In this document: positions 1 to 37,805 of the stretch, in pieces
Position numbering within the stretch: the stretch's first letter is position 1
How the letters are laid out: the number at the start of each line of letters is the position of its first letter
IMG/VR virus record: IMGVR_UViG_3300034061_001902
Span: 1 to 37,805 of that record
DNA from: a virus
Length of the DNA: 37,805 nt
Direction: 5' to 3' (one strand)
The notes under the pieces: model-generated
Databases searched by the model: none
Seen by the model: only the letters and a program-made list of their open reading frames with translations
Told to the model about the DNA's origin: nothing
Made by a program: the position numbers and the translations under genes

Positions 1-81
1 GTAGCCGTCGCCGTCGCCGTAGCCGGAGCCGGAGCCGTAGCCGGAGCCGTAGCCGGAGCCGTAGCCGGAGCCGTAGCCGTC
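1..81 (-). repeat. Left part of GTAGCC/GGAGCC/GTCGCC hexamer array
   Basis: Tandem six-base units of the form GNNGCC (gtagcc, ggagcc, gtcgcc) fill bases 1-81 and resume at the right end of the window. Units differ only at the two bases that set the alternating residue (Tyr, Ser or Asp on the minus strand). The array is coding throughout, so it is a protein repeat and not a terminal redundancy. Confidence 0.95.
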
Positions 82-99
82 ATAAATTTTGGGTTCCAT
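1..99 (-). CDS. Gly-Tyr/Ser/Asp dipeptide-repeat protein, N-terminal part (gene crosses the window ends)
   Basis: This is the first 33 codons of a gene that runs off base 1 and continues, in frame, from base 37805 down to its stop at 37470-37472 (144 residues in all). The ATG at 99-97 shares its A with the TGA of the upstream gene, so the two are probably translationally coupled. A short unique leader (MEPKIY) is followed by strict alternation of Gly with Tyr, Ser or Asp. Gly is always GGC; the other codons are only TAC, TCC or GAC. There is no signal peptide, no charged domain and no known fold. Function is unknown. The composition resembles low-complexity G/S-Y-G/S sequences, so disorder or self-association is possible (inference). 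Confidence 0.75.
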   Translation of the reverse strand, partial: MEPKIYDGYGSGYGSGYGSGYGSGSGYGDGDGY

Positions 100-470
100 C
101 ACTTGCCCCACGATTGGCCGCGCAAGCACTTTTCACCCTTGTTCGACGTTGGGATGATTTCGATTGCCTGCGTAAGAATAACGGTCGGTGTTTCCTCGGA
201 AATCTTCGAGGCTTTATCGACGCCATTCAAAGCCACCTCATGCAGCGTGTTCGCGCCCTGCCATTGCCAGATGCGCTTGGCTTCTGTCAGAACGACCTCC
301 TGGCCATTGCGGGACTTCAAAACGCCCACATGCACGCCCGCCGAATACGTGCGGACAACCACGTATTTTCCGGTGAACTCGCAGCACGACGAAGATTGCG
401 CCGACTGATTGCCGCCGAACATGCACGCCAGTTTCCGGGCTTCTCCGATAGTCAGATCATCAAGGTTCAT
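99..470 (-). CDS. DUF6948-like phage protein
   Basis: 123 residues. The core from about residue 33 (KYVVVRTYSAGVHVG) through the stretch containing VVLTEAKRIWQWQGA to EIIPTS matches, from memory, the phage family DUF6948. The biochemical role of that family is not known. The protein looks soluble, with a mixed beta core and no membrane segment. It lies in the leftward early operon between the HNH gene (4-base gap) and the Gly-rich repeat gene (1-base overlap). The family assignment is by recognition of the conserved core and should be confirmed by a profile search. Confidence 0.75.
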   Translation of the reverse strand: MNLDDLTIGEARKLACMFGGNQSAQSSSCCEFTGKYVVVRTYSAGVHVGVLKSRNGQEVVLTEAKRIWQWQGANTLHEVALNGVDKASKISEETPTVILTQAIEIIPTSNKGEKCLRGQSWGK

Positions 471-474
471 AGGC

Positions 475-897
475 TTATTCCTTTTCTGCTTGAGGGGTAG
501 GGGTAGGGCTTGGCAAGGACGCGCTTAGGCGCGTTGACGCTACAAACTTCTTGCCGGCCTCTGTAGTTGTGATCCACTTCCGCCATAAGCGGTCGGCCAC
601 CTGGAGCATCTTGAACCGATGCCGCATCTCGAATGACTGTTCGCCAATCGAGTGCTGTTCATGGTGATGCCACTCACAGAGCGGAATGGCAAAGTTGTCG
701 CCTGGCTTCATGCCTACGCCGCCATCAGATCCACGGCGCACATGAGCGGCCTGGATTTTACCACCGCATCCCGTGGGGTCGTTCTCAACACAGGCGCAGT
801 TATAGCCGCGAATGTGCTGGAGGAATGACGGGCAACGAATCGGGGCGTCCTCTTTCGGGGCCATCATGCGGGGGCGGGTTCTGCGCTTCGGTATCAA
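475..897 (-). CDS. HNH-type nuclease, Ref/DUF968-like
   Basis: 140 residues. Cysteines at about 22, 34, 36 and 44 precede a block with IQAAHVRRGSDGG, then KPGDNFAIPLC and WHHHEQHS. This His-rich arrangement resembles HNH proteins of the RecA-dependent nuclease Ref / DUF968 type, which cut DNA or help recombination. The likely start is TTG at 897, because a GAGGGAG ribosome site lies 8 bases upstream; the ATGs at 867 and 864 have none. It overlaps the upstream gene by 4 bases and sits next to the ssb-erf-exonuclease cassette, which fits a recombination role. The C-terminal tail is rich in Ser, Pro and Thr. Confidence 0.75.
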   Translation of the reverse strand: MIPKRRTRPRMMAPKEDAPIRCPSFLQHIRGYNCACVENDPTGCGGKIQAAHVRRGSDGGVGMKPGDNFAIPLCEWHHHEQHSIGEQSFEMRHRFKMLQVADRLWRKWITTTEAGKKFVASTRLSASLPSPTPTPQAEKE

Positions 898-1385
898 CGT
901 GCGAACTCCCTCAGTTCAAAGTCAGTGCGGAGCGCGTCAAAGCGGGCGGCGGCTTCGGGGTCGGTGTCGAGGTTTTTCTTCTCTTTGATCGCCAATGTTG
1001 CCTTTAAGATTCGGTTGGCAGATTCGTAACCATCATTCGTTCCGCGCTGTGAGCCCATCACGCCAAGCCATTTCTGAACCTCAACGTCCTGGCACATCAG
1101 GAAGGCAACGCTCGACCGCTTACGCGCAGCCTTCTCGACCGCCACGGGTTCCACGGCCTTCTCTGGAACGGTAGGCGCATTAAGCGCCTCTACGTCCATC
1201 CTCGCCACCGCCACATGCACAGGGTTAGCCCTATCAGGAGCCCCGAACAGTCGGAGGAACTCGTTTGAGTGTTCGATGGGAATGTCGATTGAAATTCTGG
1301 CCACCTTAAATCCGGCCATGAATTTACAATCGACGTAGACCCCTTGCATGACGGCGGGTTTGTCGGTCACTGGGTCACCTATCAA
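894..1385 (-). CDS. Conserved phage protein of unknown function, next to ssb
   Basis: Up to 163 residues. No family recognised. The N-terminal half (to about residue 65) looks like a folded beta-rich domain. An Ala/Pro/Val-rich linker (about 70-90) joins it to a helical C-terminal half with many charged residues. The first possible start is TTG at 1385, overlapping the ssb stop. A GTG at 1370 with an AGGTGA upstream is a good alternative, so the N-terminus is uncertain. Its place directly after ssb in the recombination operon suggests a DNA-linked job, but nothing in the sequence proves it. Confidence 0.7.
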   Translation of the reverse strand: MIGDPVTDKPAVMQGVYVDCKFMAGFKVARISIDIPIEHSNEFLRLFGAPDRANPVHVAVARMDVEALNAPTVPEKAVEPVAVEKAARKRSSVAFLMCQDVEVQKWLGVMGSQRGTNDGYESANRILKATLAIKEKKNLDTDPEAAARFDALRTDFELREFAR

Positions 1386-1771
1386 AAAGGCACGTCATCC
1401 TGGTACATATCGTCGCCACGGGTAGCGCGCCCACGATCCGCCACCGGCTTGTCATCCCGATTGCCGCCGCCGTGGAGTTTCACTTCCATCACCGAAAGCT
1501 CGATCTGACCGCGCGGCTCTTTGGTAGTCTTGTCAGCCCACACTCCAACAACGGGCTCGCCCACGACCTCGACCAGTGAGCCCTTGGAAAGCATTTCCGC
1601 CAACTTGGTAGCGCGCTTGCCGAAGATAGCGCATTTCACCCAATGGCTTTTCTTCTTGTCGCCATACCCGGTGTCGTAGGCCATTGACCAAGAACAGACC
1701 TCTGTTCCGTTGCTGAGTGTTTTCAATTCGGCGTCTTTGCCGAGGCGTCCTGTGCAGATAAATGTGGCCAT
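1382..1771 (-). CDS. ssb: Single-stranded DNA-binding protein
   Basis: 129 residues with a typical bacterial/phage SSB OB fold: an N-terminal strand with GRLGKDAELK, the HWVKCAIFGKRATKLAEMLSKG core, VEVVGEP, and an acidic C-terminal tip ending DDVPF. That tip is the partner-binding peptide of SSBs (consensus DDDIPF). It coats ssDNA during replication and recombination and can recruit host enzymes through the tip. An AGGAG site lies 8 bases before the ATG, inside the end of the erf gene. It is shorter than cellular SSBs because the linker between OB fold and tip is short. Confidence 0.95.
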   Translation of the reverse strand: MATFICTGRLGKDAELKTLSNGTEVCSWSMAYDTGYGDKKKSHWVKCAIFGKRATKLAEMLSKGSLVEVVGEPVVGVWADKTTKEPRGQIELSVMEVKLHGGGNRDDKPVADRGRATRGDDMYQDDVPF

Positions 1772-1782
1772 TTTGATTGCTC

Positions 1783-2439
1783 CTATTCGGCGGCTTGCTT
1801 GGAGTGTTGGCCGACCTTCATGTCGTAAGCAGCGGCGCAGCTTTCGTAGAGTTCCTTGGAGAGGCTCTCCAAGTTGGCCTTGTTGTCATCGTGGAGCTTG
1901 GTCGCGGCCTGGACGTCAGGAGCTTTCGCCATGCGTTCCACGAACTTCTTGGCGAATTCCTCGGGCGTCTTGGCTGTGAGCGTCCACGGAACGTCAGCGG
2001 ACTTCGGAGCGGTCGGTTGCGCGGGCAGGCGTCCGCCGCCATTGCCAGACACGGCAGCGTTGCCATCGTCATCTTCATCGGAGCAGACGCCAAGCGCCGA
2101 CGCCAAGCTGTAACGGCGGGCATATGTGGCGGCCGAGCCGAGCCCCTGCGCGTCCTGCTTGCCGGCAGGAACATAGAGCGGGCCGAACTCCATCCATTGC
2201 CCGGTTTTGTGAACAACGCGGGTAATGACAGTCACACCGCCGTCAGCGTTTCCGACCTCTTGCAGCACCGAAAGTCCGGCCTTTGCAAACGGAACGCGGA
2301 TTGCCTCAAACACGCTGGCAAGGTCGGCATACTTCGACTTGAAGTGCGGGTTGGTCGCGTCTTTGACGGCGGGTTTCATTTCGCCCTGGGCTACGGCAAG
2401 CGCGGCGCAGATGGCGTCGATTGCTTCAGATGTTCTCAT
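1783..2439 (-). CDS. erf: ERF-family single-strand annealing protein
   Basis: 218 residues. The block NPHFKSKYADLASVFEAIR followed by FAKAGLSVLQEV, then a stretch ending QGLGSAATYARRYSLASALGV, is the signature of the ERF recombination family (P22 Erf and relatives), which pairs complementary ssDNA. The C-terminal third is Pro/Lys-rich and less conserved. The start at 2439 is chosen because its ATG overlaps the exonuclease stop (TAATG); the frame is open further upstream but would run into the exonuclease gene. Together with the YqaJ exonuclease and SSB it forms a two-component homologous-recombination system comparable to lambda Red. Confidence 0.93.
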   Translation of the reverse strand: MRTSEAIDAICAALAVAQGEMKPAVKDATNPHFKSKYADLASVFEAIRVPFAKAGLSVLQEVGNADGGVTVITRVVHKTGQWMEFGPLYVPAGKQDAQGLGSAATYARRYSLASALGVCSDEDDDGNAAVSGNGGGRLPAQPTAPKSADVPWTLTAKTPEEFAKKFVERMAKAPDVQAATKLHDDNKANLESLSKELYESCAAAYDMKVGQHSKQAAE

Positions 2440-3287
2440 TACGCGGTTTCCTTCTTTGCTTTGAGTTCCTTGATCGTGCATCCACGACCGTCTTTGACGA
2501 TTTCGATTCCGTGGCCGTAACCGCGGCGCATGTCGGGTTCCATGAGGGCCTTCAGATCCTTTGCGGCCTTCTCAAATTCCTTGGCTTGGTCGCGGAGCAT
2601 CAGCCAATCCGAGGCGCGGACAGCCCATGTGTTATTGGCGCGCATATCAACGTCTCGGGTCGGCGGAACGAGTTCCGGCGCGTTGATGGTCTTGGCCGTG
2701 TCAATCTCGATATCCATCACGACATGGTTCCAGAACACTTGTTCGACCTTGATAAGGTGGGCGATGTAATCCTCGTCGCGCTCGACCTTGCGCCATTCGT
2801 GGCGATCCGAGCCGATGAAAACCGAGAGGTAGCAAGCCTGCGCGCCGTAGACGGCCATGTTGTGCTGTAGCTGGGGGAAGTAGCGCACCAAGGCATCATC
2901 GAACTTGGTGAACGAGTTGCAGTGCTTGCATTCCACAATGTCGATGGCGTCGTTATCGCCACCCGTGAACCCGTCGATATTGGCGCGCATGAACGCATGT
3001 TCGGGGTGGATGTGAGTGCCACCAGGCAGGACCGGCTTGCCGATGGCGTAGGAAAGCCACAGGCGGTTAAGAGGTTCGGTCCATGAGCCCATCTGGACAG
3101 GCAGAACCTTCGTCAGATCGTCGGACGCCTGCCGGCCAAGCTTCTCAAGGCGCAGAACTTCCAGTTCCTCGCGCACGCCCTTTGCGATTTTCACCGCGTC
3201 CGAGCCGCCGACGCCCAGCGCGCGGGCTGAGTGCCAGTCCGGCCCGTGGTCCAGTAGACCCCCCGCTTCCATATCCCCGATGTGCAT
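2439..3287 (-). CDS. YqaJ-type (lambda-exonuclease-like) viral recombinase nuclease
   Basis: 282 residues. PD-(D/E)XK nuclease motifs can be followed: GGSDA (27-31), GSWTEPLNRLW with Glu71, ANIDGF with Asp105, the Glu-Cys-Lys triad at 119-121, and the PQLQHNMAVYG helix (138-148) that closes the active site. The family digests one strand of duplex DNA 5' to 3' and hands the single strand to an annealing protein, here ERF, encoded 1 base downstream. ATGs at 3308 and 3293 also exist. The one at 3287 is preferred because AAGGA lies 7 bases upstream. The C-terminal 60 residues are Lys/Glu-rich and helical. Confidence 0.92.
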   Translation of the reverse strand: MHIGDMEAGGLLDHGPDWHSARALGVGGSDAVKIAKGVREELEVLRLEKLGRQASDDLTKVLPVQMGSWTEPLNRLWLSYAIGKPVLPGGTHIHPEHAFMRANIDGFTGGDNDAIDIVECKHCNSFTKFDDALVRYFPQLQHNMAVYGAQACYLSVFIGSDRHEWRKVERDEDYIAHLIKVEQVFWNHVVMDIEIDTAKTINAPELVPPTRDVDMRANNTWAVRASDWLMLRDQAKEFEKAAKDLKALMEPDMRRGYGHGIEIVKDGRGCTIKELKAKKETA

Positions 3288-3365
3288 GTTCATTTCCTTC
3301 TGTTTCATCGTCGGGGATCGACCCCAACTCGTCAGTGCATCGCAAATTCACGAAGCCGAGCACGG

Positions 3366-3461
3366 CTATACAATCCCAACCAAAGCGCGGAACCAGTACG
3401 GGATCCATCCCCATCTTTTGTGGAACTTCTTACGCATTGGCTTGCCTTCGATGAGACACAT
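3366..3461 (-). CDS. Possible 31-residue basic, aromatic peptide
   Basis: A small frame in the gap before the exonuclease gene. Its C-terminal part (RKKFHKRWGWIPYWFRALV) is very basic and aromatic and could be membrane-active or bind nucleic acid. A second ATG at 3437, with GAAGG 7 bases upstream, would give 23 residues and is perhaps the better start. Orientation and position suit the leftward operon. No homologue is recognised; coding status is uncertain. Confidence 0.4.
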   Translation of the reverse strand: MCLIEGKPMRKKFHKRWGWIPYWFRALVGIV

Positions 3462-3475
3462 GGAAAGAGGTACGC

Positions 3476-3559
3476 TCACGTCACAACCCAAAGGGCAAAG
3501 AACAGACCCATGATGGCCAACAGGCTTAGAAAGTTGCCGGCGACTTGATAGAAGTTCAT
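3476..3559 (-). CDS. 27-residue single-span membrane peptide
   Basis: A mini-protein that is almost entirely one hydrophobic helix (NFLSLLAIMGLFFALWVV) with a short polar start. Its ATG follows the previous gene's TAG after only three bases (TAG GCC ATG). The same TAGGCCATG junction occurs between the two genes just upstream, which supports a real, coupled gene. Function unknown; tiny one-helix proteins of this type in phage early operons are usually uncharacterised. Confidence 0.6.
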   Translation of the reverse strand: MNFYQVAGNFLSLLAIMGLFFALWVVT

Positions 3560-3562
3560 GGC

Positions 3563-3841
3563 CTACTCCGCCGCGTCCAGGCGTGCTTGTGCGTCGTTTA
3601 CAAGGTCGACCCACATCTGAAGTTCTTCGTCTTTCAGTGAGATGCGCCACGTAACATTGTCACGGCGCTTTCCCTCGGGGAGTGCGTCACGCGCTGCGAT
3701 ATCTTCGGCAATCTCGCGGGTGATCCGGTCGCGGTTCATGTTCCCGACGCGGACGCGTTGCTGGTATCCCATGGCGTCCAGCTTGGGGGCCGGATCAATA
3801 GCCGCCAGGATCGGTGCAAAAATCGGATGTACGTTGTTCAT
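3563..3841 (-). CDS. Small conserved phage protein, unknown function
   Basis: 92 residues, soluble, no family recognised. A Pro/Ala N-terminus (HPIFAPILAAIDPAP) is followed by a charged helical stretch (about 35-60) and a C-terminal helix. Its ATG is joined to the preceding stop by TAG GCC ATG. It is the second gene of the leftward early operon, so a function early in infection is likely, but no role can be assigned. Confidence 0.75.
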   Translation of the reverse strand: MNNVHPIFAPILAAIDPAPKLDAMGYQQRVRVGNMNRDRITREIAEDIAARDALPEGKRRDNVTWRISLKDEELQMWVDLVNDAQARLDAAE

Positions 3842-3844
3842 GGC

Positions 3845-4015
3845 CTAGCCCTCAATCCGTTCGCAGCCTGCGCCGCCGCGCCAGACCTGGGTGGCCGCGA
3901 CGAACGCTTTGGTGCGAAGCCACTTGGCCCAATTCTTCGCCTTGCGTTCAGTCTCGAAGTAAGCGGAACGTTCGATTGCGCCGGTCTGGTTGGTAAAGGT
4001 GACTTCGTAGATCAT
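3845..4015 (-). CDS. First gene of the leftward operon, 56-residue protein
   Basis: 56 residues: a short beta start (MIYEVTFTNQTGAIERSAYF), a Lys/Trp-rich helix (ERKAKNWAKWLRTKAF) and a C-terminal turn with WRGGAG. It looks like a compact alpha/beta protein; I recognise the type from phage early regions but know no function. The ATG at 4015 has GGAG about 10 bases upstream and faces the divergent control region, so it is the first product of the leftward promoter. Confidence 0.75.
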   Translation of the reverse strand: MIYEVTFTNQTGAIERSAYFETERKAKNWAKWLRTKAFVAATQVWRGGAGCERIEG

Positions 4016-4165
4016 GTGGGCTGCTCTCCGTCTGTGTGTTCGTGTCCAGAGATTGCGCCTTGTGCAAGCCAGTGTCCAGAACTATTTTGGCTCGCGGTGC
4101 AAAATAATTTGCAACCCCAAAAAAAACCGCTTGCAATCCCTTAGCACAAGGCGCAAGGTTCCGGC
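4016..4165. promoter_or_regulatory. Divergent control region with operator-like repeats
   Basis: This 150-base gap separates the first leftward gene from the first rightward gene (an HTH regulator), so both major promoters should lie here. Visible structure: GTGTCCAGA occurs twice, at 4042-4050 and 4072-4080, 30 bases (about three helical turns) apart. A perfect 13-base inverted pair lies at 4053-4065 (TTGCGCCTTGTGC) and 4144-4156. TTGCAA occurs at 4109-4114 and 4131-4136. The middle is A/T-rich with an A8 run. TTGCAA (4109) with TGCAAT (4132) at a 17-base spacing could be a rightward promoter, but the match is weak. The repeats are likely binding sites for the regulator encoded at 4166 (inference). 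Confidence 0.65.
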
Positions 4166-4375
4166 ATGACATTAGATCAATACCTGACACGCAACAAAAT
4201 GACCGCAACCGAGATGGCTCAGACCCTCGGCCGCGCCATTTCCACAATAACCCGCATCCGTAAGGGTGAAATCAAGCCGGATTTCGACACAATTCAAGAA
4301 CTTGTCGATGTGACGGAAGGCCTGGTTACGCCCAATGACTTTTTTGTGATGCCGGCCAAGAAGACGCGCAAATGA
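4166..4375 (+). CDS. Cro/C1-type helix-turn-helix regulator
   Basis: 69 residues, essentially one XRE-type HTH domain: YLTRNKMTATEMAQTLGRAI, then STITRIRKGEIKPDFDTIQEL, with the turn and recognition helix at about 17-34. Such proteins bind short operator sequences as dimers. It is the first rightward gene, beside the divergent control region with its repeats, so autoregulation and control of the leftward promoter are likely. It is the size of Cro, not of a two-domain CI repressor, and no CI-like partner is present. AAGG lies 7 bases before the ATG. Its stop region (ATGA) leads straight into the hairpin-rich stretch. Confidence 0.9.
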   Translation: MTLDQYLTRNKMTATEMAQTLGRAISTITRIRKGEIKPDFDTIQELVDVTEGLVTPNDFFVMPAKKTRK

Positions 4376-4384
4376 ACCAGACTA

Positions 4385-4675
4385 CCGCGCATGGACCCGC
4401 ACTTGCGCGGCGCTCTCATGGGGTATCAGTCCCCGGCGCTCCCATGAGAGCAACCTTTTCAGACGCGTGCGCTGGCCCCCTGGCCCACGCCGCCCTCGGT
4501 AGTCACTCCGTCCACTGGTCCTCAGCTACCGAGGGCACCCCCATCCGTGATGCCCGGTTGGCATTGGCTGTTTGGCAGGGTCAGTACGCTGCCTGTGATC
4601 GTCTCCACGACTTGAGCGCCCGTTACTTGCAACCGTGTGTAAGCTACCCACGGAAGCCGGTAACGGGCCTTTTTT
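4385..4675 (+). ncRNA. Candidate structured RNA: serial hairpins ending in a terminator
   Basis: About 290 bases with a series of perfect inverted repeats. H0: 4385-4391 with 4404-4410 (7 bp). H1: 4412-4422 with 4441-4451 (11 bp, GCTCTCATGGG). H2: 4465-4469 with 4486-4490, enclosing GGCC/GGCC. H3: 4492-4502 with 4526-4536 (11 bp, GCCCTCGGTAG). Small stems at 4551-4563 and 4574-4593. Last is a 9-bp terminator stem with an inner CCGTG/CACGG hairpin. Two 11-bp perfect stems in succession are not expected from coding sequence. A frame of 101 codons is open here (4372-4677) but its product looks non-biological and it ends in the terminator's T run. Transcription from the HTH gene would pass through the element. 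Possible roles are a regulatory RNA or a cis-acting antitermination (put/nut-like) element. Confidence 0.6.
4618..4675 (+). terminator. Intrinsic terminator with a branched stem
   Basis: GCCCGTTAC (4618-4626) pairs perfectly with GTAACGGGC (4660-4668), followed at once by C and TTTTTT (4670-4675). Inside the long loop CCGTG (4633-4637) pairs with CACGG (4649-4653). The U-run and strong stem fit Rho-independent termination on the plus strand. It would stop transcripts from the HTH gene before the early genes unless antiterminated. Confidence 0.75.
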
Positions 4676-4702
4676 AGGCATAGAACACAAGGGGACGGGG
4701 GA

Positions 4703-4855
4703 ATGTTTAGGACAATCAAGCGTTTCTGGACCCGGTACGTACTACGACGCGAAGCCGCTCGCCTTTCTACAACTGAGCGCGCGGCGCGGGGTGTGGCTCC
4801 GGTTCAACGGATTAACAAAGGCCGTCCCGTTCATGTTCCAGCGGGGAAAAAATAA
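4703..4855 (+). CDS. 50-residue very basic protein
   Basis: 50 residues, with about one third Arg/Lys/His (for example FRTIKRFWTRYVLRREAARL). It has a GGGGACGGGGGA ribosome-site region directly upstream and ends in TAATG, overlapping the VRR-NUC gene by one base. The high charge suggests nucleic-acid binding, but no family is recognised. It is the first gene after the terminator, so its expression would depend on read-through or on a promoter not identified here. Confidence 0.6.
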   Translation: MFRTIKRFWTRYVLRREAARLSTTERAARGVAPVQRINKGRPVHVPAGKK

Positions 4856-5292
4856 TGTCGGCGGGCTTCATGATTCCGGCAGCTAACGTGAAGCGTGCCA
4901 CGGCTAAGAAAGCACGGGCAAATGGGAAGCGGGCGCGTAGACGCCCCGAAGCTCTCATCCAAGAGAGCGTGTGCCAGTACCTTGCCCTTCAGGAGCGCCA
5001 GGGTCGGCTGCTCTGGTTTGCGGTCCCCAATGGTGGATCGCGCAACCTGTTGGAAGCGGTGAACTTGAAGCGGCAAGGAGTTCGCGGGGGCGTTCCAGAC
5101 CTGGTAATCGTGCCCAAGGTCGGACCTGTCTGCTTCATCGAACTCAAATCCAAAGATGGCACGCTGTCCAAGCTGCAAAGCCTCTGGCTTGAGAGCCTGT
5201 CTTTGTACGGATGCCCCGTAGCTGTGTGCCGGTCACTTGATGAGGTTATGCAATTCCTATTCGAGCAGGGCGTTATTCGAGAAGTCTTCTAA
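4855..5292 (+). CDS. VRR-NUC domain nuclease
   Basis: 145 residues. A basic N-terminal tail (11-30) precedes a VRR-NUC fold of the PD-(D/E)XK superfamily: Glu37 in ALIQESVCQYL, the WFAVPNGGSRN turn, VRGGVPDLVIV with Asp82, and FIELKSKDG with Glu96 and Lys98, then LSKLQSLW. Stand-alone VRR-NUC proteins are common in phages and act as structure-specific nucleases, for example on branched or flap DNA. The ATG overlaps the upstream stop. It could help resolve recombination or replication intermediates together with the leftward exonuclease-ERF system (inference). Confidence 0.92.
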   Translation: MSAGFMIPAANVKRATAKKARANGKRARRRPEALIQESVCQYLALQERQGRLLWFAVPNGGSRNLLEAVNLKRQGVRGGVPDLVIVPKVGPVCFIELKSKDGTLSKLQSLWLESLSLYGCPVAVCRSLDEVMQFLFEQGVIREVF

Positions 5293-5353
5293 ACCTACCG
5301 TGCCGGATGCGACGGAAACAGCATTCATTAGCCATCAACACAAGGAAAACCGT

Positions 5354-5593
5354 ATGGCAAAGACAGAAAGAACGACGGACGGCCTACGTCTCGCTTTGTT
5401 CGAAGAACTCGACAATCTTCGTGCCGGCAAGACCACCCCGCAAAAGGCGAGCGCAATGGCCCGATTGGCGTCCACCATCGTCATGGCGAGCAAGCTTGAT
5501 ATTGAATATCAGCGGTTCGTATCTGCCGGCGAAAGCCAGCTGACTGCAGGAAGCCCTCGCGTCCCGAGCCTTAAGCTTGTGAAAGCCGCTTAG
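5354..5593 (+). CDS. Small helical phage protein
   Basis: 79 residues. The ATG has AAGGAA 8 bases upstream; an in-frame earlier start at 5237 would overlap the nuclease and lacks a ribosome site. Mostly helical: TDGLRLALFEELDNLRAGKT, then PQKASAMARLASTIVMASKLD. This pattern is common in small proteins of phage early regions, but I know no function. A 61-base gap in front of it shows no clear promoter. Confidence 0.75.
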   Translation: MAKTERTTDGLRLALFEELDNLRAGKTTPQKASAMARLASTIVMASKLDIEYQRFVSAGESQLTAGSPRVPSLKLVKAA

Positions 5594-6049
5594 GTGATTT
5601 TGCCCCTCCAGCGTTGGCATGACCATCCGGGCGGCGTGTCCTTAGAGGACGCGCTTTTATTGGTTTGGTTGATGCCGGAATGGAATTGGATGCGCGATGA
5701 AGGCGTCCGCGCCGATTCTTTGCTGGAGGGGTTGCCGTCTCGGTTTAGATCGCACGAATTTAGGTTGAGCAAAGACCCAATGTTGCCGAAGCGCGCTGTT
5801 TCAAGCGCCGTGTCGCGCCCGTACGTGAGATGCCAAGCGTGCAATCGCAGAAAAATTGTATGGGCGGTCAATCACACCAGCAAACAGAACCACATACTTG
5901 CCGAGCTTCGCCGCTTTAATTCAGACATTTACGACGCGATTACGGGTCGGACGCACGTTGCTGTGTGTACGTGGTGTTCAAAGAAATACCGCGAAGAACC
6001 AGAGATGTTTTTGGTTCGATTGCTGAAAAAACAGGTCAAGGCCGCATGA
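5594..6049 (+). CDS. Possible zinc-binding protein with paired CxxC motifs
   Basis: 151 residues from a GTG that directly follows the previous stop. The N-terminal half is rich in Trp and acidic residues (LLVWLMPEWNWMRDEG). The C-terminal half holds CQAC (near residue 80) and CTWC (near 126), a four-cysteine spacing that suggests a zinc knuckle. Lys/Arg-rich helices between and after them suggest nucleic-acid contact. Family and role unknown. A later start is possible because the GTG has only a weak ribosome site. Confidence 0.65.
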   Translation: MILPLQRWHDHPGGVSLEDALLLVWLMPEWNWMRDEGVRADSLLEGLPSRFRSHEFRLSKDPMLPKRAVSSAVSRPYVRCQACNRRKIVWAVNHTSKQNHILAELRRFNSDIYDAITGRTHVAVCTWCSKKYREEPEMFLVRLLKKQVKAA

Positions 6050-6174
6050 CCACCTTCTTTGCCAGCGTCGTCATGGGTTACCTCGGCCTCTCAGCCTACA
6101 CGCGGAGAGAGTTTTACAGGCTGCTTGTGGCTTTCCTAACTGGTGCAATCGCTGCTTATCCGTGGGGTGCTTAA
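6046..6174 (+). CDS. 42-residue membrane protein
   Basis: Two short hydrophobic segments (FFASVVMGYLGLSAY and LLVAFLTGAIAAYPWG) flank a basic turn (TRREFYR), a small hairpin-like membrane protein. The ATG overlaps the previous TGA (ATGA) and its TAA overlaps the next ATG (TAATG). Tight coupling on both sides supports it as a real gene. Function unknown. Confidence 0.6.
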   Translation: MTTFFASVVMGYLGLSAYTRREFYRLLVAFLTGAIAAYPWGA

Positions 6175-6269
6175 TGGACCTTCATTCATTTCTCGCCGGC
6201 TTCGCATTTATGGGCTTCCTGATGATGTTCCTGGCCGTGGGTCTAATCATGTGGATGGGCAGACCATGA
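6174..6269 (+). CDS. 31-residue single-span membrane peptide
   Basis: One Phe/Met-rich transmembrane helix (FLAGFAFMGFLMMFLAVG, then LIMWMG). It starts in TAATG with the upstream gene and ends in ATGA with the downstream gene. It is the second of two adjacent mini membrane proteins in the early region. No function is known; too small for family recognition. Confidence 0.55.
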   Translation: MDLHSFLAGFAFMGFLMMFLAVGLIMWMGRP

Positions 6270-6400
6270 CCGTCATCCAATGGATTTATGCCGATCAAGT
6301 CGATGCGTATCTGTCTCAAGGATGGATCGTAACCAAGATGATGGCGCACCACGGCGCGCGTAAAGCAGGGCGCAATTTTATGGCGGTTATAGAGTTATGA
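6266..6400 (+). CDS. 44-residue soluble protein before the helicase
   Basis: 44 residues beginning MTVIQWIYADQVDAYLSQGW and ending NFMAVIEL. It is coupled by 4-base overlaps to the genes on both sides, the downstream one being the helicase. A strand-helix-strand layout is plausible. The form WxYADQVDAYLSQGW recalls small phage proteins that adopt a compact alpha/beta fold, but no role can be assigned. Confidence 0.6.
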   Translation: MTVIQWIYADQVDAYLSQGWIVTKMMAHHGARKAGRNFMAVIEL

Positions 6401-7779
6401 AGTACTCAGATTTTCTGGCCGGCAAGGCAATTGTTGACCCCGACACTGGAATAAAAAACCCCGTAGGCTTGTCTCCTCATTTGCGCGGGTTTCAGCGCGA
6501 TATTACGAAGTGGGCACTACGTCGCGGCAGGGCTGCAATCTTTGCCGGCACGGGTCTTGGTAAGAGCTTCATGGAGTTGGAGTGGTGCAAGGCGGTCGCC
6601 GCCCACACTGGCAAGCCGTCACTGATCCTGACACCGCTCGCTGTCGCCGCTCAATTCGTGACAGAGGGCGAGAAGTGGGGAAACCCAGTAACGCACGCTC
6701 GCACTGGCGACGATATTCGTCCCGGCATTAACGTCACGAATTACGAAAAGCTTGAACACTTTGATATATCTCAATTCGGTGCCATCGTTCTGGATGAAAG
6801 CTCAATCCTTAAATCCTACGATGGCAAAACCCGTTCCCTTCTAATCAACACATGCAAGCAAGTTCCGTTCCGGCTGGCTGCGAGTGCAACCCCGGCGCCG
6901 AATGATTTTATGGAGCTTGGCAACCATGCCGAGTTCCTCGGTGTCATGTCTTACACAGACATGCTCGCCACGTTCTTTATGCACGATTCGAGCGAGACGC
7001 AGACATGGCGCCTGCGTGGTCATGCCGAGCAACCGTTCTGGCGCTGGATGTGCTCATGGGCCGTAACCCTTCGTAAGCCTTCCGACCTTGGATATGAAAA
7101 CGGAGGATACGACCTCCCGCCCCTAAACCAGATCGAACACCGCGTCGATGTTGCCTACGCCCCATCCCAGGATAGCGGGATGCTATTCCCGATGGAGGCA
7201 CAGACCCTTTCAGAACGCCTCGGGGCGCGACGTGGGAGCATCAAGGAGCGCGTTGCTAAAGCCGCTGCTGTTACCCCATCCGACCGCCCGTTCGTGTGGT
7301 GGTGCAACCTCAATGCGGAAGCGGAGGCATTGTGCGCGGCTATTCCAGATGCCGTCGAAGTTCGTGGATCTGATAGCGAGCGCGAGAAGGAACGCAAACT
7401 AGCGGAGTTCGCAGCTGGAAAAATCCGCGTACTTGTGACGAAGCCTTCTATCTGCGGGTGGGGCCTAAACTGGCAGCATTGCGCCGACACTGGATTTGTC
7501 GGCCTCTCCGATAGCTTTGAGCAAGTCTATCAGGCCATCCGTCGTTTCTGGCGCTTTGGGCAAACCAATCAAGTCACGGCGCACTTCATTGCCGCCGAAA
7601 CCGAGGGCGCGGTAGTCGCCAATATCCGCCGCAAAGAACAACAGGCCGATCACATGGTCAGTTCGATGATTGACCATATGCGGGATTTGAACAGCGCGGC
7701 CATCGCGGGGACGACGAGAGACAAGGCTTCATATTTTCCGACAACCAAAATGGGGATGCCACAATGGATCGCAGCGTAG
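6397..7779 (+). CDS. SNF2/DEAD-like superfamily 2 DNA helicase
   Basis: 460 residues. Superfamily 2 motifs are in order: LRGFQRDITKWAL Q-like motif (about 29-41), Walker A GTGLGKS (51-57), LILTPLAV motif Ia, LDES (132-135, motif II), SATP (163-166, motif III), and motif VI QAIRRFWRFGQ (379-389). The arrangement and late Arg-rich motif resemble phage SNF2-type helicases. It overlaps the following DNA methyltransferase gene by 16 bases, and the pairing of this helicase type with a methyltransferase recurs in phages. It may remodel protein-DNA complexes or help the methyltransferase reach DNA (inference). Confidence 0.92.
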   Translation: MKYSDFLAGKAIVDPDTGIKNPVGLSPHLRGFQRDITKWALRRGRAAIFAGTGLGKSFMELEWCKAVAAHTGKPSLILTPLAVAAQFVTEGEKWGNPVTHARTGDDIRPGINVTNYEKLEHFDISQFGAIVLDESSILKSYDGKTRSLLINTCKQVPFRLAASATPAPNDFMELGNHAEFLGVMSYTDMLATFFMHDSSETQTWRLRGHAEQPFWRWMCSWAVTLRKPSDLGYENGGYDLPPLNQIEHRVDVAYAPSQDSGMLFPMEAQTLSERLGARRGSIKERVAKAAAVTPSDRPFVWWCNLNAEAEALCAAIPDAVEVRGSDSEREKERKLAEFAAGKIRVLVTKPSICGWGLNWQHCADTGFVGLSDSFEQVYQAIRRFWRFGQTNQVTAHFIAAETEGAVVANIRRKEQQADHMVSSMIDHMRDLNSAAIAGTTRDKASYFPTTKMGMPQWIAA

Positions 7780-8741
7780 AGACAATCGACCAAGTTATAA
7801 CATCTGACTACGCCATTTACCTTGGCGACAGTTGCGAGCTTTTGCAGGGTATCCCGTCCGACAGCATCGGGTTCGGGATTCACTCTCCGCCGTTTGAGGG
7901 GCTGTATAAATTCAGCAATTCAGAACGCGACGTTTCAAACTCCGAAGGGCCGCAATTCTGGCAGCACTACGGGTTCATCATCTCTGAATTGCTCCGCGTG
8001 ACAAAGCCGGGTCGCCTTCATTCGGTCCATTGCATGAACCTCCCCACGTCGAAGATTAGGGACGGGTTCATTGGGATGCGTGACTTCCGCGGCGAAGTCG
8101 TGAGGGCTTACGAGGAAGCCGGCTGGCACATGCACTCGGAAGTGTGCATCTGGAAGGATCCCGTAGTCGCTCAGCAGCGCACAAAATCAATCCGGCTTTT
8201 GCACAAGCAAGTCGTAAAGGATTCGACGCTGTCAGGGCAGGGCCTTGCCGATTACATCGTGACGTTCCGCAAGCCAGGCGAGAACGCAGACCGTGTCTCG
8301 GGATGCTTCGACCAGTACATCGGGCCGGAAGATCAAGAACCCTCGAGGGCAAAGTACACATCCGAGATGGATGGCCGGAATTGGTACTCCATCGAAGTAT
8401 GGCAGCGTTACGCATCTCCGGTCTGGATGGATATTCGCCAGGGCCGCGTTCTGCCGTTCCGGGGCGGTCGAGACGAAGATGATGAAGTCCACATCTCACC
8501 GCTGCAGCTCGATGTTATCGAGCGTTGCATCGACCTTTGGAGCAACCCCGGCGATACCGTTATTACCCCGTTTATGGGTGTTGGTTCTGAGGTCTATTGC
8601 GCCGTTCAGATGGGCCGCAAGGGGCTTGGGATCGAACTGAAGCCAAGCTACTTCCGGCAAGCCGTCGAGAACGTAGCCAATGCCAGCGCGAGTAAAAACG
8701 ATATGCCGTTGTTCGCGGTGATTAATGGGGGCGCGGCATGA
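7764..8741 (+). CDS. Site-specific DNA methyltransferase (N6-A or N4-C type)
   Basis: 325 residues. The catalytic motif IV is SPPF (41-44), just after an N-terminal YLGDSCELL segment. The SAM-binding motif I lies near the C-terminus as PFMGVG (269-274), followed by GLGIEL and PSYFRQAVEN. This order (IV before I) marks a class-beta amino-methyltransferase. SPP-type motifs are more usual for N4-cytosine enzymes, but the final Phe leaves the target base open. No restriction endonuclease is nearby, so it is probably an orphan enzyme protecting phage DNA from host restriction. It partners the upstream helicase (16-base overlap). Confidence 0.92.
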   Translation: MDRSVETIDQVITSDYAIYLGDSCELLQGIPSDSIGFGIHSPPFEGLYKFSNSERDVSNSEGPQFWQHYGFIISELLRVTKPGRLHSVHCMNLPTSKIRDGFIGMRDFRGEVVRAYEEAGWHMHSEVCIWKDPVVAQQRTKSIRLLHKQVVKDSTLSGQGLADYIVTFRKPGENADRVSGCFDQYIGPEDQEPSRAKYTSEMDGRNWYSIEVWQRYASPVWMDIRQGRVLPFRGGRDEDDEVHISPLQLDVIERCIDLWSNPGDTVITPFMGVGSEVYCAVQMGRKGLGIELKPSYFRQAVENVANASASKNDMPLFAVINGGAA

Positions 8742-8929
8742 CACCCGCACTATGCAAGCGCGCCGAGCGTGCCGTTACTTACGCTAATGGGTCCGCCGCT
8801 CGTCACAAGGCATCATTGCGTAAACGCCGAGAGGCTCAACGTCTTGTCGCCCTGTGTCTCGTCCAAGAGATCAGGTCAAAAGGCGGATACGTTCCGAGGA
8901 AGATCGAAACCGTACTGAGGGGGAACTAA
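8738..8929 (+). CDS. 63-residue basic helical protein
   Basis: Arg/Lys-rich and helical (KRAERAVTYANGSAARHKAS, then LRKRREAQRLVALCLVQEI), followed by KGGYVPRKIE. It overlaps the methyltransferase stop (ATGA) and the next gene (TAATG). No family recognised. The charge suggests nucleic-acid binding. Confidence 0.65.
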   Translation: MTPALCKRAERAVTYANGSAARHKASLRKRREAQRLVALCLVQEIRSKGGYVPRKIETVLRGN

Positions 8930-9210
8930 TGCCAAACATCAGCAGAGGCCGCGCCGCGCTTACATGGTACGCGGATCGTGAAAAGAGGGCCGAACTAAAG
9001 GACGCAGAGAAAGCCGCTAAGTCGGCCCAAAATAAGGGCCTACAGCGCAAGTCCATGAAGTACCCAGGCTCATACACTGAGCATGAAAGAGAAGTCCTGC
9101 GGGCTTATTATTCGACGTTGGGGGCCGATCTACTGGCCGAGCGCCTTGGACGTACCCCGGCAAGTGTCGGGACCGAGGCCAATAGCATGGGCCTGAGGTT
9201 TGGCAAATGA
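8929..9210 (+). CDS. HTH protein (SANT/Myb-like C-terminal domain)
   Basis: 93 residues. A basic N-terminal region (LTWYADREKRAELKDAEKAA) leads to a C-terminal helical domain: SYTEHEREVLRAYYSTLGAD, then LLAERLGRTPASVGTEANSM, ending GLRFGK. That is the usual three-helix form in which the last helix contacts DNA. Start at 8929 by TAATG overlap and a GAGGGGGA site upstream. It sits just before the DnaA-like gene, so it may work at the origin or as a regulator of this region (inference). Confidence 0.8.
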   Translation: MPNISRGRAALTWYADREKRAELKDAEKAAKSAQNKGLQRKSMKYPGSYTEHEREVLRAYYSTLGADLLAERLGRTPASVGTEANSMGLRFGK

Positions 9211-9482
9211 TCGGCCCCGTATCTCGGATCATGGAAGAAGTCGCGCGCAAGCACGGGCTTACCATCGAGGACCTAAAGAAGCGCACCACCAGCCCGCGCT
9301 ACGCCTGGCCGCGTCAGGAGGTGATGTACCGCTGCGTCACCGAAACCAAGGCACCGTATCGCACCATTGCGGCTGCGCTTGGACTGAAGGATCACAAATC
9401 AGTGGTGGTTGGCGTACCACTCCACGCGGAGCGGCTTGTGTGGCTTACCAAGATGACCAGCCAGTTATCCCCACTGCGCTGA
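9207..9482 (+). CDS. DnaA domain IV-like DNA-binding protein
   Basis: 91 residues that match only the C-terminal DNA-binding domain of DnaA: IMEEVARKHGLTIEDLKKRT, then SPRYAWPRQEVMYRC (29-43) and LGLKDHKSVVVGV (58-70). The last is the DnaA signature helix that reads DnaA boxes (usual form GxRDHTTVxxA). The AAA+ ATPase domain is absent, so it cannot open DNA alone. It may mark an origin, recruit the host initiator or compete with it. Two DnaA-box-like sites lie at its 3' end (9465-9492). Starts in ATGA overlap with the preceding HTH gene. Confidence 0.85.
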   Translation: MIGPVSRIMEEVARKHGLTIEDLKKRTTSPRYAWPRQEVMYRCVTETKAPYRTIAAALGLKDHKSVVVGVPLHAERLVWLTKMTSQLSPLR

Positions 9483-9515
9483 GATATCCACAGGAAAGAC
9501 TATTTTACTTCAACG
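9465..9515. other. Candidate replication origin: two DnaA-box-like sites and an AT-rich stretch
   Basis: TTATCCCCA (9465-9473) and ATATCCACA (9484-9492) each differ by one base from the DnaA box TTATCCACA, lie in the same orientation 19 bases apart, and are followed by an AT-rich segment (about 9499-9511, with TATTTTACTT). The cluster lies between the DnaA-like gene and the DUF1376 replication gene, where a phage origin would be expected. No iteron array is visible and the sites are few, so this remains a hypothesis. Confidence 0.4.
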
Positions 9516-9551
9516 TCCTGTAGGGCATCCTAATGCGCGAGGTGAACACAA

Positions 9552-10517
9552 ATGGCACGACCTGACACATGGATGCCGATGTACTGGCGAGACTTCTGGG
9601 CGGATACCGGCCACCTGTCACCCGTTGAAGGATGGGCCTACATCAACCTGATTGGTGCTTACTGGACCATTGGAGGCCCGCTAGAGAACGATGACGCTCG
9701 ACTTGCTAGGCAGGCCAAGGTCAGCCCGAAGGAATGGAAGGCGGCGCGTCCTGCCGTTATCGCGTTCTTTTCCGTGGATGACAAACTGATCCATCAGAAG
9801 CGGATTGACGCCGAGCTTGCCGTAGCCGTAGCCAGACACGCAGCTAAGGTCAAAGCAGGGACAAACGGAGCGCAAAAGAGATGGCAAAACGATAGCAGAG
9901 CTATAGCAGACCCATCTCTCAGCCATAAGCAAACCGATGCACAACTACAACCACACTCATCTAACGATGAGACAGAAGCTAAAGCTTCTGTGGCGCAAGC
10001 GCCCAAATCCACGAAAGGAACTCGTCTTGCAAACGATTGGAAACCTAGTGAAGCAGATCGAACCTATGGCCGTAAACTCGGATACGCAGATACGGAGTTC
10101 GACGCGGAGTGCGGAGAGTTTAGAGCCTATTTCACAGGGCCAAACGCCACCAAGCCGGTCAAAAAATGTTGGGCTAGTGCCCTTGAACGATGGCTTCGCG
10201 AAAACGCCAGCCGCCGTTTTGCGAAGCGCAATCGCCCAGGACAGTCCGGCGGAAACAAACGCGGCCCTGGAAGCATACTTGCCGCGCTCGGTTCGGTCTT
10301 GGATCGACAGGACGGAAACTCGCGAGACGTGGGAGAAGTTGCCGAAAATGCGCCAGTATTTACCGGAGCCGACGCGCCCGGAACCTCTGCCGCAGGACGA
10401 GCATCAGAAGGCTTTGGCGGCGGTGAAGGCAACGTTATCAACGGTGAATGGAGCCGAGTGCAGGAAGCTCCTAGCGGAGATGAAATACCTCACGCGGCAG
10501 CGGGCGGAATCTACTGA
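9552..10517 (+). CDS. DUF1376-domain replication protein
   Basis: 321 residues. The first 110 residues carry the DUF1376 pattern: WMPMYWRDFWADTGHLSPVE, then WAYINLIGAYWTIGGPLEND, EWKAARPAVIAFF and QKRIDAEL. This winged-helix-like domain is found in phage replication or primosome-recruiting proteins. A Ser/Thr/Lys-rich linker (about 110-165) precedes a second domain with WKPSEADRTYGRKLGYADTE and CWASALERWLREN, typical of the same group. The last 57 codons overlap another gene that has better codon bias, so the true C-terminus may be shorter or a frameshift may be involved. A 69-base gap containing the candidate origin precedes it. Confidence 0.82.
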   Translation: MARPDTWMPMYWRDFWADTGHLSPVEGWAYINLIGAYWTIGGPLENDDARLARQAKVSPKEWKAARPAVIAFFSVDDKLIHQKRIDAELAVAVARHAAKVKAGTNGAQKRWQNDSRAIADPSLSHKQTDAQLQPHSSNDETEAKASVAQAPKSTKGTRLANDWKPSEADRTYGRKLGYADTEFDAECGEFRAYFTGPNATKPVKKCWASALERWLRENASRRFAKRNRPGQSGGNKRGPGSILAALGSVLDRQDGNSRDVGEVAENAPVFTGADAPGTSAAGRASEGFGGGEGNVINGEWSRVQEAPSGDEIPHAAAGGIY

Positions 10518-10710
10518 GGACATTGCCGCGCAGATCGAGATTTACGCGCGGAAGATGGAATCATACCCAGCCGATATTGTGCGCTACGTGATTAAAACGC
10601 AGATTGACAACAGCCCGTGGTGGCCGGCATGGAACGAACTCAAGGACAGGCTTGATTTGTTTCTGAGCGCCCGGAGCCGGAAGCTTATTGCGCTGACGAC
10701 GCAGCCATGA
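10348..10710 (+). CDS. Replication-region protein with WPAWNEL helix
   Basis: 120 residues from an ATG with GAGAAG about 9 bases upstream. The frame is open to 9937, and an earlier start is possible. The C-terminal half (IAAQIEIYARKMESYPADIV, then RYVIKTQ and WWPAWNELKDRLDLFL) is a helical pattern seen in phage proteins encoded just after DUF1376 replication proteins. From about 10340 on, this frame shows the high G/C third positions of a real gene. It shares about 170 bases with the upstream gene in another frame. Function unknown; helicase-loader-like roles occur at this position in other phages (inference). Confidence 0.75.
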   Translation: MRQYLPEPTRPEPLPQDEHQKALAAVKATLSTVNGAECRKLLAEMKYLTRQRAESTEDIAAQIEIYARKMESYPADIVRYVIKTQIDNSPWWPAWNELKDRLDLFLSARSRKLIALTTQP

Positions 10711-11291
10711 TTTACACCGGATCAGGCGACCTACCCCGTCATCTTTACGTCTACGTTGACCGCTCGTTTATTCGCCGCGACGGTACGGGATTTGAACCCG
10801 CTGTGTGGTTTGGCCTTACCGCAAAGTTTGGCGAGATGTGGGGCGCAAATTTGATGCTGGAATGTGGGGCGATCTACCGCAACGTTCCGTTGCACGCGCT
10901 GGCCTTTAGACCCAACCCGGACCCAGATTGGAGCGAACAAAGCGCCCAAGCTTGGGACTGCTACGGGGCTCAGTTCTCGGTGATCGAATACCGATATCTG
11001 ACCAACGTACAGGCGGAAATCCGCAAGCCTGCAAAGCTGATGGGTTCGTACCTGTTCACGGCCATTCCGTTGTTTGACGGCTATACGCGCCACCCCGGCC
11101 AGTCGAAAGAGTTTGTGTTTCTTGAGCTTGAGAACGGGCGTTTGTCCTGTAAGTCCACGGACATGCTGATCTTCCACGACAAATCATTCTGCACGCCGTC
11201 GTGGCCGACCGATCTACGCCGGCAAGTGGACACCTACCATTGCGAAATGTCGGCTGTAGCGGACATTGTTGGGAAAAGGATCGAAGGATGA
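10707..11291 (+). CDS. Conserved phage protein, unknown function
   Basis: 194 residues, soluble alpha/beta, no recognised domain. The N-terminus (PRHLYVYVDRSFIRRDG) resembles a beta strand with basic turns. Several Cys and Trp residues are spread through it without a metal-site pattern. Its start overlaps the previous stop (ATGA), and its end overlaps the next gene by 4 bases. Position between replication genes and the metabolic pair gives no clear role. Confidence 0.75.
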   Translation: MIYTGSGDLPRHLYVYVDRSFIRRDGTGFEPAVWFGLTAKFGEMWGANLMLECGAIYRNVPLHALAFRPNPDPDWSEQSAQAWDCYGAQFSVIEYRYLTNVQAEIRKPAKLMGSYLFTAIPLFDGYTRHPGQSKEFVFLELENGRLSCKSTDMLIFHDKSFCTPSWPTDLRRQVDTYHCEMSAVADIVGKRIEG

Positions 11292-11593
11292 CCAAGACAA
11301 TCCCCGAAATAGACGATGAGATGGTTGAGCGTGCGTTTAGGTGGCTGAACGAAAACGCATGTTTTGGCGGTGAGCCGTTTTCGGAAAGCCGCCGTCAGGT
11401 TCGATGTGCATTGGAAGCCGCCCTTACAGAACCCGAGATAGAGGTGACTGAGACCATGGCCGAAGCTGGTTGGAGCGCGTCTTGCGAGGGATACAACAGC
11501 GCCATCAAAAGGAATGCCGCCGTCTACCGCGCCATGGTTAAGGCCGCGCCTGGGGGTATTCCTCACGCCATTAACTCTGTAACGATAATATGA
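11288..11593 (+). CDS. Small phage protein, unknown function
   Basis: 101 residues. The ATG at 11288 overlaps the previous stop (ATGA); an earlier in-frame start at 11201 would lie deep in the upstream gene. Helical and acidic (PEIDDEMVERAFRWLNENA, later EVTETMAEAGWSASCEGYNS). The second block resembles a short motif seen in several small phage proteins, but no function is known. Ends 4 bases into the oxidoreductase gene. Confidence 0.7.
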   Translation: MTKTIPEIDDEMVERAFRWLNENACFGGEPFSESRRQVRCALEAALTEPEIEVTETMAEAGWSASCEGYNSAIKRNAAVYRAMVKAAPGGIPHAINSVTII

Positions 11594-12336
11594 AAATAGG
11601 CTTCATCGGCTTATCAAAAATTGCTGCCGGTTATGAGGATCCCAAAGAAACGCATTTAGGGGCGATCCTGCGCGCCAATCCAAAAGCCAACCTCGTATGC
11701 TTTGACCCTGATAAAAACGCCCAGGTCGCCGCAAAACAAAGATTTGGGACCATCCACATCGCGGATGAATTAGACGCCTTGAAATGCGATGTGGTGCTTA
11801 TATCTTCCCCGACGCAAACCCATTATCAGCACGTTACAAAAGCCCTCACACAACGGCACAAGCCCGTAGTGGTTTGCGAAAAGCCCCTGGCTCCCACATA
11901 CGAGCAGGGCCGCGAGCTTGTGGAAAGGGCAGATCAATCCGGTCAAACCCTAATCGTCAATTTTCAGCGCCGATGGCTTCCGGGTGTTTTGCAATGGTGC
12001 GCAGCTGCCAACCAAGGCCAATTCGGTAGACGAAGGGCGAGCGTGTTTTACGTTGGTCCCGAAACACGGGAAAGGTTTATCGCCTCGGCAAGCCACGCCT
12101 TGGACATTGCCGGGGCGTGTGGCGTGACGGCAGAGAATATCGACGTTTACCCGTATTTTGATTTTTCTGTCGAGGTTAGGTGCGAGCAAAGCAGCCTAAC
12201 ACTCCGCAAAATCGGGGACCTTGTGCCCGTTTGGGAAAATATCTTTAACCACATCGCCAAAGGAGATTCATTGCCGTGCCGCGCCGCAGACCATCTCCCC
12301 GGAATGAAACTCGTGGACGAACTGTGTCCAGCTTGA
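11590..12336 (+). CDS. Gfo/Idh/MocA-type NAD(P)-dependent oxidoreductase, short form
   Basis: 248 residues, against about 330 for the family. The N-terminal Rossmann fold is clear: KIGFIGLSKIA (2-12, glycine-rich loop), VCFDPD, then VVLISSPTQTHYQHVTKAL and the hallmark CEKPLAPT with Lys98. The following helix and VNFQRRWLP match the family's substrate domain, as does ASASHALDIAG with His169 and Asp172. The C-terminal sheet is shortened. Members oxidise or reduce sugars, inositols or related compounds. An N-formyl-type transferase gene follows, so the two may modify one sugar or nucleotide. It is somewhat more A/T-rich than its neighbours, suggesting acquisition from a cell. Confidence 0.85.
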   Translation: MKIGFIGLSKIAAGYEDPKETHLGAILRANPKANLVCFDPDKNAQVAAKQRFGTIHIADELDALKCDVVLISSPTQTHYQHVTKALTQRHKPVVVCEKPLAPTYEQGRELVERADQSGQTLIVNFQRRWLPGVLQWCAAANQGQFGRRRASVFYVGPETRERFIASASHALDIAGACGVTAENIDVYPYFDFSVEVRCEQSSLTLRKIGDLVPVWENIFNHIAKGDSLPCRAADHLPGMKLVDELCPA

Positions 12337-12443
12337 CCAAGAAAACCGCAAAGAATGACGCCACAGCCAAGCGCACAGGCATGACCTGGAGCTTCCGGCA
12401 GAAAAAATACGTCACCCTCAGGGAATGGTGGGACCTTGGCTAA
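12276..12443 (+). CDS. Possible 55-residue basic protein between oxidoreductase and formyltransferase
   Basis: A frame with a GTG start at 12276, 10 bases after a strong AAAGGAGA site, overlapping the end of the oxidoreductase gene and the first bases of the formyltransferase gene. The product is highly basic at the N-terminus (PRRRPSPRNETRGR) and ends in an aromatic stretch (TWSFRQKKYVTLREWWDLG). The ribosome site supports translation of something here. A GTG at 12324 or a TTG at 12333 would give a shorter form. No homologue recognised. Confidence 0.5.
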   Translation: MPRRRPSPRNETRGRTVSSLTKKTAKNDATAKRTGMTWSFRQKKYVTLREWWDLG

Positions 12444-13056
12444 GAAACTCAAAACCGTAGCACTTCTCGCCCGCAAGCCTGGATTGGAAATTCTTGACGC
12501 GCTTTTGTCGGATCCCCGGATCGATTTGAAAGTGGTCTACACTTACAACCACCTTCCAAAATCTGAGAGCCCGAAGGAAAACAATTCCATCGGCTACACC
12601 GTAACGCAGCGCCCGGAATGGCCGGTGTTCAAGGAAAAGTGCGAAGCTGCCAGCGTGTTGATTTGGTCCGAGGTTGGATCAAACGGCTTTAATCCAACAA
12701 ACGACCGCCATGCGCCCTATGATTTGCTTCTGTGCTGCAATTGGCGCCAGGTTGTGCCTGAATGGATACTCAGCGCCGCGCGCCACGCCATCAACATTCA
12801 CCGTGGCGACCTTCCAAAATACCCCGGCAAGCGCCCTGTCCTTCAGGCCGTAGAGGTGGGGGAAGCGAGAGTAGCCATCACCGCGCACAAAATGACCGGG
12901 GTTATCGACGGAGGCCCAGTGATTGCAAAGGTTTACGCGGACGTTGTTAAGGCTTCGACGTTTGCGGAATCTGAAACGCTGACGCGAGACGCGCTTGTAC
13001 CGTACTACGCGCCGTTAACGAGATTTATTGTAGATATTGCTTCCCGTGAAACCTAA
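12436..13056 (+). CDS. Formyltransferase-fold enzyme (PurN/Fmt/sugar N-formyltransferase type)
   Basis: 206 residues from a TTG start. The C-terminal half carries the formyl-transferase N-domain signature: AINIHRGDLPKYPGKRPVLQ with Asn120 and His122, then ITAHKMTGVIDGGPVIAK with Asp158, giving the Asn-His-Asp catalytic set. These enzymes move a formyl group from 10-formyl-tetrahydrofolate to an amine. The protein lacks the C-terminal tRNA-binding domain of methionyl-tRNA formyltransferase and is nearer in size to PurN or to sugar N-formyltransferases. With the oxidoreductase upstream it may formylate a sugar or nucleotide. The exact substrate cannot be read from sequence. Confidence 0.85.
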   Translation: MAKKLKTVALLARKPGLEILDALLSDPRIDLKVVYTYNHLPKSESPKENNSIGYTVTQRPEWPVFKEKCEAASVLIWSEVGSNGFNPTNDRHAPYDLLLCCNWRQVVPEWILSAARHAINIHRGDLPKYPGKRPVLQAVEVGEARVAITAHKMTGVIDGGPVIAKVYADVVKASTFAESETLTRDALVPYYAPLTRFIVDIASRET

Positions 13057-13074
13057 CCAGTGGAGTGTGACTAC

Positions 13075-13164
13075 ATGAAAACTATACGCCGTGGCCGGCC
13101 AAAATCAGACCGCCCCAAAGTAACCCAGGGAGCCTTAAATGCTTGTCCATCTCCGAACCATTAA
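13075..13164 (+). CDS. Possible 29-residue AT-hook-like peptide
   Basis: Begins with IRRGRPKSDRPKVTQG, where RGRPK resembles an AT-hook core that binds the minor groove. GGAG lies 9 bases before the ATG. It overlaps the GcrA-like gene by 26 bases and carries that gene's ribosome site (GGGAG) inside it, so it may serve as a coupling leader. Coding is plausible but unproven. Confidence 0.4.
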   Translation: MKTIRRGRPKSDRPKVTQGALNACPSPNH

Positions 13165-13432
13165 GGCCCTCCAAACCCAGTCCATGAGCTACCGGACACC
13201 GCCCAAGCCCCACCACGACAACGCGGGCTATCAGCCGGCGCTCTGCCCGATCAACTGGACCCCCAAAACATGCCAGTGGATCGAGGGAACGCCGAGCAAG
13301 ATGGAACTACGGCGCCACGGGTCAGAACGGTTTAAGTGCAACGCCGCGGTTCAACCACAATCGAGCTATTGCGAAGAACACCATTCGAAATGTTGGACCG
13401 TGTTGACACCCCCGGAAAAACAAGCACGGTAA
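13139..13432 (+). CDS. GcrA C-terminal-like zinc-binding protein
   Basis: 97 residues. Cys45 (TCQWIEG), Cys67 (FKCNA), Cys78 and His81 (SYCEEH) reproduce the spacing of the C-terminal metal-binding tail of the alphaproteobacterial cell-cycle regulator GcrA. The N-terminal HTH of GcrA, which reads methylated GANTC sites, is missing. It could interfere with host GcrA or act as a late-gene activator (inference). GGGAG lies 6-7 bases before the ATG. The last residues (LTPPEKQAR) overlap a DNA motif repeated elsewhere in the genome. Confidence 0.7.
   Translation: MLVHLRTIKALQTQSMSYRTPPKPHHDNAGYQPALCPINWTPKTCQWIEGTPSKMELRRHGSERFKCNAAVQPQSSYCEEHHSKCWTVLTPPEKQAR
13403..13426 (+). promoter_or_regulatory. 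Repeated motif TTGA-N9-AAAAACAAGCA, copy A
   Basis: First of three copies of TTGA, nine bases, AAAAACAAGCA. The motif ends 11 bases before an ATG (13438), exactly as in copy B. TTGACA is a perfect -35 hexamer, but no good -10 follows at 17 bases. Here it is also the end of a coding frame (EKQAR stop). Confidence 0.5.
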
Positions 13433-13437
13433 ATCGA

Positions 13438-13512
13438 ATGACCAAAGCCCAACTCCTGCGGACAGTCTCGCCGCTCCCGTTCCGAATTTATTACGCGCGC
13501 CTATGGTTATAA
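13438..13512 (+). CDS. Possible 24-residue leader peptide
   Basis: Starts 11 bases after the repeated motif and 5 bases after the GcrA-like stop. The product (TKAQLLRTVSPLPFRIYYAR plus WL) is basic and hydrophobic. It overlaps the next gene's ATG (13503), which has no ribosome site of its own, so this small frame could deliver ribosomes to it. Confidence 0.4.
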   Translation: MTKAQLLRTVSPLPFRIYYARLWL

Positions 13513-13778
13513 ATCGCTGGCTGACAAATTTAGAGTCCCGCGAAAGCCTTGAGGCCGAACGGGACAAAGCCCAGGCCCAGGTTGACGCAAGCCCTGCCAG
13601 TTTGACCGCACGGGCGGAATTAAACGCCGCTCTTAGCAGATTGGTAAGCCACGACAGGACCATGGCCCTGATTGAGCAAGAGAACGGACGCATCGGCATT
13701 GGCGAGCCCATGGGCACAGAGTACCGCACGGCAGAACAAATCAAGGCTGACGGGCATATTGGGATTTACCGGACGTGA
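13503..13778 (+). CDS. Small coiled-coil protein before the terminase genes
   Basis: 91 residues with a long helix rich in Glu, Ala and Arg (about 8-60: SRESLEAERDKAQAQVDASP, then ARAELNAALSRLVSHDRTMA) and a Gly-rich end. No ribosome site is seen in front of the ATG; translation probably couples to the 24-codon frame upstream. It lies immediately before the small terminase gene but no packaging role is evident. Confidence 0.65.
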   Translation: MVINRWLTNLESRESLEAERDKAQAQVDASPASLTARAELNAALSRLVSHDRTMALIEQENGRIGIGEPMGTEYRTAEQIKADGHIGIYRT

Positions 13779-13787
13779 TCGCACAGA

Positions 13788-14048
13788 ATGGCAGCGCGTA
13801 AGACCAAGGGCACAAAAGACATACCGTGGCCCGAAGCTACGAGAGAGCGCATCCGCGCCAGTATGCTTGAAAAAGAGCTTATGAAACATGTACTTGGCCA
13901 GCGCGATATGACGCCAACGCAATTTGGCGCGGCTAAGGCGCTACTGAACAAGGTTCTCCCCGACCTGACAGAGAACGAAACGCGCATCTCGGGTGAAATA
14001 ATTATCGAGCGCAGGTATTTTGGCTCAAAGAATCCAAATCCCAAATAA
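13788..14048 (+). CDS. Terminase small subunit-like protein
   Basis: 86 residues. The core is a helical block (TRERIRASMLEKELMKHVLG, then MTPTQFGAAKALLNKVLPDL) followed by a strand-like tail (GEIIIERRYFG). This short pattern precedes the large terminase in many podovirus-type genomes and is taken as the small subunit, which recognises phage DNA for packaging. It is shorter than most small terminases. It overlaps the large terminase by 29 bases. The call rests on position and pattern. Confidence 0.7.
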   Translation: MAARKTKGTKDIPWPEATRERIRASMLEKELMKHVLGQRDMTPTQFGAAKALLNKVLPDLTENETRISGEIIIERRYFGSKNPNPK

Positions 14049-15390
14049 GTGGGAACCGCGTGAGTACCAATTACCGCTGTGGTCTGCCCTTGAGGACGGC
14101 TGCAAGCGCGCCCTGTACACGTGGCATCGCCGCGCTGGCAAGGACGACATAGGGCTTCACTTCACCGCGACCGAGGTGATCGAGAAGCCCGGCGTCTACT
14201 GGTACATGCTTCCCGAAGCCGCGCAGGCCCGTAAGGCGATCTGGAAGGCTATCGACCCCCACACTGGCCTGCGACGTATTGATTGGGCTTTCCCTCCCGA
14301 GATTCGGGCAAGTACCAACGACACGGAAATGTTCATCAACTTCAAGAGCGGCGCAACGTGGCAAGTCGTGGGCTCTGATAACTACAACAGCCTGGTGGGA
14401 TCGCCTCCCCGCGGCGTGGTGTTCTCTGAGTGGGCCTTAGCCAATCCTGCGGCATGGGCCTACATCCGGCCTATCCTGAGAGAAAACGGCGGATGGGCGC
14501 TGTTCAACTTCACGCCCCGAGGTCGCAACCATGCCGTTACCATGTACGAGGCGCACAAGGACGACCCCGACTGGTTCATTCAGAAGCTTACAGCCAAGCA
14601 AACCGGGGCCATGACCGACGAAGAATTGGCTAAGGAACTGCTGGATTATCAATCTGACTTTGGCGAGGAAGATGGGGAATCGAAGTTCCGCCAGGAATAC
14701 CTATGCGACTTCGACGCTCCTTTGGTCGGGGCTTACTACGCCAAGATTATCAGCAAGCTCGAAGATGCCGGCCAAATCCGCGATGTGCCTTACGACAAGC
14801 ACAAGCCCGTTTACACCGCCTGGGACATCGGCCGCACGGATGACGCCGCAGTGTGGTTCTACCAGATCATCAACCGCGAAATTCACGTCATTGACTACTT
14901 TGCCAAGCCGGGCGGGGACGTGCCCGAGTTCGCCGCCATGCTGCAAGAGAAGAAATACATCTACGGCAAGCACACGCTCCCCCATGACGGCCGGCATAAA
15001 ACATTCGCGGCGCCGCGCTCTGTATTCGAGCAGCTCGGGGAGTTCGTGGGCTTGGCGTCGGTCGGCATCTGCCCCGACCATCATCGGATTGATGGTATCG
15101 CCGCGGTTCGTGCTATACTGCCGAGGTGCTGGTTTGACGCCAAGCGATGCAAGCAAGGGCTAGAAGCCTTGCGGCAATACCAGCGGAAATGGGACGACGA
15201 ACGTAAGGTGTTCTCTCCTGATCCGCTGCATAATTGGGCGTCTCATGCGTCCGATGCCTTCCGCTATATGGCTGTGGCGTTCAAGGAAGAAAACCCGACT
15301 GCGTTTAAATCCTCCACGTTCCGCCAGCCCACGCTTAACGAAGCATGGGAGAGGCAGGAGCGTTTCGGGCATGACGAGGCGCGGATATGA
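14020..15390 (+). CDS. terL: Terminase large subunit
   Basis: 456 residues. ATPase part: a variant Walker A WHRRAGKDD (35-43) and Walker B VVFSEW (133-138, catalytic Glu137), then LFNFTPRG coupling motif. Nuclease part: AWDIGRTDDAA with Asp269, LPHDGR near 321-326, and HASDAFRYM with Asp412, the RNase H-like metal site. The protein pumps DNA into the procapsid and cuts it to length. The start is TTG at 14020, with AGG about 6 bases before it, inside the small-subunit gene. The stop overlaps the portal start (ATGA). Confidence 0.96.
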   Translation: MAQRIQIPNKWEPREYQLPLWSALEDGCKRALYTWHRRAGKDDIGLHFTATEVIEKPGVYWYMLPEAAQARKAIWKAIDPHTGLRRIDWAFPPEIRASTNDTEMFINFKSGATWQVVGSDNYNSLVGSPPRGVVFSEWALANPAAWAYIRPILRENGGWALFNFTPRGRNHAVTMYEAHKDDPDWFIQKLTAKQTGAMTDEELAKELLDYQSDFGEEDGESKFRQEYLCDFDAPLVGAYYAKIISKLEDAGQIRDVPYDKHKPVYTAWDIGRTDDAAVWFYQIINREIHVIDYFAKPGGDVPEFAAMLQEKKYIYGKHTLPHDGRHKTFAAPRSVFEQLGEFVGLASVGICPDHHRIDGIAAVRAILPRCWFDAKRCKQGLEALRQYQRKWDDERKVFSPDPLHNWASHASDAFRYMAVAFKEENPTAFKSSTFRQPTLNEAWERQERFGHDEARI

Positions 15391-17480
15391 GAGACAAAGG
15401 CACTCCCAAAGACCAGGGCACGGCGTCCTCGGTCATTGCCGAGATTGAGGCTTACGAAAAGCAATTCGAGCCTTGGCTTAAACGTGGCTCTGAAATCGTC
15501 AAACGCTACCGCGACGAGCGCGTTACCACGTCGAACGCCACGATCATCACCCGGAAATACAATATCCTGTGGTCGAACGTTGAGACGCTTCGGCCTACGC
15601 TCTACGCCCGTATCCCTCAGGTCCAGGTGGAGCGCCGGTTCAAGGACGCCGACCCCGTTGGCCGTGTTGCCTGCCAGATTGCAGAGCGCGCCGGCAACTA
15701 CCTACTTCAGACCGGCCCATTCGGGACCATCCTTGGGAACTGCGTTGAGGACTACCTTCTCCCCGGTCGTGGGGTGATGTGGATTCACTACGACGCGGAG
15801 GGCGAAGATGTACCCAAGGAGGGATACGAGGCCGAGGACGGGGAAGAACCCGAGACGGAGTTTAAGAAGCTACAGGAGACAATCACCCCGACCTATGTGG
15901 ATTGGCGGGACTTCGGCCATCAGCCTAAGCGCCACTGGCAGGAGAACAAGCTGGTATGGCGTCGGACATACCTCACGCGCGCTGAGTTAATTAAACGCTT
16001 TGGGAAAACGCTTGGAGAGCAGATCAACCTAGACCGCACTCCCAAAGAGGACGGCAAGGCTGACGAAGTCGTAGCGCAGGCCACGATCTACGAAGTCTGG
16101 GACAAGAAGCGCGGCAAGGTCTGCTGGGTCCACCGGGATATGGTGGATTATCTGGATGAGATCGACCCGCCCATTAATTTGGAATCGTTCTGGCCGTGCG
16201 CCGATCCTCTCACCGCCACGATGACCAACGGCACGCTCATCCCGGTTGCCGATTATCTGCTTTATCAGGATCAAGCCCAAGAGCTAGACAAGCTCACCAA
16301 TCGCATTGGGAGGCTGACAGACGCGCTTAAGGTTGTCGGGGTCTACAACGCCAGCGTCCCCGAGCTTTCGCGCCTGCTGAGCCCCAATGGCACGCCTGAC
16401 AACGTTATGATTCCGGTCGCGGATTGGGCGGTGCTGAGTGAAAAGGGCGGACTTTCGCGCGGGGTCGAGTTTATTCCCCTGGTTGATATCGTCAACGCGC
16501 TGGGCCAGGCTTATCAAGCCCGTGAGCAAGTCCTAAACGTGATTTACCAAATCACCGGCATCTCGGACCTCTTGCGCGGCGCGTCAGATCCACGTGAAAC
16601 GGCCACGGCTCAGGGCATCAAGGGGCAGTACGGATCAACCCGCATCAAAGCCCGTCAGGCCAAGGTTGCGACGTTTGCCCGCGACAACGCCCGCATCGTT
16701 GTGGAAATCGCGGTGGAGATGTTCGAGCCCCAAACCCTGTGGGAAATGACGAACGCCAAGTCATTCTGCCAGATCAACCCCGAGGCCCAGGCGGCACTTC
16801 AGCAAATGGGCGGGGAGCCGCAGTTTACCGACAGCCAAGAGTTTATGCAGGCTCTCAGCCTGTTGCGGAATGACAAACTCCGCTCGTTCCATGTGGATAT
16901 TGAGACTGACAGCACGATTGCTCTTGACGAGGCCGAGGATAAGGCCGCGACCGTGGAGTTTATCGGCGCCGTGGGGAATTTCCTCGGGACGTTCGGCCCT
17001 ATCGTCCAGCAGCAGCCAGCCCTCGCCCCGCTTGCCGGCGAGATGCTTATGTACGCCGCCCGTAGGTTTAAGGCAGGACGCGCGCTGGAAGCGTCGATTG
17101 AGAAAGCTGTGGCCGGTATTGCCCAAGCCGCGGCTCAGCCCCAGGCCCCGCCCGCGCCCCCGCCTGAAGCCGTTATGAAGGCCGAAGCCGAGAAGTACGC
17201 CGTTGACGCCAAAACCCGCACCGAAGCCGAGAAGATCGCCGCCGATAAGGAACTTGGGACGAATAAGATTATTAGCGAACGGGAAGCGGCCCGCGAGAAG
17301 CTCGACCTTGAAAAGCGCATTGCAGCCGAGAAACTTCGACTTGAGCAAGAGGCTCTGGACGTTGAACGCCAAAAGGTCGCCATATCCTCCAAGGCTAATG
17401 ATGACCGGCGCGATATCGAGATGAACAATGCCGACCAAGCCCTTCTGAAGGCCGCTGCGACAAAGATTGGAGGCCGTTGA
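15387..17480 (+). CDS. Portal protein (podovirus type)
   Basis: 697 residues, in the size range of P22-type portals. The N-terminal part (YNILWSNVETLRPTLYARIP, then QVQVERRF) and the central region (NVIYQITGISDLLRGASDPR, then ETATAQGIKGQ) are typical for this group, where a twelve-subunit ring forms the DNA gate of the capsid. Residues about 560-590 are Ala/Pro/Gln-rich, and 597-690 form a long charged coiled coil that could build a C-terminal barrel. Follows the large terminase directly with a 4-base overlap. Confidence 0.93.
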   Translation: MRDKGTPKDQGTASSVIAEIEAYEKQFEPWLKRGSEIVKRYRDERVTTSNATIITRKYNILWSNVETLRPTLYARIPQVQVERRFKDADPVGRVACQIAERAGNYLLQTGPFGTILGNCVEDYLLPGRGVMWIHYDAEGEDVPKEGYEAEDGEEPETEFKKLQETITPTYVDWRDFGHQPKRHWQENKLVWRRTYLTRAELIKRFGKTLGEQINLDRTPKEDGKADEVVAQATIYEVWDKKRGKVCWVHRDMVDYLDEIDPPINLESFWPCADPLTATMTNGTLIPVADYLLYQDQAQELDKLTNRIGRLTDALKVVGVYNASVPELSRLLSPNGTPDNVMIPVADWAVLSEKGGLSRGVEFIPLVDIVNALGQAYQAREQVLNVIYQITGISDLLRGASDPRETATAQGIKGQYGSTRIKARQAKVATFARDNARIVVEIAVEMFEPQTLWEMTNAKSFCQINPEAQAALQQMGGEPQFTDSQEFMQALSLLRNDKLRSFHVDIETDSTIALDEAEDKAATVEFIGAVGNFLGTFGPIVQQQPALAPLAGEMLMYAARRFKAGRALEASIEKAVAGIAQAAAQPQAPPAPPPEAVMKAEAEKYAVDAKTRTEAEKIAADKELGTNKIISEREAAREKLDLEKRIAAEKLRLEQEALDVERQKVAISSKANDDRRDIEMNNADQALLKAAATKIGGR

Positions 17481-17482
17481 AT

Positions 17483-17554
17483 ATGCGCCTTCTCATTCTT
17501 CTGGCGTGCTCCGACTACTAGATGTTGACACACGCAGAAAAACAAGCAGCGTAA
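17483..17554 (+). other. Two tandem mini-frames (12 and 10 codons) forming a leader
   Basis: After the portal stop a strong GGAGG lies 9 bases before ATG 17483, whose 12-residue product MRLLILLACSDY looks like a clipped lipoprotein signal. Its TAG is followed directly by ATG 17522, giving MLTHAEKQAA. The next gene (17560) has no ribosome site, so these frames may relay ribosomes to it, or be the remnant of a lost lipoprotein gene. Confidence 0.35.
17525..17548 (+). promoter_or_regulatory. Repeated motif TTGA-N9-AAAAACAAGCA, copy B
   Basis: Second copy; the match to copy A extends from the preceding TGT to the following ATGAC at identical spacing (11 bases from motif end to ATG). Here too it is read as a frame end (EKQAA stop). 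Also contains TTGACA. Confidence 0.5.
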
Positions 17555-17559
17555 TCCCG

Positions 17560-17904
17560 ATGACTGAAAGTTACGGATACTACCGAGGCGTTGGTGGTTA
17601 TTGGGTGTGGAGCGGCAAGAAGCCCTACGAAGGCACTTGCGTTCATGTTCCCGGCCCCAAGCTTAACGCCACAAAAGACGGCGGTATTCAGGTCATCAAA
17701 GATATTGAGCCTTACCGGAACATGATCGACGGCAAGGTAATCGGCGGGCGCAGGCAGCATCGTGATTTTCTTCGCGCCAATGGCTGTATCGAAGTCGGCA
17801 ACGAGCAGCCAAAGCCGAGAGTAGAAGGCCCGCGTAAACGAGACAAAGACCTCGTGTTGCAGCTAAAGGCCGCGGCACGGTCACATGGAGTTGATTGGGT
17901 ATGA
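17560..17904 (+). CDS. Head-module protein between portal and scaffold
   Basis: 114 residues. A Tyr/Gly-rich start (ESYGYYRGVGGYWVWSGK), then GIQVIKDIEPYRNMIDGK and RRQHRDFLRANGCIEVGNE. The second block (DIxPYxx...I..R..HRxFL..N...EVGNE) is familiar from small proteins encoded between portal and coat in related phages; their function is unknown. The start at 17560 is chosen over an open upstream frame because that would overlap the portal. The last 4 bases overlap the scaffold-like gene. Confidence 0.75.
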   Translation: MTESYGYYRGVGGYWVWSGKKPYEGTCVHVPGPKLNATKDGGIQVIKDIEPYRNMIDGKVIGGRRQHRDFLRANGCIEVGNEQPKPRVEGPRKRDKDLVLQLKAAARSHGVDWV

Positions 17905-18980
17905 CTGAAGAGCTTCAGGCTCAAGTTACCGACCAAGTTGATGCGCCGGTTATTGAGACACCAGAGGTCGAAAAGCCGGACCCTAACGACCTCCGCGCGG
18001 TAATCGAGCACGCGCAGAAAGAGGTAGAGAGCCGCCCCCGTGATGAGACGGGCAAGTTTACACAAAAGCCGCAGGCCGCTCAAAGCGCCGCGATAGATCC
18101 GAAAAGCCCTTTAGGGGCGCCGGCTGTTGCCGAGGTTAAAACCCTCGAAGCTCCAGCCACATGGAAGGCCGAGGAAAAGGCATTTTGGGCGACACTTTCT
18201 GACCAAGCGAAGTCTACGATCCTTCGCCGGGAAAAGGAATTTGCTCAAGGTATCCAATCCAAGGCCGATGAAGCGAAGCAGGCCAGAGCAGTTGCCGAGG
18301 CGCTCGAACCCGTTATTGGACCTCACCGCCAGAATTTGATGCAGGCGGGTAGCGTAGAGCAGGGGATTAAAAACCTCCTTGATACGTCTACTTACGCCGC
18401 CAAAGACCCGGTGGGGTTCATTCAGTGGTTCGCGCAAAGCAAAGGCATTGACCTAGGGAACATGCAGCAGCCGACCGGGGATCAAAACCCCGAAGTGGCC
18501 CAGCTCAAGCAGTCCCTCTACGGACTTCAAAGCGAGATAGCCGAACTCAAGGGTTACACGACCCAGCAGCAGACGCGCACTGTAGTTTCCGAGATACAAG
18601 CCTTTGCCGACGAGAAGGACCAAAGCGGGCAAGCTCTGCGTCCACATTTCGAAAGCGTGAGGAAAGAGGTTTACGAGCTTATTCCGCTCATCAAGAGCAC
18701 AAACCCCGATTGGAGCGTTCGTCAGGTCATGGACGCGGCTTATTCCAAAGCCGTTCGCTTGAATGACGATGTTTTCGGGAAAGTGCAAAGCGAGCAGGCG
18801 GAAAAGGCCCGTTTAGCCAAGGAAGCAGCCGACCGCGCGCAGAAGGCCAGTCTAGCTAGGAAGTCCCTCACCGGCGGCTCTCCTGTTGGGGATTCCCAGC
18901 AGAAGCCCGCCAAAAACCAATCGGTGCGGGACGCTATCAAATTAGCCATGCAGGAGCATGGGGTAGACGCCCGCCTCTGA
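17901..18980 (+). CDS. Scaffold-like protein
   Basis: 359 residues, acidic at the start, rich in Glu, Lys, Gln and Ala throughout, with several predicted coiled coils (about 85-120 and 305-330) and a Lys/Arg-containing C-terminus (VRDAIKLAMQEHGVDAR). Position directly before the coat gene and composition fit a scaffolding protein, which guides coat assembly and then leaves. The motif TWKAEEKAFWATLSDQAKST is common in scaffold proteins of this phage type. Starts in ATGA with the preceding gene. Confidence 0.8.
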   Translation: MTEELQAQVTDQVDAPVIETPEVEKPDPNDLRAVIEHAQKEVESRPRDETGKFTQKPQAAQSAAIDPKSPLGAPAVAEVKTLEAPATWKAEEKAFWATLSDQAKSTILRREKEFAQGIQSKADEAKQARAVAEALEPVIGPHRQNLMQAGSVEQGIKNLLDTSTYAAKDPVGFIQWFAQSKGIDLGNMQQPTGDQNPEVAQLKQSLYGLQSEIAELKGYTTQQQTRTVVSEIQAFADEKDQSGQALRPHFESVRKEVYELIPLIKSTNPDWSVRQVMDAAYSKAVRLNDDVFGKVQSEQAEKARLAKEAADRAQKASLARKSLTGGSPVGDSQQKPAKNQSVRDAIKLAMQEHGVDARL

Positions 18981-18995
18981 AAAAGGCGTAAATAA

Positions 18996-19958
18996 ATGGC
19001 TTCTCCGAATACCTCATTTACGGAAATCGTCACTACGACGCTCCGTAACCGTTCCGGGGTCCTCGCGGACAACGTTTCGGAAAACAACGCGATCCTCCGT
19101 CGCCTGAACAAGAAGGGCAAGATCAAGACCGTCTCTGGCGGTCGCACGATTGTTCAAGAACTCGAATACGACGAGAACGGGACATACACCCGTTACACCG
19201 GCTACGAGACGTTGGACATTTCGCCGTCTGACGTGTTCTCGGCTGCTGAGTTCAACTACAAACAAGCCGCGGTCGCAGTGACCATCTCCGGCTTGGAAGA
19301 ACTTCAGAACTCCGGCCCGAACGCCATCATCGACCTCTTGGAAAGCCGGATCGGCAACGCCGAGCGGACGATGAAGAACAACATCTCTGCCGATATGTAC
19401 TCGGACGGGACGGCTTCGGATTCCAAGCAGATCGGCGGTCTTCAGCTTCTCGTGGCTGACTCTCCGACCGCGGGCACTGTTGGCGGCATCGCTGCTTCCA
19501 ATGCCTTTTGGCAGAACCGCCAGGCTGCGGCCGGTACGGCTGCCGCTGGTTCCATCGTTGGAGCCATGAACGATATGTACACCAATCTCGTTCGCGGCAA
19601 CGACGCGCCCGACCTCATCATCGCTGATAACAACTTTTACAACCGTTATCTGCGTGAACTCCAGATCATCCAGCGCATCACTTCGGATGAGATGGCGCAG
19701 GCCGGCTTTACGGCGCTCAAGTACATGAACTCCGATCTTGTCCTCGACGGCGGTGTCGGCGGCAACTGCCCCACCAATCACATGTACTTCCTCAACACGA
19801 ACTACCTGTTCTGGCGCCCCCACGCGTCCAGAAACATGGTTCCGATTGGGGATGAGCGCTTCTCCGTCAACCAGGACGCCATGGTCAAGCTGATCGGCTG
19901 GGCCGGCAACATGACTATTGCAAACCGACGCCTTCAGGGCGTCCTCACCGCAGCTTAA
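18996..19958 (+). CDS. Major capsid (coat) protein
   Basis: 320 residues. The start (MASPNTSFTEIVTTTLRNRS) leads into a long-helix region, then SGGRTIVQELEYDENGTYT and YTGYETLDISPSDVFSAAEF; a central block NAERTMKNNISADMYSDGT and the C-terminal WRPHASRNMVPIGDERFSVN follow. Order after portal and scaffold, and the pattern, identify an HK97-fold coat protein of the type found in alphaproteobacterial podovirus-like phages. A ribosome site AAGGCG precedes the ATG. A very regular, G/C-rich codon use suggests high expression. Confidence 0.93.
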   Translation: MASPNTSFTEIVTTTLRNRSGVLADNVSENNAILRRLNKKGKIKTVSGGRTIVQELEYDENGTYTRYTGYETLDISPSDVFSAAEFNYKQAAVAVTISGLEELQNSGPNAIIDLLESRIGNAERTMKNNISADMYSDGTASDSKQIGGLQLLVADSPTAGTVGGIAASNAFWQNRQAAAGTAAAGSIVGAMNDMYTNLVRGNDAPDLIIADNNFYNRYLRELQIIQRITSDEMAQAGFTALKYMNSDLVLDGGVGGNCPTNHMYFLNTNYLFWRPHASRNMVPIGDERFSVNQDAMVKLIGWAGNMTIANRRLQGVLTAA

Positions 19959-19970
19959 GGAGCAACAGTC

Positions 19971-20303
19971 ATGGGTAACATCTACACGAACGACAGCACG
20001 CTTGGGGTCGCGTTTGACCGCAAGACCACTTCGCCCGAACACAAGGTCGGGACGGTGGTTAAGCTCCTGAGCAACTATCCGACCGTGCAGGGCAAGTTCG
20101 CCATGTACGTCAAAGCGGCCGGCGTCATCGGCAATTCGACCTACGCCACGGTGGCCCTCGCGTCCATCTCGTGCCTTGCCACATCGGTTGATGGTGGTGC
20201 GGGTACGGCGTTCTTCCGCAACGGATCGGTGGCCTTTGCCGCTGACGAGTACGGTTGGCTGATGTGCGTTAAGACTGCGATCCCGCAGGGCACGAACACC
20301 TAA
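19971..20303 (+). CDS. Small protein after coat, possible decoration protein
   Basis: 110 residues, beta-rich and without charge clusters (GVAFDRKTTSPEHKVGTVVK, then GNSTYATVALASIS). Its gene follows the coat gene by 12 bases, with AAGGAG before the ATG, and shares the same G/C-rich codon use. Position and composition suit a capsid decoration or cement protein; no family is recognised, so the role is inferred. Confidence 0.7.
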   Translation: MGNIYTNDSTLGVAFDRKTTSPEHKVGTVVKLLSNYPTVQGKFAMYVKAAGVIGNSTYATVALASISCLATSVDGGAGTAFFRNGSVAFAADEYGWLMCVKTAIPQGTNT

Positions 20304-20311
20304 CGAAGGGA

Positions 20312-20335
20312 GGGGCCGGGTTAAAATCCGGCCCC
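20312..20335 (+). promoter_or_regulatory. Strong hairpin after the coat genes
   Basis: GGGGCCGG (20312-20319) pairs perfectly with CCGGCCCC (20328-20335) around an 8-base A/T-rich loop. No U-run follows, so it is not a classical terminator. It could stabilise the 3' end of the coat mRNA, or lower expression of the downstream gene, which starts with TTG only 7 bases later. Confidence 0.65.
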
Positions 20336-20342
20336 GATCTCC

Positions 20343-21383
20343 TTGGATTTATCAAATCATCCTCTCGGCAATTTGGGCGACGGCTTCCGCATTAAGGAAA
20401 CGTTTGACCCGATCACGACGAGCTCCGTTGCGTTCTCAACGGTCCCCGCATTTATACAAATCGGGCCTGCCGCGCCGCAGTTCAGACCTTTGCGGGATGC
20501 CATACCGTACACAAAGGGTCGGTTGGAGGCGTGGAAGCTTGTCGAGCATGTACGCTCGGCCAAGGCGAAAAACTGGCCTGGGATCAAGCCTAGTGAGTTT
20601 TTAGGCCAGTCCATTGCTATCTGTGGCGGCGGGCCGTCGCTGGCGTCCCTTGAGCAATTAAAAGAACTGCGCGCCCTTCAAAAGAAGGGAACAAAGGTTC
20701 TTGCGATCAACCGCACGCATGATTTTTTGCTGACCAAGGGCGTTGTCCCGTGGGCTGGGATTTTGCTTGATCCCGTTCCCGCGGTCGCAAGCTACATCAC
20801 ACCGCGCCGCGGTATCCGGTATTACGTCGGCTCTCAGTGTCATCCGAGCACGTTTGACAACTTCGACAAGCCCGATGTGCAGAAATACATCTGGCACGCT
20901 GCCTCCGTTCCTGAGATGGACGCCGAACTTACTGCGCGCGAGATGGTTTTACGCGTTCCGGCGAACGGTTCTACGTGCGGGCTTCGCTCGATCCTCAAGT
21001 CTTATATCGAGGGATTCCGCGAGATTCATCTGTTCGGCTTTGATAGCTGCATGGAGCAGAACGCGGACGGGACGCTCAAGATCAACGACGGCAAGCCAAA
21101 CCTTCACGCCTACCCCAAACCCGAGGCCATCCTTGACGTGAAGGAAATGCTGGTCCCGATGGATGACGGGGACCGCACGTACTACGGCAACACGATGATG
21201 TTTTCGCAGGCTGACGAGTTCCAACAGTTTCTTTTAGCCCGCGATCAAGGCCTGCAAAACGGGATGCTGGAGCCCCATACGATAACTGTCCACGGGTCCG
21301 GTTTAATCCCTGATATCGCCCGCTTCTATGGGCTCCATTCCGACCAACTGAAGGTGAAACATGGCAAGCGGCTACACGCGTGA
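20343..21383 (+). CDS. DUF115/MptE-like (motility-accessory-factor-type) protein
   Basis: 346 residues from the first available start, TTG at 20343; no ribosome site is seen, so the true N-terminus is uncertain. The segment SIAICGGGPSLASLEQLKEL (from about residue 90) is the nucleotide-binding glycine loop of the DUF115/6-hydroxymethylpterin pyrophosphokinase MptE-like family, which includes flagellin glycosylation factors. Further matches: KVLAINRTHDFLLTKGVVPW, and VPANGSTCGLRSILKSYIEG with HLFGFD. It lies inside the head operon, so it may glycosylate a virion protein or the host surface (inference). It overlaps the next gene by 23 bases. Confidence 0.8.
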   Translation: MDLSNHPLGNLGDGFRIKETFDPITTSSVAFSTVPAFIQIGPAAPQFRPLRDAIPYTKGRLEAWKLVEHVRSAKAKNWPGIKPSEFLGQSIAICGGGPSLASLEQLKELRALQKKGTKVLAINRTHDFLLTKGVVPWAGILLDPVPAVASYITPRRGIRYYVGSQCHPSTFDNFDKPDVQKYIWHAASVPEMDAELTAREMVLRVPANGSTCGLRSILKSYIEGFREIHLFGFDSCMEQNADGTLKINDGKPNLHAYPKPEAILDVKEMLVPMDDGDRTYYGNTMMFSQADEFQQFLLARDQGLQNGMLEPHTITVHGSGLIPDIARFYGLHSDQLKVKHGKRLHA

Positions 21384-21966
21384 TTTCGACGCTAAATTCG
21401 ATCAAAGCTCGGGACGTTTCGAGGATGAATCCAAGGAGCGCGCAAAGGTGCGTTTCTGGATTGATGAAATCCTGAATCCCAAGACCAACAATCTTGACAA
21501 GATCGAGATGATCGAAATCCGCGTCCCCGGCGAAGACAAGAACATCTGGGCGGGCAAGGTCGAGGAAAAGCACCGCCAGCGTTTTGGCCGTGCGTACCAG
21601 TATTTCAAAGCCGGTCAGGAAATGCCCATCAATGGGTATCCGCTTAACAAGCTGCCCGGCATCACGGCGCAGATGCTGACGGACCTACGCTATATGGGCT
21701 TTGCATCGGTCGAGGACCTTTCGCGCGCGACGGATCAGGCCATTGGGCAAATCCACGCCGGTCTTACGTGGCGCCGCAAGGCTCAACTCTGGCTTGATGA
21801 GCAAAAGGCCATCGAATCCAAAGCCAATAGTTCTGCGGAAAAGGACGCCATCATTGCCGAACAGGGCGAAGCCTTGAAGGCACTTCAGGATCAGATGGCC
21901 GAGCTTATTGCGAACTTGCCCAAGAAACCCGGCCCTAAGCCGAAGTCTGAACAGGCCGCTGCCTAA
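21361..21966 (+). CDS. Head-module protein with helix-hairpin-helix and coiled coil
   Basis: 201 residues. The N-terminal half is beta/alpha (RVPGEDKNIWAGKVEEKHRQ, then RFGRAYQYFKAGQE). A central block KLPGITAQMLTDLRYMGFAS looks like a helix-hairpin-helix; the C-terminus is a coiled coil (AEKDAIIAEQGEALKALQDQ) ending in a basic Pro-rich tail (KKPGPKPKSEQ). Proteins of this layout are encoded between coat and adaptor in similar phages; a structural or connector role is likely but not shown. Confidence 0.7.
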   Translation: MASGYTRDFDAKFDQSSGRFEDESKERAKVRFWIDEILNPKTNNLDKIEMIEIRVPGEDKNIWAGKVEEKHRQRFGRAYQYFKAGQEMPINGYPLNKLPGITAQMLTDLRYMGFASVEDLSRATDQAIGQIHAGLTWRRKAQLWLDEQKAIESKANSSAEKDAIIAEQGEALKALQDQMAELIANLPKKPGPKPKSEQAAA

Positions 21967-22676
21967 TGTCTCTCCTCACGCTGATCCAAGACGCGTCCAA
22001 GATGATCGGGCTTTCGAGCCCGACCGCCGTAGTTACGTCTGCGGACCAGCGTGTGCTTGAGCTTCTCGTTATGGCCAACGTGGTTGGGGAGGACTTGTCC
22101 ACCCGCTACGAATGGCAGGAGCTTGTAAGAACGGCTCAATGGTCAAGCTCTGGCACTATTGCCCAAGGCACGATCAATAGTTCTACGATTGCGTCTGACT
22201 TTGGCCGCTTCATTGATGGCACGTTTTGGGATCGGTCGCTTCGGCAACAGGTTCTAGGCCCTTCGACGGCGCAGCAATGGCAGGCTGACCTTTCCAACGC
22301 GATTGTCTCACCGCCTTACAAATTCATCGTCCAGAACAATATCCTCTACATCGGCCCCACTCCGATTGGCTCTGGGAATACGCTTGTTTTTAACTACGTC
22401 ACAAAGAATTGGTGTCAGTCGGCCGCGGGGACGGGGCAATCAGCCTTCGCCGCGGATACCGATACGACGCTTATCCCAGAGCGCCTATTTAAGCTCGATC
22501 TCATATGGCGTTGGAAGTCCTCAAAGGGATTGGCCTATGCCGAGGACCTTGAGAACGCAGAGCGCGAGATTGACAAGCATATCGGCCAGAACGGCGGCCG
22601 GCGCGTGCTGTTTATCGGCGGGGCTCCGATTGAGTACCTGTCAGGAAACGTAGCCGCGGGGAATTGGCCCGGATGA
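21966..22676 (+). CDS. Head-tail adaptor (P22 gp4/T7 gp11-like position)
   Basis: 236 residues. An N-terminal helical bundle (SLLTLIQDASKMIGLSSPTA, then VLELLVMANVVGEDLSTRYE) is followed by a beta domain with FWDRSLRQQVLGPSTAQQW and FIVQNNILYIGP, and a C-terminal helix (YAEDLENAEREIDKHI). This is the usual layout of podoviral adaptors that bind below the portal ring. It overlaps the upstream gene by 1 base and the tail-hub gene by 4. Confidence 0.82.
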   Translation: MSLLTLIQDASKMIGLSSPTAVVTSADQRVLELLVMANVVGEDLSTRYEWQELVRTAQWSSSGTIAQGTINSSTIASDFGRFIDGTFWDRSLRQQVLGPSTAQQWQADLSNAIVSPPYKFIVQNNILYIGPTPIGSGNTLVFNYVTKNWCQSAAGTGQSAFAADTDTTLIPERLFKLDLIWRWKSSKGLAYAEDLENAEREIDKHIGQNGGRRVLFIGGAPIEYLSGNVAAGNWPG

Positions 22677-24232
22677 GGAAGGCATTAAGACCAACGCCCG
22701 CCACATCCGAGGCATCACTTCCAATCAATATCCCGGCTCCGGTTGGGGGCTTAAACACGCGCGACGGGCGGGCGGTTATGCCCATCACCGATGCTGAGTT
22801 GATGGACAACTGGTTCCCCGAGGCGACAGACGTTCGCGTTCGTCCGGGCTCTGACACCTATTGTTCCGGCATCGGCGCCCAGGTTGAAAGCATCATGTCC
22901 TATTCGGGCGGGGCAACGCTGAAGCTGCTTATCGCTGCGGGCGGGACGATCCAGAACATATCGACCGTAGGCGTCACGGGGACGATTGCAGCCAGTTCAA
23001 CCATTGCCAACGGGTTCAATAACGACCGCTGGCAGTATCGGAACTTTGGCACTCCTGGAGGCACATTCCTTGTCGCGGTGAACGGCGAAGACGCGCGCCA
23101 GATTTATAACGGCACGGTCATGTGGGCCGGATCGGCGTCTGCCGGCTCGGGTACGGCTGCGGTCTTCTCGAATATCGAGATTTTTCAGCGGCGCATCTAC
23201 TACACCCAGACCAATTCGCTAGAGTTTCTCTACCACGACCAAGTATCAGCCATAGGCGGGACAATTAGCGGATTTAACCTCGCGCCATTGTTAAGCCGTG
23301 GTGGATCTCTTACCGCTATCGGAACATGGACCCGCGACGGCGGTTCGGGGATGGATGACTTAATATCCTTCCTCTCATCCGAGGGGGAAATCATCGTCTA
23401 TCAGGGGCTTGATCCGGCAGACGCCAATTCGTGGTCAATGGTTGGGGTCTATAAGATTGCTCGCCCTGTTGGACCCCGAGCGATGCAAAAGCTCGGTGGT
23501 GAGCTTCTAATTGACACGGTGCAGGGCGTTTATTCGCTCTCTGCGGTTATGTCAGGCCTCAAACAGCAGGCCCCATTCTCCGACAAGATCAACACGGCTC
23601 TAAGCGCGGCGTGGGGTGTCTACAAGAACAACTTTGGCTGGGAGATGAAATACGACCCAGACCGTGAATGGCTGATACTGAATGTCCCTGTCGCGTCGGG
23701 GAACTTACAGCAGCAATACGTCATGAACACTCACACTCAAGCCTGGACGCGCTTCCTGGGCTGGGATGCGAACTGTTTCGAGTTCCACAACGGGAATCTG
23801 TATTTTGGGACAAATGGGTCTGTAGTCCAAGCCGCGACAAGTTCACAGTCCGATGATGGCGAGGATATCCTTGTTGACGTTCGACAGGCCGCGTCAACCT
23901 TCGGCGCTCCCGGCAGGCTTAAGCACTTCAAGATTTACCGCCCTCTGATTAACTCAGACGGGGCGCTTGGCCTCGCGTTCGCTATGGACGTGGATTTCAA
24001 CGATCAAACGCCAACCAACATCCCGACAGTGGTGGCTGTCCCCTTTGCTGAGTGGGACGTGGCTACGTGGGACGATTTCTTCTGGGGTGGCGATCCGGTC
24101 CCCGTGGGCCAGTGGCAATCAGCCGGCGCATTGGGGACTTACGGGTCTGTACGTATCAAGGGCGCTGCCAATGAAACGGCCATTCGCTGGTACGGAACGG
24201 ATGTAGTGTTAGAACCCGGAGGTATGGTATAA
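22673..24232 (+). CDS. Tail hub/nozzle-type protein (P22 gp10/T7 gp12-like position)
   Basis: 519 residues, beta-rich. Near the N-terminus INIPAPVGGLNTRDGRAVMP and ELMDNWFPEATDVRVRPG form the well-known opening of podoviral tail proteins that seal or extend the portal channel. Repeated short beta motifs follow (propeller-like), with the Trp-rich C-terminal part WDVATWDDFFWGGDPVP. The ATG at 22673 overlaps the adaptor stop (ATGA); a TTG 9 bases earlier is less likely. The stop overlaps the GNAT gene. Confidence 0.85.
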   Translation: MRKALRPTPATSEASLPINIPAPVGGLNTRDGRAVMPITDAELMDNWFPEATDVRVRPGSDTYCSGIGAQVESIMSYSGGATLKLLIAAGGTIQNISTVGVTGTIAASSTIANGFNNDRWQYRNFGTPGGTFLVAVNGEDARQIYNGTVMWAGSASAGSGTAAVFSNIEIFQRRIYYTQTNSLEFLYHDQVSAIGGTISGFNLAPLLSRGGSLTAIGTWTRDGGSGMDDLISFLSSEGEIIVYQGLDPADANSWSMVGVYKIARPVGPRAMQKLGGELLIDTVQGVYSLSAVMSGLKQQAPFSDKINTALSAAWGVYKNNFGWEMKYDPDREWLILNVPVASGNLQQQYVMNTHTQAWTRFLGWDANCFEFHNGNLYFGTNGSVVQAATSSQSDDGEDILVDVRQAASTFGAPGRLKHFKIYRPLINSDGALGLAFAMDVDFNDQTPTNIPTVVAVPFAEWDVATWDDFFWGGDPVPVGQWQSAGALGTYGSVRIKGAANETAIRWYGTDVVLEPGGMV

Positions 24233-24669
24233 TGCTTTCCGTCGCCACTCCCGACGACCTTGAAGAGGTTTTTAACCTTCTCCTGGTCATGCACGCCGAA
24301 AACGGCGTCGGTCGATTGGATGAACCCAAGGCCCGCGGGGCTATCTCCGAAATCATCAATTCTGGCGGCTGCTTAATTTCAAAGCAGAACGGCAAGATTG
24401 TTGGAAGTGTTGGTCTCACCATGACGAGCTGGTGGTATTCGCGGGATCGGTTTCTTGTGGACGAGTGGTTCTTTGTCCACCCCGACAACCGGAGCGAAGG
24501 CCATGCGACCCAGCTTATTGGATGGATGAAAACTGCGGCTCAGACGTGCGGGACTCCGGTTGTTCTCAGCGTGGGGACTACGGTGGACGCTCTGTCCAAG
24601 CTTAAATACTTCCGCAAGCATCTGACCCCGTTCGGCGGCGCCTTCATTTACCAGCCCAAGGCGGCTTAA
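24232..24669 (+). CDS. GNAT-family N-acetyltransferase
   Basis: 145 residues. The acetyl-CoA-binding motif A is FFVHPDNRSEGHATQLIGWM (around 80-99), with the R-x-x-G-x-A loop; the preceding strand-turn (GKIVGSVGLTM) and the end (FRKHLTPFGGAFIYQ) fit the GNAT fold. Such genes are common in the tail region of this phage type. Substrate unknown; acetylation of a virion or host protein is possible. It overlaps the tail gene by 1 base and abuts the next gene. Confidence 0.88.
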   Translation: MLSVATPDDLEEVFNLLLVMHAENGVGRLDEPKARGAISEIINSGGCLISKQNGKIVGSVGLTMTSWWYSRDRFLVDEWFFVHPDNRSEGHATQLIGWMKTAAQTCGTPVVLSVGTTVDALSKLKYFRKHLTPFGGAFIYQPKAA

Positions 24670-26469
24670 ATGTGCTTCGGCAGTGCTCCTAGACCGCCCG
24701 ACCCCGTAGCGACGGCCCAAGCGCAGAGCGGGATCAATCGCGCTGACCTCGGCTATGCTGCTGGGCTCAATCAAATCAATCAGACCGGGCCGTTCGGTTC
24801 TGTATCGTATTCGGGTGAGATTGGTTCGCCCAATCGCACACAGACCACGACCCTTACGCCTGAGATGCAAGCCATCCTCAATGGGCAAACCCAGCTTACA
24901 GGGGGGCTCACAGACCTTGCTAACCAGCGGCTTGCCGGCGCTCCGCGATCAAACTTCACGCTTGATGGGCAGCCCGATGTGCGTCGTGCTCAGGGGGTGA
25001 CGTTTGGCACGTCCTTTAATCAAGGCCCTGCGGTTCAGAACACATTCGACCAAGGCCCTGCACTTCGCAACGAATTCGATCAAGGCCAGGCCGTTCAGAC
25101 CAGTTTCAATAACGGCGGCGCGTTACAGCGCGGGTTTGACAACGGCGGCGCGCTTCAGCGCGACATTCAGGCCGGAGCGATAACTGATAGGTTCGACGCT
25201 GGCGGTCAGGCCCAGCGCAGCGTTGACCTTAGTGGCCAGCCGGCGCTCAACACAGACTTTTCCAAGCTTTCGCAGCAAGCCCAAGAAGCCGCGTATCGTC
25301 AAAATACAAAATACCTTGATCCTCAGTTTGCACAGCAGGAGCAGGCAACCCGCGCACGGTTGGCCGCGCAGGGCGTTACCGAGGGCTCCCAGGCGTACAA
25401 TCAAGAAATGGCTAACCTTGCCCAGCAACGGGACCAGTCATACTCTGGCGCGCGGGATCAGGCCATTAATCAGGGGTTCAACCTTGAAGGCCAAATGTTT
25501 GGCCAAAACCTTGCCGCGAGACAGCAGGGCGTCGGAGAGCAATTCCAACTTGGTGAGTTTGGCAACAGTTCGCTTGCTCAGCAGTTCGGCATGAACCAAG
25601 CCCAAGCTCAGTTCCAGAACCAAGCTCAGAATCAGGGCTTTGGTCAGAACCAAGCCCGAGCACAGCTTAATAACGACGCCGCAATGATGGACTACCAGCG
25701 CAACTTGGGCATGGCTGAGTTCGGCAACAACGCAGCGATGCAGGACTACGCCCGCAATCAAGGGATGGCGCAATTCGGCAATCAAGCGGCTGGTCAGCAG
25801 TACAGCCAGAACCGCGGCTCTGCTGAGTTCGCCAACACCGCGGCCAATCAGCAGTACGACCGCAACCGTGCGACGGCTCAGTTTGGAAACGACGCGGCTA
25901 GTCAGCAGTACGGGCAGAACCTTGGCGCGGCTCAGTTCGGCAACGACGCATTGGCGCAACAGTTCAACGCCGGCCTTAACCTCCAGCAGGCCGACCAGTC
26001 GAACCGTTCTCAGTCGATCAACGAGAATATTTTGGGGCGTAACCAGAACATCAACGAGGCGATGGCCTTTGTTAATGGAGCCCCGGTATCGCCGCAGAAC
26101 CCGACGTTCCAGCCGTTCGCCCAAAGCACGGCGGCACAGGCCGCGCCTGATGCGATTGGCTTGGCATCGGCTAACTACGGCAACCAGTCTGCGGCTCGCG
26201 CGCAAATCCTAGGCTCTATCTTTGGTTCTGCTGGCAAGATTGGTGGCGCGGCCATAGGAGCCTCTTGCTGGGTCGCGCGCGAAGTCTACGGCGTCGAGAA
26301 TCCCAAGTGGGTCATCTTCCGCGAATGGATGCTGAACAAGTCTCCCAAGTGGTTCCGCGCGCTTTATCTGACCTACGGCGAGCGTTTCGCGGCGTGGATC
26401 AAAGACAAGCCGAAGCTCAAGACGATGATCCGCAATTGGATGGACGCGAGGATTGTTCATGCCTCGTAG
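24670..26469 (+). CDS. Gln/Asn-rich repeat virion protein (ejection or tail-fibre-associated)
   Basis: 599 residues. The start MCFGSAPRPPDP is typical of a podoviral virion protein. Residues about 116-183 hold seven ten-residue units of the form FxQGxAxQxx; residues about 350-432 hold at least four 18-residue units (GNxAAxQQYxxNxGxAQF). Both are Gln/Asn/Gly-rich, so extended or amyloid-like structure is possible. The last 60 residues form a separate aromatic/basic helical domain (WVAREVYGVENPKWVIFREW), common at the end of tail-fibre-type proteins. It overlaps the next gene by 11 bases. It probably enters the cell or lines the tail at infection (inference). Confidence 0.78.
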   Translation: MCFGSAPRPPDPVATAQAQSGINRADLGYAAGLNQINQTGPFGSVSYSGEIGSPNRTQTTTLTPEMQAILNGQTQLTGGLTDLANQRLAGAPRSNFTLDGQPDVRRAQGVTFGTSFNQGPAVQNTFDQGPALRNEFDQGQAVQTSFNNGGALQRGFDNGGALQRDIQAGAITDRFDAGGQAQRSVDLSGQPALNTDFSKLSQQAQEAAYRQNTKYLDPQFAQQEQATRARLAAQGVTEGSQAYNQEMANLAQQRDQSYSGARDQAINQGFNLEGQMFGQNLAARQQGVGEQFQLGEFGNSSLAQQFGMNQAQAQFQNQAQNQGFGQNQARAQLNNDAAMMDYQRNLGMAEFGNNAAMQDYARNQGMAQFGNQAAGQQYSQNRGSAEFANTAANQQYDRNRATAQFGNDAASQQYGQNLGAAQFGNDALAQQFNAGLNLQQADQSNRSQSINENILGRNQNINEAMAFVNGAPVSPQNPTFQPFAQSTAAQAAPDAIGLASANYGNQSAARAQILGSIFGSAGKIGGAAIGASCWVAREVYGVENPKWVIFREWMLNKSPKWFRALYLTYGERFAAWIKDKPKLKTMIRNWMDARIVHAS

Positions 26470-27772
26470 ACAGCAGACCCAATACCGCCAGATCGAAGCC
26501 CAGCAGCCGTATATGGGCGAGTATTCCGCGCTTGCCGAGCAATTCCTTCGCAAGAAGGACAAACCCATCTATTCGGTGGGGCAGGGCCTTGTAGAAGCTG
26601 GCTCTGACATTGCCGAGGCGTTCCTGATGAAGAAAGCGGCGGAACGTGAGCAGCGGAAAGAAGATAAAGACATTAGCGACGTTGCCATGGCGCAACGGTT
26701 CGCAATGGACCCCGGCTTGGCGCGCGATAAGAACAGCGGGGCGTTATACTCGGCGGAAGACTTCGGAGGTCTGCAGACGCAGGGCATTGAGCCCATGAGC
26801 GCGCAGCAACGCGCAGCCGCGGCAACGGGCAGGCTCTCGGATGTTAACCCGAGGGCGGCGCTCGCCACGGCTCCGGGGATGCTTGACCTTGCCCAGCAGT
26901 TTGAAGCGCCGAAAGACACATACGAAATCAACAAAGAGTTTGGGGTTATGCGGAGGCCTGCTGGCGGGGGCCAGCCCGAAGTCGTAATGTCAGTTCCGAC
27001 CCCCGCAAGGGCATCGCAGCTTTTGACGCCCGACGAAGAAGCACAGAAATTGCGGATTCAGGCAGCAGGACGCACCCCTCAAGCTGCAATGACGCCTGTG
27101 GAGATGTACCAAAAGAACTTTGGCCCGCTTGCTCCTGGCATGATGCCGGAGATTGTTGACGGCAGGATTACGCCGCGACAGGTTCCGCAGCCAAGCGGCC
27201 CGCAAGACCCCGCCGTTATCGAACAAAAGCGCATCGAGGCGCTTAAGGCCGACCTACCCAGCGCGCAGAATAAACTTATGTCTGTGACCCAGCCCTTGCG
27301 CTCGTTGGCGGGCCAAATCCGCGCAGCCAAAACCGACCCGAACACTAAAGACGTTACCGGGCCATATGAAGGGCGGACAAGCGGCGGTGTCTTGGGGCGG
27401 TTCTCCGAAGGCAATTCGACCGCGGCGTCTCGCATCGAAAACATTAGGAACGTCGCGCAGTCAATCGGTTTGAACTTGACGCGCATGGGCGGTATCGCGC
27501 CGGGTAGCATAACGCAGGCGGAATGGCCGAAGTTCGAGGCTTACGTTGCCAACCTCGACCCTATGCAGGGTGATGAGGCGTTTACCAAACAATTGGACGT
27601 TGCCGAGCAAATGGCTACCGGCCTCCTTAATGCAATGGAGACAGAGTTCAAAACCACTTACGCACCAGTCCTCCCCAAAGTAGAAGCGCCCACTACAAGC
27701 GGCGTTTCAGGCTCTTGGGGCGATGGCAGAACTAAGGTCATCGCGGGCGCTCGCGTGACAAGGCTCGACTAA
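26459..27772 (+). CDS. Second ejection-type virion protein
   Basis: 437 residues. Starts at ATG 26459 within the end of the previous gene. Basic, Gln-rich N-terminus (PRRQQTQYRQIEAQQ), long helices (AEAFLMKKAAEREQRKEDKD), a Pro-rich middle and a helical C-terminal domain (IENIRNVAQSIGLNLTRMGG, then ITQAEWPKFEAYVANLD). No enzymatic motif. Position between the repeat protein and the 706-residue protein, as in P22-like ejection-protein clusters, supports a role in DNA delivery. Confidence 0.75.
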   Translation: MPRRQQTQYRQIEAQQPYMGEYSALAEQFLRKKDKPIYSVGQGLVEAGSDIAEAFLMKKAAEREQRKEDKDISDVAMAQRFAMDPGLARDKNSGALYSAEDFGGLQTQGIEPMSAQQRAAAATGRLSDVNPRAALATAPGMLDLAQQFEAPKDTYEINKEFGVMRRPAGGGQPEVVMSVPTPARASQLLTPDEEAQKLRIQAAGRTPQAAMTPVEMYQKNFGPLAPGMMPEIVDGRITPRQVPQPSGPQDPAVIEQKRIEALKADLPSAQNKLMSVTQPLRSLAGQIRAAKTDPNTKDVTGPYEGRTSGGVLGRFSEGNSTAASRIENIRNVAQSIGLNLTRMGGIAPGSITQAEWPKFEAYVANLDPMQGDEAFTKQLDVAEQMATGLLNAMETEFKTTYAPVLPKVEAPTTSGVSGSWGDGRTKVIAGARVTRLD

Positions 27773-29892
27773 TGCCCAAGTACAAGGTCGAACTCCCGAG
27801 CGGAACATATCAGATTGAGGCTGACGACGAAGGCCAACTTGAGGCCGCCATTAGCGAACTTGGCGGGCAGAGCGGCCCCAAGGCGCCAACGTCCGACACC
27901 GCGCAGATGTTTAACCGCGGAATGACGGCGGGACTGTCCGACTATCCGGCGGCGGCTGGCAAGTACGTTGGGGACAAGATCGGCGGCGCTTTGTTGAACG
28001 CGACTGGTAAGCAGAGGACGCTTGCTGACTTGGTAGCCCCATCCCGGCCAAATGTGGGGAATAAGTCGTTTGAACAGTCCCTCCAAGAAGTACGCGCGGG
28101 CAATACGGCGTTCCGCGACGAAAGCCCGGTTCTGGCCTACGGTGCGGAAATCGCCGGGGGTATTGCATCCCCTATCTTCCGGGGTGTCGCCAAGGGCACT
28201 CAATACGGCATGGACAAGGCCGCGCAGTTCCTTGGTAAGACCGTCCCGAAATATGTTGGCTATGGCTTCCAGGGCGGCGCTGCTGGCCTAACAGGGGGCA
28301 TTGGCGGCGCTCAGAACGAACAGGGCGGCGTTCCTAGCCTTGGAGACGTAGCGGAGCAGGGTGGCGTTGGCGCGGCTCTCGGCGGCGCTCTCGGGGTATC
28401 TATTCCTGCGGGGATCGAAGTTGGCCGCAAAGTCATTAACTCCACGGTCCAACCCGTTCTTGATCGCGTTGCCAAAAGCGGCCCGGTTAATGCTGCGGCC
28501 CGTCGCACCCTGGACTATCTGGAATCGCGCGGGCTTACTCCCCAGCAACTCCAAGCCAAGATGAACGTCCGCAACGCTGACGGGCAAGGCATGATTGCCG
28601 ATGTGTTGCCAGAACTTGCCGACGACGCGGCCCAATTCAGGGGCGCGGCTCAGACTGCGGCTAGTCGCAACCTCACAAGCCGCCAGGGCACGATTATGTC
28701 TCCGAGCGGGCAGGGCGACAGGCTTTCGGAATCGGTGTTTAAGAACCTGTCGGGCGATGACTTCCTAACCACCATAGACGATTTGCAGAAGGCCAGGACC
28801 GTAGACGCCGGCCCAAAGTATGACGCGGCGTTTGCCGAGCAGACAGGCCCCGCGACAACTAGAAGCCGTCAGATCACAAGCCCGACGATTGAGCGTCTTT
28901 TGGAAGATGACGATATCCAAAAGGGCATCGCAACGGGCGTAAAGCTCCTGCAAAAGGAATCGTCCGTCACTGGTGCGCCGGTCAATCTTGCCGACTACGC
29001 TTTGAAGCGTAACGCCCAAGGCCAGTTTGAACGTGTTGGCACGCCTACGCTTCGCCTTCTCGATGCGGCAAAGCGCGGCATTGATGACATGCTGTTCAAT
29101 GGCGACGGATTCCGCAACCAATTCGGCAAACTGACGCAGATGGGGCGCGCTCTGGAAAACCAGCGTGCAGCTCTAGTCAGCGAAATGGACCGATTGACCG
29201 TCGATCAATCTGGCAAGTCTATATACAAAGCCGCGCGAGACGCTTGGGCTGGGCCATCCCGTTCGCTCGATATGATGCAACGCGGGCGCGACTTCATCAA
29301 GGAAGGCGGCGCGGACGAAACCACGGCTTTCTTCAAAGGTCTTGGGGAGAGCGAAAGAGAGTTCTACCGCATCGGCGTTGCCAAGCAACTTCGCGAGATG
29401 ATCGAAACGTCTGCGGACGAGGCGAACAAAGCCAAAAAGATTTTTGGCAGCGATGCCATGCGAACAAAGCTGGAAGCCATTTTTCCATCTCGCAAGGCTT
29501 TCAACGAGTTCCGTAAGTCCGTCCTGCTCGAAATGGAACGCTCAAACACAAAGCAGACGGTTATCGGTGGATCTCCGACCGCCAAGAGATTGGCAGGCCG
29601 CGATCAATTCGAGATGGACCCAAGCGGTCCGTTAATTGATATGGCGACAGGAAACCCGCGCCAGGGTGCTGTAGGGTTCTTGCGTCAAGCCGCCCGCGCT
29701 CTCAACGCCCCTCCGAAATCTACCGCAGAGCAATTAGCGGTGTTGTTCAGCCGTGACCCAGCGGAACAGACGAAGTTTATTCAGAGCCTAGATAATCGGG
29801 CGATGGCCAGCAGGCTTTTAAGTCAGAAGCCGTTGCCGCGTGATTTGCTGTCGCGTGCAGGCGTCCCGTTGTTCGGATCGTCAAACCAATGA
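27772..29892 (+). CDS. Large ejection-type virion protein
   Basis: 706 residues. The N-terminus (PKYKVELPSGTYQIEADDEG) is a beta domain found at the start of many phage ejection proteins. Residues about 120-225 are Gly/Ala-rich with weakly hydrophobic helices (GFQGGAAGLTGGIGGAQ, GAALGGALGVSIPAG) that could insert in a membrane, as expected of proteins forming a DNA-translocation channel. The remaining two thirds are helical and charged. No lysozyme or transglycosylase motif is seen. Its 3' end overlaps the opposite-strand membrane-protein gene by 70 bases. Confidence 0.8.
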   Translation: MPKYKVELPSGTYQIEADDEGQLEAAISELGGQSGPKAPTSDTAQMFNRGMTAGLSDYPAAAGKYVGDKIGGALLNATGKQRTLADLVAPSRPNVGNKSFEQSLQEVRAGNTAFRDESPVLAYGAEIAGGIASPIFRGVAKGTQYGMDKAAQFLGKTVPKYVGYGFQGGAAGLTGGIGGAQNEQGGVPSLGDVAEQGGVGAALGGALGVSIPAGIEVGRKVINSTVQPVLDRVAKSGPVNAAARRTLDYLESRGLTPQQLQAKMNVRNADGQGMIADVLPELADDAAQFRGAAQTAASRNLTSRQGTIMSPSGQGDRLSESVFKNLSGDDFLTTIDDLQKARTVDAGPKYDAAFAEQTGPATTRSRQITSPTIERLLEDDDIQKGIATGVKLLQKESSVTGAPVNLADYALKRNAQGQFERVGTPTLRLLDAAKRGIDDMLFNGDGFRNQFGKLTQMGRALENQRAALVSEMDRLTVDQSGKSIYKAARDAWAGPSRSLDMMQRGRDFIKEGGADETTAFFKGLGESEREFYRIGVAKQLREMIETSADEANKAKKIFGSDAMRTKLEAIFPSRKAFNEFRKSVLLEMERSNTKQTVIGGSPTAKRLAGRDQFEMDPSGPLIDMATGNPRQGAVGFLRQAARALNAPPKSTAEQLAVLFSRDPAEQTKFIQSLDNRAMASRLLSQKPLPRDLLSRAGVPLFGSSNQ

Positions 29893-30056
29893 CCGTAACG
29901 CATCTTATGAACGCCCTGCCACATGACGGTTGCGCCGATCCATCCGAGGCAGAACGTGACCATCGTTTGAGTGCCCCAAATCCATTCGATTGCTTGGAAA
30001 AGAAACCCGAAGCCGACCATGACGGCTACGACAACGAAGTTAGCGAGGAAAATCAT
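29823..30056 (-). CDS. Antisense small membrane protein within the tail operon
   Basis: 77 residues on the minus strand. Two membrane spans (IFLANFVVVAVMVGFGFLF and TFCLGWIGATVMW) are joined by an acidic, Trp-containing turn and followed by a polar tail. Codon third positions are G/C-rich in this frame and less so in the competing plus-strand frame (29889-30161), which has no recognisable product. A TAAAAT (-10-like) lies 29-34 bases upstream. It is the only leftward gene among the structural genes. Such isolated opposite-strand membrane genes may act as holins, superinfection-exclusion or lysogenic-conversion proteins (inference). Confidence 0.6.
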   Translation of the reverse strand: MIFLANFVVVAVMVGFGFLFQAIEWIWGTQTMVTFCLGWIGATVMWQGVHKMRYGHWFDDPNNGTPARDSKSRGNGF

Positions 30057-30080
30057 GTTCCGGCCTGCTGGCTGCAAACC

Positions 30081-30104
30081 TTGATTTTACCGCAAAAACA
30101 AGCA
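30081..30104 (+). promoter_or_regulatory. Repeated motif TTGA-N9-AAAAACAAGCA, copy C
   Basis: Third copy with the same 9-base spacing, in the gap before the tail-fibre gene (56 bases upstream of ATG 30161). Unlike A and B it is not followed by a near ATG and reads TTGATT. On the other strand this stretch includes TAAAAT, a possible -10 for the antisense membrane gene. Confidence 0.4.
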
Positions 30105-30160
30105 TCACGGAAGACACTGGAAACGCCCGCAACACGGGCATTTTCGAGGGATTTTAGCTA

Positions 30161-30970
30161 ATGGCTTTCAACGGAAGTGGTACGTTCGTCCGCGTTTATA
30201 GCTGGGCCACGGACAAGGCCAACGGCATCAAAATCCGTGCCGACCGCATGGATGGAGAGGACGATGGCTTTGCAACCGGCCTTTCCACTTGCGTTACCCG
30301 TGATGGCCAATCCCCGGCCACAGCAAACCTACCCATGGGGACGTTCAAGCACACGGGCGTTGCCGTTGCATCGGCCCGCACTGACTATCTGAGGGCATCC
30401 CAGGCCCAAGATAACGACCTGACGTACTTCACAAGCGCAGGGACGATCAACGCGTACACCCTGACGCCCGCGCCGGCCATTACAGGGCTGACGGCTGGCC
30501 AAGAATGGCTTGTAAAAATCCATGCGGCTTGTGCCGCAACGCCGACGCTTGCTGTGTCAGGGCTTGCCGCGGCTACGATTGTTTACGCTGACGGCTCGGC
30601 GCTCCCGGCGAACGCGCTTGCCACCAACGGGCAATATACGTTCCGGTATGACGGCACGAACTACCGCGTGAACCTTTCCGCATCAACCACGCTTGGGCTG
30701 ACTTCTGGAACGGATATTTCCGGCGCCATCGCGGTAGCGGTTAATACCAAGTACCTCTGCGACTTCACCGCATCGTCTTACACGATCACTTTGCCGGCGG
30801 CTCCTGCCGCGGGCGATATGATTCTACTCACAAAGTTTGGCACGTTTGCCATGACGCTTGCTTTGAACGGCTTGAAGTTCAACGGCTCAACAAACAACCC
30901 CGTAACGACCGCGGAGGGCTCCACGCTTCTCCGATATACCGGCGCATCACGCGGCTGGGTGGAGATGTAA
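30161..30970 (+). CDS. Tail fibre protein, N-terminal attachment type
   Basis: 269 residues. The first 65 residues (FNGSGTFVRVYSWATDKANG, then IKIRADRMDGEDDGFATGLS and CVTRDGQSPATANLPMG) match the virion-attachment region of a common phage tail-fibre type. The rest is Thr/Ala/Gly-rich beta structure, as in receptor-binding shafts and tips. GAGGG lies 10 bases upstream of the ATG. It is short for a full fibre, so the next gene may supply the distal part. The host-receptor target is unknown. Confidence 0.88.
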   Translation: MAFNGSGTFVRVYSWATDKANGIKIRADRMDGEDDGFATGLSTCVTRDGQSPATANLPMGTFKHTGVAVASARTDYLRASQAQDNDLTYFTSAGTINAYTLTPAPAITGLTAGQEWLVKIHAACAATPTLAVSGLAAATIVYADGSALPANALATNGQYTFRYDGTNYRVNLSASTTLGLTSGTDISGAIAVAVNTKYLCDFTASSYTITLPAAPAAGDMILLTKFGTFAMTLALNGLKFNGSTNNPVTTAEGSTLLRYTGASRGWVEM

Positions 30971-31582
30971 ATGGCACTCTTCGGAAAAGACCTTGGGATT
31001 CACTTCAATCAGCCGTCGCAGTTCCAACCTATTATTGCGCCTGTGGCTGATCTGAATATTTTCGACAACGGCAACATCATTAGAGAATCGAGCACCACGG
31101 CGTTTTTCACGCAGATGGCCTCGCGTGGATTGCAGGACACAACGAATTGGACGGCGAACACTTACAAGACCCTGCTCACCGTCACAGGTGCGGGGTTCGT
31201 CGCTGGCATTGTTGGCCCTACCGCGGGCGGGGCTGAAACAACCACGTTTGAAATCACCACGGACGGCGTTCTTGATGAAATAGCCATAACCGTTGCGGCC
31301 AGCCAGCGCGCGGTTCTTCTCGCAAAGTATGGTGGGCCGACCGATTTTACTTCGGCGGAACTCTTTATGTATGCCGGTGTAAGCGGTGCTCTTGGGGCTG
31401 ATAAAGCGACGTTTACCATATCGTCAAACCCGGTTGGCGTTATTCCGGGGTGGCGTCAAATGGTGATGTATCCGCAGCTTCGGTTTAGTCAATCGCTTCT
31501 AATCCGCGCGAAGCACTCTGCAAACATCACAAACGCCACCGCGACGGCTTATAGCGCCGTCATGTATCGACTGGACCTGTAA
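30971..31582 (+). CDS. Putative tail/receptor-binding accessory protein
   Basis: 203 residues, begins right after the fibre stop with GGAG upstream. Beta-rich and Thr/Ala-rich (TNWTANTYKTLLTVTGAGFV, then TTFEITTDGVLDEIAITVAA), with a C-terminal strand pair (QLRFSQSLLIRAKH). No family recognised. Position suggests a fibre tip, chaperone or second receptor-binding protein. Confidence 0.7.
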   Translation: MALFGKDLGIHFNQPSQFQPIIAPVADLNIFDNGNIIRESSTTAFFTQMASRGLQDTTNWTANTYKTLLTVTGAGFVAGIVGPTAGGAETTTFEITTDGVLDEIAITVAASQRAVLLAKYGGPTDFTSAELFMYAGVSGALGADKATFTISSNPVGVIPGWRQMVMYPQLRFSQSLLIRAKHSANITNATATAYSAVMYRLDL

Positions 31583-31584
31583 TC

Positions 31585-32046
31585 ATGACCGAGATTGTCA
31601 AAGTCTCATGTTACCCGAATGAAGGAACGCCGCAGGTTATCGCGGGCGACCCCCAGGCGGGCGATTTGGTTCGCATCACGACTGCGAGCGGGGCGGTTAT
31701 TTATGAGCGGTTTACGCCCGCGCCATCGCCGCCGGGGACACGTCCGCTAGTTCTATCCGCTACGGGGTTCATGGATGCTGCGATTGCTGGCCTCCGCACC
31801 GCGAACGGTTCGACGCAAGCCGCAGCCGAGGCGCGTTTTCAGGAAATCATTGAGGGCGCAAAGAACTTTGCGGGCTCGACTGAAATCGCCAAGCGTATCC
31901 GCTACGTCCATGAGCGATACGCAAAGGCGACCACGTTTAATAAGGCCGTGGTCGTGGGGATGCTTGCTCTGTTCCGCTCTGCCGGCGTGGCGTCTCTTAC
32001 GGCAGATGAAGAAACGGGCATGTTAGCGGCATGGCCCGAAGCATAG
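31585..32046 (+). CDS. Tail-region protein, unknown function
   Basis: 153 residues. An N-terminal beta domain (about 1-50: VIAGDPQAGDLVRITTASGA) is joined by a Pro-rich hinge (PAPSPPGTRP) to a helical C-terminal domain (AEARFQEIIEGAKNFAG, then AKRIRYVHERYAKAT). This resembles small tail-assembly or fibre-chaperone proteins in layout, but no match is recognised. Confidence 0.65.
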   Translation: MTEIVKVSCYPNEGTPQVIAGDPQAGDLVRITTASGAVIYERFTPAPSPPGTRPLVLSATGFMDAAIAGLRTANGSTQAAAEARFQEIIEGAKNFAGSTEIAKRIRYVHERYAKATTFNKAVVVGMLALFRSAGVASLTADEETGMLAAWPEA

Positions 32047-32054
32047 CAGATCGC

Positions 32055-32117
32055 CCCCGGACTAAATCGCCAACTAAAGGCCGGGGACTAGCCAGTACGA
32101 CTACTTCTGAGGAGTCG
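32055..32117 (+). promoter_or_regulatory. Two stem-loops between tail and pre-lysis genes
   Basis: CCCCGG (32055-32060) pairs with CCGGGG (32081-32086), and CGACT (32098-32102) pairs with AGTCG (32113-32117). The second stem takes in part of the strong GAGGAG ribosome site (32109-32114) of the following 10-codon frame, so it could hide that site. No U-run follows either stem. Confidence 0.5.
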
Positions 32118-32119
32118 CC

Positions 32120-32152
32120 ATGCGAGCTTGCAAATGGGTTAACGCCCCATGA
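32120..32152 (+). CDS. Possible 10-residue leader peptide
   Basis: MRACKWVNAP with a strong GAGGAG 5 bases before its ATG; its stop overlaps the ATG of the next gene (ATGA). The next gene has no ribosome site of its own in a useful position, so this peptide probably serves translational coupling. Confidence 0.45.
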   Translation: MRACKWVNAP

Positions 32153-32388
32153 CCGAAGATGTTCGCATTGGGGAGGTCGTTACTAAGACCGCCGTTCTTG
32201 AATCTCGTTTAGACGGCCATGAGGACATTTGCGCCAAGAGGTATGGGGAGATTGCCGAGGCTTTTGGCGATCTAAAATCAAAACTTGTGGGGATCGAAAG
32301 CCGGATGACCGGCGCGCTTATCACCCTCGTTTTAATCCTCACAACGGCCCTAGCGACGGTCCTGTGGGCTAAAATGAATGGTGGGTGA
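32149..32388 (+). CDS. Membrane-anchored coiled-coil protein (XhlA-like layout)
   Basis: 79 residues. Residues 1-55 form an acidic coiled coil (AVLESRLDGHEDICAKRYGE, then IAEAFGDLKSKLVGIESRM), and 56-74 one transmembrane helix (ALITLVLILTTALATVLWA). This layout is that of haemolysin XhlA-type and similar phage lysis-associated proteins. It lies upstream of the metallophosphoesterase and about 1.4 kb before the lysis genes, so a lysis or membrane role is plausible but not proved. Confidence 0.65.
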   Translation: MTEDVRIGEVVTKTAVLESRLDGHEDICAKRYGEIAEAFGDLKSKLVGIESRMTGALITLVLILTTALATVLWAKMNGG

Positions 32389-33428
32389 TGGGCCTGCCCC
32401 CAACCCCTCGTGATGTTCTCCAAGAGGCTCTGGACCTTAAGGCGAAGTATGGGGGATGGGCGGAAGCCTCTAGGGTGTCTCGGGTTCCTATCAATACTCT
32501 GAAGTCTCGAGGGGATAGGGCCAAAGCGGCGGGGCTTACGCCCCTAGCAGCCCCCATCAGAGATGATTCCAACATCACCGCGCTGGTTGATAGCCTGCGG
32601 TCGGAGTTGGACAAAGCCAGGGACGAACTGGCCAAAGCCCAAAGGCCAAAGTTCACCATCCGTCAAGAGGTGCGCGGTGTAGCCTCTAAGATACGGGTTC
32701 TTGCCATAGGCGATACCCACGACGATAGGCACCTCTCCAAAGACAGATTTGAGTGGCTCTGCAAATACGCGCGCGAGATTACCCCCGATGTGGTTTTGCA
32801 GATCGGGGATATGGCGACGATGGACAGCCTCAATTTCCACATCCCGAACGAAAGCCTGGACGGGAAACTAAAGCCTTCGTTTGAGGCGGATATGGGTTCG
32901 CTCAATCTCGCCCTCCAAGCCTTTGGCTGCGACGGAATCGAGAAACACGTAACTCTCGGAAACCACGAACGGCGCGTCTGGAATTATGAGCAATCCAATC
33001 CCGAGATGGCCGGCAAGCTGGTTTGCACGCTCGACAGCGTCCTAAAAAATAACGGGTGGACCTATAGCCCTTACGGAATAATTCAATATTACGGCGGCGT
33101 CGGATTCGTGCATTGCGCCTTAAATACACTGGGCAAGGCGTATGGGGGGAAGAACTGCCTCCCGACCATTGCGAACGACAGCGTTTCGGATTTGGTCGTA
33201 GGCCACTCTCACCGCGCCCGCGTGCATCAAGCTCCGAAGATTGGGCAGCGATACCCCACGACCATCATAGACCTCGGCTGCGCTTTGCCTGATGGCCATA
33301 TCGAGGGTTATGCCGCACACGCCCTGAACGGCTGGACCTGGGGAGCTTATGAGCTGCTCATCCAGCACAATCATATCCAGAGCGCGAAATTCGTCAGCAT
33401 GGCGGAACTTGGGGAGCGGTACTCATGA
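32388..33428 (+). CDS. Metallophosphoesterase with N-terminal HTH and coiled coil
   Basis: 346 residues. Residues about 8-48 look like a small HTH (DVLQEALDLKAKYGGWAEAS, then VPINTLKSRGDRAKA), followed by a short coiled coil (SLRSELDKARDELAKAQ). The catalytic domain has GDTH (108-111), QIGDMATMD, GNHE (191-194) and GHSH (272-275), the full metal set of calcineurin-like phosphoesterases. The fusion suggests a DNA-directed phosphodiesterase, such as an endonuclease (inference). ATG at 32388; a GTG one codon earlier is also possible. Confidence 0.88.
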   Translation: MGLPPTPRDVLQEALDLKAKYGGWAEASRVSRVPINTLKSRGDRAKAAGLTPLAAPIRDDSNITALVDSLRSELDKARDELAKAQRPKFTIRQEVRGVASKIRVLAIGDTHDDRHLSKDRFEWLCKYAREITPDVVLQIGDMATMDSLNFHIPNESLDGKLKPSFEADMGSLNLALQAFGCDGIEKHVTLGNHERRVWNYEQSNPEMAGKLVCTLDSVLKNNGWTYSPYGIIQYYGGVGFVHCALNTLGKAYGGKNCLPTIANDSVSDLVVGHSHRARVHQAPKIGQRYPTTIIDLGCALPDGHIEGYAAHALNGWTWGAYELLIQHNHIQSAKFVSMAELGERYS

Positions 33429-33643
33429 GCGAGGAACCCGAAGTCCCGGTTGAGTTCGTAGAACTCCCGTACCCGTTTCTGGAAACCAACCACGCCAAGC
33501 TCCGCTGCTTCATTGCTGAGCACTTCATGAACGCTGAGATCGACGGCAACATTTTAGTGGCCAACATGGACGCGGTTTATCAGTGGGTACTGAAGGGCAC
33601 TGTATCGAAGGCCCGCGCGAAACCGCAACTGGTGAAGCCATGA
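33425..33643 (+). CDS. Small protein, unknown function
   Basis: 72 residues, starting in ATGA overlap with the metallophosphoesterase. Acidic N-terminus (EEPEVPVEFVELPYPF), then a helix with Cys and His (KLRCFIAEHFMNAEIDG) and a basic tail. Not recognised. Confidence 0.65.
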   Translation: MSEEPEVPVEFVELPYPFLETNHAKLRCFIAEHFMNAEIDGNILVANMDAVYQWVLKGTVSKARAKPQLVKP

Positions 33644-33810
33644 GCGAGAAGATCGGCCCCTTCATCGTCCCGACTGCGGAGGGTGGCGTGGCCCTGATCT
33701 ACGACTACGAACGCATCGAACTCGACCAACAGACCGCTCAACATTGGTGGTGGACCTTGAGCCAGTATTTGAACCGATGGGCGGAAGAACAAAGGAAAAG
33801 GACTAAGTGA
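33640..33810 (+). CDS. 56-residue protein, unknown function
   Basis: The ATG at 33640 overlaps the previous TGA. Begins SEKIGPFIVPTAEGGVALIY, followed by a Trp-rich helix (HWWWTLSQYLNRWAEEQRKR) that is amphipathic and basic. It lies just before the endolysin gene. Role unknown. Confidence 0.6.
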   Translation: MSEKIGPFIVPTAEGGVALIYDYERIELDQQTAQHWWWTLSQYLNRWAEEQRKRTK

Positions 33811-34136
33811 GAATGGCTATTGCACTGAAAAGCAGCGCGCGGATTACAGGGGTTAGACCGGAAACCCTATTCGCCATGCGTGTTGCTGAAGGCGTGTTCG
33901 AGGACCGCAAACTAGGGCTAATGACCATCACGTCCTGCAATGACGGCAAGCACTCCCCCGGAAGTAAACACTATGTCGGCGGTGCCTTTGACATTCGCAC
34001 GCGCGATATCCCAAAGGACCAATGGCAGCTTGTGGCCAGTGACATACGCGAACGGCTCGGAACTGAATATGACGTAGTTGTCGAGGCCGATCATTATCAC
34101 ATCGAACTCGACCCAAAGACCCCCATCAACGCATAG
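33807..34136 (+). CDS. M15-family peptidoglycan peptidase (endolysin)
   Basis: 109 residues. The zinc site is clear: SPGSKHYVGGAFDIR with His55 and Asp62, and VEADHYHIE with Glu93, His96 and His98, as in VanY/M15 D-Ala-D-Ala or L-Ala-D-Glu peptidases. It would cut the peptide cross-links of the cell wall at lysis. It is short, about one catalytic domain, with no signal peptide, so it should reach the wall through the holin. Start: GTG at 33807 overlaps the previous TGA; an ATG at 33813 is the alternative. Confidence 0.9.
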   Translation: MRMAIALKSSARITGVRPETLFAMRVAEGVFEDRKLGLMTITSCNDGKHSPGSKHYVGGAFDIRTRDIPKDQWQLVASDIRERLGTEYDVVVEADHYHIELDPKTPINA

Positions 34137-34145
34137 GAGCTAACC

Positions 34146-34349
34146 ATGGAAGCTAAATCAATCTTTGCCAGCCGCACCCTTTGGGCCAACGTCATTGGTG
34201 GTGCCGTAGCCATTGCGACGGCCTTCGGCCTGGACCTCGACATTGACGCCGAAGCGCAGACCGCAATCGTCGGCGGCATTATGGCCGTTGTGAACATCGT
34301 CCTGCGCTTCATGACCTCGGCCCCCGTGACGGTAACGAGGGCCGAATGA
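34146..34349 (+). CDS. Holin-like membrane protein
   Basis: 67 residues, with two hydrophobic segments (WANVIGGAVAIATAFGLDL and AIVGGIMAVVNIVLRFM) around an acidic turn (DIDAEAQT). GGAG lies 7 bases before the ATG. Its size, its two spans, and its place between endolysin and spanin genes fit a small holin that opens the inner membrane. Confidence 0.8.
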   Translation: MEAKSIFASRTLWANVIGGAVAIATAFGLDLDIDAEAQTAIVGGIMAVVNIVLRFMTSAPVTVTRAE

Positions 34350-34537
34350 CGGCAATTATCGGCCTCGGAATTGCGGGCCTCGCGTTCCTGGCTTTGTACC
34401 TGTTCGGGCGCAAAGCCGGGAAAGACGCGGCTAAGGCCAAAACCTTGGAGAAAACCATTGAACAAATTGTGGATGCTGTGCGCCCTGCCACTGATGTTGA
34501 GCTTGACAGGGTGCGGAGCAAGTACAGGCGGGATTAA
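34346..34537 (+). CDS. i-spanin (Rz-like), short form
   Basis: 63 residues. An N-terminal transmembrane helix (IIGLGIAGLAFLALYLFG) is followed by a charged coiled coil (KDAAKAKTLEKTIEQIVDAV). This is the layout of inner-membrane spanins, although shorter than Rz (about 150). The o-spanin gene is nested in its 3' half in another frame, which strongly supports the call. The ATG overlaps the holin stop (ATGA). Confidence 0.75.
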   Translation: MTAIIGLGIAGLAFLALYLFGRKAGKDAAKAKTLEKTIEQIVDAVRPATDVELDRVRSKYRRD

Positions 34538-34655
34538 AGCCGCCTGCGCTGTGTTTACGGCGCCGTCGTGGTCAAGCCGGGATACCCCTGAAACCCAGGT
34601 CTGGATGGAAAACTATGCAGTCCGATATGAAAGACTTTGCGTCGATGCTCGATAG
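34473..34655 (+). CDS. o-spanin (Rz1-like lipoprotein), nested
   Basis: 60 residues in the +1 frame relative to the i-spanin, starting inside it. The signal ends in the lipobox LTGC (11-14), giving an outer-membrane lipoprotein. The end carries SSRDTPETQVWMENYAVRYE then RLC, a pattern typical of small Rz1-type lysis proteins. It would pair with the i-spanin to fuse the two membranes. Its last 41 bases overlap the next gene. Confidence 0.8.
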   Translation: MLCALPLMLSLTGCGASTGGIKAACAVFTAPSWSSRDTPETQVWMENYAVRYERLCVDAR

Positions 34656-35061
34656 CTTTGTGGAGTGGGTCGCGGAACATGGGCGGGTGATGCTTTACAG
34701 CTTCCTTGCCGGCGTCATCCTGATGCTTGTGTTCGGGTGTAGCGCAGCCAATGCCTACACAAAGCCCCAGGGAGCCCCGGAGATTGCCGTTCCCGCTCAT
34801 GGGGTAGTTGTGGCCATCTTCGCCGCACAAACGCCTGTAGGGCACGGCATAGGGGTTTTTGAGCAACGTGGGGCGGACTGGTATCTGTGCGGTCAATGTA
34901 TCATCGCAGAATACCCCACTATGGATAGCGCGGTTTCCGGCGCCGGTGGGGCTCTGCCTTATATGGCGAGCAAGGTTCCAGAACTTAACGCTATCCTCGC
35001 AAGCCGATACCCTGCCACAGGCACGCCGCCTACTGGGTCAACCATTGATCGAGTTAATTAG
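34615..35061 (+). CDS. Secreted or membrane-anchored protein after spanins
   Basis: 148 residues. A hydrophobic segment at 25-41 (VMLYSFLAGVILMLVFG) ends with CSAANAY, which offers a signal-peptidase site (ANA) and possibly a weak lipobox at Cys42. The rest is a soluble domain with a Cys pair (CGQC) and Ala/Pro/Thr-rich tail. ATG 34615 or 34627 can serve as start. It is the last rightward gene and overlaps the leftward gene at 35038 tail to tail. Function unknown; a host-surface role is possible. Confidence 0.65.
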   Translation: MQSDMKDFASMLDSFVEWVAEHGRVMLYSFLAGVILMLVFGCSAANAYTKPQGAPEIAVPAHGVVVAIFAAQTPVGHGIGVFEQRGADWYLCGQCIIAEYPTMDSAVSGAGGALPYMASKVPELNAILASRYPATGTPPTGSTIDRVN

Positions 35062-35292
35062 GCTCTCTCGGGGTCGAGTGTCGATCTTCATGGCGCGGAT
35101 TGCTGCGCGGGCAGTCGGTAGGTATTCGGTCCAATCCAGCTCAAGTCCACCCTTCGCTTCTGGAAAGTCGAACGGTGCAGCAAACCCGGTATCAATTTGA
35201 TGCTGGTTTATGTCGCGGGAAATCGCTTTAGCTACGCGCGTTTCCATCTCCGTGGCATCGACCGCTCCGCTCATTGTTTTCTCTGCACTCAC
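35038..35292 (-). CDS. Last gene of the leftward operon, unknown function
   Basis: 84 residues from a GTG with GGAGG 5 bases upstream; an ATG at 35316 and another at 35274 are alternatives. Contains a helix (EMETRVAKAISRDINQ) and LDWTEYLPTARAAIRAMK, a pattern I recognise from small phage proteins of unknown role (W..YLP.ARAAI.AM). It lies beyond the C5 methyltransferase and converges on the rightward unit. Confidence 0.7.
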   Translation of the reverse strand: MSAEKTMSGAVDATEMETRVAKAISRDINQHQIDTGFAAPFDFPEAKGGLELDWTEYLPTARAAIRAMKIDTRPRESLINSING

Positions 35293-35319
35293 GCCAACCT
35301 CCATTTGCCAAGCCATCTT

Positions 35320-35336
35320 ACGCGCCTAAAGCGCGT
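35320..35336. other. Short perfect hairpin after the methyltransferase gene
   Basis: ACGCGC pairs with GCGCGT around CTAAA. It lies in the 83-base gap between the C5-methyltransferase and the last leftward gene. Without a U-run on the minus strand it is unlikely to terminate fully. Confidence 0.4.
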
Positions 35337-35375
35337 CCTATCAATTCCCCATCCGTGTGAGGGGAGCGGTCGGGG

Positions 35376-36782
35376 TCATGCTGCGGGCCTTTCGATCTGA
35401 TCCACCATTGTGATGCGCCGGCCAATCCAGGCCATCACGGGCACGGCCATTGAGTTCCCCAGCGCCTTGTAGCGAGGGCCATCAGCGGCCATGCCGTTGC
35501 GGTAAGGAATCAAAGTATAATCGTCAGGAAATCCCTGTAATCTTTCGCACTCCCGCGGTGTAAGGCGGCGCACGGCGGCTGATGTGGAAAGCATGGGCGT
35601 ATTGCGCCCGCTTGCGTTGCTGTTCGTGTTCAAAGTGTTAAACACGTCCCCCGCGCGCACCTCGCCTGTCTGGTTTTGAGCAAAGGCCACGGCTTGCTGA
35701 ATGCAGTCGCCCCCTTGTTGGTTGCCCCCGACAGGGCCACCCGCCATGACAGGCTGCGCTACGTCCACGGCGCGTGCCTTGTAATCACGGCTCGAGTTCT
35801 GCGGCATGATCGACCACGCGACGTAGGTTTGCTCGACTTGGTTGCCGCCAGAGTTGGCGCCGAGGCTGTTCGACACTGCGACCTGGCGGATCTGCATTGC
35901 CATAGGACTGGCCCCGTTTACACCTGACCCAGCCGTCCCGATTGTCGCTGCAACCTCGCCAGTTATGATTCCGTTATAGCAGTCAACGCCAATCGTGACA
36001 GGCACAAGCGGCGTTCCCCGTCCCGTCCCATTTTCACTCGCGTCAAAGCCATCAGCGCGCAGGGAGTGGGTAACGAACGTCTCACTTTCACCGTCAATGC
36101 GACCGACGCCGCCCTTGGCGTTTAAAGCCCTAGCGATTAGATGACCGGCCTGAGCTTGGTTATCGTCCGCGCCGCATGTTCCAACGCCGTTTGCAGTGAG
36201 CGCGGCAACTCCCGGCCCCGCTTGGCGGCGCGGCGCAGTATCCCCGCGCAGGCTTTCGCGCTCAAAAAGAACCGCTGCGGCACGTCGCCAGTCTCCAAGG
36301 TGTCCGACAACGAACACACGGCGGCGGCGCTGGGCCACTCCGAAGTACTGAGCGTCAAGCACTCGATAGGCGAACCCATACCCGAGTTCTGCCAAGCCCC
36401 CGAGGATGGAACCAAAGTCCCGTCCTCCGTTCGATGACAGTACACCGGGGACGTTCTCCCAAACCACCCATCGGGCGCGTGAGCGGCGAGCAAGTTGAAG
36501 AAACGCGAGGGCCAGGTTGCCACGCGCGTCGCCCAAGCCGCCCCGCAATCCTGCGATCGAAAAGCTCTGGCAGGGGGTTCCGCCGACAAGAAGGTCAATT
36601 GGTTCATATTCGCCCTCGCGAATGGTGGTGAAGTCCCCATGCAACGGCACATCGGGATAGTGGTGCGCGAGGACCGCCCGCGGGAATTTGTCGATCTCGG
36701 AATAGAAGGCCGGCCGCCAGCCGAGCGGATGCCATGCGACCGTGGCCGCTTCGATGCCGGAACAGACTGAGCCGTACCGCAT
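35376..36782 (-). CDS. DNA cytosine-5 methyltransferase (Dcm-like)
   Basis: 468 residues. Motif I SVCSGIEAATVAW (5-17), motif IV GGTPCQSFS (67-74) with catalytic Cys71, motif VI WENV (108-111), motif VIII QRRRR (151-155) and motif X GNSMAVPV (442-449) are all present. Between VIII and IX lies a long Gly/Asn-rich target-recognition region (about 165-400). It methylates cytosine in a specific DNA site. No endonuclease is nearby, so it is probably an orphan that guards against restriction. It starts in TGATG overlap with a 23-codon frame. Confidence 0.95.
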   Translation of the reverse strand: MRYGSVCSGIEAATVAWHPLGWRPAFYSEIDKFPRAVLAHHYPDVPLHGDFTTIREGEYEPIDLLVGGTPCQSFSIAGLRGGLGDARGNLALAFLQLARRSRARWVVWENVPGVLSSNGGRDFGSILGGLAELGYGFAYRVLDAQYFGVAQRRRRVFVVGHLGDWRRAAAVLFERESLRGDTAPRRQAGPGVAALTANGVGTCGADDNQAQAGHLIARALNAKGGVGRIDGESETFVTHSLRADGFDASENGTGRGTPLVPVTIGVDCYNGIITGEVAATIGTAGSGVNGASPMAMQIRQVAVSNSLGANSGGNQVEQTYVAWSIMPQNSSRDYKARAVDVAQPVMAGGPVGGNQQGGDCIQQAVAFAQNQTGEVRAGDVFNTLNTNSNASGRNTPMLSTSAAVRRLTPRECERLQGFPDDYTLIPYRNGMAADGPRYKALGNSMAVPVMAWIGRRITMVDQIERPAA

Positions 36783-36853
36783 CAGGCCCTCGCGATCTTT
36801 ACGAGGGGGGATACGAGGGGGATTTGGCCCGCCGCCGGTTCACTATCGGTCAT
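36782..36853 (-). CDS. Possible 23-residue leader of the methyltransferase
   Basis: TDSEPAAGQIPLVSPLVKIA with an ATG 4 bases after the previous TAG and a TGA overlapping the methyltransferase ATG (TGATG). The methyltransferase lacks a clear ribosome site, so this frame probably couples its translation. Confidence 0.45.
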   Translation of the reverse strand: MTDSEPAAGQIPLVSPLVKIARA

Positions 36854-36857
36854 GGTC

Positions 36858-37172
36858 CTACGTCCCCGTGGGTGTGGGAGCGGGCTTCTCGGTGAGGAGG
36901 GCGAGGATGGCGTTGACTTCGTATTCAGTTCGCCTGTCTCTATCCAAACTTTCCGAATTGAACCAATCGACACGCGCTTGTTGTAATGCCGATTCGATCT
37001 GCTCCCGCGTGACCGTCTGTGCCTGGGGTGGCGTCTGACTGGCGCGGAGGTGGTCACGCAAAGCTCTGGCGACCGTTGCGTTTCTGCTCCACCCGCCAAC
37101 TTGATGGTTTTCAGCGATCATTTCGTCGCACAGTTTCAGCAGTTCTTCTGCGGTCATACGTTCTTCGCTCAT
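36858..37172 (-). CDS. Small helical phage protein
   Basis: 104 residues from the ATG at 37172, which overlaps the previous TGA; the open frame further upstream is not needed. Two helical blocks: EERMTAEELLKLCDEMIAEN and VTREQIESALQQARVDWFNS. The second is a motif common in small phage proteins. Pro/Thr tail. No function known. Confidence 0.7.
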   Translation of the reverse strand: MSEERMTAEELLKLCDEMIAENHQVGGWSRNATVARALRDHLRASQTPPQAQTVTREQIESALQQARVDWFNSESLDRDRRTEYEVNAILALLTEKPAPTPTGT

Positions 37173-37450
37173 GTGGTCACCGTGAAGGGATGGAGGGCTT
37201 CGTCCATATCGGGAAGTAACTGCGTCAGGCCGGGGTGTCCGCCCAGTATCCAGCCCTTTTCGGTACGGCACGCGCGCACCTTGGCGAGCGTTTCGGCGCA
37301 CTTAACCAGGGCACGAATAATATCTGTGTCCGACGTGTACTCGCTCAGGTCGTCCATATAGCGCGTGCTGCCTGAGCGAAGGTCGCAGGCTTCCTCGTAT
37401 GCTTTCTCAGCCGCTTCTTTCAGGGCCTTCAGGTCAATACGTTCAGTCAT
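37169..37450 (-). CDS. Small phage protein, unknown function
   Basis: 93 residues. Helical start (ERIDLKALKEAAEKAYEEAC), then DTDIIRALVKCAETLAKVRA and a Trp/Gly-rich loop (GWILGGHPGLTQ). Resembles in composition the Ea22-like small early proteins, but no firm family. An AAGGGA site lies 8 bases before its ATG, just after the stop of the Gly-rich repeat gene. Confidence 0.7.
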   Translation of the reverse strand: MTERIDLKALKEAAEKAYEEACDLRSGSTRYMDDLSEYTSDTDIIRALVKCAETLAKVRACRTEKGWILGGHPGLTQLLPDMDEALHPFTVTT

Positions 37451-37469
37451 TTGTCGTGTCCCTTCGTGG

Positions 37470-37805
37470 TTAGCCGTCGCCGTAGCCGGAGCCGTAGCCG
37501 GAGCCGGAGCCGTAGCCGGAGCCGTAGCCGTCGCCGTAGCCGTCGCCGTCGCCGTAGCCGGAGCCGGAGCCGTAGCCGGAGCCGTAGCCGTCGCCGTCGC
37601 CGTAGCCGGAGCCGGAGCCGTAGCCGTAGCCGTAGCCGGAGCCGTAGCCGGAGCCGTAGCCGTCGCCGTAGCCGTCGCCGTCGCCGTAGCCGGAGCCGGA
37701 GCCGTAGCCGGAGCCGTAGCCGTCGCCGTAGCCGTCGCCGTCGCCGTAGCCGGAGCCGGAGCCGTAGCCGTAGCCGTAGCCGGAGCCGTAGCCGGAGCCG
37801 TAGCC
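37470..37805 (-). CDS. Gly-Tyr/Ser/Asp dipeptide-repeat protein, C-terminal part
   Basis: 111 codons plus stop, continuing in frame from the part at 99-1. All residues alternate Gly with Tyr, Ser or Asp until GDG and TAA (37470-37472). The frame at 37803-37805 (GCC, a Gly codon on the minus strand) joins exactly to codon 3-1 (GTA, Tyr). No membrane helix, cysteine or basic residue is present in the whole repeat; the only charges are Asp, so the protein is acidic. Length probably varies by slippage, and the assembled copy number may be wrong. Confidence 0.75.
   Translation of the reverse strand, partial: GYGSGYGSGYGYGYGSGSGYGDGDGYGDGYGSGYGSGSGYGDGDGYGDGYGSGYGSGYGYGYGSGSGYGDGDGYGSGYGSGSGYGDGDGYGDGYGSGYGSGSGYGSGYGDG
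37473..37805 (-). repeat. Right part of the hexamer array with a higher-order duplication
   Basis: Fifty-five hexamer units follow the final GCC. Read on the plus strand as D/Y/S for gtc/gta/gga, units 10-31 (37530-37661) and 32-55 (37662-37805) are the same series except for one inserted D-Y pair, i.e. a segmental duplication of 132-144 bases on top of the six-base repeat. Confidence 0.9.

Follow-up and report, generated by a model that had tools for sequence, protein, structure and literature searches.

Background

In phage lambda the nut site lies after the cro gene and is followed by the terminator tR1, which stands before the early genes. In phage HK022, the put elements are RNAs of about 70 nt with two stem-loops, which occur in a left and a right copy, bind the zinc-binding domain of the polymerase and antiterminate without a dedicated protein factor; putR is located about 270 nt beyond the start of PR (PMC9378689). 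In P4, the CI RNA pairs with the sites seqA and seqC (summarised in PMC4825925). Only the papers on HK022 put and on IsrK/P4 were useful in our literature search for an RNA matching the one described here.

The RNA lies in a stretch of DNA of 37,805 nucleotides (the window), which is an IMG/VR virus record; the relatives of its portal protein include phages of Bradyrhizobium, Rhizobium, Myxococcus and Stenotrophomonas. A preliminary description of the sequence had placed a structured RNA with a terminator in a nut- or put-like position, between a cro-like gene and the early operon, and this placement proved right. The RNA starts 206 nt past the start of the HTH gene, which would place it early in the rightward transcript, and its first bases overlap the stop codon of that gene (ATGA). 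Before the HTH gene, a divergent promoter region is flanked by the 13-nt inverted repeat TTGCGCCTTGTGC / GCACAAGGCGCAA, and on the other side of the RNA the early operon encodes sORF50, a VRR-NUC nuclease, a helicase, a methylase and a primosomal protein. The coordinates of these features are given in Table 1.

Table 1. Features of the structured RNA locus (window coordinates)
Feature	Coordinates	Strand	Description
Divergent control region	4053-4156		Perfect 13-nt inverted repeat, 4053-4065 / 4144-4156; operator-like, function inferred
cro-like HTH gene	4166-4375	+	69 aa; Pfam HTH_26 / HTH_3; PHROG transcription regulation
Structured RNA element	4372-4675	+	Begins at the ATGA overlap and ends with the T-run; based on covariation with L028 125-441
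H0 hairpin	4385-4410	+	CCGCGCA/TGCGCGG, 4385-4391 with 4404-4410; identical across all variants
GGACC, H0 loop	4393-4397	+	Possible partner of 4517-4521; invariant in three variants
H1 hairpin	4412-4451	+	11 bp, 4412-4422 with 4441-4451; inner sequence GGGGYATCMGTCCCCGGCG conserved
H3 hairpin	4492-4536	+	Perfect 11 bp, 4492-4502 with 4526-4536; 12 pairs counting G-U
GGTCC, H3 loop	4517-4521	+	Possible partner of 4393-4397; invariant in three variants
H4	4550-4564	+	Short stem ATGCC-CGGTT-GGCAT; L028 version ATGGG-CGGTTT-CCCAT
Branched intrinsic terminator and T6	4618-4675	+	Stem 4618-4641/4645-4668, 79% complementary; T6 at 4670-4675
sORF50	4703-4855	+	First gene past the terminator; basic 50-aa protein; no family match
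VRR-NUC nuclease gene	4855-5292	+	Early operon; Pfam PF08774

Comparison with known phage RNAs

Like lambda nut and tR1, the element is preceded by a cro-like gene and has a terminator between it and the early genes; however, its hairpins are much larger than boxB, no N-like family match was obtained, and no boxA was found when 4372-4675 was scanned for TGCTCTTTAACA with up to 3 mismatches. Like HK022 putR, it is an RNA with strong hairpins early in the rightward transcript (here about 200 nt in) and ahead of terminators. Unlike put, it is about 245 nt long and comprises at least H0, H1 and H3, plus the terminator. The covariance model of the RNA (R1, spanning 4372-4616) finds a single copy in the window, and no comparable fold is present in the leader of the left operon; R1, which was built from three sequences and is of limited sensitivity, has no match in HK022. 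Since size, hairpin number, copy number and sequence all differ, we rejected membership in the HK022 put family. The RNA may work like put or nut, though we assign it to neither.

With P4 CI, isrK and C4 it has in common that it is a phage RNA in a leader bearing on termination or on downstream genes. An immunity RNA had been proposed; for one of the P4 type, no complementary 11-mer that could serve as a seqA or seqC site was found in the neighbourhood of the RNA, its own stems aside. Nor is an immunity role supported otherwise, since the subset of proteins that was tested yielded no lysogeny gene.

Hairpins and predicted fold

The serial perfect hairpins and the terminator previously described for 4385-4675 are indeed present there. 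Apart from H1 and H3, the 37.8 kb window has no perfect stem of 11 bp or more (loop 3-30), whereas local shuffles give 0.25. The folding energy of the whole 305-base stretch is -133.5 kcal/mol (z = -4.4), and H1 and H3 folded separately have z values of -4.3 and -5.0, respectively. When 150-base windows were slid along the phage, the folding energy of the element was not exceptional; the case for an RNA therefore rests on comparison and not on energy. All the stems first listed can be located at the positions given for them, but the weaker internal stems H2, H4 and H5, with pair probabilities of 0.14-0.63, have little support; other small stems are also poorly determined. H4 shows two swapped pairs in a hand alignment, with pair probabilities of 0.63 and 0.21, which makes it a weakly supported stem.

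Homologues and covariation

The RNA is identical in the contigs 3300046009_007344, 3300048580_000292 and 3300034104_003732. The copy in 3300046001_006631 (L006/L109) has 2 differences, both in the H3 loop (4514 A/T and 4522 T/C), and an additional change past the terminator at 4685. A single diverged homologue was found, in L028 (the same as L005, 3300006805_003896) at positions 125-441. Its RNA is 62.6% identical to that of the window (147 of 235 aligned columns), unlike its sORF50 and VRR-NUC genes, which lie downstream as in the window and are about 95% identical at the DNA level. In both phages the RNA begins at the stop codon of the regulator gene, despite the regulator genes being different. 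The upstream gene of L028 (1-127) is unrelated to the HTH gene of the window, yet ends at the same ATGA. As judged from the two sequences, the regulator gene is exchanged while the first 40 bases of the RNA stayed nearly identical. Loops and linkers are better conserved than stems between the two RNAs, and the H3 loop, 21 nt in the window, has equal length in L028.

The preliminary description had called for compensating changes in the stems, and such changes were found in H1, H3 and the terminator by comparison with L028. For the covariation test the structure was taken from the window sequence alone and the MAFFT alignment was blind to structure. In this alignment 93% of the pair cells are still paired, compared with 33-45% after the partner is shifted by 1-3 columns, and 11 pairs have changed on both sides against 3.6 +/- 1.5 in shuffles, a count reached by 0 of 500. 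One of the five covariation measures, the count of further pair types, shows no excess over shuffles. Fully swapped pairs amount to 5/11 in H1 and 4/12 in H3, and all pairs stay standard. A search of the alignment for all possible helices, with no structure as input, ranked H1 (5 double changes) and H3 (4) at the top, the next helix having 1. In the terminator, whose arms were matched by position, 5 of the 9 outer pairs are swapped in L028 with pairing kept. L028 alone folds H1, H3 and the terminator at high probability. H0, being invariant, shows no covariation, and an alternative fold competes with it in L028. We regard selection on the RNA fold as well supported by these sequence comparisons, with one diverged homologue as their basis.

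Further relatives were searched for in several ways. Model R1, which includes a misplaced 4-pair H2, recovered known copies only from selected loci and 54 whole records. The isrK and C4 RNAs are Rfam families; for the window RNA, a search of Rfam at gathering and lax thresholds yielded 0 matches (the best lax match had E = 2). Scans of viral contigs for DNA motifs (H4, the H0 loop, the H1 loop and H4-H5) returned known contigs and chance matches only, the H0 plus H1 pattern gave 0 matches in the genome collection, and alignment of VRR-NUC against that collection gave no relative. Likewise, neither the L028 RNA (E up to 10) nor the window region had a blastn match among phages, and plasmids gave three short chance matches. 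The collections were searched by exact motifs or close protein relatives, so distant RNA relatives could escape. A locus from the sORF50 search (L167) was rejected, as it lies within a methyltransferase gene and carries no such RNA. Relatives carrying the helicase have clusters of hairpins, in L031, L034 and others, with no similarity to the window RNA. In L031 (4268-4342), and also in L034, two perfect 11-bp hairpins stand one base apart just upstream of RusA-like and helicase genes.

Loop-loop contact

The preliminary description had pointed to a match between TGGAC (4392-4396) in the H0 loop and GTCCA (4510-4514) in the H3 loop. This match is present in the window but is not conserved: GTCCA is altered in L006/L109 (4514 A to T) and absent in L028. 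Among the columns outside the core stems, GGACC:GGTCC is the only conserved pairing with at least 4 G-C pairs, and the loop changes of L109 (4514 and 4522) flank GGTCC and leave it intact. These observations suggest a possible contact between the H0 and H3 loops through GGACC:GGTCC, which, being invariant, is without covariation.

The 101-codon frame

The frame 4372-4677 is open in the window, and in L028 the frame that starts at the same ATG stays open over 107 codons; by our own estimate, a 100-codon frame at this GC content has roughly a 7% chance of being open. The frame could be a gene, or else a leader that opens the terminator by being translated; in favour of this are the shared ATG, which overlaps the stop codon of the regulator gene, and a tblastn alignment of the 101-codon frame with L028 (35% identity, E about 1e-5), a protein-level similarity that could be explained by shared nucleotides. 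The substitutions between the two phages are, however, spread 30/28/30 over the three codon positions, of the 43 codons that differ 6 are synonymous, where 4.6 would be expected (P = 0.29), two stretches run in another frame in L028 than in the window, the codon score is lower than that of the genes of the phage, and no protein family match was found in Pfam or PHROG. A leader whose translation mattered independently of its sequence is not touched by this codon evidence against a gene. Taken together, we consider a gene or translated leader very improbable. The earlier view that 4385-4675 holds no convincing protein is borne out, as there is no protein constraint in the frame. A homologue keeping the frame and losing the pairing had been named in advance as evidence against the RNA; instead, the homologue retains the pairing but not the protein sequence, and the frame is open in both phages.

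Terminator and downstream genes

The outer 9 pairs of the terminator stem are perfect and are followed by a C and then by T6, so that a GC-rich stem passes directly into a U-run as expected of an intrinsic terminator; the covarying stem of L028 has a T-run of its own. A simple terminator scan missed 4618-4675 because the loop is branched. In both the window phage and L028 the terminator stands directly before the early operon. From the end of the T-run (4675) to the ATG of sORF50 (4703) there are 27 bases, sORF50 has its own ribosome-binding site, and a promoter scan of 3900-4900 gave no sigma70-type match. Since only these 27 bases separate the T-run from the ATG and no promoter match was seen, the downstream early genes probably depend on read-through. 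A switch between terminator and antiterminator by alternative pairing appeared weak and was not common to both RNAs.

The protein sORF50 is conserved (92% in L028, 62% in L006), had no match in Pfam, PHROG or PDB, and is predicted with low confidence as one helix at residues 2-30. Its first 10 codons differ with the RNA cassette, reading MFRTIKRFWTR in the window and MFKTIKALWNR in L028, the rest being identical. This variation resembles that of nut sites and N proteins in lambdoid phages, and the basic sORF50 is a candidate partner protein of the RNA; alternatively, linkage across a recombination point may by itself account for the difference.

Possible functions of the RNA

The reading we favour, to which we give about an even chance, is that the element is a structured RNA, transcribed together with the regulator gene, which acts in cis to control read-through towards the early operon. 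We infer that transcription starts at a promoter ahead of the HTH gene and that the action is in cis, and we also infer the direction of the control. The rightward early transcript would carry the RNA just after the cro-like gene, and the nascent RNA would fold H0, H1 and H3, with H0 and H3 possibly joined by their loops, before the polymerase reaches the terminator. Binding of the folded RNA to the polymerase itself, to a host factor or to a phage protein would let read-through pass the terminator and reach sORF50, VRR-NUC and the replication genes; without it, transcription would stop at the terminator. The covariation of H1, H3 and the terminator, the lack of coding constraint, the short distance from the T-run to sORF50 with the same arrangement in L028, the start of the RNA at the regulator stop codon in both phages and the putR-like position support control in cis. 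On the other side, no nut site or antiterminator gene was recognised, one diverged homologue is available, the left operon has no second copy, and no conserved alternative pairing would open the terminator; a weak or non-sigma70 promoter may also lie upstream of the terminator. The earlier description of a structured RNA rather than a gene is sustained by the compensating changes and the absence of protein constraint, whereas its put-type antiterminator stays at the level of a possible role. It is unlikely, in our estimate, that the locus represents a new class of phage antitermination in which a 245-nt RNA, built around the H0-H3 loop contact, lets polymerase pass the terminator alone or with sORF50. 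An unrelated large RNA in a put-like position with no visible nut sites would, if true, suggest that the use of folded RNA to time early genes is more general among phages.

Conserved loops and linkers between less conserved stems, an end in a terminator and a place within an exchanged cassette would suit a trans-acting small RNA, made by processing of the HTH transcript or from a promoter of its own within the HTH gene, and ending 3' at the terminator. Its loops would bind a target RNA or protein, and the early genes would be expressed by leaky read-through. Such an RNA would be a new phage small-RNA family absent from Rfam. We hold this, the main rival reading, to be possible, on the doubtful side, for the promoter scan is negative, the phage has no notable complementary target (matches of 11-12 nt are near chance), and the early genes would lack their own promoter while lying behind a terminator. 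A terminator and strong stems right after a stop codon could also be a passive 3' structure of the HTH mRNA, with stable hairpins that protect the message and a terminator that does no more than reduce downstream expression. However, stability alone would not keep loops and linkers while stems turn over, and the equal length of the H3 loop would go unexplained; we think this decidedly unlikely. Chance inverted repeats without function, with which the unexceptional sliding-window energy would agree, are hardly credible given two 11-bp stems against 0.25 expected per window and the matched changes in L028; the homologue refutes them unless L028 is a sequencing artefact. Whatever its function, the 300-base element has in L028 a ready diverged partner.

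Other features of the genome

Both ends of the window (position 1 and 37600-37805) lie inside an array of the hexanucleotide TAGCCG with about 56 copies, and the contig 3300034104_003732 (L117) joins the window end to the window start. It is therefore probable that the genome is circular or circularly permuted and was cut within the repeat. At 10707-12336 and 12436-13056 there are matches to a GFO/IDH/MocA oxidoreductase domain, to a PHROG annotated as 'ferredoxin' and to a formyltransferase-like protein, and the genes concerned are apparently metabolic or host-takeover genes.
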